Source: Arthrobacter sp. MYb214 (GTDB lineage: Bacteria > Actinomycetota > Actinomycetes > Actinomycetales > Micrococcaceae). Taken from it: a DNA stretch of 64,000 nucleotides. The stretch is from assembly GCF_002979865.1 (NCBI RefSeq), contig NZ_PCPZ01000003.1, positions 310,001-374,000 on the forward strand, given 5' to 3'. The notes under the pieces were generated by a model, which did not search any database, was not told the DNA's origin, and saw only the letters and a program-made list of their open reading frames with translations. How positions within the stretch are numbered: the stretch's first letter is position 1; every line of letters begins with the position of its first letter. This document shows positions 1 through 64,000 of this stretch, piece after piece. The position numbers were made by a program, and so were the translations under genes.

Positions 1-1458
1 TTCATAGGCCTTGGCGTCCAAGGCGCCGAGGCGCGAATTGCGGCGGCCGAAGCCCAGATAGATCGCAGCTCCCACAGCCATCCAGATGGCGAAGACCAGC
101 CAGGTGATGCCAGCCAGGTTGAACATCAGGAACAGGCAGGCAGAGATGCCCAGAATCGGGGTCACCGGATACAGCGGGACGCGGAAGGTCCGTGGGGTAT
201 CCGGCTGGGTTTTGCGCAGGTACATTACCGAGACACCTACCAACGAGAAGGCGAACAGGGTGCCGATGCTGGTCGCTTCGGCCAGCTGGCCCAGAGGAAT
301 CAGCGAGGCGGCAATGGCCACGACCGCGCCGGTGACGTAGGTGCCGATGACCGGGGTGCGGGTGCTGGGCGAAACCTTGGCGAAGAAGCGAGGGATCAAG
401 CCGTCGCGGCCCATGGAGAGCAGGATGCGGGTCTGCCCGTACAAGGTGGTCAGCACCACCGAGACGATCGCGATCACCGAGGCCAGGGCGAAAGCCAAGA
501 CCATCCACTTCTGTCCGGTGATTTCGGAAACAATCTGCACCAGGGCGGCTTCTGACTCGGCGAACCAGTTCCACTCCCGGGCGCCAATGGCAGCTACGGC
601 AACCAGCACGTAAATGGTGGTTACCAGCACCATGGCGATCATGATTGCCCGCGGCAGGTCCTTCTGCGGATTCTTGGCTTCCTCGCCGGCGGTCGAGGCC
701 GCGTCGAAGCCGATGTAGGAGAAGAAGACCATGGACGCTGCCCCGGTCACACCCGCGGCGCCCATGGGCAGCAGCGGAGCGAAGTTCCCGGCATTGAAAG
801 CGGTGAAGGCGACCACCACGAAGAAGACGAGGATGGCGATCTTCACGATCACCATGACGGTGTTGGCCAGTGCCGATTCGCGGGCACCGCGAACCAGCAG
901 CAGGGTCGCCAAGATGACCACGATCAATGCCGAGAGGTTGATGACGCCGCCGTCGCCCGGGCCGGCGGCCAGGGCTTGGGGCAAAGCCAGGCCGAAGATC
1001 TCCAGCGTCTGGTTCACGTAGGCGCCGGCACCCACCGCCACCGCTGCCGCGGAAACTGCGTATTCCAAGACCAGGCACCAACCGCACACCCAGGCCATGC
1101 CTTCGCCCAGCGTGGCGTAGGAATAGGAATAGCTGGAGCCGGAGACCGGGACCATGCCCGCCATTTCGGCATAGGAGACCGCCGAAAGCAGCGCGGTGAT
1201 GCCGGCCAGCACGAAGGCGATCCAGATCGCCGGGCCGGCGACCGGAACGGCAGATCCGAGGATCACCAGGATGCCGGTGCCCAGGGTGGCTCCGACGGAG
1301 ATCATGACCAGCTGGGTGACGCCCAGCGAGCGCTTGAGCGTCCCGAGCCCGGCGTTGTTCGCGGCGTCGTTGGCCATCGCCTGGATGGACTTGCGCCGTC
1401 GCAGCTGCTTGCCCAGTGGGGTGCGGCCATGCTGATCAGAGATACTCGTGCTACTCAC
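1..1458 (-). CDS. Amino acid permease (APC superfamily), C-terminus cut by window edge
   Basis: Integral membrane amino acid transporter. Translating leftwards from the GTG at 1458 gives 486 in-frame codons with no stop, so the C-terminal end lies outside the window. About 35 cytosolic residues (rich in Arg/Lys, with SLG before the first helix) precede about 12 hydrophobic segments. The APC substrate-site motif GATLGTGI lies at residues 56-63. An AAGGAT ribosome site sits 7 bases before the GTG. The pattern fits the cationic amino acid transporter/YfnA branch, but the substrate cannot be read from sequence. The reading frame covering 2-1087 in another phase is an Arg-rich shadow. Confidence 0.9.
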   Translation of the reverse strand, partial: MSSTSISDQHGRTPLGKQLRRRKSIQAMANDAANNAGLGTLKRSLGVTQLVMISVGATLGTGILVILGSAVPVAGPAIWIAFVLAGITALLSAVSYAEMAGMVPVSGSSYSYSYATLGEGMAWVCGWCLVLEYAVSAAAVAVGAGAYVNQTLEIFGLALPQALAAGPGDGGVINLSALIVVILATLLLVRGARESALANTVMVIVKIAILVFFVVVAFTAFNAGNFAPLLPMGAAGVTGAASMVFFSYIGFDAASTAGEEAKNPQKDLPRAIMIAMVLVTTIYVLVAVAAIGAREWNWFAESEAALVQIVSEITGQKWMVLAFALASVIAIVSVVLTTLYGQTRILLSMGRDGLIPRFFAKVSPSTRTPVIGTYVTGAVVAIAASLIPLGQLAEATSIGTLFAFSLVGVSVMYLRKTQPDTPRTFRVPLYPVTPILGISACLFLMFNLAGITWLVFAIWMAVGAAIYLGFGRRNSRLGALDAKAYE

Positions 1459-1520
1459 TTGAAATCCTTGGTGCGTGCTTGAGGCGTCCTGCCTCGATCA
1501 ATTGGCCCGGCAAACGACAA

Positions 1521-1558
1521 CGCGCTGGGACTATCTGTGGATGGACAGTCTCAGCGCG
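1521..1558 (-). terminator. Hairpin between small membrane gene and permease
   Basis: CGCGCTGGGACTATC and GACAGTCTCAGCGCG form a 15-bp stem with two wobble pairs and an 8-base loop. It lies downstream of the 1585-1878 gene and upstream of the permease start, so it probably ends the former transcript. There is no clear U-tract. Confidence 0.5.
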
Positions 1559-1584
1559 TCATGCCGCGTGGCTAAGCTTTATTA

Positions 1585-1878
1585 TCAGTCTTCAAACTTC
1601 TTGTCCGGGTTGGATGAGGATCGGTTTACCCCGGTCCCCTTTCCCAGGTCAGGATCATTGTCCTTGGCAGCCATGGTCATCACCGAGATGACCAGCAGGC
1701 TTGCGACAAAGGCGATGCCGAAACAGGCCAAACCGATATCGAAGCGCAAGGGATTCTGCGATCCGCCGGTGGAGCTAACCAAGCCGACCACGCCGGCGAC
1801 GATGGCCAGGATCAGCGAGAAGCTCAGTGGGCCCTTGATTGACTGGCTCCACGGTTGCTTCTTCTTGTTGTTTCCCAC
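1585..1878 (-). CDS. Small two-helix membrane protein, function unknown
   Basis: A 97-residue protein starting at GTG 1878, with CGGAG six bases upstream. A basic N-terminus (NNKKK) is followed by two hydrophobic segments at about 18-37 and 47-70, then a charged, soluble tail of about 25 residues ending in DKKFED. It reads in the same direction as the neighbouring 1917-2546 membrane gene, 38 bases away, so the two may share a transcript. I do not recognise a named family. The real-gene call rests on the start signal, hydrophobic periodicity and codon use like its neighbours. Confidence 0.7.
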   Translation of the reverse strand: MGNNKKKQPWSQSIKGPLSFSLILAIVAGVVGLVSSTGGSQNPLRFDIGLACFGIAFVASLLVISVMTMAAKDNDPDLGKGTGVNRSSSNPDKKFED

Positions 1879-1916
1879 CAGGAACTCCGTTTCTACTTTT
1901 ACTGCAGACCTAAAGA

Positions 1917-2546
1917 CTAGTTGCTTTCCTGGTCCGGCGAATTGATCGTGGTCGGGGCGGCTGCCTTCATTTCATGGCGATGGCCGAAGGCGGCAATCAG
2001 CGCGAAAACGGCCAGAACGATAGTTCCGCCGCCAATCAGGCCGAACAATGCGTGCGCATCCATGCCACCGCTGAAGCACAGCGAAATGGCCAAGATCACG
2101 CCCACCGCGCCGGTAACCAGCTGGTTCCTGAACGGCGGGAAGGCCTCGCGATGCTTGGCAAAGACGATGAGCTCGGCAATGCCTCCGGCCAGGAATGCAA
2201 AGGCACCCACATAGCCGACCCAGGCAATCGAGCTGACGAAGATGGTGGCGATACCAGCCAGAAGCATCAATCCCGCACCCAGCGCGTAGGGGGCGCGCGA
2301 CTTCTCCGGCGCGCTTTCCACAGATACGTACTGCCACATGAACACGCCAGTGACAACGAGGAACGCTGCCGTGGAGTAAGTGACAACCTTGTCATCTGCG
2401 CCGATCCAGAAAATCGACATCAGGGCATAGGCCAGGGCTGTCAGGCCGCGCAGGAATACTGGGCGGAAAACTTCTGAAGCTTGAACTGGGGTGGTTTTTG
2501 GTGCAGGCACAATTTCTATTCTACCGCTCATAGAACTAACCGCCAC
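1917..2546 (-). CDS. Six-helix membrane protein, HdeD/DUF308-like
   Basis: A 209-residue membrane protein with about six hydrophobic segments in three pairs, separated by short charged loops. The C-terminus is soluble and ends in SPDQESN. The Gly/Ala-rich helix pairs resemble the HdeD/DUF308 family of small membrane proteins, but this is a tentative resemblance. Two starts are possible: GTG at 2546, after GGGCGAA, or ATG at 2531, which gives 204 residues. The gene follows the hydroxy acid dehydrogenase by 20 bases and may be read through from it. Confidence 0.7.
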   Translation of the reverse strand: MAVSSMSGRIEIVPAPKTTPVQASEVFRPVFLRGLTALAYALMSIFWIGADDKVVTYSTAAFLVVTGVFMWQYVSVESAPEKSRAPYALGAGLMLLAGIATIFVSSIAWVGYVGAFAFLAGGIAELIVFAKHREAFPPFRNQLVTGAVGVILAISLCFSGGMDAHALFGLIGGGTIVLAVFALIAAFGHRHEMKAAAPTTINSPDQESN

Positions 2547-2566
2547 TTCGCCCGGGGTTAATCACA

Positions 2567-3787
2567 TCAGCCACGGCGGCGAATCAGCGACTGGTCCAGA
2601 TCCCCGATGCTCGCCGCGCCCATCAGCTGCATAGTCACTTCCACTTCCTTGGCCAGCAATTCGATGGCACGGCTGACGCCTTCCTCTCCCCCAGCCATCA
2701 GGCCGTAGAGGTAGGCGCGGCCAATCAGCACGAAGTCCGCTCCGGCGCACAGCGCGGCGACAATGTCCGCGCCGGACATGATGCCCGAATCCATGATGAT
2801 TTCCATATCCTCACCGACTTCGGCACGCACTTCGCCCAAGGCCTCGAAGGCGATCGGCGCGCGGTCCAGCTGCCGGCCGCCATGATTGGAGACCACCAGT
2901 CCGTCAGCACCGGCGGCCTGGGCCTTGGCAGCGTCTTCGCTGGTGAGCACGCCCTTGACGAAGAGCTTGCCCTTCCACAGCTCGCGGATCCATTTCAGAT
3001 CCTCGAAGTCCAGGGAGGAATCGAACATGGAGTTGATGATCGTTGGCAGGTCTGCCGACGTATCCGACAATGATGCGAACTTCAGCGAATCGGTGGTCAA
3101 GAAGTTGTACCACCATTCGGGTCGGTACGACGCATCGAGCACGGTCTTCACGGTCAATTCCGGCGGGATCTTCATGCCGTTGCGGGTATCGCGGTGGCGC
3201 TGGCCGGCCACCGGGGTGTCCACGGTGACCAGCAAGGTGTCATAGCCCGCTGCAGCGGCACGTTCCACCAGCGCCCTGGACTTTTCCCGGTCCTTCCACA
3301 GATAGAGCTGGAACCATTTGCGGCCCTCGGGTGCCGCCTCGGCGACCTCCTCGATGGATCGGGTGCCCATGGTGGACAGGCTGAAGGGAATCCCTGCTTT
3401 CTGGGCAGCCCGCGAGCCGCCGATTTCGCCCTCGGCGTGCATGAAGCGGGTGAAACCGGTGGGGGCGATGCCGAAGGGCAATGCCGATGGGGCACCGGCA
3501 ATGGTGGTGGAAAGATCCGACTGCGCGGTTCCGTGCAGGATTCGCGGCAACAGCTCAACGCTGTCGAACACCGCTCGGGCGCGGGTCGCGGTGATTTCTC
3601 GCCCGGCAGCGCCATCTACATAGTCGAAGGCCGCGGCGGGGGTGCGGCGCTTGGCGATCTTGCGCAGATCCCAGATGTCGGCGGCACCGGCCAGGCGGGC
3701 GGCGCGAGGGCTAGTGGAGGGGAGCTTGAACTTCATCAGGCTGACCAGTTCGGCCACGTCGGGCAGTTGGCGCTTGAGATTACCCAT
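2567..3787 (-). CDS. lldD: FMN-dependent L-2-hydroxy acid dehydrogenase (lactate/mandelate dehydrogenase family)
   Basis: Predicted flavoprotein oxidising an L-2-hydroxy acid to the 2-oxo acid, probably at the membrane face. It has 406 residues from ATG 3787 (AAAGGA 6 bases upstream); an upstream extension to 3952 is open but lies inside the transporter gene. The family active-site signature SNHGGRQ is at 300-306, with the base His302. FMN/substrate residues of the (beta/alpha)8 fold are present, for example FGIAPTG and the DTPVAGQR loop. It sits 34 bases after an MHS symporter and beside a GntR regulator, an arrangement that fits uptake and oxidation of a hydroxy acid. L-lactate is the default guess; the neighbouring tartrate dehydrogenase remnant leaves other substrates open. 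Confidence 0.9.
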   Translation of the reverse strand: MGNLKRQLPDVAELVSLMKFKLPSTSPRAARLAGAADIWDLRKIAKRRTPAAAFDYVDGAAGREITATRARAVFDSVELLPRILHGTAQSDLSTTIAGAPSALPFGIAPTGFTRFMHAEGEIGGSRAAQKAGIPFSLSTMGTRSIEEVAEAAPEGRKWFQLYLWKDREKSRALVERAAAAGYDTLLVTVDTPVAGQRHRDTRNGMKIPPELTVKTVLDASYRPEWWYNFLTTDSLKFASLSDTSADLPTIINSMFDSSLDFEDLKWIRELWKGKLFVKGVLTSEDAAKAQAAGADGLVVSNHGGRQLDRAPIAFEALGEVRAEVGEDMEIIMDSGIMSGADIVAALCAGADFVLIGRAYLYGLMAGGEEGVSRAIELLAKEVEVTMQLMGAASIGDLDQSLIRRRG

Positions 3788-3821
3788 GGATTGTTCCTTT
3801 ACTTCGGTAGAAATTGCCGGT

Positions 3822-5135
3822 CTAGTACAGGGTGCGCGAGCTTGCGCGGGTGCCGATGAAGATTGCAATGGCCGAGGACAGGCAGCACAGCGCCAGGTAT
3901 CCCGCTGGCATCGCGATGGAGCCGTTGCCCGTCTGCAAGAGCGCAGCGGCAATCAGCGGCGAGAGCCCAGCGACGATGGCGCCGTTCAGTTCGCGCGCGA
4001 TGGCAATCCCGGAGAAGCGCACCGAGACGGGGAACAGCTCGGTGAGGAAGGCCCCTTGGGCACCGGAAGTGCACGGGATCACCAGCGCGTAGCCGGCAGC
4101 GATGCCCAGGAATCCGAAGGCGAACTCGCCGGTTGAGATCATCGCGAAGATCGGGAACGCAAGGATCAAACCTGAGATATTCCCGGCCGCCAGGACCTTG
4201 GATGCGCCGAACCGATCGGCCAGCCAGCCACCCACCGGGGTGAGCACGACGGAGACCAATGAGCCCAGGGTGACCGCCAGCAGCGCATGGCTTCGCTCCA
4301 TGCCACTGGTGACCATCAGGCTCAGCGCGAAGACCGCAAGGATGTAGTTGACAGCATTGTGCCCGGTGATGGCCAGGAAGCCCAGGATGACCCGGCGCCA
4401 ATGCCCCGAGAATACCTGCACGATGGGGAGCTTGGCCTGCTGCTGCTCGGCACGGGCCGAGGCCATGGCGGCGGCATAGTCAGGGGTCTCTTCCAGCTTG
4501 TTGCGGATGTAGATGGCCACGACGAACAGCAGTGCCGAGACCAGGAATGGGATGCGCCAGGCCCACCCGAGCAGTACCTCGTCACCGGCCAGCGAGACCA
4601 GGAAGAAGCACACGGTGGCCAGGGCGATGCCCAGCGGCGGGGTGGAGAGCACCAGCGAGGTGTAGAACCCGCGTTTTCTCGGCTCCACGTATTCGGCCAC
4701 CAGCGTCATGGCACCGGTCAGTTCCGCGCCAGCGCCGAATCCCTGGATCAGGCGCAGCAGCACCAGCAGGCCCACGGACCACACGCCCCAGGTCTGCGCG
4801 GTCGGCAGCAGGCCGATGCCCACGGTGGCGATGCCCATCAGGATGACCGAGAGCAGCATGGCCGGGCGGCGCCCGAACCGGTCCCCCAGGTGGCCGATGA
4901 GCACACCGCCCAGCGGGCGGGCCACGAAGCCCACCGCGAAGGTCGCAAAGGACGCGATCGAGGCCGCCGCTTCTCCGGCTCCGGCGAAGAACAGCGGACC
5001 GATCACCACCGATGCGGCCGCGCCATACAGCGCGTAGTCGTACCATTCAATGGCCGTGCCGAAGACAGAGGCGAACAGGGCCCGGCGCCGGTTGCGCGCT
5101 TGCTGCGTGCTGGCAGAGTTCTGGGTGATCGGCAC
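3822..5135 (-). CDS. MHS-family (MFS) carboxylate/metabolite:H+ symporter
   Basis: Proton-linked importer of 437 residues with 12 predicted helices. The start is GTG 5135 with AAGGAC nine bases upstream; open sequence continues to 5450 but has no supported start. The MHS hallmark IEWYDY is at 29-34 just inside helix 1, and the MFS loop motif GDRFGRRP follows helix 2. The family includes ProP, ShiA, KgtP and citrate carriers. It is probably co-transcribed with the hydroxy acid dehydrogenase 34 bases downstream and is divergent from a GntR regulator. The adjacent catabolic genes suggest a hydroxy- or dicarboxylate substrate. Confidence 0.88.
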   Translation of the reverse strand: MPITQNSASTQQARNRRRALFASVFGTAIEWYDYALYGAAASVVIGPLFFAGAGEAAASIASFATFAVGFVARPLGGVLIGHLGDRFGRRPAMLLSVILMGIATVGIGLLPTAQTWGVWSVGLLVLLRLIQGFGAGAELTGAMTLVAEYVEPRKRGFYTSLVLSTPPLGIALATVCFFLVSLAGDEVLLGWAWRIPFLVSALLFVVAIYIRNKLEETPDYAAAMASARAEQQQAKLPIVQVFSGHWRRVILGFLAITGHNAVNYILAVFALSLMVTSGMERSHALLAVTLGSLVSVVLTPVGGWLADRFGASKVLAAGNISGLILAFPIFAMISTGEFAFGFLGIAAGYALVIPCTSGAQGAFLTELFPVSVRFSGIAIARELNGAIVAGLSPLIAAALLQTGNGSIAMPAGYLALCCLSSAIAIFIGTRASSRTLY

Positions 5136-5176
5136 AGTCGTAGTCCTTGCGATAAAGTGGTGTTCCGTAAGATACC

Positions 5177-5190
5177 TGAAATATATTTCA
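5177..5190. promoter_or_regulatory. Perfect palindrome in MHS/GntR divergent promoter region
   Basis: TGAAATATATTTCA is a perfect 14-bp palindrome in the 130-bp gap between the divergent symporter and GntR genes. It is strikingly AT-rich for this DNA. Position and symmetry suit an operator for the dimeric GntR protein, although classical FadR-type sites look like TGGTnnnACCA. It is a candidate only. Confidence 0.5.
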
Positions 5191-5265
5191 TCCCAGACTA
5201 GAGTGTTGCCCAGAGCGATAGCTAGATCAGGTCGCCAAGTTACGCCCCTTAGGAATCGGAAAACC

Positions 5266-5901
5266 ATGGCCAGCTCGCTCTCCGAACAGCTCACGCTCAC
5301 CTTGCGCGAACGCATCAACCGCGGGGAACTTGCCCCGGGAAGCCTGATCATCGAACCGGCACTGGCCCAGGAGTTCGAGGTCTCCAAGACCCCGGTGCGC
5401 GAGTCCCTGCGCCAGCTCACCAGCGAGGGCCTGCTGCAGGTGCTGCCCAAGAAGGGCTATCTGGTTCGCGCCATCTCGATGAATGATGTCTATGAAGTCC
5501 TGGAACTGCGCAGCTTGCTCGAACCGCATGTGGCAGGACAGGTAGCCAGCATGCATTCGGCCGCGCTTGTGGTTTCCCTGGCCGGGCACCTTGAAGCCCA
5601 GCAAAAGCTGGCGGTCTCCGACCCCATTGCCTCCATGCATGCCGCCCAGTGCTTCCATAGCGAACTGGCCGCAGCATCGCGCAACTCCCGCATTGTGGAC
5701 AGCCTGGAGAACTGCTTCACGCAAACCGCCCGAGCCCACTACGTCTTGCCTTCCATGCAGCCATACATGTCCCAATCGGACGAGCTGGCCGAGCACCAGT
5801 CGATCTTTGCCGCCATACAGAATTCAGATCCTTCAGCGGCCGCCGAGGCCATGACGCTGCATCTGGAATCCATCCGCCGAGCCATGCTGGGACATCACTA
5901 G
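5266..5901 (+). CDS. GntR-family transcriptional regulator (FadR/FCD subfamily)
   Basis: A 211-residue regulator from ATG 5266, with AGGAATCGG upstream. The winged helix occupies residues 1-70: INRGELAPGS, then EFEVSKTPVRESLRQL, then the wing VLPKKGYLVR. An all-helical FCD effector domain follows at about 75-205. FCD regulators commonly bind carboxylates such as lactate, glycolate or tartrate. It is divergent from the symporter and hydroxy acid dehydrogenase operon, so local control of that operon is likely. The decayed dehydrogenase immediately downstream may once have belonged to the same regulon. Confidence 0.88.
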   Translation: MASSLSEQLTLTLRERINRGELAPGSLIIEPALAQEFEVSKTPVRESLRQLTSEGLLQVLPKKGYLVRAISMNDVYEVLELRSLLEPHVAGQVASMHSAALVVSLAGHLEAQQKLAVSDPIASMHAAQCFHSELAAASRNSRIVDSLENCFTQTARAHYVLPSMQPYMSQSDELAEHQSIFAAIQNSDPSAAAEAMTLHLESIRRAMLGHH

Positions 5902-5959
5902 CGGCCAACCACTGGTGCATCATGGGCAATGCACACAGCATCTCCGTGCTCGCCGGTAG

Positions 5960-6165
5960 ATGATGCCCGATAACCGGATTGAGCGGCTTGGCGTGCACGA
6001 CACGATCTTCTTCGGCGCAGTGGGGCAGCCTGCTGCCATTCCGCCAGCCAGGGGACGTGGACTTCTTCGTGGTCCGCGAGAACATCTTCGAAGGCACCGA
6101 ACGCGAGACCCTCGTCCGGGAAACGGCAATGACCCGTACCGGTATCGGCCGCACCCTCAGTCCAA
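5960..6165 (+). pseudogene. Remnant of tartrate/isopropylmalate-type decarboxylating dehydrogenase
   Basis: Two phases together spell pieces of a TtuC-like enzyme in the right order. Phase 1 reads MMPDNRIERLGVHDTIFFGA then VG (family: MMPDDW...FDAIFFGAVG). Phase 2, from about 6018, reads WGSLLPFRQPGDVDFFVVRE, then IFEGTERETLV, then MTRTGIGRTL. Against the family, about 25 residues are missing between LLPFR and QPGD, and about 13 between VREN and IFEGTERE. The N-terminal third and most of the C-terminal half are absent. A frameshift separates the phases. This is a dead gene. The family match is from memory of tartrate dehydrogenase sequences. Confidence 0.8.
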
Positions 6166-6303
6166 CGCACTAGTCGTTGCCCAGCCCGGATCCGGGTGCC
6201 GGGGCACCACCAGCTCACTGGACCATGCGGTCACCTATGAGATTGCCGCCCAGGCAATGGAGCTCCAGGAGTAATCGGTGGCGAGCGGCCCGGTGGCCTG
6301 GGT

Positions 6304-7644
6304 TCAGCTGCCCAACCGCATCCAAGCGCTGTTCCTGGCACGCAGGGACAGGCTCACGCCGCGAGCTGCCATGTAGCCGATGGCGAAAGCAACCCAGATC
6401 CACAAAATCGCTGACGTGGAATCCTTGGCAAAGACCTGAACCGCCCAGAGCATCGGCACGTAGAGAACAAGGTTCGCTACGCCTACCAACCCGAGATAGC
6501 GGGCATCCCCCGCACCGATGAGCACGCCGTCCAGCACGAACACCAAACCGCACAACGGCTGGGACAATGCCAGCACCCATAGCCCAACGGTGGTCAGCTG
6601 GCGGATCTGCTCATCCGGGGTGAAGATCATCGGGAAGACCCACGAGGTGGCAAGCAGCAGGATCCCGGTTACCACGCCGAAGCAGATGCCCCAGCGGCTC
6701 ATGATCCCGGTGAGCTTGCGGACCTGCTCTGCATCCCCGCGGCCCAGCTCCTGGCCAATCATGGCCTGGGCCGCAATAGCCAACGCATCCAGTGCAAAGG
6801 CCAGGAAACTGAAGATCGTGAAGACCAGCTGGTGCGCTGCCAGTGTCTGGGTGCCGGCGTTGGTGGCGACAAGAACCGTGAGGAGCAACGCCGCGCGCAT
6901 ACTCAGGTTGCGCAGCATCAACCAGGAACCGACTTGCCCGGTGGAAATGAACCCGGACCAGCTCGGCGCCATGGAAATTCCTTGCTTGCGGATTCTTGGC
7001 AAGATCATCCACAAATACACCACCGCCATCATCCACTGGGCGATCGATGTGCCAAGCGCGGCACCGGCTACGGACATATCGGCCCAGTAGACCAGCACGA
7101 AGTTCAGGACGATATTCAATCCGAAGCCAGCGGTGGCCACGATCAACGGTGTTTTCGTGTCCTGCATGCCACGCAGCACGCCGGTGGCTGCCAGGACCAG
7201 CAGCATCGCCGTCAGGCCAGGCATCGAGTACCTGATGTAGTCGACCGCGAATCCAGCGGTTTCCCCTTCGCCGCCCATCAAGCCCACAAGCCGATCGGCA
7301 CTGAAGTATCCGAGCAGCGAAAGCGCCACCCCGAGGACTACGGCAAACCACATGCCATCACGGCCCGCCGCCATGGCCTTGCCGGGGTTGCCAGCGCCCA
7401 GGGCTCTGGCTACAGCTGGCGTGGTGGCATAGGCCAAGAAGATCATCAACCCCACCGCAGTGTGCAGCACCGTGGTGCCCAGTGCGGCGCCGGCCAGCTC
7501 GGCCACACCAAGGTGGCCCACGATGGCCGAATCGGCCATCAAGAACAGCGGCTCGGCGATCAAAGCACCCAAGGCGGGAACTGCCAAGGCAAGGATCTGC
7601 CGGGCCAAGCTCCGCGGGGATTCGGTGGGGGTTGAAGGATTCAC
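6304..7644 (-). CDS. MATE-family multidrug/metabolite efflux transporter (DinF-like)
   Basis: Cation-coupled exporter of 446 residues with about 12 helices. The start is GTG 7644 after GAGG. The N-terminal lobe begins LALAVPALGALIAEPLFLMA then DSAIVGHLG, the characteristic MATE/DinF opening; a pseudo-repeat starts near residue 240 (LRNLSMRAALLLTVLVA). DinF-branch members are found beside SOS genes in other bacteria, but no LexA site was seen here. It is a single gene, head-to-head with the MBL-fold gene across about 150 bases. Confidence 0.88.
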   Translation of the reverse strand: MNPSTPTESPRSLARQILALAVPALGALIAEPLFLMADSAIVGHLGVAELAGAALGTTVLHTAVGLMIFLAYATTPAVARALGAGNPGKAMAAGRDGMWFAVVLGVALSLLGYFSADRLVGLMGGEGETAGFAVDYIRYSMPGLTAMLLVLAATGVLRGMQDTKTPLIVATAGFGLNIVLNFVLVYWADMSVAGAALGTSIAQWMMAVVYLWMILPRIRKQGISMAPSWSGFISTGQVGSWLMLRNLSMRAALLLTVLVATNAGTQTLAAHQLVFTIFSFLAFALDALAIAAQAMIGQELGRGDAEQVRKLTGIMSRWGICFGVVTGILLLATSWVFPMIFTPDEQIRQLTTVGLWVLALSQPLCGLVFVLDGVLIGAGDARYLGLVGVANLVLYVPMLWAVQVFAKDSTSAILWIWVAFAIGYMAARGVSLSLRARNSAWMRLGS

Positions 7645-7796
7645 AACCTCAACTCTACGAAGCAGAGTGGACTTTCACCATTTGCTTGCGCGCAGGAGGA
7701 TTCCCGGTGCAGTCCTCTTTCCTGCGTCCGGAGCGAGCACTAGGTTTGGAAGCAAGCAGGGCACAGCCAGCACCGCCAGCAGAAGACAGGTTTCCC

Positions 7797-8630
7797 ATGG
7801 GACAAGAACATATTGGCCATTGGCAATGCGCGGGCTGCGCCGTGGAGTTCCCGCCGGGCCCGCAACCCACCGGCACCTGCCCCATCTGCGCCGATGAACG
7901 CCAGTACATTCCGGGCGGAATCCAGCGTTGGGTGCGCACCGAAGACCTGGCAGCAGCCGGCCACCAGCTGACGATCACTTCGCTGGAGCCGGGACTGAAT
8001 GCGATTGCTTCTCCCGAAATCGGCATAGGCCAAAGCTCCTTGCTCGTGGAGACCACCGCGGGCAACCTGCTCTTCGACGTGCCCGGGCTGATTACCGGAG
8101 AAATCATTGATTGGCTGGATAGCCGCGGAAAGCTGGCGGCCATTGTGGCGAGCCATCCGCACATGTACGGGGTGCAGCAGCAATACAGCCAGGCGCTGGG
8201 TGATGCGCCGATCCTCGTCGCCGAGAAAGATGCGCAGTGGGTCCAGTATTCCTCAGCCGCCGTCAGGACCTGGTCCCAGCCTTTTGAGGTGCTGCCCGGG
8301 ATCAGGCTGATGCAGCTCGGCGGCCACTTCCCGGGCAGCACTGCGGCTGTTTGGGAAGCAGGGGCCGATGGCCGCGGAGTCCTGCTGGCTGGCGACGCGA
8401 TTTTCCCCGTGGCCGATGGCAATGCGACCTTCTTGCGCAGCTACCCCAACCGCATCCCGCTCTCGGCTGCCGTGGTGCGGCGCATGGCCAAGGATCTGGA
8501 GCCGGTGAAGTTCGACCGCCTCTACAACAACTTCGCCGCCTGCATCCAGGCCGATGCCCACCGGGTGGTCCAGTTCTCTGCGGAACGCTATGCCAGGTGG
8601 GTATCAGGAGAATTCGACGATCTGACCTGA
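7797..8630 (+). CDS. MBL-fold metallo-hydrolase-like protein with N-terminal zinc ribbon
   Basis: A 277-residue protein, probably from ATG 7797 (ACAGG upstream). A CxxC...CxxC ribbon lies at the N-terminus (Cys11, 14, 28, 31), followed by an MBL-like beta sandwich. The usual HxHxDH is replaced by SHPHMYG with His120 and His122. The later motifs HFPGST and AGDAIFP occupy the places of the third histidine and metal-bridging Asp. Reduced metal ligands mean hydrolase activity is uncertain. Proteins of this build are annotated broadly as hydrolases, and I cannot give a substrate. Confidence 0.75.
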   Translation: MGQEHIGHWQCAGCAVEFPPGPQPTGTCPICADERQYIPGGIQRWVRTEDLAAAGHQLTITSLEPGLNAIASPEIGIGQSSLLVETTAGNLLFDVPGLITGEIIDWLDSRGKLAAIVASHPHMYGVQQQYSQALGDAPILVAEKDAQWVQYSSAAVRTWSQPFEVLPGIRLMQLGGHFPGSTAAVWEAGADGRGVLLAGDAIFPVADGNATFLRSYPNRIPLSAAVVRRMAKDLEPVKFDRLYNNFAACIQADAHRVVQFSAERYARWVSGEFDDLT

Positions 8631-8649
8631 TATTTCGCGCAAAGTTGAG

Positions 8650-8667
8650 TATTCCGAATGCGGAATA
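8650..8667. terminator. Short palindrome between convergent MBL and MFS genes
   Basis: TATTCCG AATG CGGAATA forms a 7-bp stem with a 4-base loop, in the 41-base gap between the convergent genes. TTCGCG and CGCGAA flank it as an outer pair. It may act as a weak bidirectional terminator. Confidence 0.4.
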
Positions 8668-8671
8668 TGAA

Positions 8672-9871
8672 TTATCCGCGAAGGGATGGGTCCCTTTTGG
8701 AGAGCAAGGAAGCCATGATCAGGGCAACCACCTGCAACGCGCCAACGCAGAGCACGACGCTGGCCCAGCCGTAGTGCATGAAGGGGATGCCGATGAGCCA
8801 GCCAAGCAGTGACGAGCCCACGTAGTAGAACAAGTTGTACAGGCTGGAGGCCTGCGCCCTGGCTCCGGTGGCCAGCACCGGCACCCACCCGCTGGCGACC
8901 GCGTGGGCCGCGAAGAAGCCAGCGGTGAAGATCAGCAACCCGCTGATGATCACGACCAGGTTCCCGGCCAGGGTCAGCAGCAAGCCCAGGGCGCTGGTGA
9001 GAATGCTGATGCGCAGGGTATTTCGCCGTCCAGCCTTGGCGACGAGTTTGCTGCTGGCCACCGAGGTATAGGTTCCAGAAAGGTAGGCCAAGAAGACCAG
9101 TGCCGCCCACGAAGCCGGAATCAGGTAGGGCGGTGCTTCCAGCCGGAAAGCCAGGTAGTTGTAGACGGCCACGAATCCGCCCATGAGCAAGAATCCCTGG
9201 GCATAGACCAGTGCCATCTTGCCGTGCAATGCATGTGCGAACTTCTTGGCGATGCTGCGCAGGTCCTGGCCGTGGATGGGGTCGAAGCCCTGGGCGCTGG
9301 GCGCCTTGAACAGGAAGAAGAGCGTCGCCAGGCCGGCCATGATGCTCACTGCCGCGACCCCCCAGCGCCAGCCGGCGGGGTCTGCGACAAAGCTGGCGAC
9401 CAAGCGTCCGGCCAGCCCGCCAAGGGTGGTGCCGGAGATATAGGTGCCGCTGGCCACGGCAACGGCTCGCGTATTGACCTCGTCAACGAGGAAGGCCAGT
9501 GCAGAGCCGGGAACACCTGCCAAGGCAATTCCCTCGAAGAACCGGATCGCCACCAGGAACTCGAAGCTTGGCGACAGGCAGCTGAGCAGTCCCAGGGCAA
9601 CCGAAGAGATCAGGGCGATGCTGATGACCTTGCGGCGCCCGACGCGGTCGGAAATGATGGCCCATGGAGTCACGGCCAACGCCAGCCCCAGGGTCGCTGA
9701 TGAAACGGCAAGTGCCGTGTGCGAAGAGGTGATGTGGAAATAGCCGGCGATCACCGGCAGCAGCCCCTGCACCGCATAGAGCTGGGAGAACGTGGCAACG
9801 CCGCCGGCAAAAAGCGCCAGCAGCATGCCCCGATAGGCGGGGGTGTTCGGTTCGAGTCCGGTAAATGCCAC
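8672..9871 (-). CDS. MFS transporter (YnfM/arabinose-efflux-like)
   Basis: A 399-residue major facilitator protein with 12 predicted helices. The motif SDRVGRRKVIS falls in the loop after helix 2, and the antiporter-type helix 5 segment is GVPGSALAFLVDE. The sequence resembles inner-membrane exporters of the YnfM/AraJ group, so drug or metabolite export is likely but the substrate is unknown. It starts three bases after the stop of the CPBP protease gene, which strongly suggests one transcript. Confidence 0.85.
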   Translation of the reverse strand: MAFTGLEPNTPAYRGMLLALFAGGVATFSQLYAVQGLLPVIAGYFHITSSHTALAVSSATLGLALAVTPWAIISDRVGRRKVISIALISSVALGLLSCLSPSFEFLVAIRFFEGIALAGVPGSALAFLVDEVNTRAVAVASGTYISGTTLGGLAGRLVASFVADPAGWRWGVAAVSIMAGLATLFFLFKAPSAQGFDPIHGQDLRSIAKKFAHALHGKMALVYAQGFLLMGGFVAVYNYLAFRLEAPPYLIPASWAALVFLAYLSGTYTSVASSKLVAKAGRRNTLRISILTSALGLLLTLAGNLVVIISGLLIFTAGFFAAHAVASGWVPVLATGARAQASSLYNLFYYVGSSLLGWLIGIPFMHYGWASVVLCVGALQVVALIMASLLSKRDPSLRG

Positions 9872-9874
9872 TGC

Positions 9875-10645
9875 CTAGGCTCCCACAGGAAGCAGCGGGT
9901 AGATCAGGTACACCACCAGCAACGCTACTGCATTGTTAATGACATGCAGCATGTAGGAGTAGGCCAGCGACTTGCCGCTGAGGATGTAGGCAACACCCAT
10001 CATGACGCCCAGCATGAAGTACGGCACGACCTCCAGCCACGAGCCGATGCCCGCGCCAATGAAGTGGATGCTGGCGAACAGCACCGTGGAGATCAGTGCG
10101 CAAATCCAGACGTTGAGCTTGCGTGAAAGCTTGCCGATGAGCAGATGGCGGAACAGGTATTCCTCGACGAATGGGCCGAAGAGCGCAGTGACCACCAGCA
10201 TGACCGGCAGCGGCACCGTTCCGGCCATGGATTCCAGGGCCGCCTGGTTCTCGCTGGTGGCCGCTTGGCCCGTCAAGGCGGCGATGATTCCGTTGGCCAT
10301 GATGGTCAGGAACCAGCCACCGGGCAGCATCAGCCATTTGGCCCAGGGGTGGTAGCGCATGGTCTTGAACGACTCGAAGAACTGCGGACCGCACTGGATC
10401 ATCGCGAGAATGAAGAAGGTGACATACAGGATCAGGTTGATCCCGAACAGCGCCTGTTCCTGGGTGGAGAAGGCGCCCATGTAGCCAGGGATCAAGCCGA
10501 TGAGGCCTGCTGCGCCCCCGACAAAGAAGACGAGGTAGGCAAGAACTGTCCAGAAGTCGCCCTTGGTGAATTGCCCGGCGTTGAAGACGCGTTGCTTGGG
10601 CCGCGGAGCCGAATAGGGGTTCATGTACTCTGGCCGTTGTTGCAT
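9875..10645 (-). CDS. CPBP-family intramembrane metalloprotease (CAAX/Abi type)
   Basis: A 256-residue membrane protein with about six to eight helices. All family motifs are present: EEYLFR at 161-166 (the EExxxR motif), His194 in FASIHF, and HVINN at 234-238 (the HxxxN/B motif). These form the zinc site of Rce1/Abi-type proteases, used in immunity to self-made bacteriocins or in protein processing. There is no bacteriocin gene beside it. It appears to head a two-gene unit with the MFS transporter. ATG 10645 is used; M8 is an alternative. Confidence 0.88.
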   Translation of the reverse strand: MQQRPEYMNPYSAPRPKQRVFNAGQFTKGDFWTVLAYLVFFVGGAAGLIGLIPGYMGAFSTQEQALFGINLILYVTFFILAMIQCGPQFFESFKTMRYHPWAKWLMLPGGWFLTIMANGIIAALTGQAATSENQAALESMAGTVPLPVMLVVTALFGPFVEEYLFRHLLIGKLSRKLNVWICALISTVLFASIHFIGAGIGSWLEVVPYFMLGVMMGVAYILSGKSLAYSYMLHVINNAVALLVVYLIYPLLPVGA

Positions 10646-10706
10646 ATGACAAGCCTAATCGCCTTCCATGTGGATTTCCCAAGTTCATCGTTCCACGTGA
10701 AAGGAC

Positions 10707-10748
10707 GAACCCAGTCCAGCCGACGTCGAAGTCTGCTGGACTGGGTTC
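10707..10748 (-). terminator. 14-bp hairpin after aquaporin gene
   Basis: GAACCCAGTCCAGC pairs perfectly with GCTGGACTGGGTTC across a 14-base loop. It lies 35 bases past the aquaporin stop, so it is probably that gene's terminator. There is no long U-run. Confidence 0.75.
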
Positions 10749-10783
10749 AGCGAGCTGCGGTAACCGCGAGCTCCCATCATCTG

Positions 10784-11548
10784 CTAGTTCTTGTCGAAAC
10801 CTTCGCGACCCTTGTCCACGAAGGCCGGGAAGAGCACCTTGTAGCTGACACCGGCAATGGCCGCACCGATAACCGGTGCCAGGATAAACAGCCATACCTG
10901 GCCCAAGGCTTCCGGGCCGGCGAACCATGCGACGCCCAGGGAACGTGCCGGGTTGACCGAGGTATTGGTGATGGGAATGGACACCAGGTGGATCAGGGTC
11001 AATGACAGGCCGATAGCGATCGGCGCGAAACCCTGCGGCGCGCGCTTGTCGGTGGAGCCGAGGATCACGTACAGGAAGATCGCAGTCAAAACGATCTCTG
11101 CGACCAGTGCCGCAACCAGCGAATAGCCATCTGGCGATCGCTCCCCATAGCCATTGGAAGCGAAACCGGATTCGACTGCGTTGAATCCGTCCTTGCCCGA
11201 AGCGATCCAGAACAGCACGGCACCCGCCACCGAAGCAGCGACGATCTGCGTGACGATGTACGGGAGGACATCCTTCCACGGGGTGCGCCCGGCAAAGGCC
11301 GTGCCCAGGGTGACGGCAGGGTTGAAATGGCCGCCGGAGATATGCCCTACTGCGTACGCCATGATCAGCACAGTGAAACCGAAAGCCAGAGCTACGCCCA
11401 GGAATCCGATGCCCATGTTCACGGTTTCATCTGCGATGACCTTGGCTGCGAAGATCGCTGAACCACAGCCACCGAAGACCAGCACGAATGTGCCCAAGAA
11501 TTCTGCCGATAGTTTTGCGCCAACAGTTGGCACAGCTGCATCTGACAT
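10784..11548 (-). CDS. aqpZ: Aquaporin Z-like water channel (MIP family)
   Basis: A 254-residue channel with six helices and two NPA half-helices, at 76-78 (HFNPAVT) and 199-201 (NTSVNPARS). Counting by analogy with E. coli AqpZ, the selectivity filter is Phe56-His187-Thr196-Arg202. This is the water-selective set rather than a glycerol facilitator's. The start is ATG 11548 with AAGGA nine bases upstream. It has its own hairpin terminator and looks monocistronic. A role in rapid osmotic water flux is the natural reading. Confidence 0.93.
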
Positions 11549-11706
11549 GCTTTTTCCTTATCCTCGATGAATTATGCGAGTTCAAGGCCAGCTTATGTCC
11601 TGCCGATGGGGCTGCGGTAGGCCTGCGGCTACTTAATAGATCTCGTTCGTCGTATTTTTCTTCTGGGTTCATGCTTCTGATCTGCCGCGCCGCAGTTGCG
11701 GCGTTT

Positions 11707-12873
11707 CTAGATCGTGGTTCGGGGCTGCCGTTCGAAAATTGAAGCGGCCGCAATGCCGACAACGACACCGAGAAGATTTCCCATAGCGCAGTCCCACACC
11801 ATCTGGGATCCGCTCTTCGGATTAGCCAGCTGAAGCATCAGGATAATCAGCGGCGTGAAAAAGCTGAGGGCAAGGCCGTAGTTCCGGACCATATAGGCCT
11901 CGGTTGGGAACATCAGCAAGATGATGCAGCAGCCGATCATCAGTTCGCTGGGAGTCAGGGCCGTGATCCCAAACAACACGCCTATACCGGCCACGGTTCC
12001 CCCGATGCGGTGAGCCCCACGTCGCAACCGTCCCCGGGCATTGCCGACGGCAAGCGGAACGGCCGCCCCGGCCATGGTCCATTGGAGATGCTCGACCTGC
12101 AGAGTAATCCCGACAGCTCCAGCTAGGAAGACAACTATCAGGTAGGTGCATGCCCTGCGCAGGATGCGGGGCCATGGAATCGCGAGGCCTTCCGAGCCGC
12201 ACTCTTCCACTCGTCCGAAGCGTGCGGCTTGGCCGAGCAGGATGCTGAACAGAGCGGTGGCGACGAACGCGGCCAGGCCATCAAGGGCGGGAAGTTCCCC
12301 CACCGGCAAAGTTCCCAACGCACCAAACGCAAAGAGCGGAAAGAAGGCACCGCCGGGCTTGAGCCCATATCGATCAGCGATCAATGAGCTGAAGGCCGCC
12401 CAGAACATTCCTCCGGCAAGCAGCGTCCACCCGCGCATACCCAAGGGGGCCATGGCGATCCCGCAAATTCCCGCACACAGCATCAGTGCAGCTCCGAGCA
12501 CCTGGTCCTTCAGTCGCTGCGAGCGATGCGGATTTCGGCCGTACCTCCCGACAATGGAGCCGAAAACAGCGTAGGCAAGGAGGTCCGTTCTGCCAATCAG
12601 CAGCAGCGCAATCCCCGGAAGTCCCAATCCGAGGCCTACGCGCAGGGCCGGGCGGATCTCTGGGCTGTGCGAAATGGCGAAGAGCTGCCAATTCACGAGC
12701 GAACCGCGCGTGAATTTGAACTTACCAATGGCTGTGGAGACCGGAGCTGCTCTGCCTGCCGTCATCATGGAATCCCGAGTCGTCCTGGCAATTATCTGAT
12801 TGCCTGCATCCCTCGGATCCCATGGTGCCTCAAGATGGTCAGGTTCCACTGTTCTCTCCGCTCCCAGTTGCAC
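11707..12873 (-). CDS. FUSC-like aromatic-acid/fusaric-acid exporter family membrane protein
   Basis: A 388-residue membrane protein with two blocks of hydrophobic helices (about 75-190 and 235-380). A basic linker, NARGRLRRGAHRIGGTVAG, sits just before the second block. That GxxRxxxRxxGTxxG element is typical of the FUSC/YccS superfamily. The start is GTG 12873 with AGGA eight bases upstream; the double Met at residues 36-37 is an alternative. It follows a LysR gene in the same direction, so the LysR may control it. The substrate is unknown. Confidence 0.75.
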   Translation of the reverse strand: MQLGAERTVEPDHLEAPWDPRDAGNQIIARTTRDSMMTAGRAAPVSTAIGKFKFTRGSLVNWQLFAISHSPEIRPALRVGLGLGLPGIALLLIGRTDLLAYAVFGSIVGRYGRNPHRSQRLKDQVLGAALMLCAGICGIAMAPLGMRGWTLLAGGMFWAAFSSLIADRYGLKPGGAFFPLFAFGALGTLPVGELPALDGLAAFVATALFSILLGQAARFGRVEECGSEGLAIPWPRILRRACTYLIVVFLAGAVGITLQVEHLQWTMAGAAVPLAVGNARGRLRRGAHRIGGTVAGIGVLFGITALTPSELMIGCCIILLMFPTEAYMVRNYGLALSFFTPLIILMLQLANPKSGSQMVWDCAMGNLLGVVVGIAAASIFERQPRTTI

Positions 12874-12965
12874 GGCCCAATTCCTAAGCGACTTGGGGTC
12901 TGGTTCTAGGTTCAGGGATTACCATTGATCAGATCCAATAATTAGATCCGATGATTCAGTAAGTG

Positions 12966-13889
12966 CTACTTATGATTCCTGCTGAGATGCATATCGACCG
13001 CAGGGAATGTGCTAGAAATTATCTTTTCGAGCGCCTGCGACATCAGGGTTAATGGACTGCTGTCTTCCATTACAAGAGAAATTTGCGAGGTAACTTGCGG
13101 ATCATCCAGCCTGTAAAGCTCAATACCAGGCAGAGCTCCCAAGGGTGGCAACCACTGGCGCGGAACTATGCTGGCCCAGTTCCCGGTGGACACATGCGCG
13201 AGCAACGTGACTATCGAGTCGCATTCGATTCGCGGCGAGACTACCAGATCGTGCCGGCTGAGCGTCTGGTCGAGGACCTGGCGCCCTCGAAGAGATGAGT
13301 CGAGGAGGCATAAGGGCAACTCCAACGCCGTCGCCCAAGCCGTCGTTGCGCCCTCGGGGAGCATCCCCGGCGCAGTGAGCAGCACATGTTCCTCGGCATA
13401 GAGCGGATAGACCAGCAGTCCAGCTAGGTCCTGCGGCTCCGCGTAGATAAGGCCCGCGTCAAGCTCGTAGTTCCTGATCTGACGGACGATGTCCGCCGAA
13501 TGGAGACTCGCCTGGACGTTGATGCCCACTTGCGGATGCGCACGGGCAAACTTGTCGGTGAGGGTTGCAACAGTTGAAGAGGCAGCAGGAACCGTTCCCA
13601 ATCGAAGTGTTCCGTTCAGGCCATTCTCGTAATGGGAGATTTCCTGTCTCAGCGAGGCATGGTCTTTCAGGATTTTCCGAGCCCATTTGAGAACCGTCTC
13701 GCCTTCAACGGTCAGTCCTTGGAAGGCATGGCCCCGGCGGACCAATGGCGCGCCCAGTTCCTTTTCGAGTTTTCGAATGCCCTCTGATAATGCTGGCTGG
13801 GAGACCGCGCATTCTTCAGCTGCCCGGGCAAAATGTCCCTCATTGGCCAGTGCCACCAGATATTCCAACTGTCTAAGCATCATGTTCAT
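12966..13889 (-). CDS. LysR-family transcriptional regulator
   Basis: A 307-residue regulator. The N-terminal winged HTH covers residues 5-65 (LEYLVALANEGHFARAAEEC, then SQPALSEGIRKLEKELG). A LysR substrate-binding domain runs from about 93 to 300 and opens with GTLRLGTVPAA. The start is ATG 13889, with AGGA 11 bases upstream. It lies 90 bases upstream of the FUSC-like gene on the same strand instead of divergently, which is less usual for LysR control. A link to the exporter is plausible but unproven. Confidence 0.88.
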   Translation of the reverse strand: MNMMLRQLEYLVALANEGHFARAAEECAVSQPALSEGIRKLEKELGAPLVRRGHAFQGLTVEGETVLKWARKILKDHASLRQEISHYENGLNGTLRLGTVPAASSTVATLTDKFARAHPQVGINVQASLHSADIVRQIRNYELDAGLIYAEPQDLAGLLVYPLYAEEHVLLTAPGMLPEGATTAWATALELPLCLLDSSLRGRQVLDQTLSRHDLVVSPRIECDSIVTLLAHVSTGNWASIVPRQWLPPLGALPGIELYRLDDPQVTSQISLVMEDSSPLTLMSQALEKIISSTFPAVDMHLSRNHK

Positions 13890-13977
13890 ATTGCATCATT
13901 TCCTGCAGGAACAAGTGCTATCGATGGCCTGGGGGCGTGCCGCAGCGGTTCGATCAGAAGCAGGCCTGGCAATGCAA

Positions 13978-14024
13978 AAAGACCCCGGCACCGGCAGTGA
14001 AAATCTGCCAGATGCCGGGGTCTT
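13978..14024 (-). terminator. Strong rho-independent terminator of ABC exporter operon
   Basis: On the minus strand, AAGACCCCGGCA pairs with TGCCGGGGTCTT around an inner hairpin (TGGCAG / CTGCC), followed at once by TTTTTG. GC-rich stem plus U-tract placed 15 bases after the ABC stop make this a classic terminator. Confidence 0.85.
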
Positions 14025-14038
14025 CGCGACTCAAGGTC

Positions 14039-16123
14039 CTACTCGGTTTCTTCCTTTGCTTCCGGTGCCATGTCACTGGCCACCGTGGCTCCGGCCGCTA
14101 CCGCGGGCACCGCAGCTGTATCCGGATTCGCATCCACGTCCTCGGCCGGGCCGGCGAACTGCGACTGGTACAGCCGGTAGTAGGCGCCCTGGGTCCCCAG
14201 CAGGTGCTCGTGGTTGCCCTGCTCCACGATCCGGCCGGACTCCATCACCAAGATGGTGTCCGCATCGCGGATCGTGGACAGCCGGTGGGCAATCACGAAG
14301 CTGGTGCGGTCGCTGCGCAGCGCGGCCATCGCCTGCTGCACCAGCAATTCGGTACGGGTATCCACCGAGCTGGTCGCCTCGTCCAGGATCAGCAGCGACG
14401 GGTTGGCCACGAACGCGCGGGCAATGGTGATCAGCTGCTTCTCGCCGGCCGACACGTTGGTGCCTTCCTCGTCGATGATGGTGTCGTAGCCATCGGGCAG
14501 CGCGCGCACGAAACGGTCCACGAAGGTCGCCTTCGCGGCCGCGATCACTTCCTCATCGGTCGCATCCAGCCGGCCGTAGCGGATGTTCTCCATGATGCTT
14601 CCGCCAAAGAGCCATGCGTCCTGCAGCACCATGCCCACCTTCGAGCGGAGGTCAGCGCGGGAAAGGTCGGTGATATCGCGGTTATCGAGCATGATCTTCC
14701 CGGAGTTCAGCTCGTAGAAGCGCATCACCAGGTTCACCAGCGTGGTCTTGCCCGCGCCGGTCGGGCCGACAATCGCCACCGTGTGCCCCGGATCCGCGTC
14801 GAAGGACAGGTCCTCAATCAGCGGCTTGTCCGGGGAGTAGGAGAAGGACACGTTCTTGAAGGAGACATGCCCGTCGGCACGGGCAGGAAGGCTGTCCTGC
14901 GCGTCGTCCGGTTCCTGTTCCTCGGCGTCCAGCAGCTCGAAGGTGCGTTCAGCCGAAGCCACGCCGGACTGCAGCATGTTCGCCACGCCGGCAATCTGGC
15001 CCAGCGGCTGGGTGAACTCGCGGCTGTACTGGATGAACGCGGTCGCGTCGCCCAGGCTCATCGTGCCCGAAGCCACGCGCAGCCCGCCCACCACGGCGAT
15101 GCCCACGTAGGCCAGGTAGGACACGAAGTTCATCACCGGCATGATCATGCCCGAGACGAACTGGGCGCCGAAGCTGGCCTTGTACAGTTCCTCGTTGCGC
15201 GCGGTGAAGCGGTCCACCATGTCCGCTTCGCGGCCGAAGACCTTCATCAGCTCGTGGCCGGAGAAGGATTCCTCGATCTGCCCGTTCAGCGCCCCTGTGT
15301 TCTTCCACTGCGCGGTGAACAGCTTCTGCGCCCGGGTGCCGATAATGCCCGCGGCAGCTGCCGAAAGCGGCAGGGCCACCAGCGCGATCAGCGCCATCTG
15401 CCAGGAGACCACGAACATCATGATCACGATGCCGATAACGGTCATGGCCGAGGAGACCAGCTGGCTCAGCGCCTGCTGCAGCGCGTTCTGGATGTTGTCC
15501 ACGTCGTTGGTCACGCGCGAGAGCAGATCGCCGCGCTGGCGCGTGTCGAAGTAGTTCAGCGGCAGCTTGTTGATCTTGTCCTCGACGTCCTTGCGCAGGT
15601 TGTAGACCACGCGCATGACCAGCTTGTTCAGCAGCCAGCCCGAGGCCCACGAGAAGAGCGAGGCAACGAAGTACATGGAGAGCACGATCAGGATGTACTG
15701 CGAAAGCTGGGTGAAGTCGATGCCCTGCCCGGGGACGAAGTCCACCTTGGAGAGCATGTCGGCTTGGGTTCCCTGCCCGGAGTCGCGCAGCTGCTGGATC
15801 ACCAGCTCCGCGGGCGTGCCGGCCGGGATGTTCTTGCCGATCAGCCCGGCGAAGATCACGTCCATGGCCTTGCCCAGGATCCGCGGTGCGATCACCGAGA
15901 GCACCACGTACACGGTGATCAGCGCGAACACCAGGACCATGCCCAGCTTGTACGGGGACATCAGCCCGACCAGGCGCTTGGCCGATGGCCAGAAATGCTC
16001 GGCCTTGCGCACCGGGGCGCCGCCGCTCCAGTCGTCGGCTCCCGCCGCGGCATCGAATTCATTGACGTCCGCAAGCTCGCTTTCGAGCTGTTCCGGATCG
16101 ATATTCTTCTGCTTCTTCGCCAT
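14039..16123 (-). CDS. ABC exporter half-transporter, subunit with consensus ATPase Glu
   Basis: A 694-residue TMD-NBD half-exporter. A long acidic N-terminal extension (about 60 residues) and an Ala/Glu-rich tail flank six helices and one ATPase. Walker A is GPTGAGKTT. The signature is NVSAGEKQ, a departure from LSGGQ. Walker B is LLILDEATSSVD with the catalytic Glu. It begins directly at the stop of its partner, so the two are translationally coupled. The departed signature here would pair with the partner's Glu-less Walker B to form the degenerate site of a TM287/288- or BmrCD-like heterodimer. Drug or lipid export is the likely role. Confidence 0.92.
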   Translation of the reverse strand: MAKKQKNIDPEQLESELADVNEFDAAAGADDWSGGAPVRKAEHFWPSAKRLVGLMSPYKLGMVLVFALITVYVVLSVIAPRILGKAMDVIFAGLIGKNIPAGTPAELVIQQLRDSGQGTQADMLSKVDFVPGQGIDFTQLSQYILIVLSMYFVASLFSWASGWLLNKLVMRVVYNLRKDVEDKINKLPLNYFDTRQRGDLLSRVTNDVDNIQNALQQALSQLVSSAMTVIGIVIMMFVVSWQMALIALVALPLSAAAAGIIGTRAQKLFTAQWKNTGALNGQIEESFSGHELMKVFGREADMVDRFTARNEELYKASFGAQFVSGMIMPVMNFVSYLAYVGIAVVGGLRVASGTMSLGDATAFIQYSREFTQPLGQIAGVANMLQSGVASAERTFELLDAEEQEPDDAQDSLPARADGHVSFKNVSFSYSPDKPLIEDLSFDADPGHTVAIVGPTGAGKTTLVNLVMRFYELNSGKIMLDNRDITDLSRADLRSKVGMVLQDAWLFGGSIMENIRYGRLDATDEEVIAAAKATFVDRFVRALPDGYDTIIDEEGTNVSAGEKQLITIARAFVANPSLLILDEATSSVDTRTELLVQQAMAALRSDRTSFVIAHRLSTIRDADTILVMESGRIVEQGNHEHLLGTQGAYYRLYQSQFAGPAEDVDANPDTAAVPAVAAGATVASDMAPEAKEETE

Positions 16124-17857
16124 TTAGGCCACCTCCTCCACGCTCAGCTGGGATGCCACGATTTCCTGATAGGTTTCCGAGGTTTCGAGCAGTTGCTCGT
16201 GGGTACCCCGGGCCACGATTTCGCCATGGTCCAGGACCAGTATCTGGTCCGCACCGGTAATGGTCGATACGCGCTGGGCCACGATGATCACCGCGGCGTC
16301 CTTGGTCGGTTCGGCCAGGGCCGCACGCAGCCTGGCATCGGTGTTCACATCCAGGGCCGAGAAGGAATCATCGAACAGGTAGGTGTTCGGCTTCGCGGCC
16401 AGGGCCCGGGCAATGCACAGGCGCTGGCGCTGGCCGCCGGACACGTTGGTGCCGCCCTGGGAGATCTTCGAATCCAGCAGGCCTTCGCGTTCGGCGACGA
16501 AGCCGTCGGCCTGGGCCACCCTCAGCGCATCCCACAGGTCATCTTCGGTAGCGTCCTGGGCGCCGAAGCGCAGGTTGCTGGCGATGGTCCCGGAGAACAG
16601 GTAGGGGCGCTGCGGCACCGCGGAGATGTTCCGCGAAATGGTGTCTCGTCCCAGTTCCCTCAGCGGCACCCCGCCGATCAGGATTTCGCCTTCGGTGGCG
16701 TCGTAGAGCCGCGGGATCAGGTTCAGCAAGGTGGTCTTGCCGGCACCGGTGGAGCCGATGATGGCAGTGGTCTGCCCCGGCTTGGCGGTGAAGGAGATAT
16801 CGTTGAGCACCGGCGCCTCGGCGCCGGGGTATCCGAAGCTGACGTTCTTGAATTCCACGGTGCCCGGGGTGGGCAGCGCGATTTGCCGTTCGGCGGCGTC
16901 GAGCATGCTCGGCTCGCTGTCCAGCACCTCGGAGATGCGGTCGGCCGAAACCATGGCACGGGGAATCATCATGGCCATGAAGGTACCCATCATGACCGCC
17001 ATCAGGATCTGCAGCAGGTACTGCAGGAAGGCGGTCAGCGCGCCGACCTCCACCTGGTTGTTATCCACCCGGTGCCCGCCGAACCACAGCACGGCGGCGG
17101 TAGACAGGTGCAGGATCATGGTGATCGCCGGGAACATCAGCACGAACAGGTTGCCGACCTTGACACCGAGGTCGGTCAGCTTCTGGTTGGCATCGGCATA
17201 GCGCTGCGTCTCATGCTCTTCGCGCACGAATGCGCGCACCACGCGGATGCCGGTGATCTGCTCGCGGAGCACGCCGTTGATCCCGTCGATGCGGGTCTGC
17301 ATATCGCGGAACAGCGGCATGAGCTTGATGACCAGCAGGCCCACGACTATGAGCACCAGCGGTACCGAAACCCAAACGAGCCAGGACAGTCCGGGATCTT
17401 CGCGGATCGCCATGATCACGCCGCCGATGGACATGATCGGCGCGGTGATCATGAAGTTCAACGCCATCAAGGTGAGCATCTGGATCTGCTGCACGTCGTT
17501 GGTGCCGCGGGTGATCAAGGTGGCGGCGCCGAATTTGTTGACGTCCTGTGCCGAGAAGGTCGAGACCTTCTCGAAGACCGACTGGCGGATGTCGCGGCCC
17601 ACGCTCATGGAGGTCTTGGCCCCGAAATAGACGGCGGCCACCGCGGTGGCTACCTGGATGAGGGCCACCACCAGCATCAGTCCGCCGGTGCGCCAGATGT
17701 AGTCGATATCGGCTTCGACCACGCCGACGTCGATGATCCTGGCGTTCAGGCTAGGGAGATAAAGAGTGGCCACGGTGGTGGCCAGCTGCAAAATGACTAC
17801 GGCAATGATCCACCCCGTGTACGGCTTGGAGTGTTTCAAGATGAGCTTGAGAAGCAT
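16124..17857 (-). CDS. ABC exporter half-transporter, subunit with degenerate Walker B
   Basis: A 577-residue partner, probably starting at ATG 17857 (MLLKLILKHS...), with GAGG nine bases upstream; the frame is open to 17893. Six helices precede one NBD with Walker A GSTGAGKTT and a canonical signature NVSGGQRQRL. Walker B reads YLFDDSFSALD, so Asp replaces the catalytic Glu, as in the degenerate site of asymmetric exporters. The signature here completes the active site of the other subunit. It is the first gene of the two-gene operon; no regulator is directly adjacent. Confidence 0.92.
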   Translation of the reverse strand: MLLKLILKHSKPYTGWIIAVVILQLATTVATLYLPSLNARIIDVGVVEADIDYIWRTGGLMLVVALIQVATAVAAVYFGAKTSMSVGRDIRQSVFEKVSTFSAQDVNKFGAATLITRGTNDVQQIQMLTLMALNFMITAPIMSIGGVIMAIREDPGLSWLVWVSVPLVLIVVGLLVIKLMPLFRDMQTRIDGINGVLREQITGIRVVRAFVREEHETQRYADANQKLTDLGVKVGNLFVLMFPAITMILHLSTAAVLWFGGHRVDNNQVEVGALTAFLQYLLQILMAVMMGTFMAMMIPRAMVSADRISEVLDSEPSMLDAAERQIALPTPGTVEFKNVSFGYPGAEAPVLNDISFTAKPGQTTAIIGSTGAGKTTLLNLIPRLYDATEGEILIGGVPLRELGRDTISRNISAVPQRPYLFSGTIASNLRFGAQDATEDDLWDALRVAQADGFVAEREGLLDSKISQGGTNVSGGQRQRLCIARALAAKPNTYLFDDSFSALDVNTDARLRAALAEPTKDAAVIIVAQRVSTITGADQILVLDHGEIVARGTHEQLLETSETYQEIVASQLSVEEVA

Positions 17858-18113
17858 GTGGGAAATCCTCGCTGGCATCAAGCTCTCCGGCATGCTGGAC
17901 CTTCGGATTAAGGGCAGCGTGATTGAAGAGCGATTGCCAGTCTAGCGCTCGCCTTGGACACTTTGAATCATCCTTGCGATTGATTTTTATCAATCACTGG
18001 CAGGCACCCGCATTCCCGCAGGATCCCGGGCATGGTGGCGTTAATCATAAACCGTGTACTTACCGGCAGGACAGGTGCCGGTTACTTGCCACCAGCTCCT
18101 CTTGCGGTGGACA

Positions 18114-19364
18114 TCACCGTTCTGCCGAGTCCTGTGCCCCGCGGCCCAGGTAGGCCAGCGCGGCCACCACCTGGGTGCGGCTCGCGGTTTCCAATGTCGG
18201 GTTGATGGCCGGGGCGAAGAACGGCGAGTGGTTTGCCGGAATCTTCGAGGCGACAGTCCCTTCGGCGAGCGCTGCCTGGTAGGTCTTTGGATCGGCGCAG
18301 CCCACGGTCCAGTAGACGTACGGGATCCCGAAGGCATCGGGAATGGTGCTGAAGTCTTCCGAGGCGGTGGCCGGGTCAGCCTGGTAGACCTGCCCGTCGG
18401 CGAAATGCTCTTCAAAGGCCTTGGTGACCTTCTCGTTGGCCGCCGCGTCATTGCTGGTCAGCGGGAACTGGTCGTAGAACTCGAAGTCCGGTTCCTTGGG
18501 CGAGCCGGCCGCGGCGCATTCGCCGCGCACGATGCGTTCGATGGAGTCGATGACGTGCTGGCGCAGCTGGAGATCATAGGTGCGAATGTTCAGCAGCAGC
18601 TGGGCCCGGTCCGGGATGATGTTCGCGGCGCTACCGGCATTCAACGCGCCGACGGTCAATACTGCGAACTGCCCGGGCCGGGTTTCACGCGAAACAATGG
18701 TCTGCAGCTTGAGCACGATGGACGAGGCCAGGACTACCGGGTCCACCGAATTATGCGGCATCGAGCCGTGCGCACCGCGCCCGTAGACGGTGATGCGCAG
18801 GCTGTCGCCGGCGGAAAGGATCGGTCCCGCGGTGGTGCCGATCCTCCCCGCTTCGACGGGCATCACGTGCTGAGCCAGCGCCACATCGGGCTTCGGGATC
18901 CTCTCCACCAGCCCATCGGCCACCATGGCCTTGGCCCCTGCGGCGGTCTCCTCGGCTGGCTGGAACAACGCCAGATAGGTGCCGGACCAGCGCTCGCGGT
19001 TCCCGGCCAGGAACCTGGCCGCTCCCAGCAAGGTGGCCATGTGCATGTCATGGCCGCAGGCGTGCATGGCCCCGGGGACCGTGGAGGAATATTCCAGCCC
19101 GGTGTCCTCGGCGACCGGCAGGGCATCCATGTCGGCCCGGGCCAGTACCACCGGCCCCTCGCCATTGCGCAGGATTCCGACGATTCCGGTACCGCCGATC
19201 AGGCAGGTTTCATAGCCCAGATCCTCCAGTTCCTCGCAGATTCGCGCCGAGGTCTCGTGCTCGGCCAGGCCCAGTTCCGGATGCCGGTGGAAATGCTTAT
19301 AGAGCTCCTCCTGCCAGGGCAGCTGCTGCGAGATCGAGGCGGTGATTTCCTGTGCAGTGCCCAT
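18114..19364 (-). CDS. M20D-family amidohydrolase (N-acyl amino acid / hippurate hydrolase type)
   Basis: Metal-dependent amidase of 416 residues, removing an acyl or aromatic group from an N-acyl amino acid. The start is ATG 19364 after GGAAGGAA. Binding motifs are HACGHDMH (Cys103, His105) and the Glu pair in PAEET (138-139). The dimerisation/lid insert starts with GRGAHGSMPH, and the C-terminal metal His is in NHSPFF. This set matches the HipO/AbgB/IAA-amidohydrolase group. Exact substrate unknown. It has no catabolic partner beside it. Confidence 0.9.
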   Translation of the reverse strand: MGTAQEITASISQQLPWQEELYKHFHRHPELGLAEHETSARICEELEDLGYETCLIGGTGIVGILRNGEGPVVLARADMDALPVAEDTGLEYSSTVPGAMHACGHDMHMATLLGAARFLAGNRERWSGTYLALFQPAEETAAGAKAMVADGLVERIPKPDVALAQHVMPVEAGRIGTTAGPILSAGDSLRITVYGRGAHGSMPHNSVDPVVLASSIVLKLQTIVSRETRPGQFAVLTVGALNAGSAANIIPDRAQLLLNIRTYDLQLRQHVIDSIERIVRGECAAAGSPKEPDFEFYDQFPLTSNDAAANEKVTKAFEEHFADGQVYQADPATASEDFSTIPDAFGIPYVYWTVGCADPKTYQAALAEGTVASKIPANHSPFFAPAINPTLETASRTQVVAALAYLGRGAQDSAER

Positions 19365-19505
19365 CGGGTTCCTTCCATCGCGCCCAGCATCCGAGCCCCC
19401 AAGGCCCCGCTGGCTTATCCGCTGTCAATCTATCCCCTGGCCGGCAGGACAGTCCAGAATCCGGTCGATTGCACCGGGAGAAATCGCCGGCTCAGGCCAA
19501 GGCCG

Positions 19506-20156
19506 CTAGCGGTCCTGCTCGGTGCAGATGCAGAAGCGGTTGCCCTGGTGGTCGCTGGCTATGGTGAAACCCGGAGCGCTGCGCTCATCGAGCACCGCAC
19601 CCTGGCTCTCCAGCTGCGAAAGCACGGCAGCGCTTTCGGTGTGGGGAACCCACACATCCAGATGCAGCCGGGAGGGATGAGGCGTCGGGGTGTGCTGGAA
19701 CCAGATGTCCGGCAACCTGCCCGCAGGATCGGCGAGGCTGCCGTCGGGCTGCTCGCGGTAGCCCAGGCCGGCGGCCCAATCCCCGGTTATGGCTTGGGCG
19801 TCGTCGGTGTCGATGCCGATTTCCACCACCTTGATCAAATCCAGGCGCGCTTTGGCATGCAAGGCGGCGGCCCGCTGCGTGATTTCCGAGGCCAGCGCGA
19901 GGTCCCTTTCGGTGATGTCGCCACCGGCGTCGTGGGACACTGTCGAAACGAACAAGAGGTTGTAGCGCCAGTCCACATCAGGATGGTGGTTGGCCATCTG
20001 CGCTGCGGCAGCGATGTCGCTGAACAATTCGATGGCTTCTGCCGAGCTCTTGGCCTCATACACCGCGCAGAGCTTCCCGGCCAGCTTGCGCCACTGCGGC
20101 AGAGCCTCCAGCCTGGAGGCCAATTCGGTGCTTTCAATGCGGTCGTTTACGGTCAT
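19506..20156 (-). CDS. Pterin-4a-carbinolamine dehydratase domain fused to VOC-like domain
   Basis: A 216-residue protein from ATG 20156, with a very strong GAGGAGGAG site. Residues 1-100 carry the PCD signature: HHPDVDWRYN at 57-66, SH at 74-75 and a following Asp. This is the PhhB/DCoH fold that dehydrates 4a-hydroxytetrahydropterin. Residues about 105-216 look like a glyoxalase/VOC domain (LDLIKVVEIGIDT..., ending SDHQGNRFCICTE). No aromatic amino acid hydroxylase lies in this window. PCD-VOC fusions occur in Actinobacteria with unknown roles, so the biochemical function here stays open. Confidence 0.82.
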   Translation of the reverse strand: MTVNDRIESTELASRLEALPQWRKLAGKLCAVYEAKSSAEAIELFSDIAAAAQMANHHPDVDWRYNLLFVSTVSHDAGGDITERDLALASEITQRAAALHAKARLDLIKVVEIGIDTDDAQAITGDWAAGLGYREQPDGSLADPAGRLPDIWFQHTPTPHPSRLHLDVWVPHTESAAVLSQLESQGAVLDERSAPGFTIASDHQGNRFCICTEQDR

Positions 20157-20346
20157 GATCTCCTCCTCCTGGTGCAACTGTGGCACCACTTCCGGGCCGG
20201 CTCAAGCGGTCGGCCGCAATGCACAGGTTGGCGCCAGCGCCAGCTGCTGCGAACTGGATGCCGCCTGTGAACCGGAACTCGGCTGGTCCTGGCGCAGACG
20301 AATCGGCTTAGCCTCGATAGCAAGAGCGCAAGGAGGGCCCCATCCC

Positions 20347-20883
20347 ATGCTGAATATCTTCCAGGCCAAGATCAGCGACTCGACGCTGGATGACATCACC
20401 TCGGAGGACAGCAATCGCAGACGCCGGCTGCTGAGCCTCGCCGCCCTGCTCGTGATTGCAGCCTTCGTGCTGGCGGCTCTGCTCGGCGCATTCGACCAGA
20501 AGAAGAGCATGGAACGACAGGCCGACGGCTTCGCGGTCCAGCTGCAGTTTCCCGCGGTGGTCCGTGCCGGCAATGAAATCCAGCTGAGGGTTGGGATCAG
20601 CTCTGCCGACCCTTTGACCGAGACCATCACGCTGGACCTGAGCGAGGACTATCTCATGCTCTTCGAGGACTTCTCGGCCTTTCCCGAACCGGAGTCCGAG
20701 TCGAGCCGAGCTGATGGAACCACTGAATTCGAGGTGGCCCCGGCACCGGGGTCGCGGCACATGGTTGCCACCCTCACGGGTCGGGCTTCGGACGAATGGT
20801 CGCCGAGCGCCAAGGGCGTGCTCGGAATTACTGCCAACGGCGAAAGCACCGACCTGAAGATCAGAACTTGGAGGATCCCCTGA
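20347..20883 (+). CDS. Single-helix membrane-anchored extracytoplasmic protein coupled to DUF421
   Basis: A 178-residue protein from ATG 20347, with AGGAGG 12 bases upstream. A basic stretch RRRR at 24-27 precedes one hydrophobic helix (about 28-48), placing the remaining 130 residues outside the membrane. That part looks all-beta (FAVQLQFPAVVRAGNEIQLR..., ITANGESTDLKIRTW), suggesting an Ig-like fold. Its stop overlaps the DUF421 start by one base, so the two products are probably made together and may interact. I recognise no named family. Confidence 0.72.
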   Translation: MLNIFQAKISDSTLDDITSEDSNRRRRLLSLAALLVIAAFVLAALLGAFDQKKSMERQADGFAVQLQFPAVVRAGNEIQLRVGISSADPLTETITLDLSEDYLMLFEDFSAFPEPESESSRADGTTEFEVAPAPGSRHMVATLTGRASDEWSPSAKGVLGITANGESTDLKIRTWRIP

Positions 20884-21338
20884 TGGAAATAGTCATCCGC
20901 GCAGCCACCGCCTTCATCATCCTGTGGCTGGTTACGCGCGCCGCCGGCAGATCGACCCTGGGCGAGCTCAGTTCCTTCGAGCTGGTGCTGTTCGTCGTCC
21001 TGGGCGACCTGGTGCAGCAGGGGATCACCATGGAGGACCGTTCGCTCACCGGCAGCCTGCTGGCAGTATTCACCATGGTGGTCCTGGCCGCTGCGCTGAA
21101 CTTCGCCAATATGCGCTGGCCCAAGCTGGGCAAGCTGATGCAGGGCCGCCCGATTGTGCTGGTCCGCGACGGGGTCCTGGACCGCAAGGCCCTGCACAAC
21201 GAGCGCATTGGGCTGGACGAATTGAGCATGCTCGCCCGCCAGGCTGGCATCGAGAACTACAGCAGCATCCGGCTGGCGATACTGGAAGCCAGCGGCAAGA
21301 TTTCCTTTTTCACCCAGGAAGCCGAATCCCGTCCGTGA
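20883..21338 (+). CDS. DUF421 (YetF/YkjA-like) membrane protein
   Basis: A 151-residue protein from ATG 20883 (TGATG overlap with the upstream gene). Hydrophobic helices come first (IIRAATAFIILWLVTRA and a second near 60-75), with the family motif GRSTLGELSSFELVLFVVLG. A cytoplasmic domain follows (GRPIVLVRDGVLD...LDELSMLARQAGI). This is the DUF421/YetF architecture seen in stress- and spore-associated proteins; the molecular role is unknown. A 16-bp terminator hairpin follows. Confidence 0.87.
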   Translation: MEIVIRAATAFIILWLVTRAAGRSTLGELSSFELVLFVVLGDLVQQGITMEDRSLTGSLLAVFTMVVLAAALNFANMRWPKLGKLMQGRPIVLVRDGVLDRKALHNERIGLDELSMLARQAGIENYSSIRLAILEASGKISFFTQEAESRP

Positions 21339-21354
21339 CCACGCGATGGCAATG

Positions 21355-21391
21355 GCAGAAGGGGCATCCCTGCACGGGATGCCCCTTCTGC
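21355..21391 (+). terminator. 16-bp perfect hairpin after DUF421 gene
   Basis: GCAGAAGGGGCATCCC and GGGATGCCCCTTCTGC pair perfectly around a 5-base loop. It sits between convergent genes, so it can serve both strands. Confidence 0.8.
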
Positions 21392-21412
21392 GGTTCTCAG
21401 CCCACCGGTGCG

Positions 21413-21751
21413 CTACTGCTGATCGGGTGTTTCGCGCTGGTCCGGCAGGTTGGCGGTCCGCTCGGCGTCCAGGCCTTGCTCGTCATCCTGGTCGGGGTAG
21501 TCCAGCAGCGTATCGTCGACCGGACGCTGCCCGTCAATCGGTTCGGGAAGCAGCGTTTCGGGATTGAGCGCCAAGGGATCGCCGTCGTTTTCCTCCAGCA
21601 CCCGGTCTGCTCCGCGCAATGGATCCTCGGCGTCCTGGGCTTGGGGTGCATCCGATGACCCAGCCGCCGGCTGGCTATCGCGCCCATCCAACGGCTCGTC
21701 CGTGTCCGAGTCCTTGCGCACGTCGTCGAATTCAGAATTATTCAGTGACAT
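21413..21751 (-). CDS. Small acidic, probably disordered protein
   Basis: A 112-residue protein from ATG 21751 with AGAAGGAG eight bases upstream. Asp, Glu, Pro and Gln dominate (DEPLDGRDSQ, PETLLPEPIDG, DPDQDDEQG-like stretches) and no hydrophobic core is visible, so it is likely disordered and cytosolic. The start overlaps the 3' end of the isochorismatase-fold gene by about 10 bases, giving coupled translation. It joins several other small acidic proteins in this region. Function unknown. Confidence 0.65.
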   Translation of the reverse strand: MSLNNSEFDDVRKDSDTDEPLDGRDSQPAAGSSDAPQAQDAEDPLRGADRVLEENDGDPLALNPETLLPEPIDGQRPVDDTLLDYPDQDDEQGLDAERTANLPDQRETPDQQ

Positions 21752-22338
21752 TCCAGCTCCTTCTCGTGTTTCCAATCGGAAATGATTTCCAAGGTGGTCT
21801 TCAGCTTCTGCCGATGCTGCTTGCGCATGAATTCCAAGGTAGTCCCTTCGAAATCCGGGTCGGCCGATGCGGTGGCGTCGGTGGCCACCGCCACCGGCAA
21901 GTTCGCAGCGAAGGCATCGGCCGCGGTGGCGGAGATGCACGTCTCGGAGGAAACCCCGGCGAGTACCAGCGAACTAGCGCGGTGCTGCAGCAGCATGTCC
22001 TTGAGCTCCGTATCCCAGAACGCGCTGTCCCGGCGCTTAACCACTTCGATGGCCCCGTCCAGTTCCAACTCCGCCAGGTACGCGGCCTGCTCCGTTCCTT
22101 CGAACAGGTAGCCCTGGTCGTCTTCGAGCATCTTCAGCGTCCAGGTGGATTTGTCTTCCTTGTGCACGGTGCGCACGCTGATCACCGGGTACCCGGAGGC
22201 CCTCGCCGCTACGGCCAGCTGGTTGCAGCGGGCTGCCAGATCCTGGCGGGCCAGCGCCAGTGCCGGGTCCTCGAAGAATCCTTCTTGCAGGTCAATGAGC
22301 AGCAGCGCGGGATGGCTGAAGTCGCTTGTCGCGCTCAT
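21742..22338 (-). CDS. Isochorismatase-fold cysteine hydrolase
   Basis: A 198-residue cysteine hydrolase. The triad is readable: Asp16 in LLIDLQEGF, Lys101 in VVKRRDSAF, and the nucleophile Cys134 in GVSSETCISATA. The family covers nicotinamidases, isochorismatases and N-carbamoyl hydrolases, and no substrate-specific feature stands out. It is in a tight unit: its start overlaps the stop of the small Cys-rich protein (ATGA-type), and its end overlaps the start of the acidic protein. Confidence 0.88.
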   Translation of the reverse strand: MSATSDFSHPALLLIDLQEGFFEDPALALARQDLAARCNQLAVAARASGYPVISVRTVHKEDKSTWTLKMLEDDQGYLFEGTEQAAYLAELELDGAIEVVKRRDSAFWDTELKDMLLQHRASSLVLAGVSSETCISATAADAFAANLPVAVATDATASADPDFEGTTLEFMRKQHRQKLKTTLEIISDWKHEKELECH

Positions 22339-22547
22339 TGCTCAGCGTGTTCGGCGCAGTGCTGGCAGCAGTACGCCTCCTGGCCGTGGTGTACGGCGTG
22401 GCCCAGAATGGCGCAACCGCAGTGCGTGCATCTTTCGGCCATGGCGTGGATGGCGCATTCGAAACTGTCGAAGCGGCCCGAATGCCCGTTCCGGCTGAGC
22501 GTGAACACCGTTTCGCTCGCATTTCCGCAGATATCGCAGGTCTGCAT
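22335..22547 (-). CDS. Small Cys/His-rich metal-binding protein (prokaryotic metallothionein-like)
   Basis: A 70-residue protein with nine cysteines (4, 7, 31, 40, 43, 45, 60, 61, 64) and eight histidines. It starts at ATG 22547 with AGGAGG seven bases upstream. The arrangement CxxC ... C ... CxxCxC ... CCxxC, with HAVHHGQEAYCC, resembles bacterial metallothioneins of the BmtA/SmtA type and treble-clef zinc ribbons. Zinc or copper sequestration is an inference. It leads the three-gene unit with the cysteine hydrolase. Confidence 0.75.
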   Translation of the reverse strand: MQTCDICGNASETVFTLSRNGHSGRFDSFECAIHAMAERCTHCGCAILGHAVHHGQEAYCCQHCAEHAEQ

Positions 22548-22583
22548 GGTTTGCCTCCTGAACTCGGTTTGGCCATGGGACAG

Positions 22584-22838
22584 CTAGCGGTCCCCGTCGC
22601 CTTCGGAATACTGGTCTTCCGGGGAATCGTCGAGGTCCGGGTCGGCTCCTTGGACAGGAGGCAGGTGATTGCCGGGCTGCTCCAAGCCCTCTTCTGCCGG
22701 TTCCCCGGAATCGGCTGGCAGGTGCTCGTCGTCGGGTTGCCCCAGCGGCCAGAGATTCTCAACCAGGTCCTTGTCGGGATCCTTGAATCTGTCGGCAGCA
22801 TGCGAAATGGCATCTTTGGCTTTGTCGATGAATCCCAT
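22584..22838 (-). CDS. Small acidic hypothetical protein
   Basis: An 84-residue protein, best start ATG 22838 (GGAG seven bases upstream; ATG codons at 22844 and 22853 fit worse). It opens MGFIDKAKDAISHAADRFKD, an amphipathic helix like those of small CsbD/antitoxin-annotated actinobacterial proteins, and becomes acidic and Pro-rich (PPVQGADPDLDDSPED). Cytosolic and probably disordered in its second half. Function unknown. Confidence 0.65.
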   Translation of the reverse strand: MGFIDKAKDAISHAADRFKDPDKDLVENLWPLGQPDDEHLPADSGEPAEEGLEQPGNHLPPVQGADPDLDDSPEDQYSEGDGDR

Positions 22839-23031
22839 GGTCATTCTCCTCACGTTGCGTTTCCCGGTGCTCTACCAACTACCAGCTATCGGCTGCACAA
22901 GTACATGATTAATCGGCTGTTGCCAGAGTCGAGGGGGCGCATCTGCAAGCTCGCTGGCAATGGTTGAAGACGTGCTTGCTGTGCTGGAGCGTGGAGGGTG
23001 TCCCACAAAAATACGCGAAAGGAGCACGATC

Positions 23032-23448
23032 ATGGTTGCAGCCAAGGAACTAATGACCTCGCCTGCCAAATGCGTCAAGGAGCAGGACTCGATTCAAGTG
23101 GCCGCCCAGATGATGAAGGACTTGCAGGTCGGCATGCTGCCCATCTGCGGCAAGGATGACCGGTTGGCCGGCACGATCACCGACCGGGACATCGTCATCA
23201 ACGCCGTGGCCGACGGTGTGGTCACTTCCAGCACCAAGGTCGCCGATTACGCCCAGGGCAAGCCGGTCACCATCGGAGCCGATGATTCGGTCGAAGAAGC
23301 CATCCGCACCATGCAGGAGCACCAGGTGCGCAGGCTTCCGGTCATCGACGGGCATTCGCTGGTCGGAATGCTCGCCCAGGCTGATATTGCCCGCTATTAC
23401 GACCAGCAGAGCACCGGCAACCTGGTCGAAGGGATTTCCCAGGACTAG
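23032..23448 (+). CDS. Two-CBS-domain protein
   Basis: A 138-residue cytosolic protein from ATG 23032, with GAAAGGAG upstream. It is a bare CBS pair: domain 1 at about 8-65 (VAAQMMKDLQVGMLPICGKD then GTITDRDIV) and domain 2 at about 75-130 (EEAIRTMQEHQVRRLPVIDG then GMLAQADIAR). CBS pairs bind adenine nucleotides and sense energy state; stand-alone ones are often stress- or hypoxia-linked in Actinobacteria. Its gene is divergent from the small acidic gene and ends at a strong terminator. Confidence 0.88.
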   Translation: MVAAKELMTSPAKCVKEQDSIQVAAQMMKDLQVGMLPICGKDDRLAGTITDRDIVINAVADGVVTSSTKVADYAQGKPVTIGADDSVEEAIRTMQEHQVRRLPVIDGHSLVGMLAQADIARYYDQQSTGNLVEGISQD

Positions 23449-23475
23449 GATCTCCCAGCCCAGCCGGACCACAAC

Positions 23476-23517
23476 GCAGAGCGTCCGGGAAAACCATGGT
23501 TTTCCCGGACGCTCTGC
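23476..23517 (+). terminator. 21-bp perfect palindrome terminator
   Basis: The 42 bases 23476-23517 are self-complementary end to end (arm begins GCAGAGCGTCCGGGAAAACC). It lies 28 bases after the CBS gene and 37 bases before the end of the convergent membrane gene. It is probably bidirectional. Confidence 0.85.
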
Positions 23518-23553
23518 CCTTGTTCTGCTGCGATTCTCCTGGAGGGAGCGCCG

Positions 23554-23802
23554 TCACCGTCCGTTGGCGTCGGTGCCGGCGCGTGGATCATCCAGGGAGC
23601 TCGGTCCGCGAATGATGCGGTACAGGCCGTAGATGAAGACCAATGCGCCCCAGCCGGCCACGATCCATAGCGGCCCCGAGGTGCTGTCCGGCGCTGCGAG
23701 CAGCGCATAGATGGCGAATCCTACTGCCACCAGTCCGCCCACAATCGCCAGCCATAGACCAGGCCGACGCCTGCGGGTGCTGTCCACTGGTTTGCCAGTC
23801 AT
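23554..23802 (-). CDS. Small two-helix membrane protein
   Basis: An 82-residue protein from ATG 23802 with GAAGGGAA before it. A basic start (TRRRRPG) precedes two hydrophobic segments (about 17-36 and 44-62), and the polar tail reads RGPSSLDDPRAGTDANGR. It lies 27 bases downstream of the 51-residue acidic gene, probably the same transcript. I know of no named family. Confidence 0.65.
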   Translation of the reverse strand: MTGKPVDSTRRRRPGLWLAIVGGLVAVGFAIYALLAAPDSTSGPLWIVAGWGALVFIYGLYRIIRGPSSLDDPRAGTDANGR

Positions 23803-23829
23803 GGCTTTTCCCTTCGCTGGAGGGAAAGT

Positions 23830-23985
23830 TCAGCCCGCGTCATAGCGTTCTTCCCTTTCCTCGGATTCATCTTCGGTGTTCTCGTTGATGCTGCCGCGGC
23901 GAACCACGCGCTCGTCCCCTGGCTGGGCATCCTCATCCGGTTGGGTGGTGCGAGCCGGATTTTCAGGCTTCTCGCGTTCACTCAT
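23830..23985 (-). CDS. Very small acidic protein, 51 residues
   Basis: An open frame from ATG 23985 (GGAAGGAG eight bases upstream) gives a 51-residue protein beginning MSEREKPENPARTTQPDED, with a Glu-rich end (NENTEDESEEREERYDAG). Entirely hydrophilic. The start signal is strong and spacing to both neighbours is tight (24 and 27 bases), which is the main reason to call it. It belongs with the other small acidic proteins here; function unknown. Confidence 0.6.
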   Translation of the reverse strand: MSEREKPENPARTTQPDEDAQPGDERVVRRGSINENTEDESEEREERYDAG

Positions 23986-24009
23986 TGCTTCTCCTTCCAT
24001 GGCGGTCTG

Positions 24010-24270
24010 CTACGAATTACGCAGGGCTTCGATGAGTTCGGCCTTGCGCATTTTCGAACGGCCATTAATCCCGATTTCCTTGGCCCGGTCCTGCAGTTCC
24101 CGGACCGTCCAGTCCTCGTAGTCCCCGGCCTTGCCTCCGCGCTGGCCCACTGCTGACCGGCCATCGCGGGCGGCGGCGTTGGCGATGCGCGCCGACTTCT
24201 GCTTGGAGTTCCCCTCCTCGCGCAGCTCCTCGTAGAGTTCTTCATCCTTGATCCGGCTCTTGCCTGCCAT
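24010..24270 (-). CDS. Rho-N/SAP-like small protein (DUF7218 type)
   Basis: An 86-residue basic protein from ATG 24270 with GAGGGAGGAAA upstream. The N-terminal half is helical and charged (RIKDEELYEELREEGNSKQK). The second half, DWTVRELQDRAKEIGINGRS then MRKAELIEALR, is a clear Rho-termination-factor N-terminal/SAP-like helix-extended-loop-helix, which usually touches nucleic acid. It heads a run of small minus-strand genes and is divergent from the SDR gene. Confidence 0.78.
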   Translation of the reverse strand: MAGKSRIKDEELYEELREEGNSKQKSARIANAAARDGRSAVGQRGGKAGDYEDWTVRELQDRAKEIGINGRSKMRKAELIEALRNS

Positions 24271-24379
24271 GGGTTTCCTCCCTCGTACGCTTCGCCAGCT
24301 GGCTCCTTGCAGTGCCAGCACTGTGCGTTCCACGCTAGCCACTTCACTGATCAGGGGACAGTGCCCCTGCCGGACTTTG

Positions 24380-24401
24380 CGCTGAATCCCAGACTTCAGC
24401 G
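24380..24401. promoter_or_regulatory. Inverted repeat in divergent promoter gap
   Basis: CGCTGAA and TTCAGCG flank an 8-base spacer in the 311-base gap between the divergent small-protein and SDR genes. A symmetric operator is possible. Nothing else in the gap 24271-24581 could be supported as a gene. Confidence 0.35.
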
Positions 24402-24581
24402 GTAGCACAATTCATGCAGCGGGGTGCGAAACTGGATCTTCGCAGAAAAAAGTCTGGCTGTTGTCGCCGAAGGTGGAGGTGATCCTCGCGCAGCGGAAGG
24501 CCCGGAGCAAACTGGAATTGAACCCGGACGCCGCTGAGCGCACCGCGCCGGCGTCCTGCCGCAACAGCAGGAGGAGATCCC

Positions 24582-25502
24582 ATGCCCGAGAAGAATCCCC
24601 AGGACCGCACTGAGCCGCTCGGTACCGGAAGCGAAGGCCGCGCCGGCAAGGAAAAGATCAGCCCGCCCGAACAGCGCCAGGAGGAACCCGGCCTGGACCG
24701 GGACCTGAAGCCCAAGGCGGATCATGGCGAGCGCAGCTACAAGGGCCGGGACCGGCTGGCCGGAAAACGCGCCCTGGTCACCGGCGGCGACTCCGGCATT
24801 GGCGCGGCGGTGGCTATCGCCTTTGCCCGCGAGGGAGCCAAGGTCGCCTTGGCCTATCTGCCCGCCGAACAGCCTGATGCCGACGCCATCGCCGGGGTCC
24901 TGGAAGATGCGGGAGTCGAAGTCCACCTGCTGCCCGGGGACCTGCGGGACCGCAATTACCGCGATTCATTGATCGATGAGGCGGTGACCGCGCTGGATGG
25001 CTTGGACATCCTGGTGAACAACGCCGGCAAGCAGATCAGCGTCGAGTCCCTGGAAGAGCTGAGCGACGAGCAGGTCGAAGCCACCTTCGATGTGAACATC
25101 TTCGCGATGTTCGCCTTGAGCCGCGCAGCCCTGCAGGTGCTTCCCGAAGGCGGCTCCATCATCAACACCACCTCCATCCAGGCCTTCGATCCCTCGGATC
25201 ACCTGATGGACTATGCCGCCACCAAGGGCGCGATCAGCAACTTCACGAAGTCGCTGGCGTCCCAAGCAGCGAAGAAGGGCATCAGGGTTAATGCCGTGGC
25301 GCCCGGCCCCATCTGGACTCCATTGCAGCCTTCGGATGGCCAGCCGATCGAGGCGCTGCCTGAGTTCGGCCACGATACCTGGCTTGGCCGGGCCGGCCAG
25401 CCGGTGGAAGTGGCCCCGGCCTATGTGTTCCTGGCCAGCGATGAGGCTTCCTACGTGGTCGGTTCCACGGTGCACGTGAACGGCGGCAAGAACCAGCCGT
25501 AG
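24582..25502 (+). CDS. SDR-family oxidoreductase with hydrophilic N-terminal extension (YghA/general stress type)
   Basis: A 306-residue short-chain dehydrogenase. Residues 1-55 are a charged extension (PEKNPQDRTEPLGTGSEGR...). Then come the NAD(P) motif TGGDSGIG (67-74), NNAG (147-150) and the catalytic Ser199-Tyr212-Lys216. The extension and sequence resemble stress-induced SDRs such as YghA, YhdF and GSP39. It starts after AGGAGGAGAT. The substrate is not deducible. Located among stress-type genes. Confidence 0.88.
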   Translation: MPEKNPQDRTEPLGTGSEGRAGKEKISPPEQRQEEPGLDRDLKPKADHGERSYKGRDRLAGKRALVTGGDSGIGAAVAIAFAREGAKVALAYLPAEQPDADAIAGVLEDAGVEVHLLPGDLRDRNYRDSLIDEAVTALDGLDILVNNAGKQISVESLEELSDEQVEATFDVNIFAMFALSRAALQVLPEGGSIINTTSIQAFDPSDHLMDYAATKGAISNFTKSLASQAAKKGIRVNAVAPGPIWTPLQPSDGQPIEALPEFGHDTWLGRAGQPVEVAPAYVFLASDEASYVVGSTVHVNGGKNQP

Positions 25503-25515
25503 GACGGTGAACCGG

Positions 25516-25539
25516 TCCCCGGGCGATTGGGCCCGGGGA
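25516..25539 (+). terminator. GC hairpin between convergent genes
   Basis: TCCCCGGGC pairs with GCCCGGGGA around GATTGG, exactly in the gap between the SDR stop and the convergent membrane gene stop. Confidence 0.7.
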
Positions 25540-26634
25540 TCATTCCACGTCATCCTTGCTGATGGTGAATTCCATATTCCTCCGCTCGTATTCGCGCTGG
25601 CTGAAGGTGGCGCGCTGGACTTCCTTGACTTCGTCAAAGCTGGAGCCGATGGCCCCGCCCATGGTTCCCAGCGAGGATGCCAGCCAGGCAAGGTTGATGT
25701 ATTCGGCCAGCGTGACATCATGGCGCAGCTGGTAGGCGAGATATTCCTGGTCAATGACAATCAGCGAGCCGGCCAGCAAGGCAAGGAACAAGAGCAGGTA
25801 CATGACCGTCGCGGCAAACCCGACCGTCAGCACGGTGGCCGCGTTGTAGACGACCATCCGCTCGCGGCGGCGGTTGCCCTTGGGCCTCTCCCACAACCGG
25901 TTGTGCAGCAGCAGCCAGAGCGTGAGGATCAGGATGCTTGAGACCGTGATCAGCGAAAGCCGCCCGGCAGGCAGGTAGTCGGCCATGGCCCAGATGCTCG
26001 TGTAGAACACGCCGAAGGCACCGGTGGCCACCGCACCTGCCATCGCGGAGGAAAGCCGCGGCACCAGTTTCCACGGCTGGTTGCTGCGCACCATCCCGGC
26101 AATCAGCAGCAACCGCCCGCGCAAACCTTCGATGCTCGAGATGCGGTTCTGCTCGTTTTGCCCGTCCTGCCGGCTGGCGTGCACGCTCATCGCCCGTCCC
26201 AGCGGGGTCGGAGGCGGAGCCGGCTGCTTGCCGGTAGCCAATTCCCTGACCAGTTCGGCCAGTTCCCGTGCCACGGTGCGCGGCCGGGCCAACCCGAGGC
26301 TGGGCATGGAAAGCACGGCCGAGGCATCCTCGACGGAAATCACCGAACGCACGGGCCGGTTCTGCACATAGTGCGGGGCATCGGTGAGGTAGATGATGAA
26401 GTCCCAGCCATGCTTTTCCCGCAGCCTGGGCACCTTGTCGTTCAGCGCGACCCGTCCGCTCTCCCCCAAGGGCAGGGAAAAGGGAGCTACCTGCACGTCC
26501 CATTGCTGCTCGTGCTCCTGCAACTTCTCTATGACCCCTTCCAGCCGGGCAGCGATCCGATTGGCCATCGCGTCGGCTATGCCAGGGTCGGCAATTAATC
26601 CCACCGTGCGCTTCTCGGGCTCTTGCACGCTCAT
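25540..26634 (-). CDS. Four-helix membrane protein with soluble N-terminal domain, function unknown
   Basis: A 364-residue protein starting at ATG 26634 (GAGGTGCTG upstream; the frame is open to 26685). Residues 1-125 look like an alpha/beta soluble domain (RTVGLIADPGIADAMANRIA, then HGWDFIIYLTDAP), and four hydrophobic helices follow (about 195-330). The C-terminus is charged and cytosolic. Proteins like this are widespread in Actinobacteria as hypotheticals; I cannot assign a role. It is convergent with the SDR gene. Confidence 0.7.
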   Translation of the reverse strand: MSVQEPEKRTVGLIADPGIADAMANRIAARLEGVIEKLQEHEQQWDVQVAPFSLPLGESGRVALNDKVPRLREKHGWDFIIYLTDAPHYVQNRPVRSVISVEDASAVLSMPSLGLARPRTVARELAELVRELATGKQPAPPPTPLGRAMSVHASRQDGQNEQNRISSIEGLRGRLLLIAGMVRSNQPWKLVPRLSSAMAGAVATGAFGVFYTSIWAMADYLPAGRLSLITVSSILILTLWLLLHNRLWERPKGNRRRERMVVYNAATVLTVGFAATVMYLLLFLALLAGSLIVIDQEYLAYQLRHDVTLAEYINLAWLASSLGTMGGAIGSSFDEVKEVQRATFSQREYERRNMEFTISKDDVE

Positions 26635-26758
26635 CAGCACCTCGCAGCTCTCAGGGCAGCAGTTTGGCCCGCTCCCACAGCACACACTAGGAAGTCGCGC
26701 CCGCGCCTGCAGTGCCGTTCAGCAACCTTGCAGGAATCAGCCCCGGCAGTGCACGCTT

Positions 26759-26780
26759 GATCCCCGGAATTCCGGGGATC
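26759..26780. repeat. 22-bp perfect palindrome
   Basis: Positions 26759-26780 are perfectly self-complementary (left arm GATCCCCGGAA). They lie 100 bases before a small acidic gene and 125 bases after the start of the divergent membrane gene. It could be an operator or a terminator-like hairpin. Confidence 0.5.
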
Positions 26781-26879
26781 CCCGACTCACAGGTAATGCC
26801 CATCAAACTTGCCTTGTTGCCTGCTGCCCGGTGTGGAATGGTCGGTGCCATCGCCCATCTGATGAAGAAAGGACCATCC

Positions 26880-27050
26880 ATGGAATCCAACCAGCCAGAC
26901 GAAGAGCAGCACCCGGGGATCGTTCCAACGCCCGATGAGCCCACGGAGGAAAAACAGAATTCTGTCGGGGACCACGAAGACGCGTTCGAGCAGCCAGCCG
27001 AGGAGCAAGACCCGGACCAGGTTGACACCGACCAGTTCAATACCGACTGA
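26880..27050 (+). CDS. Small acidic protein, 56 residues
   Basis: ATG 26880 follows GAAAGGA and gives a 56-residue, strongly acidic, helix-free product (MESNQPDEEQHPGIVPTPDE ... DPDQVDTDQFNTD). It lies 47 bases before the alcohol dehydrogenase start on the same strand, so they may be co-transcribed. It is the fourth small acidic protein in this region. Confidence 0.6.
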   Translation: MESNQPDEEQHPGIVPTPDEPTEEKQNSVGDHEDAFEQPAEEQDPDQVDTDQFNTD

Positions 27051-27097
27051 TCCGCGTTTGTATTCCGCCGGCAACGATACGACTAGGAGATAACCTC

Positions 27098-28270
27098 TTG
27101 AAAGCATTGACATGGCAAGGCAAGCGAAAGATCGGTTTCAGTGATGTCCCGGATCCGGTGATTCAGGATCCCGGGGACATCATCATCAAGGTCACTTCCA
27201 CCGCGATTTGCGGATCGGACCTGCATCTCTATGAGCTGCTGGGCCCCTACATGCATGCCGGCGACGTGCTGGGCCACGAAACCATGGGCATCGTCCAGGA
27301 AGTCGGCAGCGGCATAACCAAGCTGTCGGTAGGCGACCGGGTAGTCATCCCGTTCAACATCTCCTGCGGCCACTGCTGGATGTGCCAGCACGACCTGCAG
27401 TCGCAGTGCGAGACCACCCAGGTGCGCAAGCACGGCAAGGGCGCCCAATTCTTCGGATACTCCGAACTCTACGGACAGGTGCCCGGCGGCCAAGCCGAAT
27501 ACCTGCGCGTGCCCCATGCCGATTACGGTGCGGTGAAAGTTGGCGACCAGCTGCCCGACCACCGCTACCTTTTCCTCTCCGATATCCTGCCCACCGCGTG
27601 GCAGGGCGTGCACTATGCCAATGTCCCCGACGGCGGAACTCTCGCGGTCTACGGGCTCGGGCCGGTGGGCCAGCTCGCCGCGCGCATCGGCCGGCACCTG
27701 GGCTATGAGGTGCTGGGCATCGACCCGGTGGCAGAACGCCGCGCCATGGCTGAGCGCCACGGCATCCAGACCCTGGACTTCACCAAGGACACCGTGGGCG
27801 AATTGCGCGGGCGCACCGGTCGAGGCCCCGATGCCGTGCTCGATGCGGTGGGCATGGAAGCCCATGGTTCCCCGGTCTCCTCGATGTTCCAGCAAGCCAC
27901 CGGGTTGCTGCCGGACAAGGCCGCGCAGCTGGCCATGGAGAACGTCTCCGCGGACCGCACCAGCGTGCTGGATTCGGCCATCGATGCCGTGCGCCGCGGC
28001 GGCACCCTGTCGATCAGCGGCGTCTATGCCGGGGCCGCCACCCCGATGCCGATGGTGAAGCTGTTCGACAAGCAGATCCAGATCCGACAGGGCCAATGCA
28101 ATGTGCGCTCATGGACCCAGAAGCTGCTGCCGCTGGCCGAGGATGCAGCCGATCCGCTGGGCCTGGACGACTTGGTCACCCACGAGCAGCCGCTCTCGAA
28201 CGGTCCGCAGATGTACGAGACCTTCCAGAAGAAGCAGGATGCGTGCATCAAGGTGGTGCTCAAGCCCTAG
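27098..28270 (+). CDS. Zinc-dependent alcohol/formaldehyde-type dehydrogenase (MDR family)
   Basis: A 390-residue NAD(P)-linked dehydrogenase from TTG 27098, with AGGAG nine bases upstream. Catalytic zinc ligands are Cys38, His60 and Glu61; the structural zinc lobe has Cys90, 93, 96 and 104. The Rossmann motif GLGPVGQ lies near residue 185. Length and the long mid-domain insert (MEAHGSPVSSMFQQATGL) match the glutathione-independent formaldehyde dehydrogenase/FdhA-like branch of actinobacterial ADHs. Its end is only three bases from the convergent ku stop. Confidence 0.88.
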   Translation: MKALTWQGKRKIGFSDVPDPVIQDPGDIIIKVTSTAICGSDLHLYELLGPYMHAGDVLGHETMGIVQEVGSGITKLSVGDRVVIPFNISCGHCWMCQHDLQSQCETTQVRKHGKGAQFFGYSELYGQVPGGQAEYLRVPHADYGAVKVGDQLPDHRYLFLSDILPTAWQGVHYANVPDGGTLAVYGLGPVGQLAARIGRHLGYEVLGIDPVAERRAMAERHGIQTLDFTKDTVGELRGRTGRGPDAVLDAVGMEAHGSPVSSMFQQATGLLPDKAAQLAMENVSADRTSVLDSAIDAVRRGGTLSISGVYAGAATPMPMVKLFDKQIQIRQGQCNVRSWTQKLLPLAEDAADPLGLDDLVTHEQPLSNGPQMYETFQKKQDACIKVVLKP

Positions 28271-28273
28271 CGG

Positions 28274-29245
28274 CTAGGCGCTTTTCTTCCCGGAACCGGA
28301 GGCCTTCTTCTTGTGTGGCGAGGAGGAGGCCTCCTTTGCCGTTGCCTTCTTCGTGGCCGGCTTCTTGGCTGCCGTTTTCTTCGCAGGTTTCTTCGCTGCT
28401 GGCTTCTTCGCCGCCGCGGCCTTCCCATCCTTGGCTGCCTTGGCCGGGGCCTTGGCCTTGCGCCCGTCGATGCTGCGCTTGAGCGCCTCCATCAGATCGA
28501 TGACCTCCCCGGACTCGCTGCTCTGGTCCGGGGAACCGAAGGTCGCCTCGGTATCCAGGTCCTCACCCTGCTCGATTTTCGCTTCGATCAGCGCCTGCAG
28601 CTGGACTTGGTAGTCATCCTGGAACTCGTGCGGCGTGAAATCACTGCTGTACTGGTCTACCAGGGAGGCAGACATCTTCAGTTCCTGCTCGCTGATCCGC
28701 GGTGATTTCTCCGGTGCCACTGCCTCGGCATCGCGCAGCTCGTCCGCCCACATGACCGCTTGCAGCACCATCACCTTGGATCGGACACGCAAGATGCCCA
28801 GCCGGGTCTTCTGGCGCAGGGCGAAGCGCACCACTGCCAGCTTCTCGGTGTCCTGAAGCGTTCGGCGCAACAGCTCGTAGGCCTTGGGCGATTTGGAGTC
28901 CGCCTGGAGATAGTAGCTCTTCTCCAGCATCAGGGGATCTACTTGGCTGGCCGGGACGAACTGGACCACCTCGATTTCGCGGCTCTTCTCCGCAGGCAAC
29001 GCGTCCATGTCCTCATCGGTGAGCACAATGGTCCGTTCTCCGTCCTCATAGGCCTTGTCCAGATCCTTGTAGGCGATTTTCTTCCCGCACACTTCGCATC
29101 GGCGCTCGTAGCGGATCCGTCCGCCGTCCTTGTCATGGACCTGGTGCAGGTCGATGTCGTGGTCCTCGGTGGCGCCGTAGGCCTTGACCGGCACGTTCAC
29201 CAGGCCGAAGGCAATTGATCCAGTCCAGATAGCTCGCATGGGCAT
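28274..29245 (-). CDS. ku: DNA end-binding protein Ku
   Basis: Bacterial Ku, about 323 residues, which threads onto double-strand breaks and recruits LigD for non-homologous end joining. It opens MRAIWTGSIAFGLVNVPVKA, the family hallmark; MPMRAIW from ATG 29245 best fits the upstream GGAAAG site, ATG 29239 being the alternative. The core runs to about residue 250. A Lys/Ala-rich tail of about 70 residues (AAKKPAAKKPAKKTAAKKPA repeats) follows, a histone-like DNA-binding extension found in many actinobacterial Ku proteins. It is divergent from ligD with a 158-base shared promoter region. Confidence 0.95.
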   Translation of the reverse strand: MPMRAIWTGSIAFGLVNVPVKAYGATEDHDIDLHQVHDKDGGRIRYERRCEVCGKKIAYKDLDKAYEDGERTIVLTDEDMDALPAEKSREIEVVQFVPASQVDPLMLEKSYYLQADSKSPKAYELLRRTLQDTEKLAVVRFALRQKTRLGILRVRSKVMVLQAVMWADELRDAEAVAPEKSPRISEQELKMSASLVDQYSSDFTPHEFQDDYQVQLQALIEAKIEQGEDLDTEATFGSPDQSSESGEVIDLMEALKRSIDGRKAKAPAKAAKDGKAAAAKKPAAKKPAKKTAAKKPATKKATAKEASSSPHKKKASGSGKKSA

Positions 29246-29403
29246 AGTGAAGCATCTTTCCAGCCAGTGTGTCACTGCCCTAGTGATTCTGGCAGGCGGC
29301 GCTGAGGTTCGGCAGCGCGAAACGCAAAGCTTGCTTGGAACGCTGGATTCCCCGGCGCCGCTCGGGAAGATTGGTCCTCATAAGGCAAAGCAAAGGACAG
29401 CGC

Positions 29404-31920
29404 ATGGCACGCAGGGAGCAAACCGTCACCGTCGCGGGGAACACGCTGAAGGTCAGCAATCTGGATAAGGTCCTGTACCCGCAGACCGGGACCACCAAGG
29501 GCGAAGTCATGGACTACTTCCAGCAGGTGGCCCCGGTGCTGATTCCGCATGCCGCGTGGCGCCCGGCCACCCGCAAGCGCTGGGTGGACGGCGTGGGGAC
29601 CCCCGAAGAACCGGGCAAGGTGTTTTTCCGCAAGGATCTCGAGGACTCTGCCCCAGGCTGGATTCCCTCGGCCAAGCTGCAGCACAAGACCCACTCCAAT
29701 ATCTATCCGCTAGTCAACAACGAGGCGGTGCTGGCCTGGATGGCCCAGGTGGCTGCGCTGGAAATCCATGTTCCCCAGTGGCGCTTCGATTCCTCGCTGG
29801 AACCTGCCAATCCGGACCGGCTGGTGCTGGACCTGGATCCCGGTCCGGGCGCGGGCTTGGAGCAGTGCGCTGAAGTCGCCTTGATCTGCCGAGAGATTCT
29901 CGACGGCATGGACCTGCCCAGCTTTGCGGTGACCTCCGGTTCCAAGGGCATCCACCTCTATGCCGGACTGGATGGCAAATACACCTCGGAGCAAGTCAAC
30001 GAGGTGGCCAAGGAATTGGCCTCCACCTTGCAGAAGGAGCATCCGCAACTGGTTCTCGCCAGCATGAAGCGCTCGCTGCGCGAGAACAAGGTGTTCGTGG
30101 ACTGGAGCCAGAATAACGCCTCGAAGACTACCGTCTGTCCGTATTCGCTGCGCGGCCGGGCACGGCCCACTGTCGCGGCCCCGCGAACCTGGGAAGAAAT
30201 CGAAGCGCCGGGTTTGGAGCAGCTGGACTTCCACGAGGTGCTGGACCGCATTGCTGATGGAATCGATCCGCTGGCGCAGCTGGCCTCGGGACAACAGCAG
30301 GACCCGGATCGTCTGGCGGTCTACCGCTCCAAGCGCGATGCGGCGCTGACACCTGAACCGGTGCCGGAGCAATCCGGGAATTCCCAGTCCGGTCAGCCGG
30401 GCGGAAAGGACGGCACCGGGCTGTCCTTTGTCATCCAGGAACATCATGCCCGCGCGCTGCATTGGGATTTCCGCCTGGAGCACGAGGGAGTGCTGGTCTC
30501 CTGGGCGGTGCCCAAGGGTCCACCCCTGGAACCCGGAATCCAGCGCTTGGCGGTCATGACCGAAGACCATCCGCTCTCCTACGCAAGCTTCGAAGGCAGC
30601 ATCCCCAAGGGCCAATACGGTGCTGGGGAAGTATCAATCTGGGATTCGGGCAGTTGCACCATCGAGAAGTGGCGCGAAGGCAAAGAAGTCATCGCGGTGC
30701 TCACCGGCTCCCGCGAGGGCGGGCTGGGCGGAGTGGACCGGCGGTTCGTGCTGATCCAGGCCGCAGGGATGGGCGGCAAGGACAATTGGCTGCTGCAGCT
30801 GGCCAAGGAACAGCCGGCCGGAGCCGAGGCGGGAACGTCCGCTGATTCCGGTGGCGGAGAACCGGAGGCTGCTCGCGAGCCTAGCGCCAAGCAGGCCGTG
30901 GCTGATCTGTCGGGCCAAGCGTTGCGCCCCATGCTGGCCACTGCCGGCACTGCTCGGGAGATCTCCGGCGAGCGGGGTTGGAGCTTTGAAATGAAATGGG
31001 ACGGCTACCGCGCGTTGGCAGTAGTCGATGGCGCCAAAACCAAGCTGATCAGCCGCAACGGCCACGACCTGACCGGAGACTTCCCGGAACTCGAAATCCT
31101 CGGTTCGCTGCTGCCGGAACGCTGTGTGGTGGACGGGGAAATCGTCGCCCTGGATTCTTCGGGCCGCCCTGACTTCTCGCTGCTCCAGCAACGGGTGGCC
31201 CACCAGCGGAAGAAACGCACGAAGCAGGCCTCGGCCATCAGGATCCAGTACCTGGTCTTCGACGTGCTGCAGCTGCCATATGACAAGGATGCAGGACTGG
31301 TGGATCTGACTGCTCTGACCTACGAACAACGCCGCCAACGGCTTGCGGGCCTGGATCTCGACCACCAGTACGTGCAGGTGCCACCGGCCCACACCGGGAC
31401 CTTGGAGCAGGCCATCGAGACCAGCCGTGCGCTGGGCCTGGAGGGCGTGGTGGCCAAGGAACGCGACTCCGTCTACGAGCTGGGCCGGCGCAGCACCAGC
31501 TGGGTGAAGCTCAAGCACCAGCGGCACCAGGAAGCTGTGGTGATTGGCTGGCGGTCTGGACAGGGGTCGCGTAGCCGCAGCCTGGCATCGCTGCTGCTGG
31601 CCATTCCGGGAAATGGCGGCTTGGAATACGCCGGCCGGGTGGGCACCGGATTCAGCGACGCGCAACTGGCCGAAATCCGCGAGCGGCTTGAAAAGATCGA
31701 ACGCAAGACTCCCCCGGCCAAGAACATCCCGGCAGCGCATCAAAGCGATGCGCACTGGGTGAGCCCGAAATACGTGGCAGAAGTCCGATACAGCGAACTG
31801 ACCTCGGACCGCCTTCTGCGCCATCCGGTGTGGCGTGGCTGGCGCGATGAGAAGCAACCGGATGAGGTCCGCTGGGAACCGGCGGAGCCGACCGGGAACC
31901 AAACTCCAACTAACCGCTAA
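29404..31920 (+). CDS. ligD: Multifunctional ATP-dependent DNA ligase LigD (Pol-PE-Lig)
   Basis: An 838-residue NHEJ enzyme from ATG 29404 (AAAGGA upstream). Domain order is as in mycobacteria. The primase/polymerase is at about 1-290, with catalytic DLD at 143-145. The 3'-phosphoesterase is at about 340-465, with EHHARALHWDFRLEHEG. The ligase is at about 505-830, with nucleotidyl Lys531 in MKWDGYR and later motifs VVDGEIVAL and EGVVAKE. A Gly/Gln-rich linker separates Pol and PE. Divergent from ku. Followed 14 bases later by a DUF4235 gene that may be co-transcribed. Confidence 0.95.
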   Translation: MARREQTVTVAGNTLKVSNLDKVLYPQTGTTKGEVMDYFQQVAPVLIPHAAWRPATRKRWVDGVGTPEEPGKVFFRKDLEDSAPGWIPSAKLQHKTHSNIYPLVNNEAVLAWMAQVAALEIHVPQWRFDSSLEPANPDRLVLDLDPGPGAGLEQCAEVALICREILDGMDLPSFAVTSGSKGIHLYAGLDGKYTSEQVNEVAKELASTLQKEHPQLVLASMKRSLRENKVFVDWSQNNASKTTVCPYSLRGRARPTVAAPRTWEEIEAPGLEQLDFHEVLDRIADGIDPLAQLASGQQQDPDRLAVYRSKRDAALTPEPVPEQSGNSQSGQPGGKDGTGLSFVIQEHHARALHWDFRLEHEGVLVSWAVPKGPPLEPGIQRLAVMTEDHPLSYASFEGSIPKGQYGAGEVSIWDSGSCTIEKWREGKEVIAVLTGSREGGLGGVDRRFVLIQAAGMGGKDNWLLQLAKEQPAGAEAGTSADSGGGEPEAAREPSAKQAVADLSGQALRPMLATAGTAREISGERGWSFEMKWDGYRALAVVDGAKTKLISRNGHDLTGDFPELEILGSLLPERCVVDGEIVALDSSGRPDFSLLQQRVAHQRKKRTKQASAIRIQYLVFDVLQLPYDKDAGLVDLTALTYEQRRQRLAGLDLDHQYVQVPPAHTGTLEQAIETSRALGLEGVVAKERDSVYELGRRSTSWVKLKHQRHQEAVVIGWRSGQGSRSRSLASLLLAIPGNGGLEYAGRVGTGFSDAQLAEIRERLEKIERKTPPAKNIPAAHQSDAHWVSPKYVAEVRYSELTSDRLLRHPVWRGWRDEKQPDEVRWEPAEPTGNQTPTNR

Positions 31921-31934
31921 CAGAGGAGCAGAAC

Positions 31935-32192
31935 ATGAAATTGCTGGTAAAGATCTTCGGAACCCTGATTTCGCTCGGTGCAGGCTGGCTCGGAGCCAAG
32001 CTCGTCTCCGGGGTCTGGCATAAAGCCATGGGTGAAGAACCGCCATCGCTGGCCAACCCCGAAAAGCAGCAGCAGGCCGCCGTAGGCAAGGTGCTGGCGT
32101 TCGCCGTGATCTCGGGGGCAAGCGCTTCTGCCATCCAGGCCATGGCCAAACGGTGGACGCGTTCCCTCGAAGCCAAGGCCGCCAACCGCTAG
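31935..32192 (+). CDS. DUF4235 small membrane protein
   Basis: An 85-residue protein from ATG 31935 with GAGGAG upstream. There are two hydrophobic helices (about 3-22 and 50-70) with a short polar loop containing WHKAMGEEPPSLANPEK. This matches the actinobacterial DUF4235 family, of unknown function. It is directly downstream of ligD. Confidence 0.82.
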   Translation: MKLLVKIFGTLISLGAGWLGAKLVSGVWHKAMGEEPPSLANPEKQQQAAVGKVLAFAVISGASASAIQAMAKRWTRSLEAKAANR

Positions 32193-32688
32193 CAGGCCGC
32201 ATTCTGGCCGGTAACCGGATGCACCGGGTCGCGCAGCTGTTGCCAGTTGCCCGCCTCGGTGTTTTCGTTGGTGCAGGGCAGCTTTCTGCGCGGTGTCCAC
32301 TGCCCTAGTGCATCGCGGATGGCTGAAGGCCTGCGGGACTCGCATGGTGATCAATTGGCCGGGCGACAGTTTCGCCAGCACGCAGAACTGCCAACGGGAA
32401 AGCAATCTTTTGCACCAGCCAAGCCTTCCTTGATGCCTTGTAAGCGTGCCTCACGGTCAATGGCGAGGTTGTTGCCTTCCAGAAGTCGTTGGATCGCTCC
32501 CGGCTGGCGTTCTGCTCTGGCAGGCAGGAACACCCCGGAAAGTTCGGTAACCGCGAGGACACCAGAGCATCAGGGCGCGAATGCTCAGTGGTCCAGTCCG
32601 TTGGAAATATATCCCAGAAGTCTCTGGCATTGAGTGCATCCACTGAATTAGAATGAAAACAAAATATCACTATATGAAAGTTGAATCG
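32193..32688. other. Intergenic stretch of about 500 bases, no supported gene
   Basis: Between the DUF4235 and peroxiredoxin genes. Minus-strand frames spell short protein-like pieces in two phases (about 32350-32640, for example LAVTELSGVFLPARAERQPG), but neither has a start signal or a recognisable family. It could be a decayed gene. The promoter of the peroxiredoxin gene must lie in the AT-richer last 60 bases. Confidence 0.4.
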
Positions 32689-33165
32689 ATGACTGCCCAT
32701 TCTTCTCCGCTCACCGCCGGCCAGCCAGCGCCAACCTTCTCCCTGCAAGATGCCAAGGGAGAGACCATCTCGCTTTCGGATTATTCAGGGCAGAAAGTCA
32801 TCGTGTATTTCTACCCCAAGGCCGCGACTCCCGGCTGCACCACCGAGGCCTGCGATTTCCGCGACAACCTCAATTCGCTGCAGGCCGCAGGATTCTCCGT
32901 TCTGGGCATCTCCCCGGACGCGCCAGAAGAGCTGGCAGCCTTCGCTAGCGATGAATCGCTGAACTTCCCGCTGCTTTCCGACCCGGGCAACGAAGTTGCC
33001 AAAGCCTACGGCTCCTACGGTGAAAAGAACATCGGCGAAAAGACCGTCGTGGGCACCCTGCGCTCCACCGCTGTCATCGATGAAGACGGCAGCATCCGCC
33101 AAATTGAATATGCCGTGGATGCCCAGGGGCATGTGGCGCGACTTCGCGATTCCCTCGGAATCTAG
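32689..33165 (+). CDS. bcp: Thiol peroxidase of the BCP/peroxiredoxin Q family
   Basis: A 158-residue cytosolic peroxiredoxin that reduces H2O2 and organic hydroperoxides with thioredoxin. The motif FYPKAATPGCTTEACDFRDN gives peroxidatic Cys50 and resolving Cys55, the two-Cys BCP pattern. Start ATG 32689 (GAAAG 8 bases upstream) matches family length; ATGs at 32653 and 32674 are in frame but add an odd KTKYHY leader. It is a single gene, with a GC hairpin downstream. Confidence 0.92.
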   Translation: MTAHSSPLTAGQPAPTFSLQDAKGETISLSDYSGQKVIVYFYPKAATPGCTTEACDFRDNLNSLQAAGFSVLGISPDAPEELAAFASDESLNFPLLSDPGNEVAKAYGSYGEKNIGEKTVVGTLRSTAVIDEDGSIRQIEYAVDAQGHVARLRDSLGI

Positions 33166-33211
33166 AGGATTCCGCACCCGGATCTTTCCGGTGCCAGCCC
33201 GGATGCTTCGA

Positions 33212-33239
33212 GCCGGGGCCAGCTTTCACCGGCCCCGGC
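33212..33239 (+). terminator. GC hairpin between convergent bcp and YbdK-type gene
   Basis: GCCGGGGCC and GGCCCCGGC pair around AGCTTTCACC. It is probably bidirectional. Confidence 0.6.
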
Positions 33240-33245
33240 CACACC

Positions 33246-33270
33246 CTGCAGTCTGCAGTCTGCAGTCTGC
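33246..33270. repeat. Heptamer tandem repeat CTGCAGT x3.5
   Basis: Three and a half perfect copies of CTGCAGT in 25 bases, between the terminator hairpin and the YbdK-type gene's end. A short slippage-prone repeat in non-coding DNA. Confidence 0.8.
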
Positions 33271-33293
33271 GTTGAGGATCCCTGGACGGCAAG

Positions 33294-34373
33294 CTACATC
33301 TGCATCTCGGAATGGGCATTGGCCAACAGATGCGTGAAAGCACCACGCTCGAATGCAGCCCGCTGGCGAACCGCTCCATTGCCTGTCTCCAGCATGTTCC
33401 TGAGTGAAATCACGGCATAGTCGTAATCTCCATGAGCCCTCAATGCGTCCTCAATGAGTCGGAGCATTCTGCGGGCCAGTTCCTCCACAGCGACCTGCTC
33501 TCCGGTTCGCGTGTCCACGTGCACTCCGGTGATTCCGTTCTTGGCCGCTTGCCACAATGAGAGGTCCAGGACTTCGGGCAGATACTCGATCGCATCGAAT
33601 TCGCCGGCCACCGCAGTCTCGACCAGCCCTCGCATGAGCACGGCCAGCAATACCGAATCCTGCGCTCTCAACTGCGAGTCCGCGACCCGAATTTCGAGTG
33701 TCGGGTACTTTTCCGACAACCGGGCGGACCATCCGATGTGGCCTGGGTCGGGAACTGCATCGGTTCCATTGATTCGCGCAAGCCGAGTCCCATAGTCTTT
33801 CGAATCCTTGAAGTACGGCGGAATTCCCTGGACGGACCACTTTCGATAGTGAATGGTTCTCCACGATGAAAAGTTGCTGTCGCCCCCTTTCCAATACGGA
33901 GAATTGGCGCCCAGGGCGCAAAGAAATGGCAGCCATCCGCGCAAGAAGTTCAGCGCACGAATTCCCGCTTCGGAATCAGGGATGGACACATGGACGTGCA
34001 AACCGCACATGTAATGCTCTGACGCTATTCCGGAAACGAAGTTGCCGATTTCCCGATACCTTGCATTATCGGTCAGCTCCGGAGCCTGCTGGGCAATCAT
34101 CGGCGCCGCGCCCAAACCCGCGACCAGCAGGCCGCGGGAAGCCGCTTCGCCTGCCAGAGCCCTGCGGAAACTTCCCAGCTCATGCAGGGCCTGATCCCGG
34201 TCTTCGCAGATGGCGCTAGCATGCTCTATTTGGCAAGCAAGCAATTCGTTCTGCACTTCGCCATCGCGCTGCGAATCCAGCGCTTGCCGTAACGCTTCTT
34301 TATCCGTGCTGGCCGGCAACCCTGTTTCTGCGTCGAACATGAAGAATTCTTCTTCAATGCCAAAGGTGCTCAT
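33294..34373 (-). CDS. Glutamate-cysteine ligase-like carboxylate-amine ligase (YbdK/GCS2 family)
   Basis: A 359-residue ATP-dependent ligase from ATG 34373 with GGGAGG nine bases upstream. It opens STFGIEEEFFMFD, the GCS2 nucleotide/metal motif, and carries CGLHVHVSIPD near residue 120 and RWRTIHYRKW-like substrate loop residues (SSWRTIHYRKW). E. coli YbdK has weak gamma-glutamylcysteine ligase activity; actinobacterial members include mycothiol- and ergothioneine-route enzymes (EgtA). No other thiol biosynthesis gene is nearby, so the substrate is uncertain. Confidence 0.87.
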   Translation of the reverse strand: MSTFGIEEEFFMFDAETGLPASTDKEALRQALDSQRDGEVQNELLACQIEHASAICEDRDQALHELGSFRRALAGEAASRGLLVAGLGAAPMIAQQAPELTDNARYREIGNFVSGIASEHYMCGLHVHVSIPDSEAGIRALNFLRGWLPFLCALGANSPYWKGGDSNFSSWRTIHYRKWSVQGIPPYFKDSKDYGTRLARINGTDAVPDPGHIGWSARLSEKYPTLEIRVADSQLRAQDSVLLAVLMRGLVETAVAGEFDAIEYLPEVLDLSLWQAAKNGITGVHVDTRTGEQVAVEELARRMLRLIEDALRAHGDYDYAVISLRNMLETGNGAVRQRAAFERGAFTHLLANAHSEMQM

Positions 34374-34432
34374 TTCGTGCCTCCCGGAATATGGTTGCTA
34401 GGGCGTCGGACCAGCAACCGGCCTGTGTGGAC

Positions 34433-34516
34433 TTACTGCTGGCTAACCTGGTCTGCCTGATGCGAACTAGCGGGGAGCTGCTCATCTTTCTTCTTGCGCG
34501 GAACGGAATGCCGCAT
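34433..34516 (-). CDS. Possible 27-residue small protein
   Basis: ATG 34516 follows AAAGGGG at 8 bases and opens a 27-residue frame (MRHSVPRKKKDEQLPASSHQ...) ending at TAA. It is basic at first, then Gln/Ser-rich. The start signal is better than chance, but length is too short for more support. It lies between the YbdK-type gene and the mobile element. Confidence 0.35.
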   Translation of the reverse strand: MRHSVPRKKKDEQLPASSHQADQVSQQ

Positions 34517-34700
34517 GATCAATCCCCTTTCAGCTAGGCTGCGAATTTCCGGATGGCCGCAGCTTCATCCGCCTCGGCGGCTTGCGTTCTGCGTAAGCGG
34601 ATTCTGAAACAGTAGATCCCGTAGCCTGGCTGCATCTGCTTGCCCGATGGATTCTCATGGTTTTCCCATCAACCCAGAATGAATCGGACATGAAATCTGA

Positions 34701-34706
34701 ACTAGC
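34701..34706. repeat. Left target-site duplication copy (ACTAGC)
   Basis: ACTAGC abuts the left inverted repeat; ACTGGC abuts the right one at 37147-37152. Five of six bases match, and NCTAGN is the known preferred target of IS481-type elements. The TAG inside this copy (read on the minus strand) supplies the transposase stop codon. Confidence 0.7.
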
Positions 34707-35696
34707 TGTGAGGTCCAGGGACATTGTTTAGTCGGGCGAAGGGTGCGCAGCCAATCGCTGAGTGGTGTCGGTGGTGGTTGTAGAAGTGGAGCCAGCCGGG
34801 CAGAGCCAGGCGTCGCTCGGCGTTTGAACCGTAAAACTTGGCATAAGCCCACCCGCCCCCGAGTGTGCGGTGGAACCGCTCGATCGTCCCGTTCGTCTGC
34901 GGCTGGTAGGGAGGTGCTCGCTTGTGTCTGATGCCAAGCCGAGCGCAGAAGTCCCTCCAAAGGTGGGATCTGTAGGCCGACCCATTGTCGGATAGGACTC
35001 GCTCGACGGTCACGCCCCGTTCAGCGAACCAGGCCACAGCGCGTTCGAGAACTCCCACCGCTGTGCTTGCCCGCTCGTCCATGCAGATCTCTGCATAAGC
35101 GGCTCGGGGGTGGTCGTCGATCACTGTGTGAACGAACGCCGTTCCAGTCCGCGGCTTGTGGTCTTTGCCTCTGGGCAGTCCCGGAGTGGCGGTTCTGTTC
35201 CGTGCGCCTTGCTGCCGACCAACGTAACGATGTCCACCACCGTCGGGGATATTCCCGAACTTCGTGACATCGACATGGATCAACGATCCCGGATAAGGGT
35301 GCCCATGTCGCCGCAAGGGCTCACCAGTGACACGATCGATACGGGAGAGGCGGTTCACGCGGCAACGGGCGAGGACCGCGTGAACCCTGGACGCCGGGAG
35401 ACCAAGTCACGCAGCGATCTGGGCTGGACCAGCCGAAGTCGCAAGCGCAGATTGATGATCTGCTTCTTCTAGGCATGCTCGGGCGTCCTGCCTGGACTGC
35501 AATGCGGCCTGCTGGAGCGATCCTGCATCCCATGCCCACCCTCTTCCCGTCAACGACCGGCCCCCCCCTTCCGGGCAGTGATCGGAGAGAGCATATACAT
35601 CTTCGCTGTCATCGTGGCCGGATAGCCGTCTTCAACAATCAGACGGGCTATCCGGAGACGGGTACGAGGCGTGAACAGCGCATTTGGATCTGTCAT
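34702..35696 (-). pseudogene. IS481-family transposase, decayed
   Basis: The N-terminus from ATG 35696 reads MTDPNALFTPRTRLRIARLI, the HTH end of IS481 transposases. The same phase then meets TGA (after ITARKGGAGR), continues REEGGHGMQDRSSRPHCSPG, meets TAG, then gives KKQIINLRLRLRL. A frameshift moves to the final phase, which has another TGA (AQIAA*LGLPASRVHAVL). The DDE catalytic part is intact from residue NRLSRIDRVTGEP onward: HVDVTKFG, VLSDNGSAYRS, YQPQTNGTIERFH. At least three stops and a frameshift make it non-functional. A run of eight G near 35565 lies close to the first lesion. The ATG overlaps the exporter stop as ATGA. Confidence 0.9.
34707..34728 (+). repeat. Left terminal inverted repeat
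   Basis: TGTGAGGTCCAGGGACATTG and following TT match the right end except at two positions. It overlaps the last codons of the transposase reading frame. Confidence 0.85.
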
Positions 35697-36871
35697 CGAT
35701 TGGCCTCCGCAGTGGTTTCCAAAAGCGTGCGCCGGCTCAGCACCATGGTCAAGAGCGCGGCCGCCGCCAATGCCGCGGCCACCCAGACCGGCGCGAGCAC
35801 CCCCAACCCTGCCGCGAGCCCGAACGCGCCAAGCACAGGACCCGCCGCGGCACCGAGGTTCAATGCCGCGGTTGCGTACGAACCGCCCATCGTTGGAGCA
35901 GCCGACGCTGCATACAGCACACGCGTGATCAAGGTGCTGCCAACGCCGAACGACAGGAAGCCCTGAACGAAGACGAGGACGATAAGCGCAACGGGATGCG
36001 ACGCGACCAATGCCAATCCGATCCATCCTGTCAGCAGCAGCGGGCCGCCGACTGCAAGCACGACGCCGGGGCGTTGATCTGACAGTCTCCCAGCGATCGT
36101 GACGCCAAGGAATGATCCGACGCCGAACATCACCAGTGCGAAGGACACCCACCCATCAGCCATCCCCGCAGTCTCGGTCACTACGGGGGCGAGGAAGGTG
36201 AACGCCGCAAAGGTCCCTCCGTTGATCAGCGCTCCAAGTGCCATGGCCAGGATGAGCCGCGGCGTCGCCAACTGGCTGAGCTCGGCACGAAGCCTTGGCG
36301 AGGACCCGGCAGTTGCGGTCTGACCGGCATTGTTCGTGATCCCTCGAACGACTCCGAAGACCGCCGGAATACAGAGGATGGCGACTGCCCAGAACGTCGT
36401 TCGCCAGCCCAACGCTGTGCCGAGCAGAGACCCAGCGGGGACACCCGCGACCGTTGCGATCGTCGTGCCGGAGAGCAGGATCGACAGTGCACGCCCCTTC
36501 TGGTTCGCTGGCACGAGAGTAGTGGCCGTGCTCAGTGCTACGGCGAGGAATCCTGCGTTTGCAAGAGCGCTGAGCACCCGGGTGATGAGGAGGAGAGCGA
36601 ACACGGGTGTCATCGCTCCGATGACGTGGCTTCCCGCGAACACGAGAAGGCAGACGATCAACGTGAGCCGCGGTGGCCAACGGCGAGCGAATGCGGCCAT
36701 CACTGGCGCGCCGATGACCATACCGATCGCGAAGGCCGAGGTCAGCAGGCCCGCCGTGCCGACCGAGACGTCAAGCTCGGTCGCGATCGCGGGGAGCAAT
36801 CCCGCGAGCATGAATTCTGAAGTGCCCATGACGAAAACCGCCAAGGCAAGCATGTAGAGAGCAAAAGGCAT
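35693..36871 (-). CDS. cmx: Chloramphenicol exporter, MFS family (Cmx/CmlR-like)
   Basis: A 392-residue 12-helix drug:H+ antiporter, intact. It begins MPFALYMLALAVFVMGTSEF, then MLAGLLPAIATELDVS, which I recall as nearly identical to corynebacterial Cmx and close to Streptomyces CmlR. Motif C of drug antiporters lies in helix 5 (GTTIATVAGVPAGSLLGTAL). It sits inside the IS481-type element, upstream of the transposase, and its TGA overlaps the transposase ATG. A leader peptide frame and hairpin precede it, suggesting drug-inducible translation. Predicted phenotype: chloramphenicol resistance by efflux. Identity to Cmx is from memory, not from a search. Confidence 0.9.
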   Translation of the reverse strand: MPFALYMLALAVFVMGTSEFMLAGLLPAIATELDVSVGTAGLLTSAFAIGMVIGAPVMAAFARRWPPRLTLIVCLLVFAGSHVIGAMTPVFALLLITRVLSALANAGFLAVALSTATTLVPANQKGRALSILLSGTTIATVAGVPAGSLLGTALGWRTTFWAVAILCIPAVFGVVRGITNNAGQTATAGSSPRLRAELSQLATPRLILAMALGALINGGTFAAFTFLAPVVTETAGMADGWVSFALVMFGVGSFLGVTIAGRLSDQRPGVVLAVGGPLLLTGWIGLALVASHPVALIVLVFVQGFLSFGVGSTLITRVLYAASAAPTMGGSYATAALNLGAAAGPVLGAFGLAAGLGVLAPVWVAAALAAAALLTMVLSRRTLLETTAEANR

Positions 36872-36892
36872 CGAGTACTCCGAGGTGAGAAA

Positions 36893-36946
36893 TCAAGAAA
36901 TGGTTCTTCTTGTCACCACGGCCAGCACCCCGGGTACGCCAGACAT
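36893..36946 (-). CDS. Possible 17-residue leader peptide of cmx attenuator
   Basis: ATG 36946 to TGA 36893 encodes MSGVPGVLAVVTRRTIS, ending 22 bases before the cmx ATG. Its ribosome site is weak (GTGTGGGCGT). Just upstream the transcript folds ACGCCCAC/GTGGGCGT, and within its end CAAGAA/TTCTTG can pair. Translational attenuation by a short leader is established for other chloramphenicol exporters and acetyltransferases; its use here is inference. Confidence 0.45.
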   Translation of the reverse strand: MSGVPGVLAVVTRRTIS

Positions 36947-36969
36947 ACGCCCACACAGATCGTGGGCGT
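36947..36969 (-). promoter_or_regulatory. 8-bp perfect hairpin in cmx leader
   Basis: ACGCCCAC and GTGGGCGT pair around a 7-base loop, directly overlapping the ribosome site of the possible leader peptide. It may tune leader or exporter expression. Confidence 0.5.
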
Positions 36970-37124
36970 CGTAACTACTGGTTGAAGGGGCTGGCGGTAT
37001 GACCGACAACCCCGGACTTGTCTGACTCGGGACTCGACATATCCCGAACTCTACAGCGCTCGACTGCGCGTGGTGTGGATAGACACGTCCCTAATCGGCA
37101 CGACGTCGTTGCGCGCGGGGGCAG

Positions 37125-37146
37125 AACACTGTCCCTGGACATCACA
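37125..37146 (-). repeat. Right terminal inverted repeat
   Basis: On the minus strand: TGTGATGTCCAGGGACAGTG then TT. It mirrors the left end and is flanked by ACTGGC. Confidence 0.85.
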
Positions 37147-37512
37147 ACTGGCTCTGGAAGCGGCAACGATCTGCCCGCAGCTGCGGCGAACAGCAAGCAC
37201 GGCTGTGGACCTTGGAAATGCGGTCCGTTCCGGCGTACATACGAAGCCTAGCGACGGGCAGTCCGCGGCAGACCAAACAAACTACTGACTAGGCCGGAAG
37301 CTAAGTTCAAAAAGCTCTCCTCTGAGCCTGAAAATTAGCTGAGAACCCAGGGGCACCCCTCCCGGTCGTAGACCAAGTGGCCTAGATTTAAAGCACACTC
37401 CGCTTCTCAACGACGGCGAACCTTGCCTGCTGGCAGACTCATCGGCAATCTGCGAAGTGGCGTGACTTATGGGGTGCACTCGAGAGTTACGAACAAAGTG
37501 GAGGTAGTACTA
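37147..37512. other. Intergenic stretch right of the mobile element
   Basis: About 365 bases between the element's right end and the next gene. No frame has both a start signal and protein-like composition. The promoter of the 37513 gene should lie in the last 150 bases. Confidence 0.5.
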
Positions 37513-37941
37513 ATGCCAGGACGTATAGTCAGGTCCAAGACTGCTGAACGTGTCGCCGAACTCCTGGGGTCGCGCGAAGGACGCTCCCATCTGAGCGAGT
37601 ACGGGTGGATCCAAGGAATGCCCGTGATCATTGCACAACTCAACGAGCCGGTAGACGACGTCATGGGCCTCGCTTCCGTTCACAATTGCGCTGTTCTCGT
37701 GGCGATACTGGACGCCCAGGGCGAGCAGCTTCGTTTCATCCATGTCTCGCCTCCCAACGGTGCTCTCCAGATCGTCGATGAGACTCCTGCGAATACCCGG
37801 ATCTGCACGCTCTTCGAGCAAGCGGAGGAAAGCGGCATGCTGGCCTTCCGAGTTCGGTATTGGACCCACACGGCAATTGCCAACGCCCTGCCAGTCTTCA
37901 CCCCGGAAGAACAGTGGCCGCTGGCGATGACGCGCAGCTAG
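37513..37941 (+). CDS. Hypothetical protein, 142 residues
   Basis: Start ATG 37513 with GGAGG nine bases upstream; the frame is open from 37423. Soluble, mixed alpha/beta, no membrane segment. It begins MPGRIVRSKTAERVAELLGS, then SEYGWIQGMPVIIAQLNEPV. A central hydrophobic core, VHNCAVLVAILDAQGEQLRF, may be a sheet. I recognise no family. It stands alone between the mobile element and a terminator shared with the aldehyde dehydrogenase gene, and may be accessory DNA. Confidence 0.6.
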   Translation: MPGRIVRSKTAERVAELLGSREGRSHLSEYGWIQGMPVIIAQLNEPVDDVMGLASVHNCAVLVAILDAQGEQLRFIHVSPPNGALQIVDETPANTRICTLFEQAEESGMLAFRVRYWTHTAIANALPVFTPEEQWPLAMTRS

Positions 37942-38022
37942 CTGCCGGGGCACTGGAGGCCCCGCCCAGGTGCCGCTGATTCAACGGCTCGCTGCTAACC
38001 GCATATAGGCCATTTTCGACTG

Positions 38023-38066
38023 ACGGTCCTGGCTTACCCGGAATTCTCCGGGGAAGCCAGGACCGT
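38023..38066 (+). terminator. Two-part perfect hairpin between convergent genes
   Basis: ACGGTCCTGGCTT pairs with AAGCCAGGACCGT, and inside it CCCGG pairs with CCGGG around AATTCT. It is probably bidirectional. Confidence 0.85.
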
Positions 38067-38083
38067 TGCCGCAATCCCCTGTC

Positions 38084-39460
38084 TTAGCGCCCAGCGATCT
38101 TCACCAGCTTGTGGTTGATGAATTCGTCCATGCCGTACTTGCCCAGCTCGCGGCCGATGCCCGAGCGCTTCACGCCGCCAAAAGGCAGCTCAGGGTAGGA
38201 AGCCGAAGGCTCGTTGACGGCCACCATGCCGCTTTGCAGCTGCACGGAAACGCGCTCTGCGCGTTCCATGTCCTGGGTGTGGATGGAAGCTCCCAGCCCG
38301 TAGTCGGTGTTGTTGGCCAGGGCCACGGCTTCTTCTTCGCCATCTACCTTGTAGAGCACGGCGACCGGGCCGAAGAGCTCCTCGGAGAAGGCACGCATCT
38401 CGGGAGTCACCCCGGCGAGGATGGTCGGCTCGTAGAATGCGCCCGCGCCCTGGATCGGCTTGCCGCCGGCCAAGACCTGGGCACCCTTGTCGATGGCATC
38501 CTGCACCTGTGCGGCCAAGCCGTCGCGGGCAGCGGCCGAAGACAGCGGGCCAAGGAAGTTCTCCGGCTGGGCCGGGTCGCCCACCTTGATTCCGGCCACC
38601 TGCTCCACCAGCGCTTGGGAGAAGTCCTCGTAGACCGAGGAATCGATGATGAAGCGCTTGGCCGCGTTGCAGGCCTGGCCGGTGTTCCCGAAGCGGGCGC
38701 GCATGCCCAGCTTGGCGGTGCGCGCCACGTCCGCGTCGTCGAAGACCACGAATGGATCCGAGCCGCCCAGTTCCAGCACCACCTTCTTCAGGTTGCGCCC
38801 GGCAATCTCTGCCACGGCGGATCCGGCGCGCTCGGAACCGGTCAGGGATACTCCCTGCACCCGGCGGTCGGCGATGATGTCCGCGACCTGGTCATTGGTG
38901 GCGAAGATGTTCACATACGCACCCTGCGGGGCCCCTGCTTCCTTGAAGATCTCCTCCATGGCCAGCGCCGACTCCGGGCACTGCGGCGCGTGCTTGAGCA
39001 GGATGGTGTTGCCGTTCATCAGGTTCGGCCCGGCGAAGCGTGCCACCTGGTAGTACGGGAAATTCCACGGCATGATGCCCAGCAGCGCGCCGACCGCTTC
39101 CTTGCGCACCAGCGCCTTGCCGCCCGAAGCGATCTCCAGCTCCTCGTCGGCCAGGTACCCCGGGCCGTTCTTGGCATAGTAGCGGTAGATCGCCGCCACG
39201 ATGCCGATTTCCCCCAGCGACTGCTTGATGGGCTTGCCCATCTCGCGGGTGATGATCGCGGCCAGCTGATCGGCGCGTGCCTCGTAGATGTCAGCCACCC
39301 GCTCCAGCAGGGCGACGCGTTCCTCCAGTGCGGAGACCGACCACTGGGTGTAGGCGTTGTGCGCCTCGGCGATGGCATCCTGGATCTGCGCATCGGTGGC
39401 AGTCGGGTAGGTTGCTTCGACTACGCCGGTGGCGGGGTTGGTAACGGCATAAGTGGACAT
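38084..39460 (-). CDS. gabD: NAD(P)-dependent succinate-semialdehyde dehydrogenase-like aldehyde dehydrogenase
   Basis: A 458-residue ALDH from ATG 39460 with AAGGAGC upstream; open frame beyond has no start. Catalytic Glu230 (VLELGG) and nucleophile Cys264 (GNTGQACN) are in place, as are PWNFPYYQ for cofactor/substrate access. The short length and C-terminus ([17 protein letters not shown]) fit the GabD1-type SSADH group of Actinobacteria and cyanobacteria. No GABA transaminase is adjacent, so it may act on succinate semialdehyde from another route. Confidence 0.88.
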
Positions 39461-39890
39461 GGTGCTCCTTCGAAGATTCGCTTGTTGGACACTTAGCGCC
39501 CAGTCTTCCAGCTCCCGTCGCCAATGCCCCGGACTCGTCGGGTATTGGCGTGTTCGCCACGGAAACTGCCGCTGCTCCTCCAAAGCCGCGGACTGGGCCG
39601 CAGCAGGGATTGCAGTACTGCTGGACTCCTCGCAGCTGCGCCGGGTGGTGCGCTGGACGCTCGGGATCCGGCTCGATCCTACTCGCTTGCCTCCTGCTTT
39701 CCTGGAAGCTCCGAGCTGTCGCCACCGAACCTGAATGCTTCCTGCGGATTGGCCGCGATCTGTGACCTGCGGCGCGCTCTTGCCTAGCGTCGTAGGCAAC
39801 CAGCAGCGCTCCGCACGGACTGCGGAGCCGAATGCGCGGCCACCTGCCGCGCCACCCGCAGCTGACGACAGCAGCAGAGGAAGGGAAGAC

Positions 39891-40763
39891 ATGAGCACCA
39901 ACGATTACACCAGTTCGAATCCATTCCCCGATGACCCGCGCAGCACCCCGCAACCCGGAACCGTCCGCCACGGCTTGAACGATCCGGATCCGTTGACCGA
40001 GCCGCAAACCGACCTGTTCCCTTCGGGCACTGTCGAACCGGTACCGGCCGACGCGCATGATTCCGATGACCGGCAGTCCGCAGGAAGCGGCAGTACGTCG
40101 GGCAAAGCGCAGGCAGCCCAGGATCTGGCGCGCGAGGGCCAGGAATCCGCCACCCACGTGCTTGACAGCGCCAAGCAGGAAGCCTCGATGCTCGCGGAGC
40201 AGGCCAAGGACCAGGCCACCCACCTGTGGGATGAACTCGGCTCCGACCTTAAGGAGCAGACCTCCGCGCAGCAGCGGAAGGTCGCGGCCAACCTGCGCGA
40301 CATCAGCGATGAGTTCCGCGCCATGCTCGACCAGTCCAGCGCGAGCGGAACCGCCTCCATGCTGGTGGACCAGGCTTCGCATCACAGCGGACAGGCCGCC
40401 GATTGGCTCGAACAGCGCGAGCCGCACGACTTGCTGGATGCGGTCAAGGGCTTTGCACGCAAACGCCCTGCGGCCTTCTTGGGGCTGGCGCTGGGCGCCG
40501 GCCTGCTGGCAGGACGCATGACCCGGAATGCCAGCGAGCCGAAGGAAGGCACAGTGCACCGCGACCAGGAACCGCGCCCCGGCACCACCAGTGCACCGAA
40601 CGCCTCGGCCGGAGATGGGCCAGGTCCGGTGCGGGTTGACCCGTCCTTCCAGGGAACCACCCGCGTGGATTCGGCAGGCAACCCGCTGCATGCCGATTCG
40701 GTGGACGTTGACCCGCTGCGCTCCTACCCTCCTGGGGATCCGCGCAGCACCGACTACCGCTAG
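39891..40763 (+). CDS. Hydrophilic protein with apolipoprotein/LEA-like helical core and one membrane helix
   Basis: A 290-residue protein from ATG 39891 with GAGGAAGGGAAG upstream. An acidic, disordered N-terminus (about 75 residues) leads to a long amphipathic helical stretch (AAQDLAREGQESATHVLDSA, then KDQATHLWDELGSDLKEQTS). A hydrophobic segment lies near 195-212 (AAFLGLALGAGLLAGRM), and the tail is disordered and Pro/Asp-rich. It is the first gene of a unit with the holin-like and DUF3618 genes, an arrangement common in Actinobacteria. Envelope- or desiccation-related function is a guess. Confidence 0.75.
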   Translation: MSTNDYTSSNPFPDDPRSTPQPGTVRHGLNDPDPLTEPQTDLFPSGTVEPVPADAHDSDDRQSAGSGSTSGKAQAAQDLAREGQESATHVLDSAKQEASMLAEQAKDQATHLWDELGSDLKEQTSAQQRKVAANLRDISDEFRAMLDQSSASGTASMLVDQASHHSGQAADWLEQREPHDLLDAVKGFARKRPAAFLGLALGAGLLAGRMTRNASEPKEGTVHRDQEPRPGTTSAPNASAGDGPGPVRVDPSFQGTTRVDSAGNPLHADSVDVDPLRSYPPGDPRSTDYR

Positions 40764-40772
40764 GAGCATTCG

Positions 40773-41192
40773 ATGACTCACACGACGCCAGATCCCGATT
40801 CCGCAGAACATGAACGCAGTTCCCTCGGCGCCCTGTTCAATGACCTGACCCAGAACGTATCGCTGCTGGTTCGCCAAGAGATCGAGCTGGCAAAGACGGA
40901 GCTGAAGGAGTCGGCCAGCTCCGCCGGCAAGGGTGCGGGCATGTATGCCGGTGCCGGTGTTGCCGGCCACTTCGTCTTGCTGTTCCTTTCCGTTGCGGCT
41001 TTCTTCGGATTGTCGCTCTGGATTGGCTACGGCTTCTCGGCTTTGGTGGTCGCCGCCCTCTGGGCGGTGATCGGTCTGGTCTTGGCAAGTGCAGCCAAGA
41101 AGAAGATGCAAGAGATCAAGGGACTGCCTAATACGGCCGAAACAGTCAAGAGGATTCCATCAGCTTTTACTCCGAAGGATGATGCATCATGA
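40773..41192 (+). CDS. Actinobacterial holin-like protein (phage_holin_3_6/DUF1469)
   Basis: A 139-residue membrane protein, 9 bases after the previous stop. A helical cytosolic start (LGALFNDLTQNVSLLVRQEI, ELAKTELKE) is the family signature. Two hydrophobic helices follow (about 60-85 and 88-110) and then a basic tail. Despite the name these chromosomal proteins are not tied to phages; none is present here. Its stop overlaps the DUF3618 start (ATGA). Confidence 0.87.
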   Translation: MTHTTPDPDSAEHERSSLGALFNDLTQNVSLLVRQEIELAKTELKESASSAGKGAGMYAGAGVAGHFVLLFLSVAAFFGLSLWIGYGFSALVVAALWAVIGLVLASAAKKKMQEIKGLPNTAETVKRIPSAFTPKDDAS

Positions 41193-41767
41193 GCAAGAAT
41201 TCAGAAGAACTCCGCGCGGAAATCGCCCAGACACGAGGCGACATGCAACAGGATGTGGATGCGATTGCCGACAGGGTCAGTCCCAGCCACATTGCCCACC
41301 GCCAATCCGAAAAGGTCAAGGACTCATTCAGGAAGGTGAAGGACTCCGTCATGGGAACCGGTGAATCAACAAGTGACCAGCTGCACCACTACAGTGAAGA
41401 CGCCACGGAAGCCGTCAGGGACGCACCGCACAGGGTGGTGGAGCAAACCAAGGGCAATCCGCTGGCCGCCGGAATCATCGCCTTCGGGGCAGGACTGTTG
41501 GCCTCGTCGCTACTTCCGGGGACCCAGAAAGAAGCCGAGCTGGTCCAGCGGGTCAAGGACAAGGCAGAACCGCTGGCCGAAGAGGCCAAGGATGCGGCGA
41601 AGCAGATTGCCGAAGACCTGCGGGAGCCTGCGCGGCAGGCCGCCGAGGACCTGCGGGATTCCGCCCAGGAATCCGTGCAGACCGTGAAATCCGAAGCCAA
41701 CTCCGAAGCCGAGCATCTGCACGGCGAAGCGAAGGACACGGCCAAGCAGATGGGTAACGACTCCTGA
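41189..41767 (+). CDS. DUF3618 protein with long charged helical tail
   Basis: A 192-residue protein. DUF3618 opens it (SEELRAEIAQTRGDMQQDVD, AIADRVSP), then a helical linker, one hydrophobic segment (about 93-112, GIIAFGAGLLASSLLPG), and an 80-residue Ala/Glu/Lys helix of repeated AKDAAKQIAEDLREPARQAA type that resembles apolipoproteins or LEA proteins. Coupled to the holin-like gene by a 4-base overlap. Followed by a 14-bp terminator hairpin. Confidence 0.85.
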   Translation: MSKNSEELRAEIAQTRGDMQQDVDAIADRVSPSHIAHRQSEKVKDSFRKVKDSVMGTGESTSDQLHHYSEDATEAVRDAPHRVVEQTKGNPLAAGIIAFGAGLLASSLLPGTQKEAELVQRVKDKAEPLAEEAKDAAKQIAEDLREPARQAAEDLRDSAQESVQTVKSEANSEAEHLHGEAKDTAKQMGNDS

Positions 41768-41779
41768 TCCCTAGGCGCG

Positions 41780-41828
41780 GCAAGAGGCTGGTGCGTGCAA
41801 TCTCTGATTGGAACCACCAGCCTCTTGC
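41780..41828 (+). terminator. 14-bp hairpin ending the holin/DUF3618 unit
   Basis: GCAAGAGGCTGGTG and CACCAGCCTCTTGC pair across a 21-base loop, 13 bases after the DUF3618 stop. Confidence 0.75.
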
Positions 41829-41870
41829 TCTGCCCGGTAGGCGCTGAACCAGTCGGGGAATCCACCGTGA

Positions 41871-41889
41871 TTTAGCTAGCTAAGCTAAA
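41871..41889. promoter_or_regulatory. AT-rich palindrome upstream of photolyase gene
   Basis: TTTAGCTAGCTAAGCTAAA: 7-base arms (TTTAGCT/AGCTAAA) around AGCTA, 34 bases before the photolyase ATG. Likely a promoter-proximal operator, though the binding regulator is unknown. Confidence 0.5.
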
Positions 41890-41922
41890 TAACCACTAGG
41901 ATGAGTCCATGGAGAATCCCAA

Positions 41923-43305
41923 ATGACTCAGTCTGCTTTGCCTACGCAGCTGGTATGGTTCCGCGATGATCTGCGCACCAGCGATCACCCCGCGTTGGAT
42001 GCCGCGCTTTCTTCCGGTCCGGTGATCGCGGTCTATGTCCTGGACCAGGAATCTGCCGGCATCCGCCCGCTGGGCGGCGCGGCCAAATGGTGGCTGCATC
42101 AGGCGCTGGAGGACCTTCGCAGATCGCTGGAAAAACTGGGAATCCCGCTCATCCTGCGCCAAGGCCCATCCGCCGGGATCATCAGCGAACTCGTGCACGA
42201 TGGCAACGTGCAGACCGTGCACTGGAACCGCCGCTACGGCCACGCCGAACGCGCCGTCGACATGCAGATCAAGCAGGACCTCCACGCGCGAGGCGTCCAC
42301 GCCCACAGCTACAGCGGGACGCTCCTGCATGAGCCCTGGGAGCTGCTGACCAAGAACAACACCGGCTACAAGGTCTTCACGCCCTTCTACAACGCGTTGC
42401 GCGACAGCGAGATCCGACCTCCGTTGCCCGCGCCACAGGCACAAGAACCCCTCCCGGACACTAATCTTCCCGCCAGCGACGAGTTGGAGAGCTTGGAATT
42501 ATTGCCGGCTTTGGACTGGATTGACGGGCTCGCCGCGCAATGGGAACCCGGAGAAGCGCCTGCGCGCCAGCGCCTGGAGCAGGTGCTGGAATCGATCGCC
42601 GAAGACTACCCGGAGCACCATGACCGCCCCGATCTGGACGGAACGTCTGCCCTCTCCCCCGCCTTGCGCTGGGGGCATGTCAGCGCAAGCCAGATGTGGG
42701 AGGCGCTGGGCCGTCTGGCCGCCGTAAATCCCGAGGCTTCCGACGGTGCCACCGCGATGCGCCGCCAGCTCGCCTGGCGGGATTTCTGCTGGCACCTGTA
42801 CTACCATCACCCGCAGCTTCCGGAGCGGAATCTGCGTGCGCAGTTCGATCATTTCGACTGGGCCTGGCCTGAGGCAGACCCGCAGGCCGCGGAATATATG
42901 AGCTGTTGGCAACAAGGACGCACCGGTTTCGGTCTAGTGGACGCCGGCATGCAGCAGCTTTGGCAGACCGGATGGATGCATAACCGGGTGCGGATGGTGG
43001 CAGCCAGCCTGCTGGTCAAGAACCTGCAAGTGCATTGGAAGGTCGGCGAGCGCTGGTTCTGGGACACCTTGGTAGATGCGGATCTCGCCAGCAATACTGC
43101 CAATTGGCAGTGGGTCGCTGGAAGCGGCGCCGACGCGGCACCGTACTTCAGGGTGTTCAACCCGGAACTGCAGGCCAAGAAATTCGATCCCCAGGGAAGC
43201 TACACGGCTCGATTCGCGCCGCTGGCCGCGGAGCCCATTGTGGACCTGAAGCAATCGCGGCAGGCTGCATTGGATGCTTACGAGCAGATGAAACTCAGCT
43301 CATAG
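41923..43305 (+). CDS. phrB: Deoxyribodipyrimidine photolyase (cryptochrome/photolyase family)
   Basis: A 460-residue flavoprotein that repairs UV pyrimidine dimers with blue light. Start ATG 41923, GGAG eight bases upstream. The N-terminal alpha/beta antenna domain opens QLVWFRDDLRTSDHPAL. The C-terminal FAD domain holds the hallmark stretches LAWRDFCWHLYYHHP, GFGLVDAGMQQLWQTGWMHN, RVRMVAASLLVKNL and WQWVAGSGADAAPYFRVFNP. The Trp-based electron path and adenine-binding residues look complete. Class I CPD type. Monocistronic, with a palindromic site in its promoter region. Confidence 0.95.
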   Translation: MTQSALPTQLVWFRDDLRTSDHPALDAALSSGPVIAVYVLDQESAGIRPLGGAAKWWLHQALEDLRRSLEKLGIPLILRQGPSAGIISELVHDGNVQTVHWNRRYGHAERAVDMQIKQDLHARGVHAHSYSGTLLHEPWELLTKNNTGYKVFTPFYNALRDSEIRPPLPAPQAQEPLPDTNLPASDELESLELLPALDWIDGLAAQWEPGEAPARQRLEQVLESIAEDYPEHHDRPDLDGTSALSPALRWGHVSASQMWEALGRLAAVNPEASDGATAMRRQLAWRDFCWHLYYHHPQLPERNLRAQFDHFDWAWPEADPQAAEYMSCWQQGRTGFGLVDAGMQQLWQTGWMHNRVRMVAASLLVKNLQVHWKVGERWFWDTLVDADLASNTANWQWVAGSGADAAPYFRVFNPELQAKKFDPQGSYTARFAPLAAEPIVDLKQSRQAALDAYEQMKLSS

Positions 43306-43621
43306 TCGCGAAGCGTCTGGCAGCGCGAAGATGAAGCCCGCAGATCCACGATGACCTGCTATTCGCTGTTTCGGCCCAACGCATCTTCGGCTCGCTCTCT
43401 CAACGCATCAGCTTCCTTGCCGAGGGATCCAGAGCCTCCCCAACCGAACACCAATGCGAAAACGCCTACCGCATCCTTGGGTGCCTCCGGTGCCGGCAAA
43501 TAAGTCCAATCAAGACCAATCCGCCTTCCGTCCTTCTCCGAAGAACTTCTACAGGGTTCCTTCCGGAACCCGCAGAACTCGACACGGACTAGAATCCGTG
43601 TCCCAGGAAGGACTGATTGCC
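43306..43621. other. Intergenic stretch of about 315 bases
   Basis: Between photolyase and DUF4383 genes. A minus-strand frame (43359-43530) spells a plausible C-terminus (GSLGKEADALRERAEDALGR) but has no start codon with a ribosome site, so I do not call it. The promoter of the DUF4383 gene lies at the right end. Confidence 0.4.
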
Positions 43622-44032
43622 ATGCGCACATCGCCTAACCGCTTGCTCGCAACGATTTTCGGGGCCGTGTACCTCCTTGTCGGCCTGCTCGGGTTCCTTG
43701 TCACTGCCGGCGTGGATTTCTTCGCAACAGAGGGCGGGAAGCTGATCATTTTCGAGGTCAATCCACTTCACAACGTCATCCACCTGGCCATCGGCGCAGC
43801 ACTGCTCATCGCTGGGCTCGGATCCGTGCGTGCTTCCAAGCTCGCCAACACCACGGTGGGCGCCGTCTACCTCCTGGTTGGCATCCTCGGCCTCTTCTTG
43901 GCTTCGACAGCGCTGAACATCATTGCCCTGAACGGTGCGGATAACGTCCTGCACCTAGCCAGCGCGATTGTCCTGCTGTCGGTAGGCCTGTCCCAGGACC
44001 GGACGCCAGCAGCCCATACTGCACGGTCATGA
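43622..44032 (+). CDS. DUF4383 four-helix membrane protein
   Basis: A 136-residue protein from ATG 43622 with AGGAAGGA upstream. Four hydrophobic helices lie in two repeats, each with the pattern GAVYLLVG(L/I)LGLF and a conserved N-x-x-H (HNVIHLAIGA, DNVLHLASAI). This is the DUF4383 family of Actinobacteria, function unknown. The stop overlaps the start of the next gene by four bases. Confidence 0.85.
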   Translation: MRTSPNRLLATIFGAVYLLVGLLGFLVTAGVDFFATEGGKLIIFEVNPLHNVIHLAIGAALLIAGLGSVRASKLANTTVGAVYLLVGILGLFLASTALNIIALNGADNVLHLASAIVLLSVGLSQDRTPAAHTARS

Positions 44033-44703
44033 TTTCCCATGAGGCCATGGAGCCTGCCACCGAACCTGCCATGCAAGGGCGAGATGCAGTTGCGGGCTCC
44101 ATTGCCTTCGGCGGCCTCTATGCCGGGATCGCCGGACTGGGAGTTGCGGCGCTGGCCGCGGCCTCCTCCGCCAGCCTGGCCTCGGTATTCGGGGTCGGGT
44201 CCGCCCCGGCACCGTGGTGGGCGTGGCTCGGCGCGATAGCATCCGCGGCCTGGGCCGGGGTGGCGCTTTTGTACGCCGTTGCCAGCCTGCTGAAGGCAGC
44301 GGCCCCTGCCGTGAAGCTTGCGGTCCCCTGCCTGGCGCTCGTCTCCTCCGTGCATTTAGCCAGCATTGTTGCCGGCCTTTGGGGGTTCCCGGAGGGAGCG
44401 AAGAATCTGGATCTCACGATTGCTTCCTTGCTGTTGCTTGAGCTGTCGGTGCTGGCGGTCTTCGTGTGGCAGCGCAAGCGGCGGAAGAACTATCCGCACC
44501 GGGCAGTGCGTTCCAGCAGCCTAGTTGTCCTCGGGAGCATGTTTGCCGGTTCGGTTGCGGTTGCGGCGGTTGCCAGTTTGGGGTTGGCAGCTTCTTCCGC
44601 TGGAGAACTCGCGGTACCGCATTCCGAGCACGGCGCTCATCGTTCGGGAGACATCGACCCGGGAATCATTGGGAAAATGAAACAGGCAGAACACCACCAC
44701 TAG
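44029..44703 (+). CDS. Multi-helix membrane protein with His-rich tail, function unknown
   Basis: A 224-residue protein coupled to DUF4383 (ATGA overlap). Five or six hydrophobic, Ala-rich segments are separated by a basic loop, WQRKRRKNYPHRAVR. The C-terminal tail HSEHGAHRSGDIDPGIIGKM then QAEHHH contains several histidines and could bind a metal. I recognise no named family. It ends at a GC hairpin. Confidence 0.7.
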   Translation: MISHEAMEPATEPAMQGRDAVAGSIAFGGLYAGIAGLGVAALAAASSASLASVFGVGSAPAPWWAWLGAIASAAWAGVALLYAVASLLKAAAPAVKLAVPCLALVSSVHLASIVAGLWGFPEGAKNLDLTIASLLLLELSVLAVFVWQRKRRKNYPHRAVRSSSLVVLGSMFAGSVAVAAVASLGLAASSAGELAVPHSEHGAHRSGDIDPGIIGKMKQAEHHH

Positions 44704-44713
44704 CCGCAGCCAG

Positions 44714-44743
44714 GGGGCCAGTGCCAGTGATCCAACTGGCCCC
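44714..44743 (+). terminator. 9-bp GC hairpin
   Basis: GGGGCCAGT pairs with ACTGGCCCC around a 12-base loop, between convergent genes. Confidence 0.6.
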
Positions 44744-44755
44744 GATAGCTGCAGG

Positions 44756-45817
44756 CTAGGCCCGCGGATCAACAATGATCTTCACGTGTTCCTCATTGTT
44801 GTTGATCAGCTGGTCGAACCCTTCGGAAACCAGCTCGTCGAGCCCGATGCGCCCGGTGATGAACGGGGCCAGGTCCAGTTTGCCGCTTTGCACCAGGGCA
44901 ATGGTGTCCGGATGGTCATTGGCGTAGCCGATGGTGCCGCGCAGGTCGATTTCCTTCAAGACCAGCTTGGGCATGTCCACTTGCGGCTTATGCCCCCAAA
45001 TCGAAACGTTGACGATCACCCCGCCGGGAGCCACCGCGTCCAGGAGCATATCCAGGACCACCGGGACCGAGGAGCACTCGAATCCGGCATCGGCCCCGCG
45101 TCCTCCGGTCGCCTCGCGCACCTTGTCCGCCACGTCCCCGTCCCTCGGATCAAAGACCTCGTCGGCAACCCCGGTTTCCCGCGCCTTGGCCTTGCGGGCC
45201 TCGGAGAGTTCCGAGATGTAGACCGTCAGCCCTTTGGCCTTAAGCACCGCTGCGGTCAGGAGGCCGATCGGGCCGGCACCGCCCACGATGGCTATCTGCC
45301 CTGCCTGGACGCCGGAGCGGACGAAGGCGTGGTGGGCCACCGACAGCGGCTCGATCAGCGCGGCCTCATCCAGGGGAATCTTGCCGATCGGATGCACCCA
45401 GCGGCGTTCCACGACAATTTTCTCCGATAGCCCTCCGCCGCGACCGCCCAGGCCGATGAAGTTCATGTCCTCGGAGAGCTGGTACTGCTGGCCCTTGCCG
45501 GTGTCCACATCTTCATGGATGATGTACGGTTCCACCACGACGTGCTCGCCGACTTCAAGTCCGGTGACGCCCTCGCCCAGGGCGGTAATGGTTCCGGAGA
45601 ACTCATGGCCCATGGTCACCGGCGCGCTCTCTCCCGAGATCGGGTGCGGATGCCCGGCCGGCGGGATGAAGATCGGGCCCTCCAGGTATTCGTGCAGATC
45701 GGTGCCGCAGATGCCGCACCAGGCCACGTCGATGGCCACCGTTCCGGGCTTCAGCACCGGCTCATCGATGTCCTCGATCCGGATGTCCTTCTGGCCGTAG
45801 TACCGTGCTGCGCGCAT
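44756..45817 (-). CDS. 2,3-butanediol dehydrogenase-like zinc alcohol dehydrogenase
   Basis: A 353-residue MDR dehydrogenase from ATG 45817 with GAGGGGGAG upstream. Catalytic zinc: Cys37 (WCGICGTDLHEY) and His71-Glu72 (TMGHEF). The four-Cys structural zinc lobe is absent; that region reads IIHEDVDTGKGQQYQLSEDM with FIGLGGRGGG following. Loss of this lobe with FIGLG is typical of the BdhA (R,R)-butanediol dehydrogenase branch. NAD motif GGAGPIGLL. Acetoin/butanediol interconversion is the likely reaction. It is divergent from the vsr gene. Confidence 0.85.
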   Translation of the reverse strand: MRAARYYGQKDIRIEDIDEPVLKPGTVAIDVAWCGICGTDLHEYLEGPIFIPPAGHPHPISGESAPVTMGHEFSGTITALGEGVTGLEVGEHVVVEPYIIHEDVDTGKGQQYQLSEDMNFIGLGGRGGGLSEKIVVERRWVHPIGKIPLDEAALIEPLSVAHHAFVRSGVQAGQIAIVGGAGPIGLLTAAVLKAKGLTVYISELSEARKAKARETGVADEVFDPRDGDVADKVREATGGRGADAGFECSSVPVVLDMLLDAVAPGGVIVNVSIWGHKPQVDMPKLVLKEIDLRGTIGYANDHPDTIALVQSGKLDLAPFITGRIGLDELVSEGFDQLINNNEEHVKIIVDPRA

Positions 45818-46003
45818 GGCTCCCCCTCGATTCTTCTGCCTGTTGCCGACCGGCCCGATCCCGGCCGGCCATTCCAGCTCCAAGCTACTGCGGCAGCCAA
45901 GGTTTGGGAACCGTTGCAAGAGGTTTCATCCGATGGCACCGGCAAGCCATCCAGCCAAAGCCCAGCCAGCAGTGCGCGGCCTGGTCGCGGCGCACAATGG
46001 ACT

Positions 46004-46534
46004 ATGGACATCATGTCGGCGGCGCAGCGTTCGGCGCTCATGTCGCGCATCTCCAGCAAGAACACCGGACCGGAACTGGTCCTGCGCCGGTTGCTGCATG
46101 CCGCCGGGTACCGCTACAGCGTGCACGGCGTCCTGCCCGCACGGCAAGTTGCCCAGCTGCGTGCTGCGCATCCCGGCATCCCGCTGCGGGGCGGAAAGCT
46201 TCCCGAATCCCCGGATCTGGTCTTCAGCGCCCGGCGCAAGGCCATCTTCGTCAACGGCTGCTTCTGGCACGGCCACGACTGCCCGGTGGGCCAGCGGCGC
46301 CCCGCATCCAATACCGGGTACTGGAACCCCAAGCTGGATGCCAACATCGCCCGGGACCAGCGCAATCGCGATAGCCTGGCGGCACTTGGCTGGGAATCGC
46401 TGACGCTCTGGGAATGCGAGCTGAAGGCGATGGATGGCGTCTTGGACAGGGCAGCAAGTTTCCTCGGACCGGTACGGATCCTGCCGGGCAGCCCCGGCGG
46501 GCAGGACCCGTCCCAGGGCACCGGAGTTGGCTAA
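46004..46534 (+). CDS. vsr: Very short patch repair (Vsr) endonuclease
   Basis: A 176-residue mismatch endonuclease. It opens MDIMSAAQRSALMSRISSKN then TGPELVLRRLLHAAGYRY, and carries the active-site block PDLVFSARRKAIFVNGCFWH then GHDCP and later GWESLTLWECEL. Vsr nicks T:G mismatches formed by deamination of 5-methylcytosine next to a cytosine methyltransferase. No such methyltransferase is in this window. Start ATG 46004 has no clear ribosome site; ATG 46013 is also possible. Confidence 0.88.
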   Translation: MDIMSAAQRSALMSRISSKNTGPELVLRRLLHAAGYRYSVHGVLPARQVAQLRAAHPGIPLRGGKLPESPDLVFSARRKAIFVNGCFWHGHDCPVGQRRPASNTGYWNPKLDANIARDQRNRDSLAALGWESLTLWECELKAMDGVLDRAASFLGPVRILPGSPGGQDPSQGTGVG

Positions 46535-46589
46535 GATCAAAGAGTCCGCCCGATCTGCCCGCAGCGCACCTGCCCGTTCCCCGAGGTCC

Positions 46590-47873
46590 ATGAAAACCAG
46601 CACGTCCCGCTTCGAAGTCCCGGTACTGCTGGGAACCCAGACGCTGTTCAATATCGGCTTCTACACCGTGGTTCCCTTTCTTGCCGTAGTGCTGGCCAAC
46701 GACTTCCTGTTGGCAGGCGCCGCGGTGGGCCTGATCCTGGGCATCCGGACCTTCGCCCAGCAGGGCCTCTTCCTGGCCGGAGGCAGCCTGGCCGATAGCT
46801 TCGGCGCCCGGCGCATGATCCTCATTGGCTGCGCAGTGCGCGCCGCCGGGTTCTTCACGCTGGCCGCCTCCCTATCCTTGGGTGACCCGAAGCTCTGGTT
46901 GTTCATCCTTGGCACATTGCTCACCGGATTCGGCGGGGCACTTTTCTCTCCGGGCCTGAGCATTCTGGTGGGTGCGGCCCAGACCGCGCGCGACAGGGGC
47001 CAGCCCACGGGAGCCAAGCGGGCCACGCTCTTTGCGTGGCTGAGCGTCACCGGAGAAATCGGCGCGGTGGCTGGACCGCTGGTGGGAGCGGCCTTGTGGG
47101 ATTGGGGGTTCGCGGCCGTTGCAGGTTTCGGGGCAATCTTCTTCATCGCCATCGGACTGTTCCTGGCTGCGACATTGCGCCGCTACGCTCCGGAAGTCAC
47201 TTCGCTGGATCATGCTGGATCCCGGGCCAAGCGGCCGGCCCAGCCTGGCAGCCTGCGCCGTTGCCTGGCGGACCGGAAATTCGTGGCCTTCTGCGCCTTG
47301 CATGCCTCGGACCTGCTGGCATACAACCAGCTCTATTTGGCCATTCCCCTGGAATTGGAACGCACCGGCCTGCCCACCCAGTGGCTGGGACTGGTTTTCG
47401 CGTGGATCTCCGTGCTAACTCTGGGCTTGCAATTGCCCATCGCATGGCTCGCCGCACGGATCGGCTCGGCGGCGACCCTGCGTTGCGGATATTTCTCCAG
47501 CGCCCTGGGGTTCGGCGTACTCGCATTTCTCCCCGCCACGGCTTTTGGCGAGAATACCGCGGCGGTACGCATCTTGTGCGCGGTCACCCTGCTGGCCTTG
47601 GGGCATATGAGCGTGCACCCTGCAGCTCTTTCGCTGGTTCCCGGATTCGCCGGGCACCGGGGTACCGGATCCTACTTCGGCTTGCTGTCCAGTTGCGGCG
47701 GCCTGGCGGTGCTACTGGGGAATTTGCTGGTGGGCTGGCTCTTGTCCCAGGCCGGCCAGGGCCACGTCCCCGGATTCCTGCCGTGGCTGGTTCTCATCAT
47801 TCCGCTGGTCGTTGCTTCTTGGCTTGGCGCATCGCTCGTGAGGCGTTCAGGCCTGCAGACCCAGGGTGCGTGA
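46590..47873 (+). CDS. MFS transporter (multidrug/MdtH-like)
   Basis: A 427-residue 12-helix transporter, probably from ATG 46590 (GAGG close upstream); the frame is open back to 46434 inside vsr. It opens FEVPVLLGTQTLFNIGFYTV then VPFLAVVLAND, with the loop motif GGSLADSFGARRMI. Resembles MdtH/YttB drug exporters. It follows vsr on the same strand and is 216 bases before the ABC importer operon. Because that operon has a DtxR-like box, export of a metal chelator is conceivable but unproven. Confidence 0.8.
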   Translation: MKTSTSRFEVPVLLGTQTLFNIGFYTVVPFLAVVLANDFLLAGAAVGLILGIRTFAQQGLFLAGGSLADSFGARRMILIGCAVRAAGFFTLAASLSLGDPKLWLFILGTLLTGFGGALFSPGLSILVGAAQTARDRGQPTGAKRATLFAWLSVTGEIGAVAGPLVGAALWDWGFAAVAGFGAIFFIAIGLFLAATLRRYAPEVTSLDHAGSRAKRPAQPGSLRRCLADRKFVAFCALHASDLLAYNQLYLAIPLELERTGLPTQWLGLVFAWISVLTLGLQLPIAWLAARIGSAATLRCGYFSSALGFGVLAFLPATAFGENTAAVRILCAVTLLALGHMSVHPAALSLVPGFAGHRGTGSYFGLLSSCGGLAVLLGNLLVGWLLSQAGQGHVPGFLPWLVLIIPLVVASWLGASLVRRSGLQTQGA

Positions 47874-48021
47874 ACTGCGACACATGACGCGCTGCCCTCG
47901 CAGAATTTCCACGGGGCACCCCAAGTTTGCACTACTCAGCTTCCACTCTTCCCAGGCTCTCTGCGGGGGCTTTTCCTCCGCTTTCCCTGCCGGGTCATAA
48001 TCAGCAAAACGAGGCAACTAA

Positions 48022-48040
48022 TTAGGGTACGCTTACCGAG
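48022..48040 (+). promoter_or_regulatory. DtxR/IdeR-like iron box before ABC operon
   Basis: TTAGGGTACGCTTACCGAG matches the DtxR consensus TTAGGTTAGGCTAACCTAA at 13 of 19 positions, including TTAGG and ACC halves. It lies 50 bases before the binding-protein ATG, where it would cover the promoter. If real, the operon is repressed by iron. Confidence 0.45.
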
Positions 48041-48089
48041 GCTCTATTGCATTAGATGCCAATCCATCACGTAATACCGAAGGATTTCC

Positions 48090-49634
48090 ATGAAACTTGG
48101 ACGATTGAGCGTTGCCGCAGGTTTTGCGGCCATTGCCCTGGCGCTGACCGCCTGCAGCTCCACCTCTGCGAGCTCCGCCCCGGAACAAGCCGCGGACTCG
48201 GAAGCCCGCGTGGTCGTGGCCAATTTCCGCGCGCCGGTATCCAACTGGGCGTTGGAAAGCGACGACGCCTATGTGCTCTCCATCGCCGGTTGCTTGGAAA
48301 CCCTGGCCAAATACAACCAGAGCACCAAAACCGTTGAACCGATGCTCGCTGCTTCCTGGAAGCAGTCCTCGGATACCGAATGGGATTTCGAGCTGCGCAA
48401 GAACGTACTGTTCCAGGATGGCACCGCCATGGATGCCAAGGCCGTTGCCGGCTCGCTGAACCACGTCCTTGAGGCCACCGCTCCAGCCCGTGCGGTGAAC
48501 CCCAAGACCATCAAGAAGGTCCAGGCCCTCGACGCTGATACCGTGCGCGTCACCACACCCGCCGCGGATCCGTTGCTGCCCTACCGCATGGCCAGCGTGA
48601 ACGCCGGCGTGCTTTCCCCTGCCGCGTACACCGGCAAGGGCATCGACCCGATGAAGCACTGCACCGGACCATTTGCCCCGGTCTCCGAAAAAGCCGGGCA
48701 GTCCCTGACCTTGGACCGCAACGCGAATTACTGGGACGGAGAGGTGAAGCTGGCCGGCGGCGAAATCCGCTACATCACCGAAGGCGCCACCCGCGCCACC
48801 CAGGTCCAGACCGGAGAAGCGGACATTTCCATGTCCATCCCGGCCACCAGCCTGGCGGCTCTGGAAGCCGATAGCAAGATCAGCGTGCTCAAGGCCGACT
48901 CGCCTCGCACCTCGACCTTGTACCTGAACAACTCGCGCGCTCCATTCGAGAGCCGGGAGCTGCGCAAGGCCGCCACCATGGCCCTGGATCTGCCGGCCAT
49001 GGCCGCCAGCATCTACGAAGGCGCAGCGCAGCCTGCCACCGGCCCCTTCGCCCCGAGCGAGCCCTGGGCCAACCCGGATCTGGCCGTACCGCAGGTGAAT
49101 ATCGAAGAAGCCAAGAAGCTGGTGGAAGCGTCCGGCTACCAGCAGGACAAGCCCCTGGAAATCATTGCGATCACCGAACGCGCGGAGTTCGCCGGCGTGG
49201 GCGCCATCATCCAGGAGCAGTTCAAGCAGATCGGCTTGCAGGCCAATGTGGTGACCAAGTCCTACGGCGCCGCGGAACCGGATGTGCTGGCCGGCAACTA
49301 CGACATGATCCTCAGCCAGCGCAACCGGATGATCGACATTGCCGATCCGATCGGCTTCCTGCAGTCGGACTACACCTGCGAGGGCGGCTACAACCTGAGC
49401 CACTACTGCAACAAGGACTACGACCAGCTGATCGGCCAGGCACTGGCAGAGAAGGACGAGGCCCAGCGCCACGACCTGTACCGCCAGGCAGGGGATCTGC
49501 TCGCCGACGACGCCGCGAACGTCTGGCTGGTCAACGAGCAGGCTATCGACGGCGTGGGAGCCAAGGTCCAGGGCTACGTCCAGGACCCGCTGACCCGCTA
49601 CGTGCTGACCAAGGATCTGGCGAAGACCAGCTAG
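48090..49634 (+). CDS. ABC transporter substrate-binding lipoprotein (SBP_bac_5, dipeptide/opine/nickel type)
   Basis: A 514-residue lipoprotein. The lipobox is LTAC at 19-22 after a hydrophobic signal. The family-5 body follows, with NRDWDFELRKNVLFQDGT-like text (EWDFELRKNVLFQDGTAMDA), the ACRAL-type helix ESRELRKAATMALD and a C-terminal lobe. Length and blocks fit DppA/OppA/NikA. It leads an operon with two permeases and a fused ATPase; the next gene starts one base after its stop. Ligand unknown: peptide, nickel chelate or opine-type metallophore, with the iron box favouring the last. Confidence 0.9.
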   Translation: MKLGRLSVAAGFAAIALALTACSSTSASSAPEQAADSEARVVVANFRAPVSNWALESDDAYVLSIAGCLETLAKYNQSTKTVEPMLAASWKQSSDTEWDFELRKNVLFQDGTAMDAKAVAGSLNHVLEATAPARAVNPKTIKKVQALDADTVRVTTPAADPLLPYRMASVNAGVLSPAAYTGKGIDPMKHCTGPFAPVSEKAGQSLTLDRNANYWDGEVKLAGGEIRYITEGATRATQVQTGEADISMSIPATSLAALEADSKISVLKADSPRTSTLYLNNSRAPFESRELRKAATMALDLPAMAASIYEGAAQPATGPFAPSEPWANPDLAVPQVNIEEAKKLVEASGYQQDKPLEIIAITERAEFAGVGAIIQEQFKQIGLQANVVTKSYGAAEPDVLAGNYDMILSQRNRMIDIADPIGFLQSDYTCEGGYNLSHYCNKDYDQLIGQALAEKDEAQRHDLYRQAGDLLADDAANVWLVNEQAIDGVGAKVQGYVQDPLTRYVLTKDLAKTS

Positions 49635-49635
49635 C

Positions 49636-50589
49636 GTGTCTCCTCTAGCCACCATGCTGCGCCGGGCCATTGGACTCGGCGCAGCAGTTCTGCTTTCATC
49701 CTTCGCGGTATTCCTGGTCCCCTTCGTTTCCCCCGGGGACCCCGTGCGGTCCTTGCTGCGCGCCCGCATGGACATCGGGGCCGCCGACGAGGCAACGGTG
49801 CAGGCCTACGCACAGCAATTCGGCCTGCACGACCCGATGCTGGTGCAGTTCGGACGGTGGCTGGGCCGGTTCGCCACTGGAGACATGGGCATCTCGCATA
49901 TCAGCGGCACCCCGGTAGCCGACCAGGTGCTGCCGGCCATTGGCGTCACCCTGTCCTTGGCCGGCAGCGCGTTGGTGGTGGCCATCGCCGTGTCCATTGT
50001 CTTGGGAGTGCTGTCGGCCACCCGTGCCGGGAGGTGGCCCGATAGGCTGATCACCTCGGCGACCCATGCGTTGATTGCCATCCCCGAATATGCGCTGGCT
50101 CCGCTGCTGGTCCTGCTCTTCGCGGTGCGCTTCTCGCTGCTTCCCTCGGCCGGTTTCGAATCCCCGGCCTCGATGGTGCTGCCGGTCTTCATTCTGGCCT
50201 TGCGCCCCATCAGCTTCTTCACCGTCGCGGTGCGCTCTGGGGTGCGCCAGGCATTGGACTCCGAGCACGTGCTGGCCGCCCGCGCCCGCGGGCTGAGCAG
50301 CACCCAGGGGCTGGTCCGCCATGTGGTTCCCCACGGTTTGCTGCCGCTGTGGACCATGGTGGGTGTCTGGTTTGCCGGGCTGCTGGGCGGGTCGGTCATC
50401 GTGGAAGTCATCTTCGCCATTCCCGGAATGGGCCGGCTGATCTTCGACTCCATCGTCGATGCCGATATCCCGGTCGCCCAGGGTGGCGTGGTGGTGGTCG
50501 TCACCTGTGCTGTAGTGGTGACCGGAATCGTTGACCTGGTGCACAGGATCAGCGATCCCAATGTGAGGATTGGTGTACGACATGGCTAG
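49636..50589 (+). CDS. ABC transporter permease (DppB/NikB type)
   Basis: A 317-residue integral permease from GTG 49636, one base after the binding-protein stop. Six helices. The typical start is RRAIGLGAAVLLSSFAVFLV then PFVSPGDP, and the EAA loop is EHVLAARARGLSSTQGLVRH. The N-terminal periplasmic segment QFGLHDPMLVQFGRWLGRFA matches DppB permeases. Probably forms a heterodimer with the next gene. Confidence 0.9.
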   Translation: MSPLATMLRRAIGLGAAVLLSSFAVFLVPFVSPGDPVRSLLRARMDIGAADEATVQAYAQQFGLHDPMLVQFGRWLGRFATGDMGISHISGTPVADQVLPAIGVTLSLAGSALVVAIAVSIVLGVLSATRAGRWPDRLITSATHALIAIPEYALAPLLVLLFAVRFSLLPSAGFESPASMVLPVFILALRPISFFTVAVRSGVRQALDSEHVLAARARGLSSTQGLVRHVVPHGLLPLWTMVGVWFAGLLGGSVIVEVIFAIPGMGRLIFDSIVDADIPVAQGGVVVVVTCAVVVTGIVDLVHRISDPNVRIGVRHG

Positions 50590-51433
50590 GAATCATTCCA
50601 GGGAAATCCTGCTTTCCCCTCCCGCGTTCATCTTGCTGGCGGTGGTCGTCCTGACCATCGCCGCTCCGTGGATTTCCCCCTACAACCCCGACGCCCAGAA
50701 CCTGGCGGACCGGTTGCAAGGTCCCAGCCTGTCCCATCTGCTGGGCACCGATGCCCTGGGCCGCGACACCTTGAGCAGGGTGCTGCACGGTGGCCGGTTC
50801 TCGCTATCGGTAGCACTGATCACCACGCTGTTCGCACTGCTGGTTGGCACCGCACTGGGCCTGCTCAGCGCGGTGCGCGGCGGGTGGCTGGATGAGCTCT
50901 TCCTGCGCGTGAACGACTTGCTGCTCGCGCTGCCCGAAATCGTGATTGCGCTGCTGATCATCGCGGTCATGGGTCCCGGATTCTTCACCATGGTGCTTTC
51001 CGTAGGCGTCGTGGCATGGACTCCCACCGCACGGTTGGTGCGTTCCATGGCGGCCCAGGCGTTATCCACCCACCATGTCGAAGCCTCCAGGCATGTCGGC
51101 GCTTCGCGCTGGTTCATCCTGCGCCACCACGTCCTGCCCTTCGTGGCTGGACCGGTGCTGGCCCAGGCGGCATTGCGCTTCGGGCTGCTGCTGGTATTGC
51201 TCGGCTCATTGTCCTATCTGGGCATCGGCGTCCAACCGCCGCAGTCCGACTGGGGTTCAATGCTGGCCGAAACCCAGCCTCATGCCATCCGCTCCCCTTG
51301 GGGCCTGATTGCGCCGGGCGCGGCCATCTTCCTGGTCAGCTTCTGCGTCACCTTGCTGGGCAATCGAATCACCCACGTGCTGGGCGGGCAGGACGTGCTG
51401 GCCACCGAAGCCAAGGCGGAAGCCCATGACTAG
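50582..51433 (+). CDS. ABC transporter permease (DppC/NikC type)
   Basis: A 283-residue permease, best start ATG 50582, overlapping the previous gene by 8 bases (TTG 50570 and GTG 50573 are in frame). It has the DppC N-terminal extension IAAPWISPYNPDAQNLADRL and the motif GTDALGRDTLSRVLHGGRFS. The EAA loop is EASRHVGASRWFILRHHVLP. The 3' end overlaps the ATPase gene by 8 bases. All four genes are tightly coupled. Confidence 0.9.
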   Translation: MARNHSREILLSPPAFILLAVVVLTIAAPWISPYNPDAQNLADRLQGPSLSHLLGTDALGRDTLSRVLHGGRFSLSVALITTLFALLVGTALGLLSAVRGGWLDELFLRVNDLLLALPEIVIALLIIAVMGPGFFTMVLSVGVVAWTPTARLVRSMAAQALSTHHVEASRHVGASRWFILRHHVLPFVAGPVLAQAALRFGLLLVLLGSLSYLGIGVQPPQSDWGSMLAETQPHAIRSPWGLIAPGAAIFLVSFCVTLLGNRITHVLGGQDVLATEAKAEAHD

Positions 51434-52964
51434 AGAACTTGAATTCATTGATCTTTCGGTCAGCTCCGGCGATCAGCGATTGCTTTCCGAAGCACGCGGC
51501 GCCCTGCGAGCCGGCGAATTGGTGGCGGTTGTCGGACGTTCCGGTTCCGGCAAGACGCTGCTCACCAAGGCGATCATCGGCCTGCTGCCCCAGCAGCTGC
51601 GTGCCGAGGGCCAGATCCTGCTTGACGGCCAGCGCCTTGACCAGCTGGGCGAGAAGGCCATGGACTCGGTGCGCGGACGGCGCATCAGCATGCTGTTCCA
51701 GCAGCCCAAGCGCGTGATGAACCCGCGGCTGACCATCCGCGCGCATCTGCTTGAAGCCCTTGGAGCCCACGGCTGGGGCAAAGCCCGCCAGCACGAGCAG
51801 CAGGTGCTGTCCTTGCTCAAAGAAGTAGGCCTGTCCCCTGCCCAGCAGATTGCCGGCCAGCGCCCGGACCAGCTTTCCGGCGGGATGGCCCAACGCGCCA
51901 TGCTGGCCATCGCCTTGGCCGCTGACCCGGAGTTCATTTTGGCTGATGAACCAACGTCATCCTTGGACTCGATTCTCAAGGCCGAAGTGCTGCAATTGTT
52001 GCGCCGCAAGCAGCAGGAACGTGGCGTGGGCGTCCTGTTCATCACCCACGACATTGCCAGCATCCAGCACATTGCCGACCGCGTCGTGGTGGTCAGCGAC
52101 GGGCAAATTGTGGACCAGTGCCCCACCGCGCACATCTTCTCCAAGGACCGCCATTCCAAGACACGCGAGCTGGTGGAAGCCAGCTTGCCTCCCCTGCGCA
52201 CGCCACGCGTTAAGGATTCCGCATGCTTGCTGGAAGCGGTGGATGCGGGCAAGAACTACACGCGCCGCGCGAAGGGACCGGCGGCATTGAAGCCCACAAG
52301 CTTGCGCCTGCACGGCGGCCAGATCCTGGGAGTGGTGGGCCGCTCCGGTTCGGGCAAGAGCACCTTCGCCAGGCTGCTGGCCGGGTTGGAAGAGCCGACG
52401 ACCGGACGGATCATCGATACGCACCACAATGGCGAAGCGACGCGGGTGCAGGTCATTGCCCAGGAACCGTACTCTTCCTTCGATCCCCGGCTTTCCATCC
52501 GCACGTCGATGGGCGCGGCGGTGCACCGGCTGCCGGCAATCCAGGCCGGCGAGCGCATGGCGCAAGCCATGGCCCAGGTGGGGCTGCCCGGGGAATTACT
52601 GGATCGCAGGCCTGGCCAATGCTCCGGCGGCCAGCTCCAGCGCCTGGCTATCGCGCGGGCGCTGCTGACCGAACCCCAGGTATTGATCTGCGATGAGTCC
52701 ACCTCGGCACTGGATTCGGTAGCCCAGCGCCACGTCCTAGACCTGCTGCTTGATTTGCGCGAGCACATGGGGCTGAGCCTGGTGGTCATCTCCCACGACA
52801 TGGACGTGATCCGCTACGTGAGTGACGACGTGGCAGTGTTCTACGAGGGCAAGCTGGTGGAGCATCGTCCGCTCAACGAGTTCCTGGGCAATGCGGAACA
52901 TCAGCACAGCAAGGATCTCGTGGCCGCGCTGGACCTCACCGCAGCGGTTCCTTCCGCCGGCTGA
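51426..52964 (+). CDS. Fused duplicated ABC ATPase (DppD-DppF in one chain)
   Basis: A 512-residue protein from ATG 51426 with two complete ATPase halves. Half 1 has Walker A GRSGSGKT (about residue 38), signature LSGGM and Walker B FILADEPTSSLD. Half 2 has Walker A GRSGSGKST (about 308), signature CSGGQLQRL and Walker B VLICDESTSALD. Both sites keep catalytic Glu and switch His. Fusion of the two Dpp-type ATPases is common for opine/nickel importers of Actinobacteria. It completes the transporter. Confidence 0.92.
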   Translation: MTRELEFIDLSVSSGDQRLLSEARGALRAGELVAVVGRSGSGKTLLTKAIIGLLPQQLRAEGQILLDGQRLDQLGEKAMDSVRGRRISMLFQQPKRVMNPRLTIRAHLLEALGAHGWGKARQHEQQVLSLLKEVGLSPAQQIAGQRPDQLSGGMAQRAMLAIALAADPEFILADEPTSSLDSILKAEVLQLLRRKQQERGVGVLFITHDIASIQHIADRVVVVSDGQIVDQCPTAHIFSKDRHSKTRELVEASLPPLRTPRVKDSACLLEAVDAGKNYTRRAKGPAALKPTSLRLHGGQILGVVGRSGSGKSTFARLLAGLEEPTTGRIIDTHHNGEATRVQVIAQEPYSSFDPRLSIRTSMGAAVHRLPAIQAGERMAQAMAQVGLPGELLDRRPGQCSGGQLQRLAIARALLTEPQVLICDESTSALDSVAQRHVLDLLLDLREHMGLSLVVISHDMDVIRYVSDDVAVFYEGKLVEHRPLNEFLGNAEHQHSKDLVAALDLTAAVPSAG

Positions 52965-53032
52965 TTTCTGCTCGCGTAAGAAAACCCGGAACTCTTGTGC
53001 CCTGACTTGGACCGCTTATAGATTGATGGACT

Positions 53033-53872
53033 ATGACCGACAGTTCGCAGAAGAATCCGTCCATCACCCGCCGCTTGCCATTGCTGGCCCTATGCGCAGC
53101 CTTGTTCCTTGCAGGCTGTTCCGCTCCAGCCCCGGATTCCGGCGACGCCCAGGAGCCAGCTTCCGAGAGCACCCGGCTGGCCAGCGTAGCTGAAGCCGGA
53201 ACGCTGAAGGTCTGCACCACCGGGGACTACCGGCCGTTCACCTATCTTGACCCGGACACCGGGCAATGGTCGGGAATCGACATCACGATGGCCAAGAATC
53301 TTGCCGAGTCGATGGGCGCAGAGCCCGAGTTCATCCAGACCTCCTGGAAGGACTTGATGCCGGACTTCCTCTCCGAATGCGATATCGCCGTGGGCGGGGT
53401 ATCCATTTCTATGGAACGCGCCCAGCAGGCCTACTACAGCGAAGCCACCCTGGACGAGGGCAAGACGCCCATCACCTTGTGCGAGAACGTGGAGAAGTAC
53501 GACACGGTCAAGGAAATCAACCAGCCCGGGGTCCGTTCCATCACTCCGATTGGCGGGACCAACGAGAAGTTCGCCGACGCGAACTACCCGAAGGGCGAGA
53601 TCATCCGTTTCGAGGACAACAACAAGATCTTCGATGAGATCATTGCCGGGCGTGCCGACGTGATGACCACCGACGCCTCGGAGACCCGCTGGGTGGCCAA
53701 CGAGCACCCCGAGCTGTGCGCGGTGCACCCGGATCAGCCATTCAATTTCTCCCAGAAGGCGTACCTGCTGCCGCTGGGCGATGACGAGTTCCAGGAATAC
53801 GTGAACCAGTGGCTGAACATGGCCAAGAACGATGGGACTCTCGCGGCTGCCGAGAAGCCCTGGTTCGGATAA
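53033..53872 (+). CDS. PheC-like lipoprotein: cyclohexadienyl (prephenate/arogenate) dehydratase or amino acid-binding protein
   Basis: A 279-residue lipoprotein with lipobox LAGC (Cys29). It has the SBP_bac_3 fold. Many blocks match Pseudomonas PheC as I remember it: TTGDYRPFTY, GVSISMERAQQAYYS, GKTPITLCEN, GGTNEKFADANYPKG, MTTDASETR, HPELCAVHPDQPFNFSQKAY then LLP. PheC arose from an amino acid-binding protein and turns prephenate or arogenate into phenylpyruvate or phenylalanine outside the cytoplasm. The Glu in the DASE block aligns with the enzyme's DAIE segment, supporting catalysis over binding. It has no permease beside it. Confidence 0.8.
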   Translation: MTDSSQKNPSITRRLPLLALCAALFLAGCSAPAPDSGDAQEPASESTRLASVAEAGTLKVCTTGDYRPFTYLDPDTGQWSGIDITMAKNLAESMGAEPEFIQTSWKDLMPDFLSECDIAVGGVSISMERAQQAYYSEATLDEGKTPITLCENVEKYDTVKEINQPGVRSITPIGGTNEKFADANYPKGEIIRFEDNNKIFDEIIAGRADVMTTDASETRWVANEHPELCAVHPDQPFNFSQKAYLLPLGDDEFQEYVNQWLNMAKNDGTLAAAEKPWFG

Positions 53873-54410
53873 GTTCGAAGCCACAAGAAGCTTGCCGCTT
53901 TCCTTGCAAGCAGCAGGACCTCCTCCAGCTTCTTGATTGGCCGTGATTGAGGCGGACCGATACTCAGCGGATCGGTCCGCAAAAGGACTCGCGCAACGGT
54001 TGGATCAGGTCATTGCCTGGATCATGATGAAGGATGCTTGGTTTTGCTGGAGCCATGTCCGGCATTCCGGCCCTCGACTGATTTTTCATGCCCCACGAAC
54101 CACCAAGCGGAAAGTGATAGCAACACGGATCCTTACTATCATTTTCTAAGAAAGTGATAGTAAGGGAAATTCATACCGTCGCTTTGGAGGGACCCATAGC
54201 CGGCTCTCTTTACGCCTGGCCTGCGTTCAGCTCCTCTATTTTGAGGTACCAAGAGCACTTCTGCCTGCCGAAAATCCTCATATCTTCTCCGGTGCTGAAG
54301 TTCAGCGATCGGGATGACTTGGACTTTGCGCAAATGAAAAGCTCATCAAGAGCGATTCGACGCAAAAGCTTTCGCTATTGAGACCTCCCTGTTGTCCAGT
54401 GACCTAAGCC
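53873..54410. other. Gene-poor stretch before hipBA
   Basis: About 540 bases without a supported gene. Frames at 53937-54149 and 54154-54381 lack start signals and protein-like composition. Base composition shifts towards AT from about 54100, marking the left border of the hipBA island. It holds the 35-base hairpin listed separately. Confidence 0.5.
54131..54165. repeat. Hairpin with 16-bp stem and 3-base loop
   Basis: CCTTACTATCATTTTC and GAAAGTGATAGTAAGG pair with one G-T wobble around TAA. GAAAGTGATAG also occurs 38 bases earlier (54113-54123). It may be a terminator for leftward transcripts or an island-border repeat. Confidence 0.7.
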
Positions 54411-54413
54411 TAA

Positions 54414-54533
54414 GTGCACGTTCATTCACATTAATGAAAGTGAACAAACGTACACTTTCGTAAAAGTGTACGTACGTTCACTTTCATGATTGTGCACGTA
54501 CGTTCACTTATAATAATGTTCATATACGTGCAC
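54414..54533. promoter_or_regulatory. Array of operator repeats in hipBA promoter
   Basis: Copies of GTGyACGTnyGTTCACTT: 54466-54486 and 54492-54512 on the plus strand (GTGTACGTACGTTCACTT, GTGCACGTACGTTCACTT) and 54435-54455 on the minus strand. Half-like copies lie at 54414-54429 and, on the minus strand, 54518-54533. Between copies, TACACTTTCGTAAAAGTGTA is itself palindromic. The array fills the 130 bases before the hipB ATG and should bind HipB for autorepression. Confidence 0.8.
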
Positions 54534-54546
54534 AACAGGAGGTTTC

Positions 54547-55200
54547 ATGAATCGCGACGTTTCGACCCAAAAGGAACTCGGAGCATTCGTGCATGATGCC
54601 CGGATGAAACTCGGCCTCACTCAAGAAGCCCTAGCCGACCGCGCAGGCGTTTCGCGCAAATGGCTTATAGGCCTGGAGCAGGGTGTACGCACGAGAGCTG
54701 AACTCGGCAAGGTGTTAGATACCTTTGAAGCACTCGGGATATCAATAAATCTTTCTTTCAATGCTGAACCCGAAATCGAGTCATCAGATGAAGACCGCTA
54801 CCATTCGATAGCTCGTATCTCTCCGGCCGCGTCGGAAGCAATTAGAAAAGCCTCGAGTTTGGATCATTCCTCTTTCCCAAGATTGGCACCCTCGAACATA
54901 GGTCAATCGGCTTTCCGAAAACTAGCCGCATCAGGGCTCGGCGAATCCTCATTCCAAAAGTTCGCCAAAGAACTGCGCAACCAAACAGGCATCCGAAACC
55001 TAGCCGCCTCCGATCTCGGTCAATCGGCGTTGCAACAGTCCCTTAGAAAAGGGTTGCCTAGTTCAGATGCTTCGACTTTCGATCGCAACTCAAGCACCGC
55101 GAACGACGTAGAAAGCGAGCAGGATCAAGCACTTCTTGATAATGACGAATGCAATGAACCGGACAATAAAGATGAGAACAACGAACAGGGCCCGCGATGA
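54547..55200 (+). CDS. hipB: HipB-like XRE antitoxin with long repeat-bearing C-terminal tail
   Basis: A 217-residue protein from ATG 54547, with AGGAGG upstream. The XRE helix-turn-helix is at about 8-70 (LGAFVHDARMKLGLTQEALA, DRAGVSRKWLIGLEQGVRTR). Classical HipB stops near 75-90 residues; here 145 more follow. Residues 100-164 show a 13-residue period: LAPSNIGQSAFRK (113), LAASGLGESSFQK (126), a degenerate unit (139), LAASDLGQSALQQ (152). The end is acidic and Asn/Asp-rich. The stop overlaps the hipA ATG. It should neutralise HipA and bind the upstream operators. Confidence 0.85.
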   Translation: MNRDVSTQKELGAFVHDARMKLGLTQEALADRAGVSRKWLIGLEQGVRTRAELGKVLDTFEALGISINLSFNAEPEIESSDEDRYHSIARISPAASEAIRKASSLDHSSFPRLAPSNIGQSAFRKLAASGLGESSFQKFAKELRNQTGIRNLAASDLGQSALQQSLRKGLPSSDASTFDRNSSTANDVESEQDQALLDNDECNEPDNKDENNEQGPR

Positions 55201-56483
55201 AAGAACTCGTGACCTTTTTATACGGGCAGCCTGTCGGAATCCTTCAACAAGATCATTCTGGTAACAGAAAATTTCAATTCGTCCCACAAGATTCTAGACA
55301 AGCCAGATTATCCCTGGCAATGCCCTATCGAGAGACCCCTTACCAGCGCTCTATTACTGATCCGTTCATCGAGGGGCTAATTCCGGAAGGCGAAGCTGTC
55401 CGCCAGTCGTTCGCTGATGACTTTGGCATATCGGCAAAGAATCCCTTCGCCTTACTTGAGCATATTGGGTTTGAATGTGCAGGAGCAGTGCAGTTCGTAC
55501 GGCCGGATGAAATTGACGAGCTAACGCGTTCCGCAGGTGAACTCGTGGCTTGCAACGACAATGAAATCGGTCAACGCATCAGGGTTCTATCTTCGTCTCC
55601 GAAAGGATCGTGGACTGTCAGTCGTGAACGGTGGTCACTAGCTGGAGCTCAAAGCAAATTCGCTTTGAGATGGCAGGACGGATGGCATGAAGCCACTGGC
55701 AGCGAACCGACAACCCACATTTTCAAGCCCGGCATCCAAGATTTTCGAGATCAAGCACTCAATGAGCACCTATGTCTGAAGACTTTGGGACGCATGGGAT
55801 TACAAGTTGCCGAAACCAACTTCACGCAGTTTGACGGGCAATCGACAATCGTGGTGAAACGGTACGATCGGCTTATTGAGGGAAACAACGTCTATCGGGT
55901 CCATCAAGAAGACTTCTGCCAGGCCACTTCGACCTTACCTACAAACAAGTACGAATCAAACCGAGGGCCCAGCGCATTAAAGATCATCAATACCCTCCGG
56001 GAAGCCCGCGCTCCCGAAACTGAAGTCCACAAATTCGTTGAAGGCCTAATAGGAAATTACCTTTTGGGAGCTCCCGACGCACACGGCAAGAACTACTCGA
56101 TACTCCATCTTCCTGATAGCCGTGTGCAGCTTGCGCCATTTTATGACATCGCATCTGGCTTGCCCTACGAACACGTTAGCAACGACGGTTTTCCGAAGAA
56201 AAACGATGGATTGCGGAAGGCCGCCATGTCCATCGGGGGCGAGCGACAGTTCGGGAGAGTCTCATCAAAGCATTGGTCAAGATTTGCTAGTGAAGCAAAA
56301 ATAGATGAAGAGTGGTTGCGGATGACAGTGAGTGCGATGACGTACGCTCTGCCTATCGCCATGGCAGAAGTTTTCGAAAATGAATCCGAGGCCATAGGCA
56401 ACAGCGAACTACCGAGCAAGCTTTATCCAAAGGTCGAACATCTCTGTGCGACAACTCAAACTCTTCTAGAGCATGACGTGTAG
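55197..56483 (+). CDS. hipA: HipA-family Ser/Thr kinase toxin
   Basis: A 428-residue kinase that, in its family, phosphorylates a target such as glutamyl-tRNA synthetase and induces dormancy. N-subdomain 1 at 1-110 holds GLIPEGEAVR. The P-loop SLAGAQSKFAL is at 147-157, with Lys177 in HIFKPG. Kinase motifs are HQEDF (236-240), catalytic Asp294 and Asn299 in GAPDAHGKN, and metal Asp317 in FYDIAS. All essential residues are present, so it should be active. AT-rich codon use unlike flanking genes points to transfer. Coupled to hipB by a 4-base overlap; a strong terminator follows. Confidence 0.93.
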   Translation: MKELVTFLYGQPVGILQQDHSGNRKFQFVPQDSRQARLSLAMPYRETPYQRSITDPFIEGLIPEGEAVRQSFADDFGISAKNPFALLEHIGFECAGAVQFVRPDEIDELTRSAGELVACNDNEIGQRIRVLSSSPKGSWTVSRERWSLAGAQSKFALRWQDGWHEATGSEPTTHIFKPGIQDFRDQALNEHLCLKTLGRMGLQVAETNFTQFDGQSTIVVKRYDRLIEGNNVYRVHQEDFCQATSTLPTNKYESNRGPSALKIINTLREARAPETEVHKFVEGLIGNYLLGAPDAHGKNYSILHLPDSRVQLAPFYDIASGLPYEHVSNDGFPKKNDGLRKAAMSIGGERQFGRVSSKHWSRFASEAKIDEEWLRMTVSAMTYALPIAMAEVFENESEAIGNSELPSKLYPKVEHLCATTQTLLEHDV

Positions 56484-56498
56484 CTCGCTGGATATGGA

Positions 56499-56538
56499 GA
56501 AGCCACCGCTTCCGTTTACGAACGGAAGCGGTGGCTTC
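56499..56538 (+). terminator. 18-bp perfect hairpin with tetraloop after hipA
   Basis: GAAGCCACCGCTTCCGTT pairs fully with AACGGAAGCGGTGGCTTC around TACG. It lies between convergent hipA and the ene-reductase gene and can stop both. Confidence 0.9.
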
Positions 56539-56566
56539 ATCTAAACTAAGTCAGAAGTTTTAGAGG

Positions 56567-57640
56567 CTAGTTCTCCCAGAATGGGTAGTCGATGTAGCCC
56601 TTTGGACCTTCGGTGTAGAACGTCGCGAAGTCTGGTTCATTCAGCGGCAACTGTTCCTTCCACCGGCGCACCAGATCCGGGTTGGCAATCGCAGGGCGTC
56701 CCACGACTACCGCTTCGCCCCAGCCTTCGGCAGCCACGCGCGCGGCTTCCTCATAGGTGGTGATCTCCGCGAAGCCGGTGTTCAGCAGCACCGGTCCGCC
56801 AAAGGCCTTGCGCAGCGACTGGACCAGCTCGCCGGCTGGGTCATGGTGCAGGATGCTCAAGTTGGCCAGCCCCAGTGGCGCGATGCCCTGGACCAGCGCG
56901 GTGTAGGTAGCCAGCACATCCGCACGATCGTTTTCCACGGCACCCTGGACATTGTGTTCCGGCGAAATGCGCAGGCCGGTCTTGCCAGCGCCAATGGCGT
57001 TGGCTACTGCGGTCACGACTTCGATGACGAAGCTGGCCCGGTTCTCCGGGGAACCGCCGTAGTTGTCGTTGCGGGTGTTGGCCGAAGGCGCCAGGAACTC
57101 GTGCAGCAGGTAGCCGTTGGCCCCGTGAAGCTCCACGCCGTCGAATCCGGCGGCGATGGCGTTGCGCGAAGCGGTGACGAATTCCTCGATGATCCTTGGG
57201 AGTTCTTCGGTGGCCAGGGCATGCGGAACCGGGTACGCGTGCTTTCCGGTGTAGGTGCGCGACTCGCCTTCAACCGCGATGGCGCTTGGCGCCTCGACGT
57301 AGTCAGCACCGGTGGTCTCCGGGTGGGTGACACGGCCAGCGTGCATGACCTGGGCAACGATGAGGCCGCCTTCGGCGTGCACCGCATCGGTGACCTTCTT
57401 CCAGCCGGCAATCTGCTCCTCGGTGACCAGGCCCGGCTGGCGGACGAAGCCCTGGCCGGCAAAGCTCGGGTAGGCGCCCTCGCTGACGATCAAGCCCAGG
57501 GACGCGCGCTGGCGGTAGTACTCGACTACATCTGCGTTGGGCACGCCGTCCTTGCCAGAGCGAGAGCGGGTGAGCGGTGCCATGACCAGGCGGTTGGACA
57601 GCTTGAGGTCGCCGAGGGCGAGAGGGGAAAACAGATCCAT
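56567..57640 (-). CDS. Old Yellow Enzyme-family ene-reductase (NemA-like)
   Basis: A 357-residue FMN enzyme reducing activated C=C or nitro groups with NAD(P)H. Start ATG 57640 with AGGAG upstream. OYE blocks are complete: LFSPLALGDLKLSNRLVMAP then LTRSRS, QVMHAGRVTH, GFDGVELHGANGYLLHEFL and NDNYGGSPENRASF, and the C-terminal FMN phosphate loop VVVGRPAIANPDLVRRW. The substrate pair is His-Gly-Ala-Asn (HGAN) rather than HN-N. A detoxification role is likely; no regulator is directly beside it. Confidence 0.9.
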   Translation of the reverse strand: MDLFSPLALGDLKLSNRLVMAPLTRSRSGKDGVPNADVVEYYRQRASLGLIVSEGAYPSFAGQGFVRQPGLVTEEQIAGWKKVTDAVHAEGGLIVAQVMHAGRVTHPETTGADYVEAPSAIAVEGESRTYTGKHAYPVPHALATEELPRIIEEFVTASRNAIAAGFDGVELHGANGYLLHEFLAPSANTRNDNYGGSPENRASFVIEVVTAVANAIGAGKTGLRISPEHNVQGAVENDRADVLATYTALVQGIAPLGLANLSILHHDPAGELVQSLRKAFGGPVLLNTGFAEITTYEEAARVAAEGWGEAVVVGRPAIANPDLVRRWKEQLPLNEPDFATFYTEGPKGYIDYPFWEN

Positions 57641-57805
57641 GGGGCGGGACTCCTGAATTGGAAATTGTAGTTGCACAGCGTAACTACCTCCGCAAGCAAC
57701 TTATTCCGTTTCGGCTAAGAACATGAGCTGGCTAACGGCTCCAAGGCATTGGAATCGCCTGAGGCTCATTGCTTGGATTCGCGGGCTCGCCAGGAGCAAT
57801 AAACC

Positions 57806-57839
57806 AGCGGATGCGGCACAGCTCCGCACCGCATCCGCT
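57806..57839. terminator. 11-bp hairpin between SDR and ene-reductase genes
   Basis: AGCGGATGCGG pairs with CCGCATCCGCT around a 12-base loop, 12 bases past the SDR stop on the minus strand. Confidence 0.65.
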
Positions 57840-57851
57840 TGATCCGACGGG

Positions 57852-58604
57852 CTATACGGCGGTATAGCCGCCGTCAACCAGGTGGTAGCTGCCGGTCACG
57901 AAGGACGCGGCATCGCTGGCCAGGAAGGCCACTAGCGCCGCCACTTCTTCCGGCTTGCCCAAGCGGGCAATCGGGTGCTTGTCGACCAGCGCGTCATAGG
58001 CTTTCTTGGGCATCTGCTGCAGCAGCGGGGTGTCGATGAAGCCCGGGGCCACGCTGTTCACGCGTACCCCTGAGGTGGCATACTCCACGGCGGCCGTCTT
58101 GCTCAGGCCCACCACGGCATGCTTCGTGGAAACGTAGGCGGAGCTGCCGGCGAAGCCCACCGAGCCGAGGATCGAGGCCATGTTCACGATGGACCCTCCC
58201 CCGTTCTCGCTCATGGCGTTGGCCTGGGCGCGGGTTCCGCGGAAGACGGCGTTGAGGTTCACGGAGATGACCTTGTCCCAGTCCTCGTCGGTCAGCTCGC
58301 CCACCTTGGCGGCGCGGCCGCCGATGCCTGCGTTGTTGACGCCGATCTTCAATGGAGCCATGGCGTTGGCGGCCTTGATGGTTTCGTCGATGACAGCCGA
58401 AGAGCTGGCATCTCCTGCAACAGCTACAGCTTCTCCGCCTGCGGCCTTGATGGTTTCCACGGTAGCGCCCGCGGCCTCGGCATTGAGGTCCTGGACCACC
58501 ACTTTGGTTCCGTTGGCGGCTAAGAGGATGGCGATAGCCTGGCCGATGCCCGAACCGGCGCCGGTGACTACTGCCGAACGATCTGCTACATCATACTGAG
58601 CCAT
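57852..58604 (-). CDS. SDR-family NAD(P)-dependent oxidoreductase (3-ketoacyl reductase/diol type)
   Basis: A 250-residue short-chain dehydrogenase. Motifs: GAGSGIGQ (15-22) for the cofactor, NNAGIG, Ser in MASILGSVG, YVSTKHAV (Tyr, Lys), and PGFIDTPL. Asp at the end of strand 2 (VVVQDLN) points to NAD preference. Substrate unknown. Upstream on the same strand is an IclR regulator (about 180 bases away) that could control it. Confidence 0.88.
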   Translation of the reverse strand: MAQYDVADRSAVVTGAGSGIGQAIAILLAANGTKVVVQDLNAEAAGATVETIKAAGGEAVAVAGDASSSAVIDETIKAANAMAPLKIGVNNAGIGGRAAKVGELTDEDWDKVISVNLNAVFRGTRAQANAMSENGGGSIVNMASILGSVGFAGSSAYVSTKHAVVGLSKTAAVEYATSGVRVNSVAPGFIDTPLLQQMPKKAYDALVDKHPIARLGKPEEVAALVAFLASDAASFVTGSYHLVDGGYTAV

Positions 58605-58783
58605 GATGGACCCACTTTCCGTTTCAAGATGGTCACGGGATTTCCGTTGGCCTCATACCTTGGACGCTACTCCGATCCATCTCGAAAGTCGATGACGTGT
58701 CAATCAAAGGTCTATGAGCTCAGTCACTGCTCCGCAGAGCCAACCAGGCGACGCAGGTTGCTGCACGCCAGCATTGCCCGGAC

Positions 58784-59581
58784 CTATTCCCCGGTCATCG
58801 AAACGATGCGTCGGCGTACCATCTTGGCGCCTTCAAGCAGGCCCTCGATCTTCTGCACTTCCAGCTTTTCGGTGTCCACGCGGTGGCGCGGTGCCATGTA
58901 GGCGAGCATTCCGATGAGATCGTTGCCAGCGCCGCGGATCGGGACCGCCACGGAAATGATTCCCACTTCCAGCTCGTCAATGGTGCTTGCCCAGCCGCGT
59001 TCGCGAATCTGATCCAGCTCGGCGTCCAAGGCTTTCCATGTGGTGATCGTTTGGCTCGTCAGCTTTTCCAGCTTGCTTCCGGTAGCAATGCGGATCGATT
59101 CCTTATCCAGTTCGGAAAGGAGCAGCTTTCCGGTAGCCGAGGCATGCAATGGCCAGCGCTGGCCCTGCAGCTCGGTCATCGACATTCCAATGGCGCGCGG
59201 AGACGCTTGCTGCACGAGATCCAGGTCGTACTTCCCGTGGCGCACGCTCAGCGTCACCGTTTCGTTGAGCATGTCGGCGATCTCCACTACCACGTCGCTG
59301 ACCCTGGATAGCAACCCCGGGGTGGGATCAACGTCCTGGGCAATGCGGGCCAGATCCCAGCCGAGGGTGTAGTGCGTGTCCTGGCGGTCGACGAACCCTT
59401 CTTCTTCCAGGGTCAGCAAGAGGCGGAAGACCGTGGCCCGGGCCAAGCCGATCTGCTTGGCGATCTCCGTGACCGTCAAGGGTTCCCCCCTGGCGGCAAG
59501 GGCGCGCAGCACCGCGATTGCCCGTGAAACCGACCGGTTTGCCGCCATGCCGCCAGAGGATTTTCCACTTGTTTCTCCCAT
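58784..59581 (-). CDS. IclR-family transcriptional regulator
   Basis: A 265-residue regulator. The N-terminal winged HTH at about 15-75 contains SVSRAIAVLRALAARGEPLT, EIAKQIGLARATVFRLLLTL. The effector GAF-like domain from about 90 to 260 has the family's HASATGKLLLSEL, ERGWASTIDELE and GIISVAVPIRGAGNDLIGML segments. ATG 59581 used; M12 is an alternative. IclR proteins often govern adjacent catabolic genes, here the SDR downstream or the amine oxidase upstream. Confidence 0.9.
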   Translation of the reverse strand: MGETSGKSSGGMAANRSVSRAIAVLRALAARGEPLTVTEIAKQIGLARATVFRLLLTLEEEGFVDRQDTHYTLGWDLARIAQDVDPTPGLLSRVSDVVVEIADMLNETVTLSVRHGKYDLDLVQQASPRAIGMSMTELQGQRWPLHASATGKLLLSELDKESIRIATGSKLEKLTSQTITTWKALDAELDQIRERGWASTIDELEVGIISVAVPIRGAGNDLIGMLAYMAPRHRVDTEKLEVQKIEGLLEGAKMVRRRIVSMTGE

Positions 59582-59674
59582 GGAGGGGAACCAGCCTTTC
59601 GAATAGTCTTCTATTCAGCCTAGCCGGTTGACCGCAGGGTGAACACTCTGCCCATAAATCGAGCCAAGGCCCGA

Positions 59675-60976
59675 TTACCATTCGAGTGCGGCGCGCACCT
59701 CACGGGATACCCGCAACCCGCTCTCGATAGCACCGTCGAAGAAGCCGGCCCAAAGGTTGGCCAGGTCGCTGCCGGCCAGGTGCACTGCCCCTTCGGCACG
59801 CTGCAGCTCGGCTTGGCCCGTGGTGTAGGCCTGCGGCCGGTGGATGAGCCAGGTTTCCTTGGCGTAGGGATCCGCGTTCCAGTCGTGGGCCGCGATTTCC
59901 AGGACTTCCAGGTCATCGCGCCAGGCACGCAGCGCTTCCTGCACGTCCTCGATACTGGTGATGTCCAAGCGTGAGGCGTCGGCGCCGAAGGAGACCAGAA
60001 CTGCATCCTCTTCGCCCACGAATTCCGTGCGTACCACCGAGAGCGGGTGCTCCTGCGTGGAGTACGCGAAGAATGGCTTGATCGGACCCTTCACCCGGAT
60101 CCAGAGCTTGAGCCCCTGTGATGCGGTACCTGCCTGGCTCACCTCGCGCTTGACCGGCGACAGCGCAGGCTGGATATCCAGCTCGTGCAGGATGTTCAGC
60201 GGAACGGTGACAATGACCCGGCGAGCGCGCAAGCTCTCGCCGCTTGCCAGTACCACGGTGGCGCCCTGCTCATCGTGGGCAATCGAGGCCACTGGCGCAT
60301 TCAGGCGGATCTCTCCGGGAACGTCGGATGCAATGGCCTTGACCAGCTGGTCATTGCCATCTTCCAGCCGGTAAACGGCGCTGGCCTCATGCATGACGCG
60401 CCATGCTCCGGAGGTGGCCGCGGTCCAGCGGATCGCTGCGCTGAAGCCGACCTGGTCCAGCGGCCCATTGCAATGCCCCACCCAGGCCGCTTCATTGGCC
60501 TGCCGCTCGTCATCGCTCAGATCCAGGCGGTCAAGGGCCTGCTGCAAGGTCAGCTGATCGGCCTGCGCGAACTGATCGTCATTGGAGACCAAGTCGGGGC
60601 GCGGCAGGAGCTTTCCGCTTTCGCCTACCAGGGCGTGCATGCCGTGGTCGATCAGGTCCATGAAGCCGGCCAGGTCCCCGCGCTGCACCTTGCCATCGGC
60701 ATACCAGAAGGTCTCCTCGGACTTCGGGCCGCGGCCCGCGCGCAGTCCGTAGCGGGTGACCTCGGCCCACACGTGCGGCTGGGTCCAGTGCAGCCAGTTT
60801 CCGCCCAGCTCCAGGTGCTTGCCCAGGCGGTCCTCGGTGTAGAGGCGGCCGCCCATGCGGTCGCGCGCTTCGAGCACGGTGACCGAGTAGTCGGCTGCGC
60901 CCAGTTCGCGGGCGGCGGTCAGTCCGGCCAGGCCGGCGCCGATGATGATGACATCTGAGTCGTAAGTGTTGTCCAT
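59675..60976 (-). CDS. Flavin-containing amine oxidase (monoamine/putrescine oxidase family)
   Basis: A 433-residue FAD enzyme from ATG 60976, AAAAGGA upstream; open frame to 61048 is unused. The dinucleotide fold GAGLAGLTAARELG is at about 13-26, then LEARDRMGGRLYT, LGGNWLHWTQPHVW, and the C-terminal FAD motif VHLAGSDLANLWAGFFDGAI. It oxidises an amine to aldehyde, ammonia and H2O2. The substrate may be a mono- or polyamine. Divergent from a PucR regulator, which probably controls it. An aldehyde dehydrogenase is not adjacent. Confidence 0.88.
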   Translation of the reverse strand: MDNTYDSDVIIIGAGLAGLTAARELGAADYSVTVLEARDRMGGRLYTEDRLGKHLELGGNWLHWTQPHVWAEVTRYGLRAGRGPKSEETFWYADGKVQRGDLAGFMDLIDHGMHALVGESGKLLPRPDLVSNDDQFAQADQLTLQQALDRLDLSDDERQANEAAWVGHCNGPLDQVGFSAAIRWTAATSGAWRVMHEASAVYRLEDGNDQLVKAIASDVPGEIRLNAPVASIAHDEQGATVVLASGESLRARRVIVTVPLNILHELDIQPALSPVKREVSQAGTASQGLKLWIRVKGPIKPFFAYSTQEHPLSVVRTEFVGEEDAVLVSFGADASRLDITSIEDVQEALRAWRDDLEVLEIAAHDWNADPYAKETWLIHRPQAYTTGQAELQRAEGAVHLAGSDLANLWAGFFDGAIESGLRVSREVRAALEW

Positions 60977-61058
60977 GGTTTTCCGGTCCTTTTCATGTGC
61001 CAGTCGTGTACTGGTAGCCACTGTATGGTGCGGCATCCCGGAGATCACTTATGCGGAT

Positions 61059-61073
61059 GTATGATATTCATAC
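61059..61073. promoter_or_regulatory. Palindrome between amine oxidase and PucR genes
   Basis: GTATGATATTCATAC: perfect 6-base arms around TAT, in the 133-base divergent gap. It contains TATGAT, which could double as a -10 box. Candidate PucR operator. Confidence 0.5.
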
Positions 61074-61109
61074 TATTTTCATCACTGCGCACAAAACCCT
61101 GGAGAAAAG

Positions 61110-62486
61110 ATGGCGGAACTGCTCACGATCGCCAAACTCATTTCTGATCCGGCCTTGGATACCAAGGTGATCGCCGGCCAGTCAGGCCTTGGACGCATCG
61201 TGCGCTGGGCGCAGACCAGCGAATCCGCTGAGCCGTGGCGCTGGCTGGGTAACGAGGAACTATTGATGTCCCTGGGCCTGAATATCCCCGCGGAAGCCCA
61301 AAAGCAGGCCGATTTCGTCCGCAAGGCGGATGCTGCGGGGATTGCAGGGCTGATCATTGGCCAGGATGGGCTCGCACCCGAGCTCACACGCGAGATGCTG
61401 CAGGCGGCCGATGAACTGACCTTCCCGGTGCTGTCCACCGGACCGCAAACCCCCTTCGTGGTGATCGCCCGGACAGTGGCCGCCGTGACCACCAACCAGC
61501 TGAACCGCTCGGTCCTGCTACTTTCCCGGATGTACCAGGAAGCCGGATCGCAGAACCGGAAGGGCAAGCGCAGCGGCGACTGGGTGGAAAAGCTGTGCTC
61601 GGTGGACATTGCTGTCCAGGACACGATGACCGGATGCCCAGTGATCGGCACACTGCCCACGAATGCGCATCGCCGCCACTCCCTGTCCACCATCCGCCCC
61701 ACCCAATTGCTCGTCCCGGCCGACGCGCAACTGGATGCCCTGCTGCTGGTGCACCTCAAGCAGATCCTCGCGGTCGATGCCAATTCGCTGCTCCAGGATG
61801 CCGGCAATGCCGTCGCCGCGGCCGAAACTTCCCTGCGGCTGGGCCTGGCCGGCAAGCTGGGCGAACAGGATATCGATGGCGGTGCATGGATCGCTGGGGA
61901 GCCCGGATTCCGGGTCGCCTGCGCCCCGGGAAAGCTGCTCGATGCCGTGGCGATGTCCCTGTCCTTGCACGGGTTGATGCCGCTAGCCACGTCGTGGAAG
62001 AACAACTCCATCGCCGTCGTGCGCGAGAAGGATCTTCCGGTGCTACGGACGATCGCCAGCGAATTGCAGGCCACTTTCGGACTAAGCTCACCGCAGCAGC
62101 GCTTCGCGGACCTCGAAGGCGCGGCGCAAGAAGCGCAGGGGGCGATTCCTTCTGAACCCCGGCCCGGAGAACTCGTTGAATTCTCCGGACTGCAGGTGTC
62201 ACTGCTGGCCCGATCCGCCTCGGAAGCCGAGCGAATCGTCAGCATGGTGCTCGGCCCGCTGGCAGGCTCCAGCAACCAGGTAGCCGTGTACCGGGATTCC
62301 CTTTTCGCCTTGCTGGACCGCGACCTGCAATGGCAGCACACCGCAAATTTCTTGGGCATTCACCGGCAGACCTTGGCCTACCGGATCAAGCAGGCCGAAT
62401 TGCTGACCGGGCGCAGCGTACGCAAAGTAGTGGATATCTCGGACTTCTACCTCGCGCGCAAGGCCTGGCCCGTGGTGCAGGCCTAG
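61110..62486 (+). CDS. PucR-family transcriptional regulator
   Basis: A 458-residue regulator. The N-terminal PucR domain (about 5-120) starts LLTIAKLISDPALDTKVIAG. The middle region is less conserved, and the C-terminal PucR HTH is LLDRDLQWQHTANFLGIHRQ then TLAYRIKQAELLTGR. PucR proteins usually activate purine, GABA or amine catabolism genes next to them. Its divergence from the amine oxidase and the palindrome in the gap support that here. It ends at a large hairpin. Confidence 0.9.
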   Translation: MAELLTIAKLISDPALDTKVIAGQSGLGRIVRWAQTSESAEPWRWLGNEELLMSLGLNIPAEAQKQADFVRKADAAGIAGLIIGQDGLAPELTREMLQAADELTFPVLSTGPQTPFVVIARTVAAVTTNQLNRSVLLLSRMYQEAGSQNRKGKRSGDWVEKLCSVDIAVQDTMTGCPVIGTLPTNAHRRHSLSTIRPTQLLVPADAQLDALLLVHLKQILAVDANSLLQDAGNAVAAAETSLRLGLAGKLGEQDIDGGAWIAGEPGFRVACAPGKLLDAVAMSLSLHGLMPLATSWKNNSIAVVREKDLPVLRTIASELQATFGLSSPQQRFADLEGAAQEAQGAIPSEPRPGELVEFSGLQVSLLARSASEAERIVSMVLGPLAGSSNQVAVYRDSLFALLDRDLQWQHTANFLGIHRQTLAYRIKQAELLTGRSVRKVVDISDFYLARKAWPVVQA

Positions 62487-62526
62487 CCAGTACGCACCGG
62501 CTCCAGCGGATAATTCCCGCAATGCA

Positions 62527-62574
62527 AACCGCCCGGTGCGCGTTCCCTCCATCGGGAACGCCCACCGGGCGGTT
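62527..62574. terminator. Two-tier GC hairpin between convergent pucR and MHS genes
   Basis: AACCGCCCGGTG pairs with CACCGGGCGGTT, and inside GCGTTCCC pairs with GGGAACGC around TCCATC. It is a bidirectional terminator. Confidence 0.85.
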
Positions 62575-62593
62575 GCTGCGAGGCATATCGAAG

Positions 62594-64000
62594 CTAGCTA
62601 CTTGTTTCCGGAGCACGCGCTGGCACTGGGGCGAGAAGCATGGTGGAGGTATCCAGCAGCTCATTTTCATCCTGTCCCTTGGCCAGGGCCAGCGCTTCTT
62701 CGCGCGTGCGCACCACGGGCACCGAACCTAGCAGCGGACGAGATGCCGTCTCGCGCAGCTTGAAGGTGGCACAGAGCGCAATAACCGAGAAGAACATGAT
62801 GTAGTAGGCCGGCGCGAAGTGGTTGCCCGTGGTATTCACCAGGATCTGGCTGACCAGCGGCGTGGTTCCGCCGAAAATGGAAATCGACAGGTTGTGGGTG
62901 ACGCCCATTCCGCCGTAGCGCGAAGCGGTGGGGAACAGCTCGGACATGACAGCTCCGGTCATGGCCAGGAAGAACGCGCTGGGCAGGGCCACCATGAACA
63001 GCGAGAGGTACAGCGACCACATCGTGCCAACATGCATCAGCGCGAAGGCCGGCACCAGCAGGACCAGGTTGCCGATGGTCGCGATCATGTAGATCGGCCG
63101 CCGACCGATCTTGTCCGACCAGTTGGCTATCACGGGGATCAGCACTGCCTGGAGGACCAGCACCACCACAGCTGCCACCGCGGTATGCACCGCTGGCGAG
63201 CCGATTTCCGCTTCGAGATAGGTGGGCATATAGCTGGTGAGCATATATCCGGAGGTGCCGTCCGCGGCGATCAAGGCGCAGCCGATGAGGATCTGCGGCC
63301 AGTAGTGGCGGAAGATGTTTGGCAGATTGTGGCGGACGAACATTGGATGGACCTCGCCGACCTCGGCAGCCTCGCGGGCCGCTTCGAAGGTCGGGGATTC
63401 CGGGATCTTGCTGCGCAGCGAAATCGCCACGATGCCCAGCGGCAGTGCCACCAGGAACGGAATGCGCCAGCCGCCGGCGAGCATCGCATTCTCGCCCCAC
63501 GCCGAGGTGGTGATCGCGGAGGTGGCAGCGACAACTGCCGCACCGGCAGCGAAGCCGAGCATCGATCCCGAGTTCAGCAGGGAGGTCATGAATCCGCGGC
63601 GGTCATCCGGGGAGAACTCGGCCACGTAGGTTGCGGCGCCGGAGTATTCGCCGCCGGTGGAGAAGCCCTGCAGCATCTTGAGCAGGTACAGCGGGACGAT
63701 CACCCACAGGCCGACCTGCCCAGCGGTGGGAAGCAAGCCAATCAGCGTGGTGGCTCCGGCCATCAGGGCGATGGTGAAGAACATGACCTTGCGCCGGCCG
63801 ATCTTGTCCCCGAGCGGGCCCAGGATCATTCCGCCCAGCGGGCGGACGATGAAGGACACGGCGAAACCGAACAGCGTCACCAGCAGGCCCATGCTCTGGT
63901 CCATGCCTTCGGTGAAGACCGCGGTCATGGTCACTGCCAGATAGCCGTAGACCCCGATGTCATACCATTCGATGAAATTGCCAATGCCCGCGCCGATCTG
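62594..64000 (-). CDS. MHS-family (MFS) metabolite:H+ symporter, N-terminus cut by window edge
   Basis: At least 469 codons in frame to the window end, with no start reached. The last bases translate to GIGNFIEWYDIGVYGYLAVT, the MHS helix-1 hallmark, so only about 10-30 N-terminal residues are missing; internal ATG 63934 is not the start. Loop motif GDKIGRRKVM; 12 helices. The C-terminus is long and soluble (TREEALALAKGQDENELLDT). Substrate may be betaine/proline or a dicarboxylate. It is close to the amine oxidase and could import its substrate. Confidence 0.88.
   Translation of the reverse strand, partial: QIGAGIGNFIEWYDIGVYGYLAVTMTAVFTEGMDQSMGLLVTLFGFAVSFIVRPLGGMILGPLGDKIGRRKVMFFTIALMAGATTLIGLLPTAGQVGLWVIVPLYLLKMLQGFSTGGEYSGAATYVAEFSPDDRRGFMTSLLNSGSMLGFAAGAAVVAATSAITTSAWGENAMLAGGWRIPFLVALPLGIVAISLRSKIPESPTFEAAREAAEVGEVHPMFVRHNLPNIFRHYWPQILIGCALIAADGTSGYMLTSYMPTYLEAEIGSPAVHTAVAAVVVLVLQAVLIPVIANWSDKIGRRPIYMIATIGNLVLLVPAFALMHVGTMWSLYLSLFMVALPSAFFLAMTGAVMSELFPTASRYGGMGVTHNLSISIFGGTTPLVSQILVNTTGNHFAPAYYIMFFSVIALCATFKLRETASRPLLGSVPVVRTREEALALAKGQDENELLDTSTMLLAPVPARAPETSS

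What the first reader, a model, noticed from the sequence alone, without database searches (positions are those of the whole stretch)
34707..37146. IS481-type element that carries a chloramphenicol exporter between its own inverted repeats
Both ends share TGTGAnGTCCAGGGACAnTG, and ACTAGC/ACTGGC flank the unit, fitting the NCTAGN target habit of IS481. Between them are an intact cmx-like exporter and the transposase, so the resistance gene is a passenger inside a single IS, not a composite transposon. It resembles Tn5564, known from corynebacteria. Finding it in a Micrococcaceae-like chromosome points to spread of cmx across actinobacterial genera.
Basis: partly seen in the sequence, partly recalled or inferred. 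Interest (0 to 1): 0.75.

Follow-up and report, generated by a model that had tools for sequence, protein, structure and literature searches.

The report
Stranded chloramphenicol-resistance transposon with drug-sensing switch
A bacterium of the Micrococcus family carries an old, no longer self-mobile cousin of a known resistance transposon, and the pump gene inside it sits behind a small, widely conserved RNA switch that looks built to turn the pump on when chloramphenicol stalls ribosomes.

Summary
The element is real: 2,440 bp, inverted repeats matching at 18 of 20, target repeat at 5 of 6 (ACTAGC/ACTGGC), an intact Cmx-type exporter and an IS481 transposase. It is collinear with the Tn5564/Tn45 (IS5564) unit, so the passenger-in-one-IS reading is right but already known. 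Two corrections. First, it is not the spreading clone: 14 clone copies are 99.3-100% alike, the window is about 88% to them, its transposase is frame-broken and its target repeat has changed. It says little about recent spread. Second, the strongest signal inside it was missed. A 21-codon leader (MSSPESDK...) starts 7 nt after a -10 box, so its mRNA is probably leaderless, and precedes cmx in 88 of 88 loci. Its codons 6-7 (Ser-Asp, or Ala) fit chloramphenicol's known stalling preference. A leader hairpin and an alternative helix show covariation; two helices that can mask the cmx ribosome-binding site are conserved, with little or no covariation. A covariance model gave 44 strong hits, all 44 before cmx homologues; Rfam has no match. 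Best reading: chloramphenicol-induced translational attenuation of cmx, inferred, not tested at the bench.

The parts
34701..34706 (.). left target repeat ACTAGC
34707..34726 (+). left terminal inverted repeat
34702..35358 (-). open C-terminal piece (218 aa) of the IS481-family transposase; its stop codon TAG lies in the target site
   Evidence: NF033577 203.3 bits (curated cutoff 224), rve domain; 88.7% nucleotide identity to the matching part of the pA501 gene
35359..35696 (-). N-terminal third of the transposase gene; residues 1-87 lie in a different frame from the rest (broken)
   Evidence: tblastn pieces kept apart
35693..36871 (-). cmx-type chloramphenicol exporter, 392 aa, stop codon overlapping the transposase start
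36869..36881 (-). cmx start codon (36869-36871) and Shine-Dalgarno GGAG (36878-36881)
   Evidence: GGAG invariant in alignment A2 of 53 sequences
36880..36921 (-). helix P5, pairs bases next to and within the cmx Shine-Dalgarno
36921..36931 (-). 3' strand of alternative helix P2alt (competes with P2)
36975..37040 (-). leader ORF, 21 codons and stop, MSSPESDKSGVVGHTASPFNQ
36987..37013 (-). helix P2 inside the leader ORF
37048..37053 (-). -10 box TAGAGT, 7 nt before the leader start codon (no -35 consensus found)
37127..37146 (-). right terminal inverted repeat
37147..37152 (.). right target repeat ACTGGC

Best explanation
This is a diverged, no longer self-mobile member of the Tn5564/Tn45 (IS5564, IS481 family) lineage. 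At some time an ordinary 1.1-kb IS481 element gained cmx with its leader between its right end and its transposase start codon, giving a cmx-tnp unit that moves by its own ends into CTAG sites (architecture shown; capture order inferred). The window copy inserted long enough ago for its target repeat to change and its transposase to lose frame, while cmx stayed intact under purifying selection (shown; timing inferred). The cargo carries its own switch: transcription starts at or next to the start codon of a 21-codon leader (inferred from -10 spacing). Without drug the leader is read through, and helices P1, P2 and P5 hide the cmx Shine-Dalgarno. Chloramphenicol should stall the ribosome with Ser/Ala6 penultimate and codon 7 in the P site; that ribosome covers the 5' strands of P1 and P2, P2alt can form, and cmx is translated (helices supported by conservation, P2 and P2alt also by covariation; drug response inferred).
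For: Element: 14 plasmid records match over 100% of its length in the same order at 87.5-87.8%, 13 of them in one piece. 14 full-length clone copies are 99.3-100% alike, L061 about 95%, the window 87-88% to all 15. 11 of these 15 have identical 6-bp NCTAGN repeats. Eight cargo-less relatives of 1,094-1,113 bp share the end sequence; 6 of the 8 have identical 6-bp repeats. Against pA501, cmx dN/dS 0.20 and the open transposase piece 0.17, dS 0.30-0.35. Switch: leader in 88 of 88 loci, -10 box at -13 (79) or -12 (9), and a -10 box at -12 to -14 in 44 of 44 strong model hits, all with ATG. Codons 3-5 vary almost only at third positions, codon 6 is Ser or Ala. Ser6 goes with Asp7 in 41 of 41 and Ala6 with Asp7 in 1 of 15 thinned leaders (69 of 71 and 1 of 17 in all 88), as expected if Ala at -1 is strongest and Asp at 0 potentiates (PMC11832420, passages). 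RNAalifold finds P2 and P5 unaided. P2+P5 90.0% paired against 44.5-51.6% slid, 25 double-change cells against 6.4 in shuffles. P2alt 86.9% against 24.7-50.4% slid, 24 double-change cells against 13.2. P1 90.2% against 19.0-48.0% slid. With nt 1-36 masked, P2alt forms in 7 of 7 folds. The leader region is better kept (94.8%) than cmx (88.7%). 44 of 44 model hits at E<=1e-9 precede cmx. No terminator-like site.
Against: No expression data. P1 has no covariation, so coding constraint could explain it. Double-change pairs are 4 in P2, 1 in outer P5 and 4 in inner P5, which pairs in only 70.7% of cells; slid versions still reach 5 pairs and 19 cells, and RNAalifold's covariation term is small (-0.76). 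For P2alt, two column pairs give 20 of 24 double-change cells, one of them unpaired in 24 sequences; the count of such pairs is matched by 61 of 500 shuffles. P5 persisted in 5 of 7 masked folds, and 2 of 10 unmasked folds (L017, L088) already show the alternative pairing. Over codons 2-18 as a whole third positions are hardly more variable than others (0.58 against 0.49 and 0.52 bits): coding-like constraint is limited to the first codons. No sigma-70 consensus with a -35 box was found. The Ser/Asp rule may reflect few inherited changes. The empty site is too diverged to prove the target repeat, and tree support near the window copy is weak.
Confidence: 0.75

Rival explanations
1. A recent arrival of the clinical Tn5564/Tn45 clone in this genus.
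For: Same architecture, ends and target habit; the clone does occur in the same genus (G003).
Against: About 12% nucleotide divergence from each of the 14 clone copies compared, which are 99.3-100% alike; changed target repeat; broken transposase.
Confidence: 0.03
2. cmx is a native chromosomal gene and the IS landed beside it by chance, so there is no single unit.
For: Free cmx genes exist in the genus (L005, L006, and frame-broken L007) and elsewhere.
Against: Both ends and the cmx-tnp overlap are collinear with 14 plasmid records; G007 and G008 lack the whole block at this locus.
Confidence: 0.03
3. The leader acts by transcription attenuation (terminator or Rho) rather than by hiding the ribosome-binding site.
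For: Leader plus alternative helices is also the layout of transcription attenuators.
Against: No intrinsic-terminator-like site in window 36800-37200 (0 found, shuffles 0.4); P5 and P1 pair the Shine-Dalgarno and start region itself. Rho was not testable.
Confidence: 0.2
4. The conserved segment is a DNA operator or an unrelated structured element, and the short ORF is incidental.
For: Conservation is high throughout the segment, and past codon 6 it does not look coding.
Against: Third-position variation in codons 3-5 and only Ser/Ala at codon 6; start codon only ATG or GTG in 88 loci, the only starts that leaderless initiation accepted in mycobacteria (PMC4633059, passages); pair covariation.
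Confidence: 0.1

Closest known systems
Tn5564 of Corynebacterium striatum pTP10 (IS5564, IS481 family)
   Same: Same end sequences and order, cmx next to the transposase start, 88.2% identity over element positions 1-2347.
   Different: The pTP10 copy carries IS1513 (IS30-like) in its right end; the window copy is 12% diverged, transposase broken, target repeat changed.
Tn45 / tnp45 cmx transposon of corynebacteria
   Same: A transposase gene plus cmx (PMC3350403, passages); transposition stated to be validated in C. glutamicum, not detected in proteobacteria (PMC5467266, passages).
   Different: Framed hits there are over 99% identical to one Cmx protein; the window copy is a separate, stranded lineage.
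cmlA integron cassette (translation attenuation)
   Same: Short leader ORF, two alternative stem-loops, masking of the ribosome-binding site, chloramphenicol-induced stalling (PMC8876359, passages).
   Different: cmlA leader is 9 aa with its own initiation region; the cmx leader has 21 codons, is probably leaderless, and is found in Actinobacteria.
Leaderless cysteine-rich uORFs of mycobacteria
   Same: Leaderless short ORF proposed to attenuate the gene behind it (PMC4633059, passages; the 2020 follow-up seen only as a reference entry).
   Different: They are proposed to sense cysteine, not a drug.
cmr of Rhodococcus fascians
   Same: pA21d2 has a Cmx/CmrA gene with the same type of leader (MTSPESDRAG...) and -10 spacing. 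Chloramphenicol induction of cmr is recalled from a 1992 paper, not read.
   Different: Only 2.4 kb around that gene was fetched; no transposase is annotated there.

Membership tests
Tn5564/Tn45 (IS5564) lineage | Terminal inverted repeats TGTGATGTCCAGGGAC... | tested here: met
   18/20 between ends; 15/16 and 16/16 to the consensus
Tn5564/Tn45 (IS5564) lineage | 6-bp NCTAGN target duplication | tested here: inconclusive
   ACTAGC/ACTGGC, one mismatch; empty site too diverged
Tn5564/Tn45 (IS5564) lineage | cmx between right end and transposase start, full collinearity | tested here: met
   13 plasmid records in a single full-length alignment, one more in two pieces, 87.5-87.8%
Tn5564/Tn45 (IS5564) lineage | Intact 329-aa IS481 transposase (autonomous mobility) | tested here: not met
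   only 218 aa open; IS481 curated cutoff missed, 203.3 against 224. So filed as a stranded relative, not an active member
Composite transposon | Cargo flanked by two IS copies | tested here: not met
   apart from the two ends, the best match to the 16-bp end in the window has 3 mismatches; one transposase gene between the ends
Cmx chloramphenicol exporter | Cmx/CmrA equivalog model above cutoff | tested here: met
   NF033135 501.6 against 400
Cmx chloramphenicol exporter | Allele-level Cmx model above cutoff | tested here: not met
   NF000510 748.6 against 800
Cmx chloramphenicol exporter | Confers chloramphenicol resistance | not testable with these tools
   needs susceptibility test
Chloramphenicol-inducible translation attenuator | Translated leader ORF with a drug-arrest motif | tested here: inconclusive
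   met at sequence level: 88 of 88 loci, Ser/Ala6; translation and arrest not tested
Chloramphenicol-inducible translation attenuator | Helix masking the ribosome-binding site and an exclusive alternative helix | tested here: inconclusive
   P2 and P2alt covary; P5 outer has one covarying pair, P1 none; P5 stays in 5 of 7 masked folds
Chloramphenicol-inducible translation attenuator | Induction by chloramphenicol | not testable with these tools
   needs reporter or toeprint assay
Any Rfam 15 family | Match to a covariance model | tested here: not met
   no match up to E=5 in 34600-37300

The most novel reading that the evidence does not exclude
The cmx/cmr exporters of Actinobacteria share one undescribed regulatory RNA: a leaderless leader peptide that reads chloramphenicol through a Ser-Asp or Ala arrest motif and switches between two mutually exclusive helices to expose the exporter's ribosome-binding site. 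Tn5564-type elements captured gene and switch together and carry the switch to other phyla, where leaderless initiation may be poor, which would fit the published need for an added promoter in E. coli. In the same view these elements are old, with decayed relatives (window, L110/L203, L119) marking a fossil record that predates the one clone now spreading.
Probability: 0.5. Interest if true: 0.62.

Novelty: new variant of a known kind. Interest (0 to 1): 0.5.

Why it matters
It separates two stories that look alike: a recent, near-identical resistance clone and an older, diverse set of stranded relatives in environmental Actinobacteria. And it suggests that the mobile resistance gene travels with its own drug-sensing control. 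If the switch works as proposed, cmx resistance would be inducible, so tests without prior drug exposure could under-read it, and there would be a conserved, testable leaderless arrest sequence for chloramphenicol besides the cat and cmlA examples.

Tried and rejected
Recent clone arrival and chance neighbourhood were rejected. The first idea that element position 2334 (window 37040) is the capture junction, because homology to native cmx genes stops there, was dropped: that point is the leader start codon, and in nearer free genes homology reaches the -10 box. The upstream capture junction stays unresolved; the stretch next to the right repeat matches the eight cargo-less relatives only at the repeat and a few bases beyond. 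Relic test on 92 loci: 21 with both ends; 14 with one end above its shuffles, of which five (L090, L091, L097, L102, L112) are partial clone copies, L110, L203 and L119 clear relics, L199 weak, and L136, L144, L151, L152, L160 (scores 25-31) taken as noise; 57 no trace. Literature searches listed no paper on a cmx leader (54: the letters MSSPES in 0 papers); the library lacks most subscription journals, so an earlier description (for example of cmr, 1992, recalled) is possible. E. coli genomes: no near match to the canonical element. Naming the host genus through plasmid records failed; Glutamicibacter is only a guess. Three of 56 thinned leaders (L063, L109, L158, longer spacers) were left out of alignment A2 (53), and 46 of those 53 went into model R1. 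Eight of the 44 model hits have a variant leader (MACPES... or MSTPEAS...) that my first pattern missed. After re-checking, confidence was lowered from 0.80 to 0.75 because P2alt rests mainly on two column pairs and 2 of 10 unmasked folds show the alternative form; the operator rival was raised from 0.07 to 0.10 because coding constraint is limited to the first codons.

Full report
Observation. The two ends at 34707 and 37146 match at 18 of 20 positions; one of 4,050,870 random arm pairs did as well. Flanks are ACTAGC and ACTGGC. Between them lie an intact 392-aa exporter and a transposase gene. The exporter passes the Cmx/CmrA model but not the allele-level Cmx model. The transposase is open for its C-terminal 218 residues, which score as IS481 family below the curated cutoff; residues 1-87 lie in another frame.

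What it is. A search of 72,556 plasmid records gave 97 with a match, 18 with at least 80% coverage (60 rows listed); 14 rows cover the full 2,440 bp in order at 87.5-87.8%, one of them (Dietzia) split by an IS256-family insertion. They include C. jeikeium pA501, Glutamicibacter, Paenarthrobacter, Nocardioides, Pseudomonas, Comamonas and Shinella. In pTP10 the same unit is split by IS1513 at element position 2347. In 395 genomes of the family, five other genomes hold six full-length copies, 87-88% to the window. Among 15 full copies compared with the window, 14 are 99.3-100% alike, L061 is about 95%, and the window is 87.0-88.0% to all 15. Further copies from genome contigs are 98-100% to pA501 (L084-L087, L104 at 98-99%). 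Eleven of the 15 have identical 6-bp NCTAGN repeats, two keep CTAG on both sides with different outer bases, two lost one side. So among the copies seen here the window copy is a separate lineage. cmx dS to pA501 is 0.30 with dN/dS 0.20; the open transposase piece has dN/dS 0.17, so the transposase was probably under selection for most of this divergence and broke later (inference).

Anatomy. Fifteen IS481 relatives without cmx were scanned; eight have both ends recognisable and measure 1,094-1,113 bp, six of the eight with identical 6-bp repeats. The cmx element is such an IS with about 1.35 kb added between right end and transposase start, the cmx stop overlapping the transposase ATG. Native-type cmx genes without IS occur in the genus at 77% and 65% protein identity (L005, L006), and in frame-broken form in L007. 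Of 32 divergent loci tested, only L107 has transposase, and only L107 and L119 an end repeat. Decayed relatives: L119 (Saccharopolyspora, right repeat and cmx, no transposase found), L110 and L203 (cmx with a trace of the transposase start), L199 weak. The tree places the window near the canonical clade, L110/L203, L108/L114, L109/L199 and L088, with short, weakly supported internodes.

Empty locus. The neighbouring stretches match G007 and G008 at 82-86%. Flanks joined without the element align at 69-70%, the local match running 13 nt past the junction. The element is absent there; the single target copy cannot be read at this divergence.

The switch. Upstream of cmx the conserved segment begins with a -10 box, then 7 nt, then ATG TCG AGT CCC GAG TCA GAC AAG. 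The leader was found in 88 of 88 loci: window, seven loci from earlier calls and the 80 best of 242 relatives in genome contigs; many are clone copies, 56 remain after thinning. TANNNT starts at -13 in 79 and -12 in 9; a scan for a full sigma-70 consensus found none. Start codons are ATG or GTG only, the only leaderless starts that worked in mycobacteria (PMC4633059, passages). Codons 3-5 vary almost only in the third position and codon 6 is Ser or Ala, but over codons 2-18 the third position is hardly more variable than the others. Ser6-Asp7 41 of 41 and Ala6-Asp7 1 of 15 in the thinned set; 69 of 71 and 1 of 17 in all 88 (relatedness not corrected). Chloramphenicol favours Ala, less Ser or Thr, at the penultimate position, and Asp at position 0 potentiates (PMC11832420, passages).

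RNA evidence. On 53 leaders aligned by sequence alone RNAalifold returns P2 and P5, covariation term -0.76. P2+P5: 90.0% of 1,374 cells paired; slid versions 44.5-51.6%; 9 pairs with double changes against 4.3 in shuffles (slid: up to 5), 25 such cells against 6.4 (slid: up to 19). By helix: P2 96.7% paired, 4 such pairs; outer P5 97.6%, 1; inner P5 70.7%, 4. P1 (leader nt 3-14 with the Shine-Dalgarno and start region): 90.2% paired, no double change. P2alt: 86.9% paired, 24 double-change cells against 13.2; two column pairs give 10 each, one of them unpaired in 24 sequences; covariation score 0.155 against 0.117 in shuffles and up to 0.137 slid. Of 10 unmasked folds 8 show P2 and 2 (L017, L088) the alternative pairing. 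Masking nt 1-36 gave P2alt in 7 of 7 folds, but P5 persisted in 5 of 7. So the alternative helix is supported by evolution, and its effect on P5 is not settled by energy. No terminator-like site was found.

Distribution. A 64-position model R1 from 46 leaders was run on 395 family, 396 phylum and 297 order genomes (the own genome is in each). At E<=1e-9 there are 44 distinct hits, and all 44 have a cmx homologue downstream; all 44 start with ATG, 44 have TANNNT at -12 to -14, and codons 6-7 read SD 37, SN 2, AS 4, AD 1. Of the eight family hits at 1.4e-4 to 8.2e-4 none has cmx; of three order hits at 4e-6 to 9e-6 one does (L213, 54% identity). The model was built from cmx leaders and some hits are training loci, so this shows specificity, not independent discovery. 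Only 4 of 396 phylum genomes, the own one included, hit, so the switch is a companion of cmx and not common. The R. fascians plasmid pA21d2 has it too (70.7 bits). Rfam gives nothing up to E=5. The leader region is 94.8% identical between window and pA501 against 88.7% for cmx and 72.9% for the stretch next to the right repeat.

Verdict. The given finding is a known kind of element in a separate, stranded lineage. The added value is the conserved leader, a new variant of the known cat/cmlA type of drug-sensing attenuation.

Noticed in passing
34701-34706 and left flanks of 14 of the 15 full copies (all but L048): The transposase gene appears to take its TAG stop from the CTAG target, so its last residue and stop depend on the insertion site (in L017 the CDS runs 5 nt past the element). 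L048, whose left flank lost CTAG, has no transposase CDS listed (the PLSDB gene table is incomplete).
   Followed up: partly
own genome G000 C1:612628-613095 (L002/L003): A second, decayed cmx relative (76% and 83% nucleotide identity in two stretches, residues 194-318 matched in one frame) without a leader match: remains of an older native-type exporter.
   Followed up: partly
L107, Brevibacterium antiquum: A copy 97-98% like the clone, both ends and CCTAGA on both sides, with stretches missing from cmx and the transposase: another stranded element.
   Followed up: no
L063/L169 (G371): Leader extended to 33 codons by a tandem repeat (CLQLIH twice) while cmx there matches in two frames.
   Followed up: no
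G003:C1:3278471-3280908 (L004): The widespread clone sits in the one-contig genome of a congener, so both lineages occur in one genus.
   Followed up: partly
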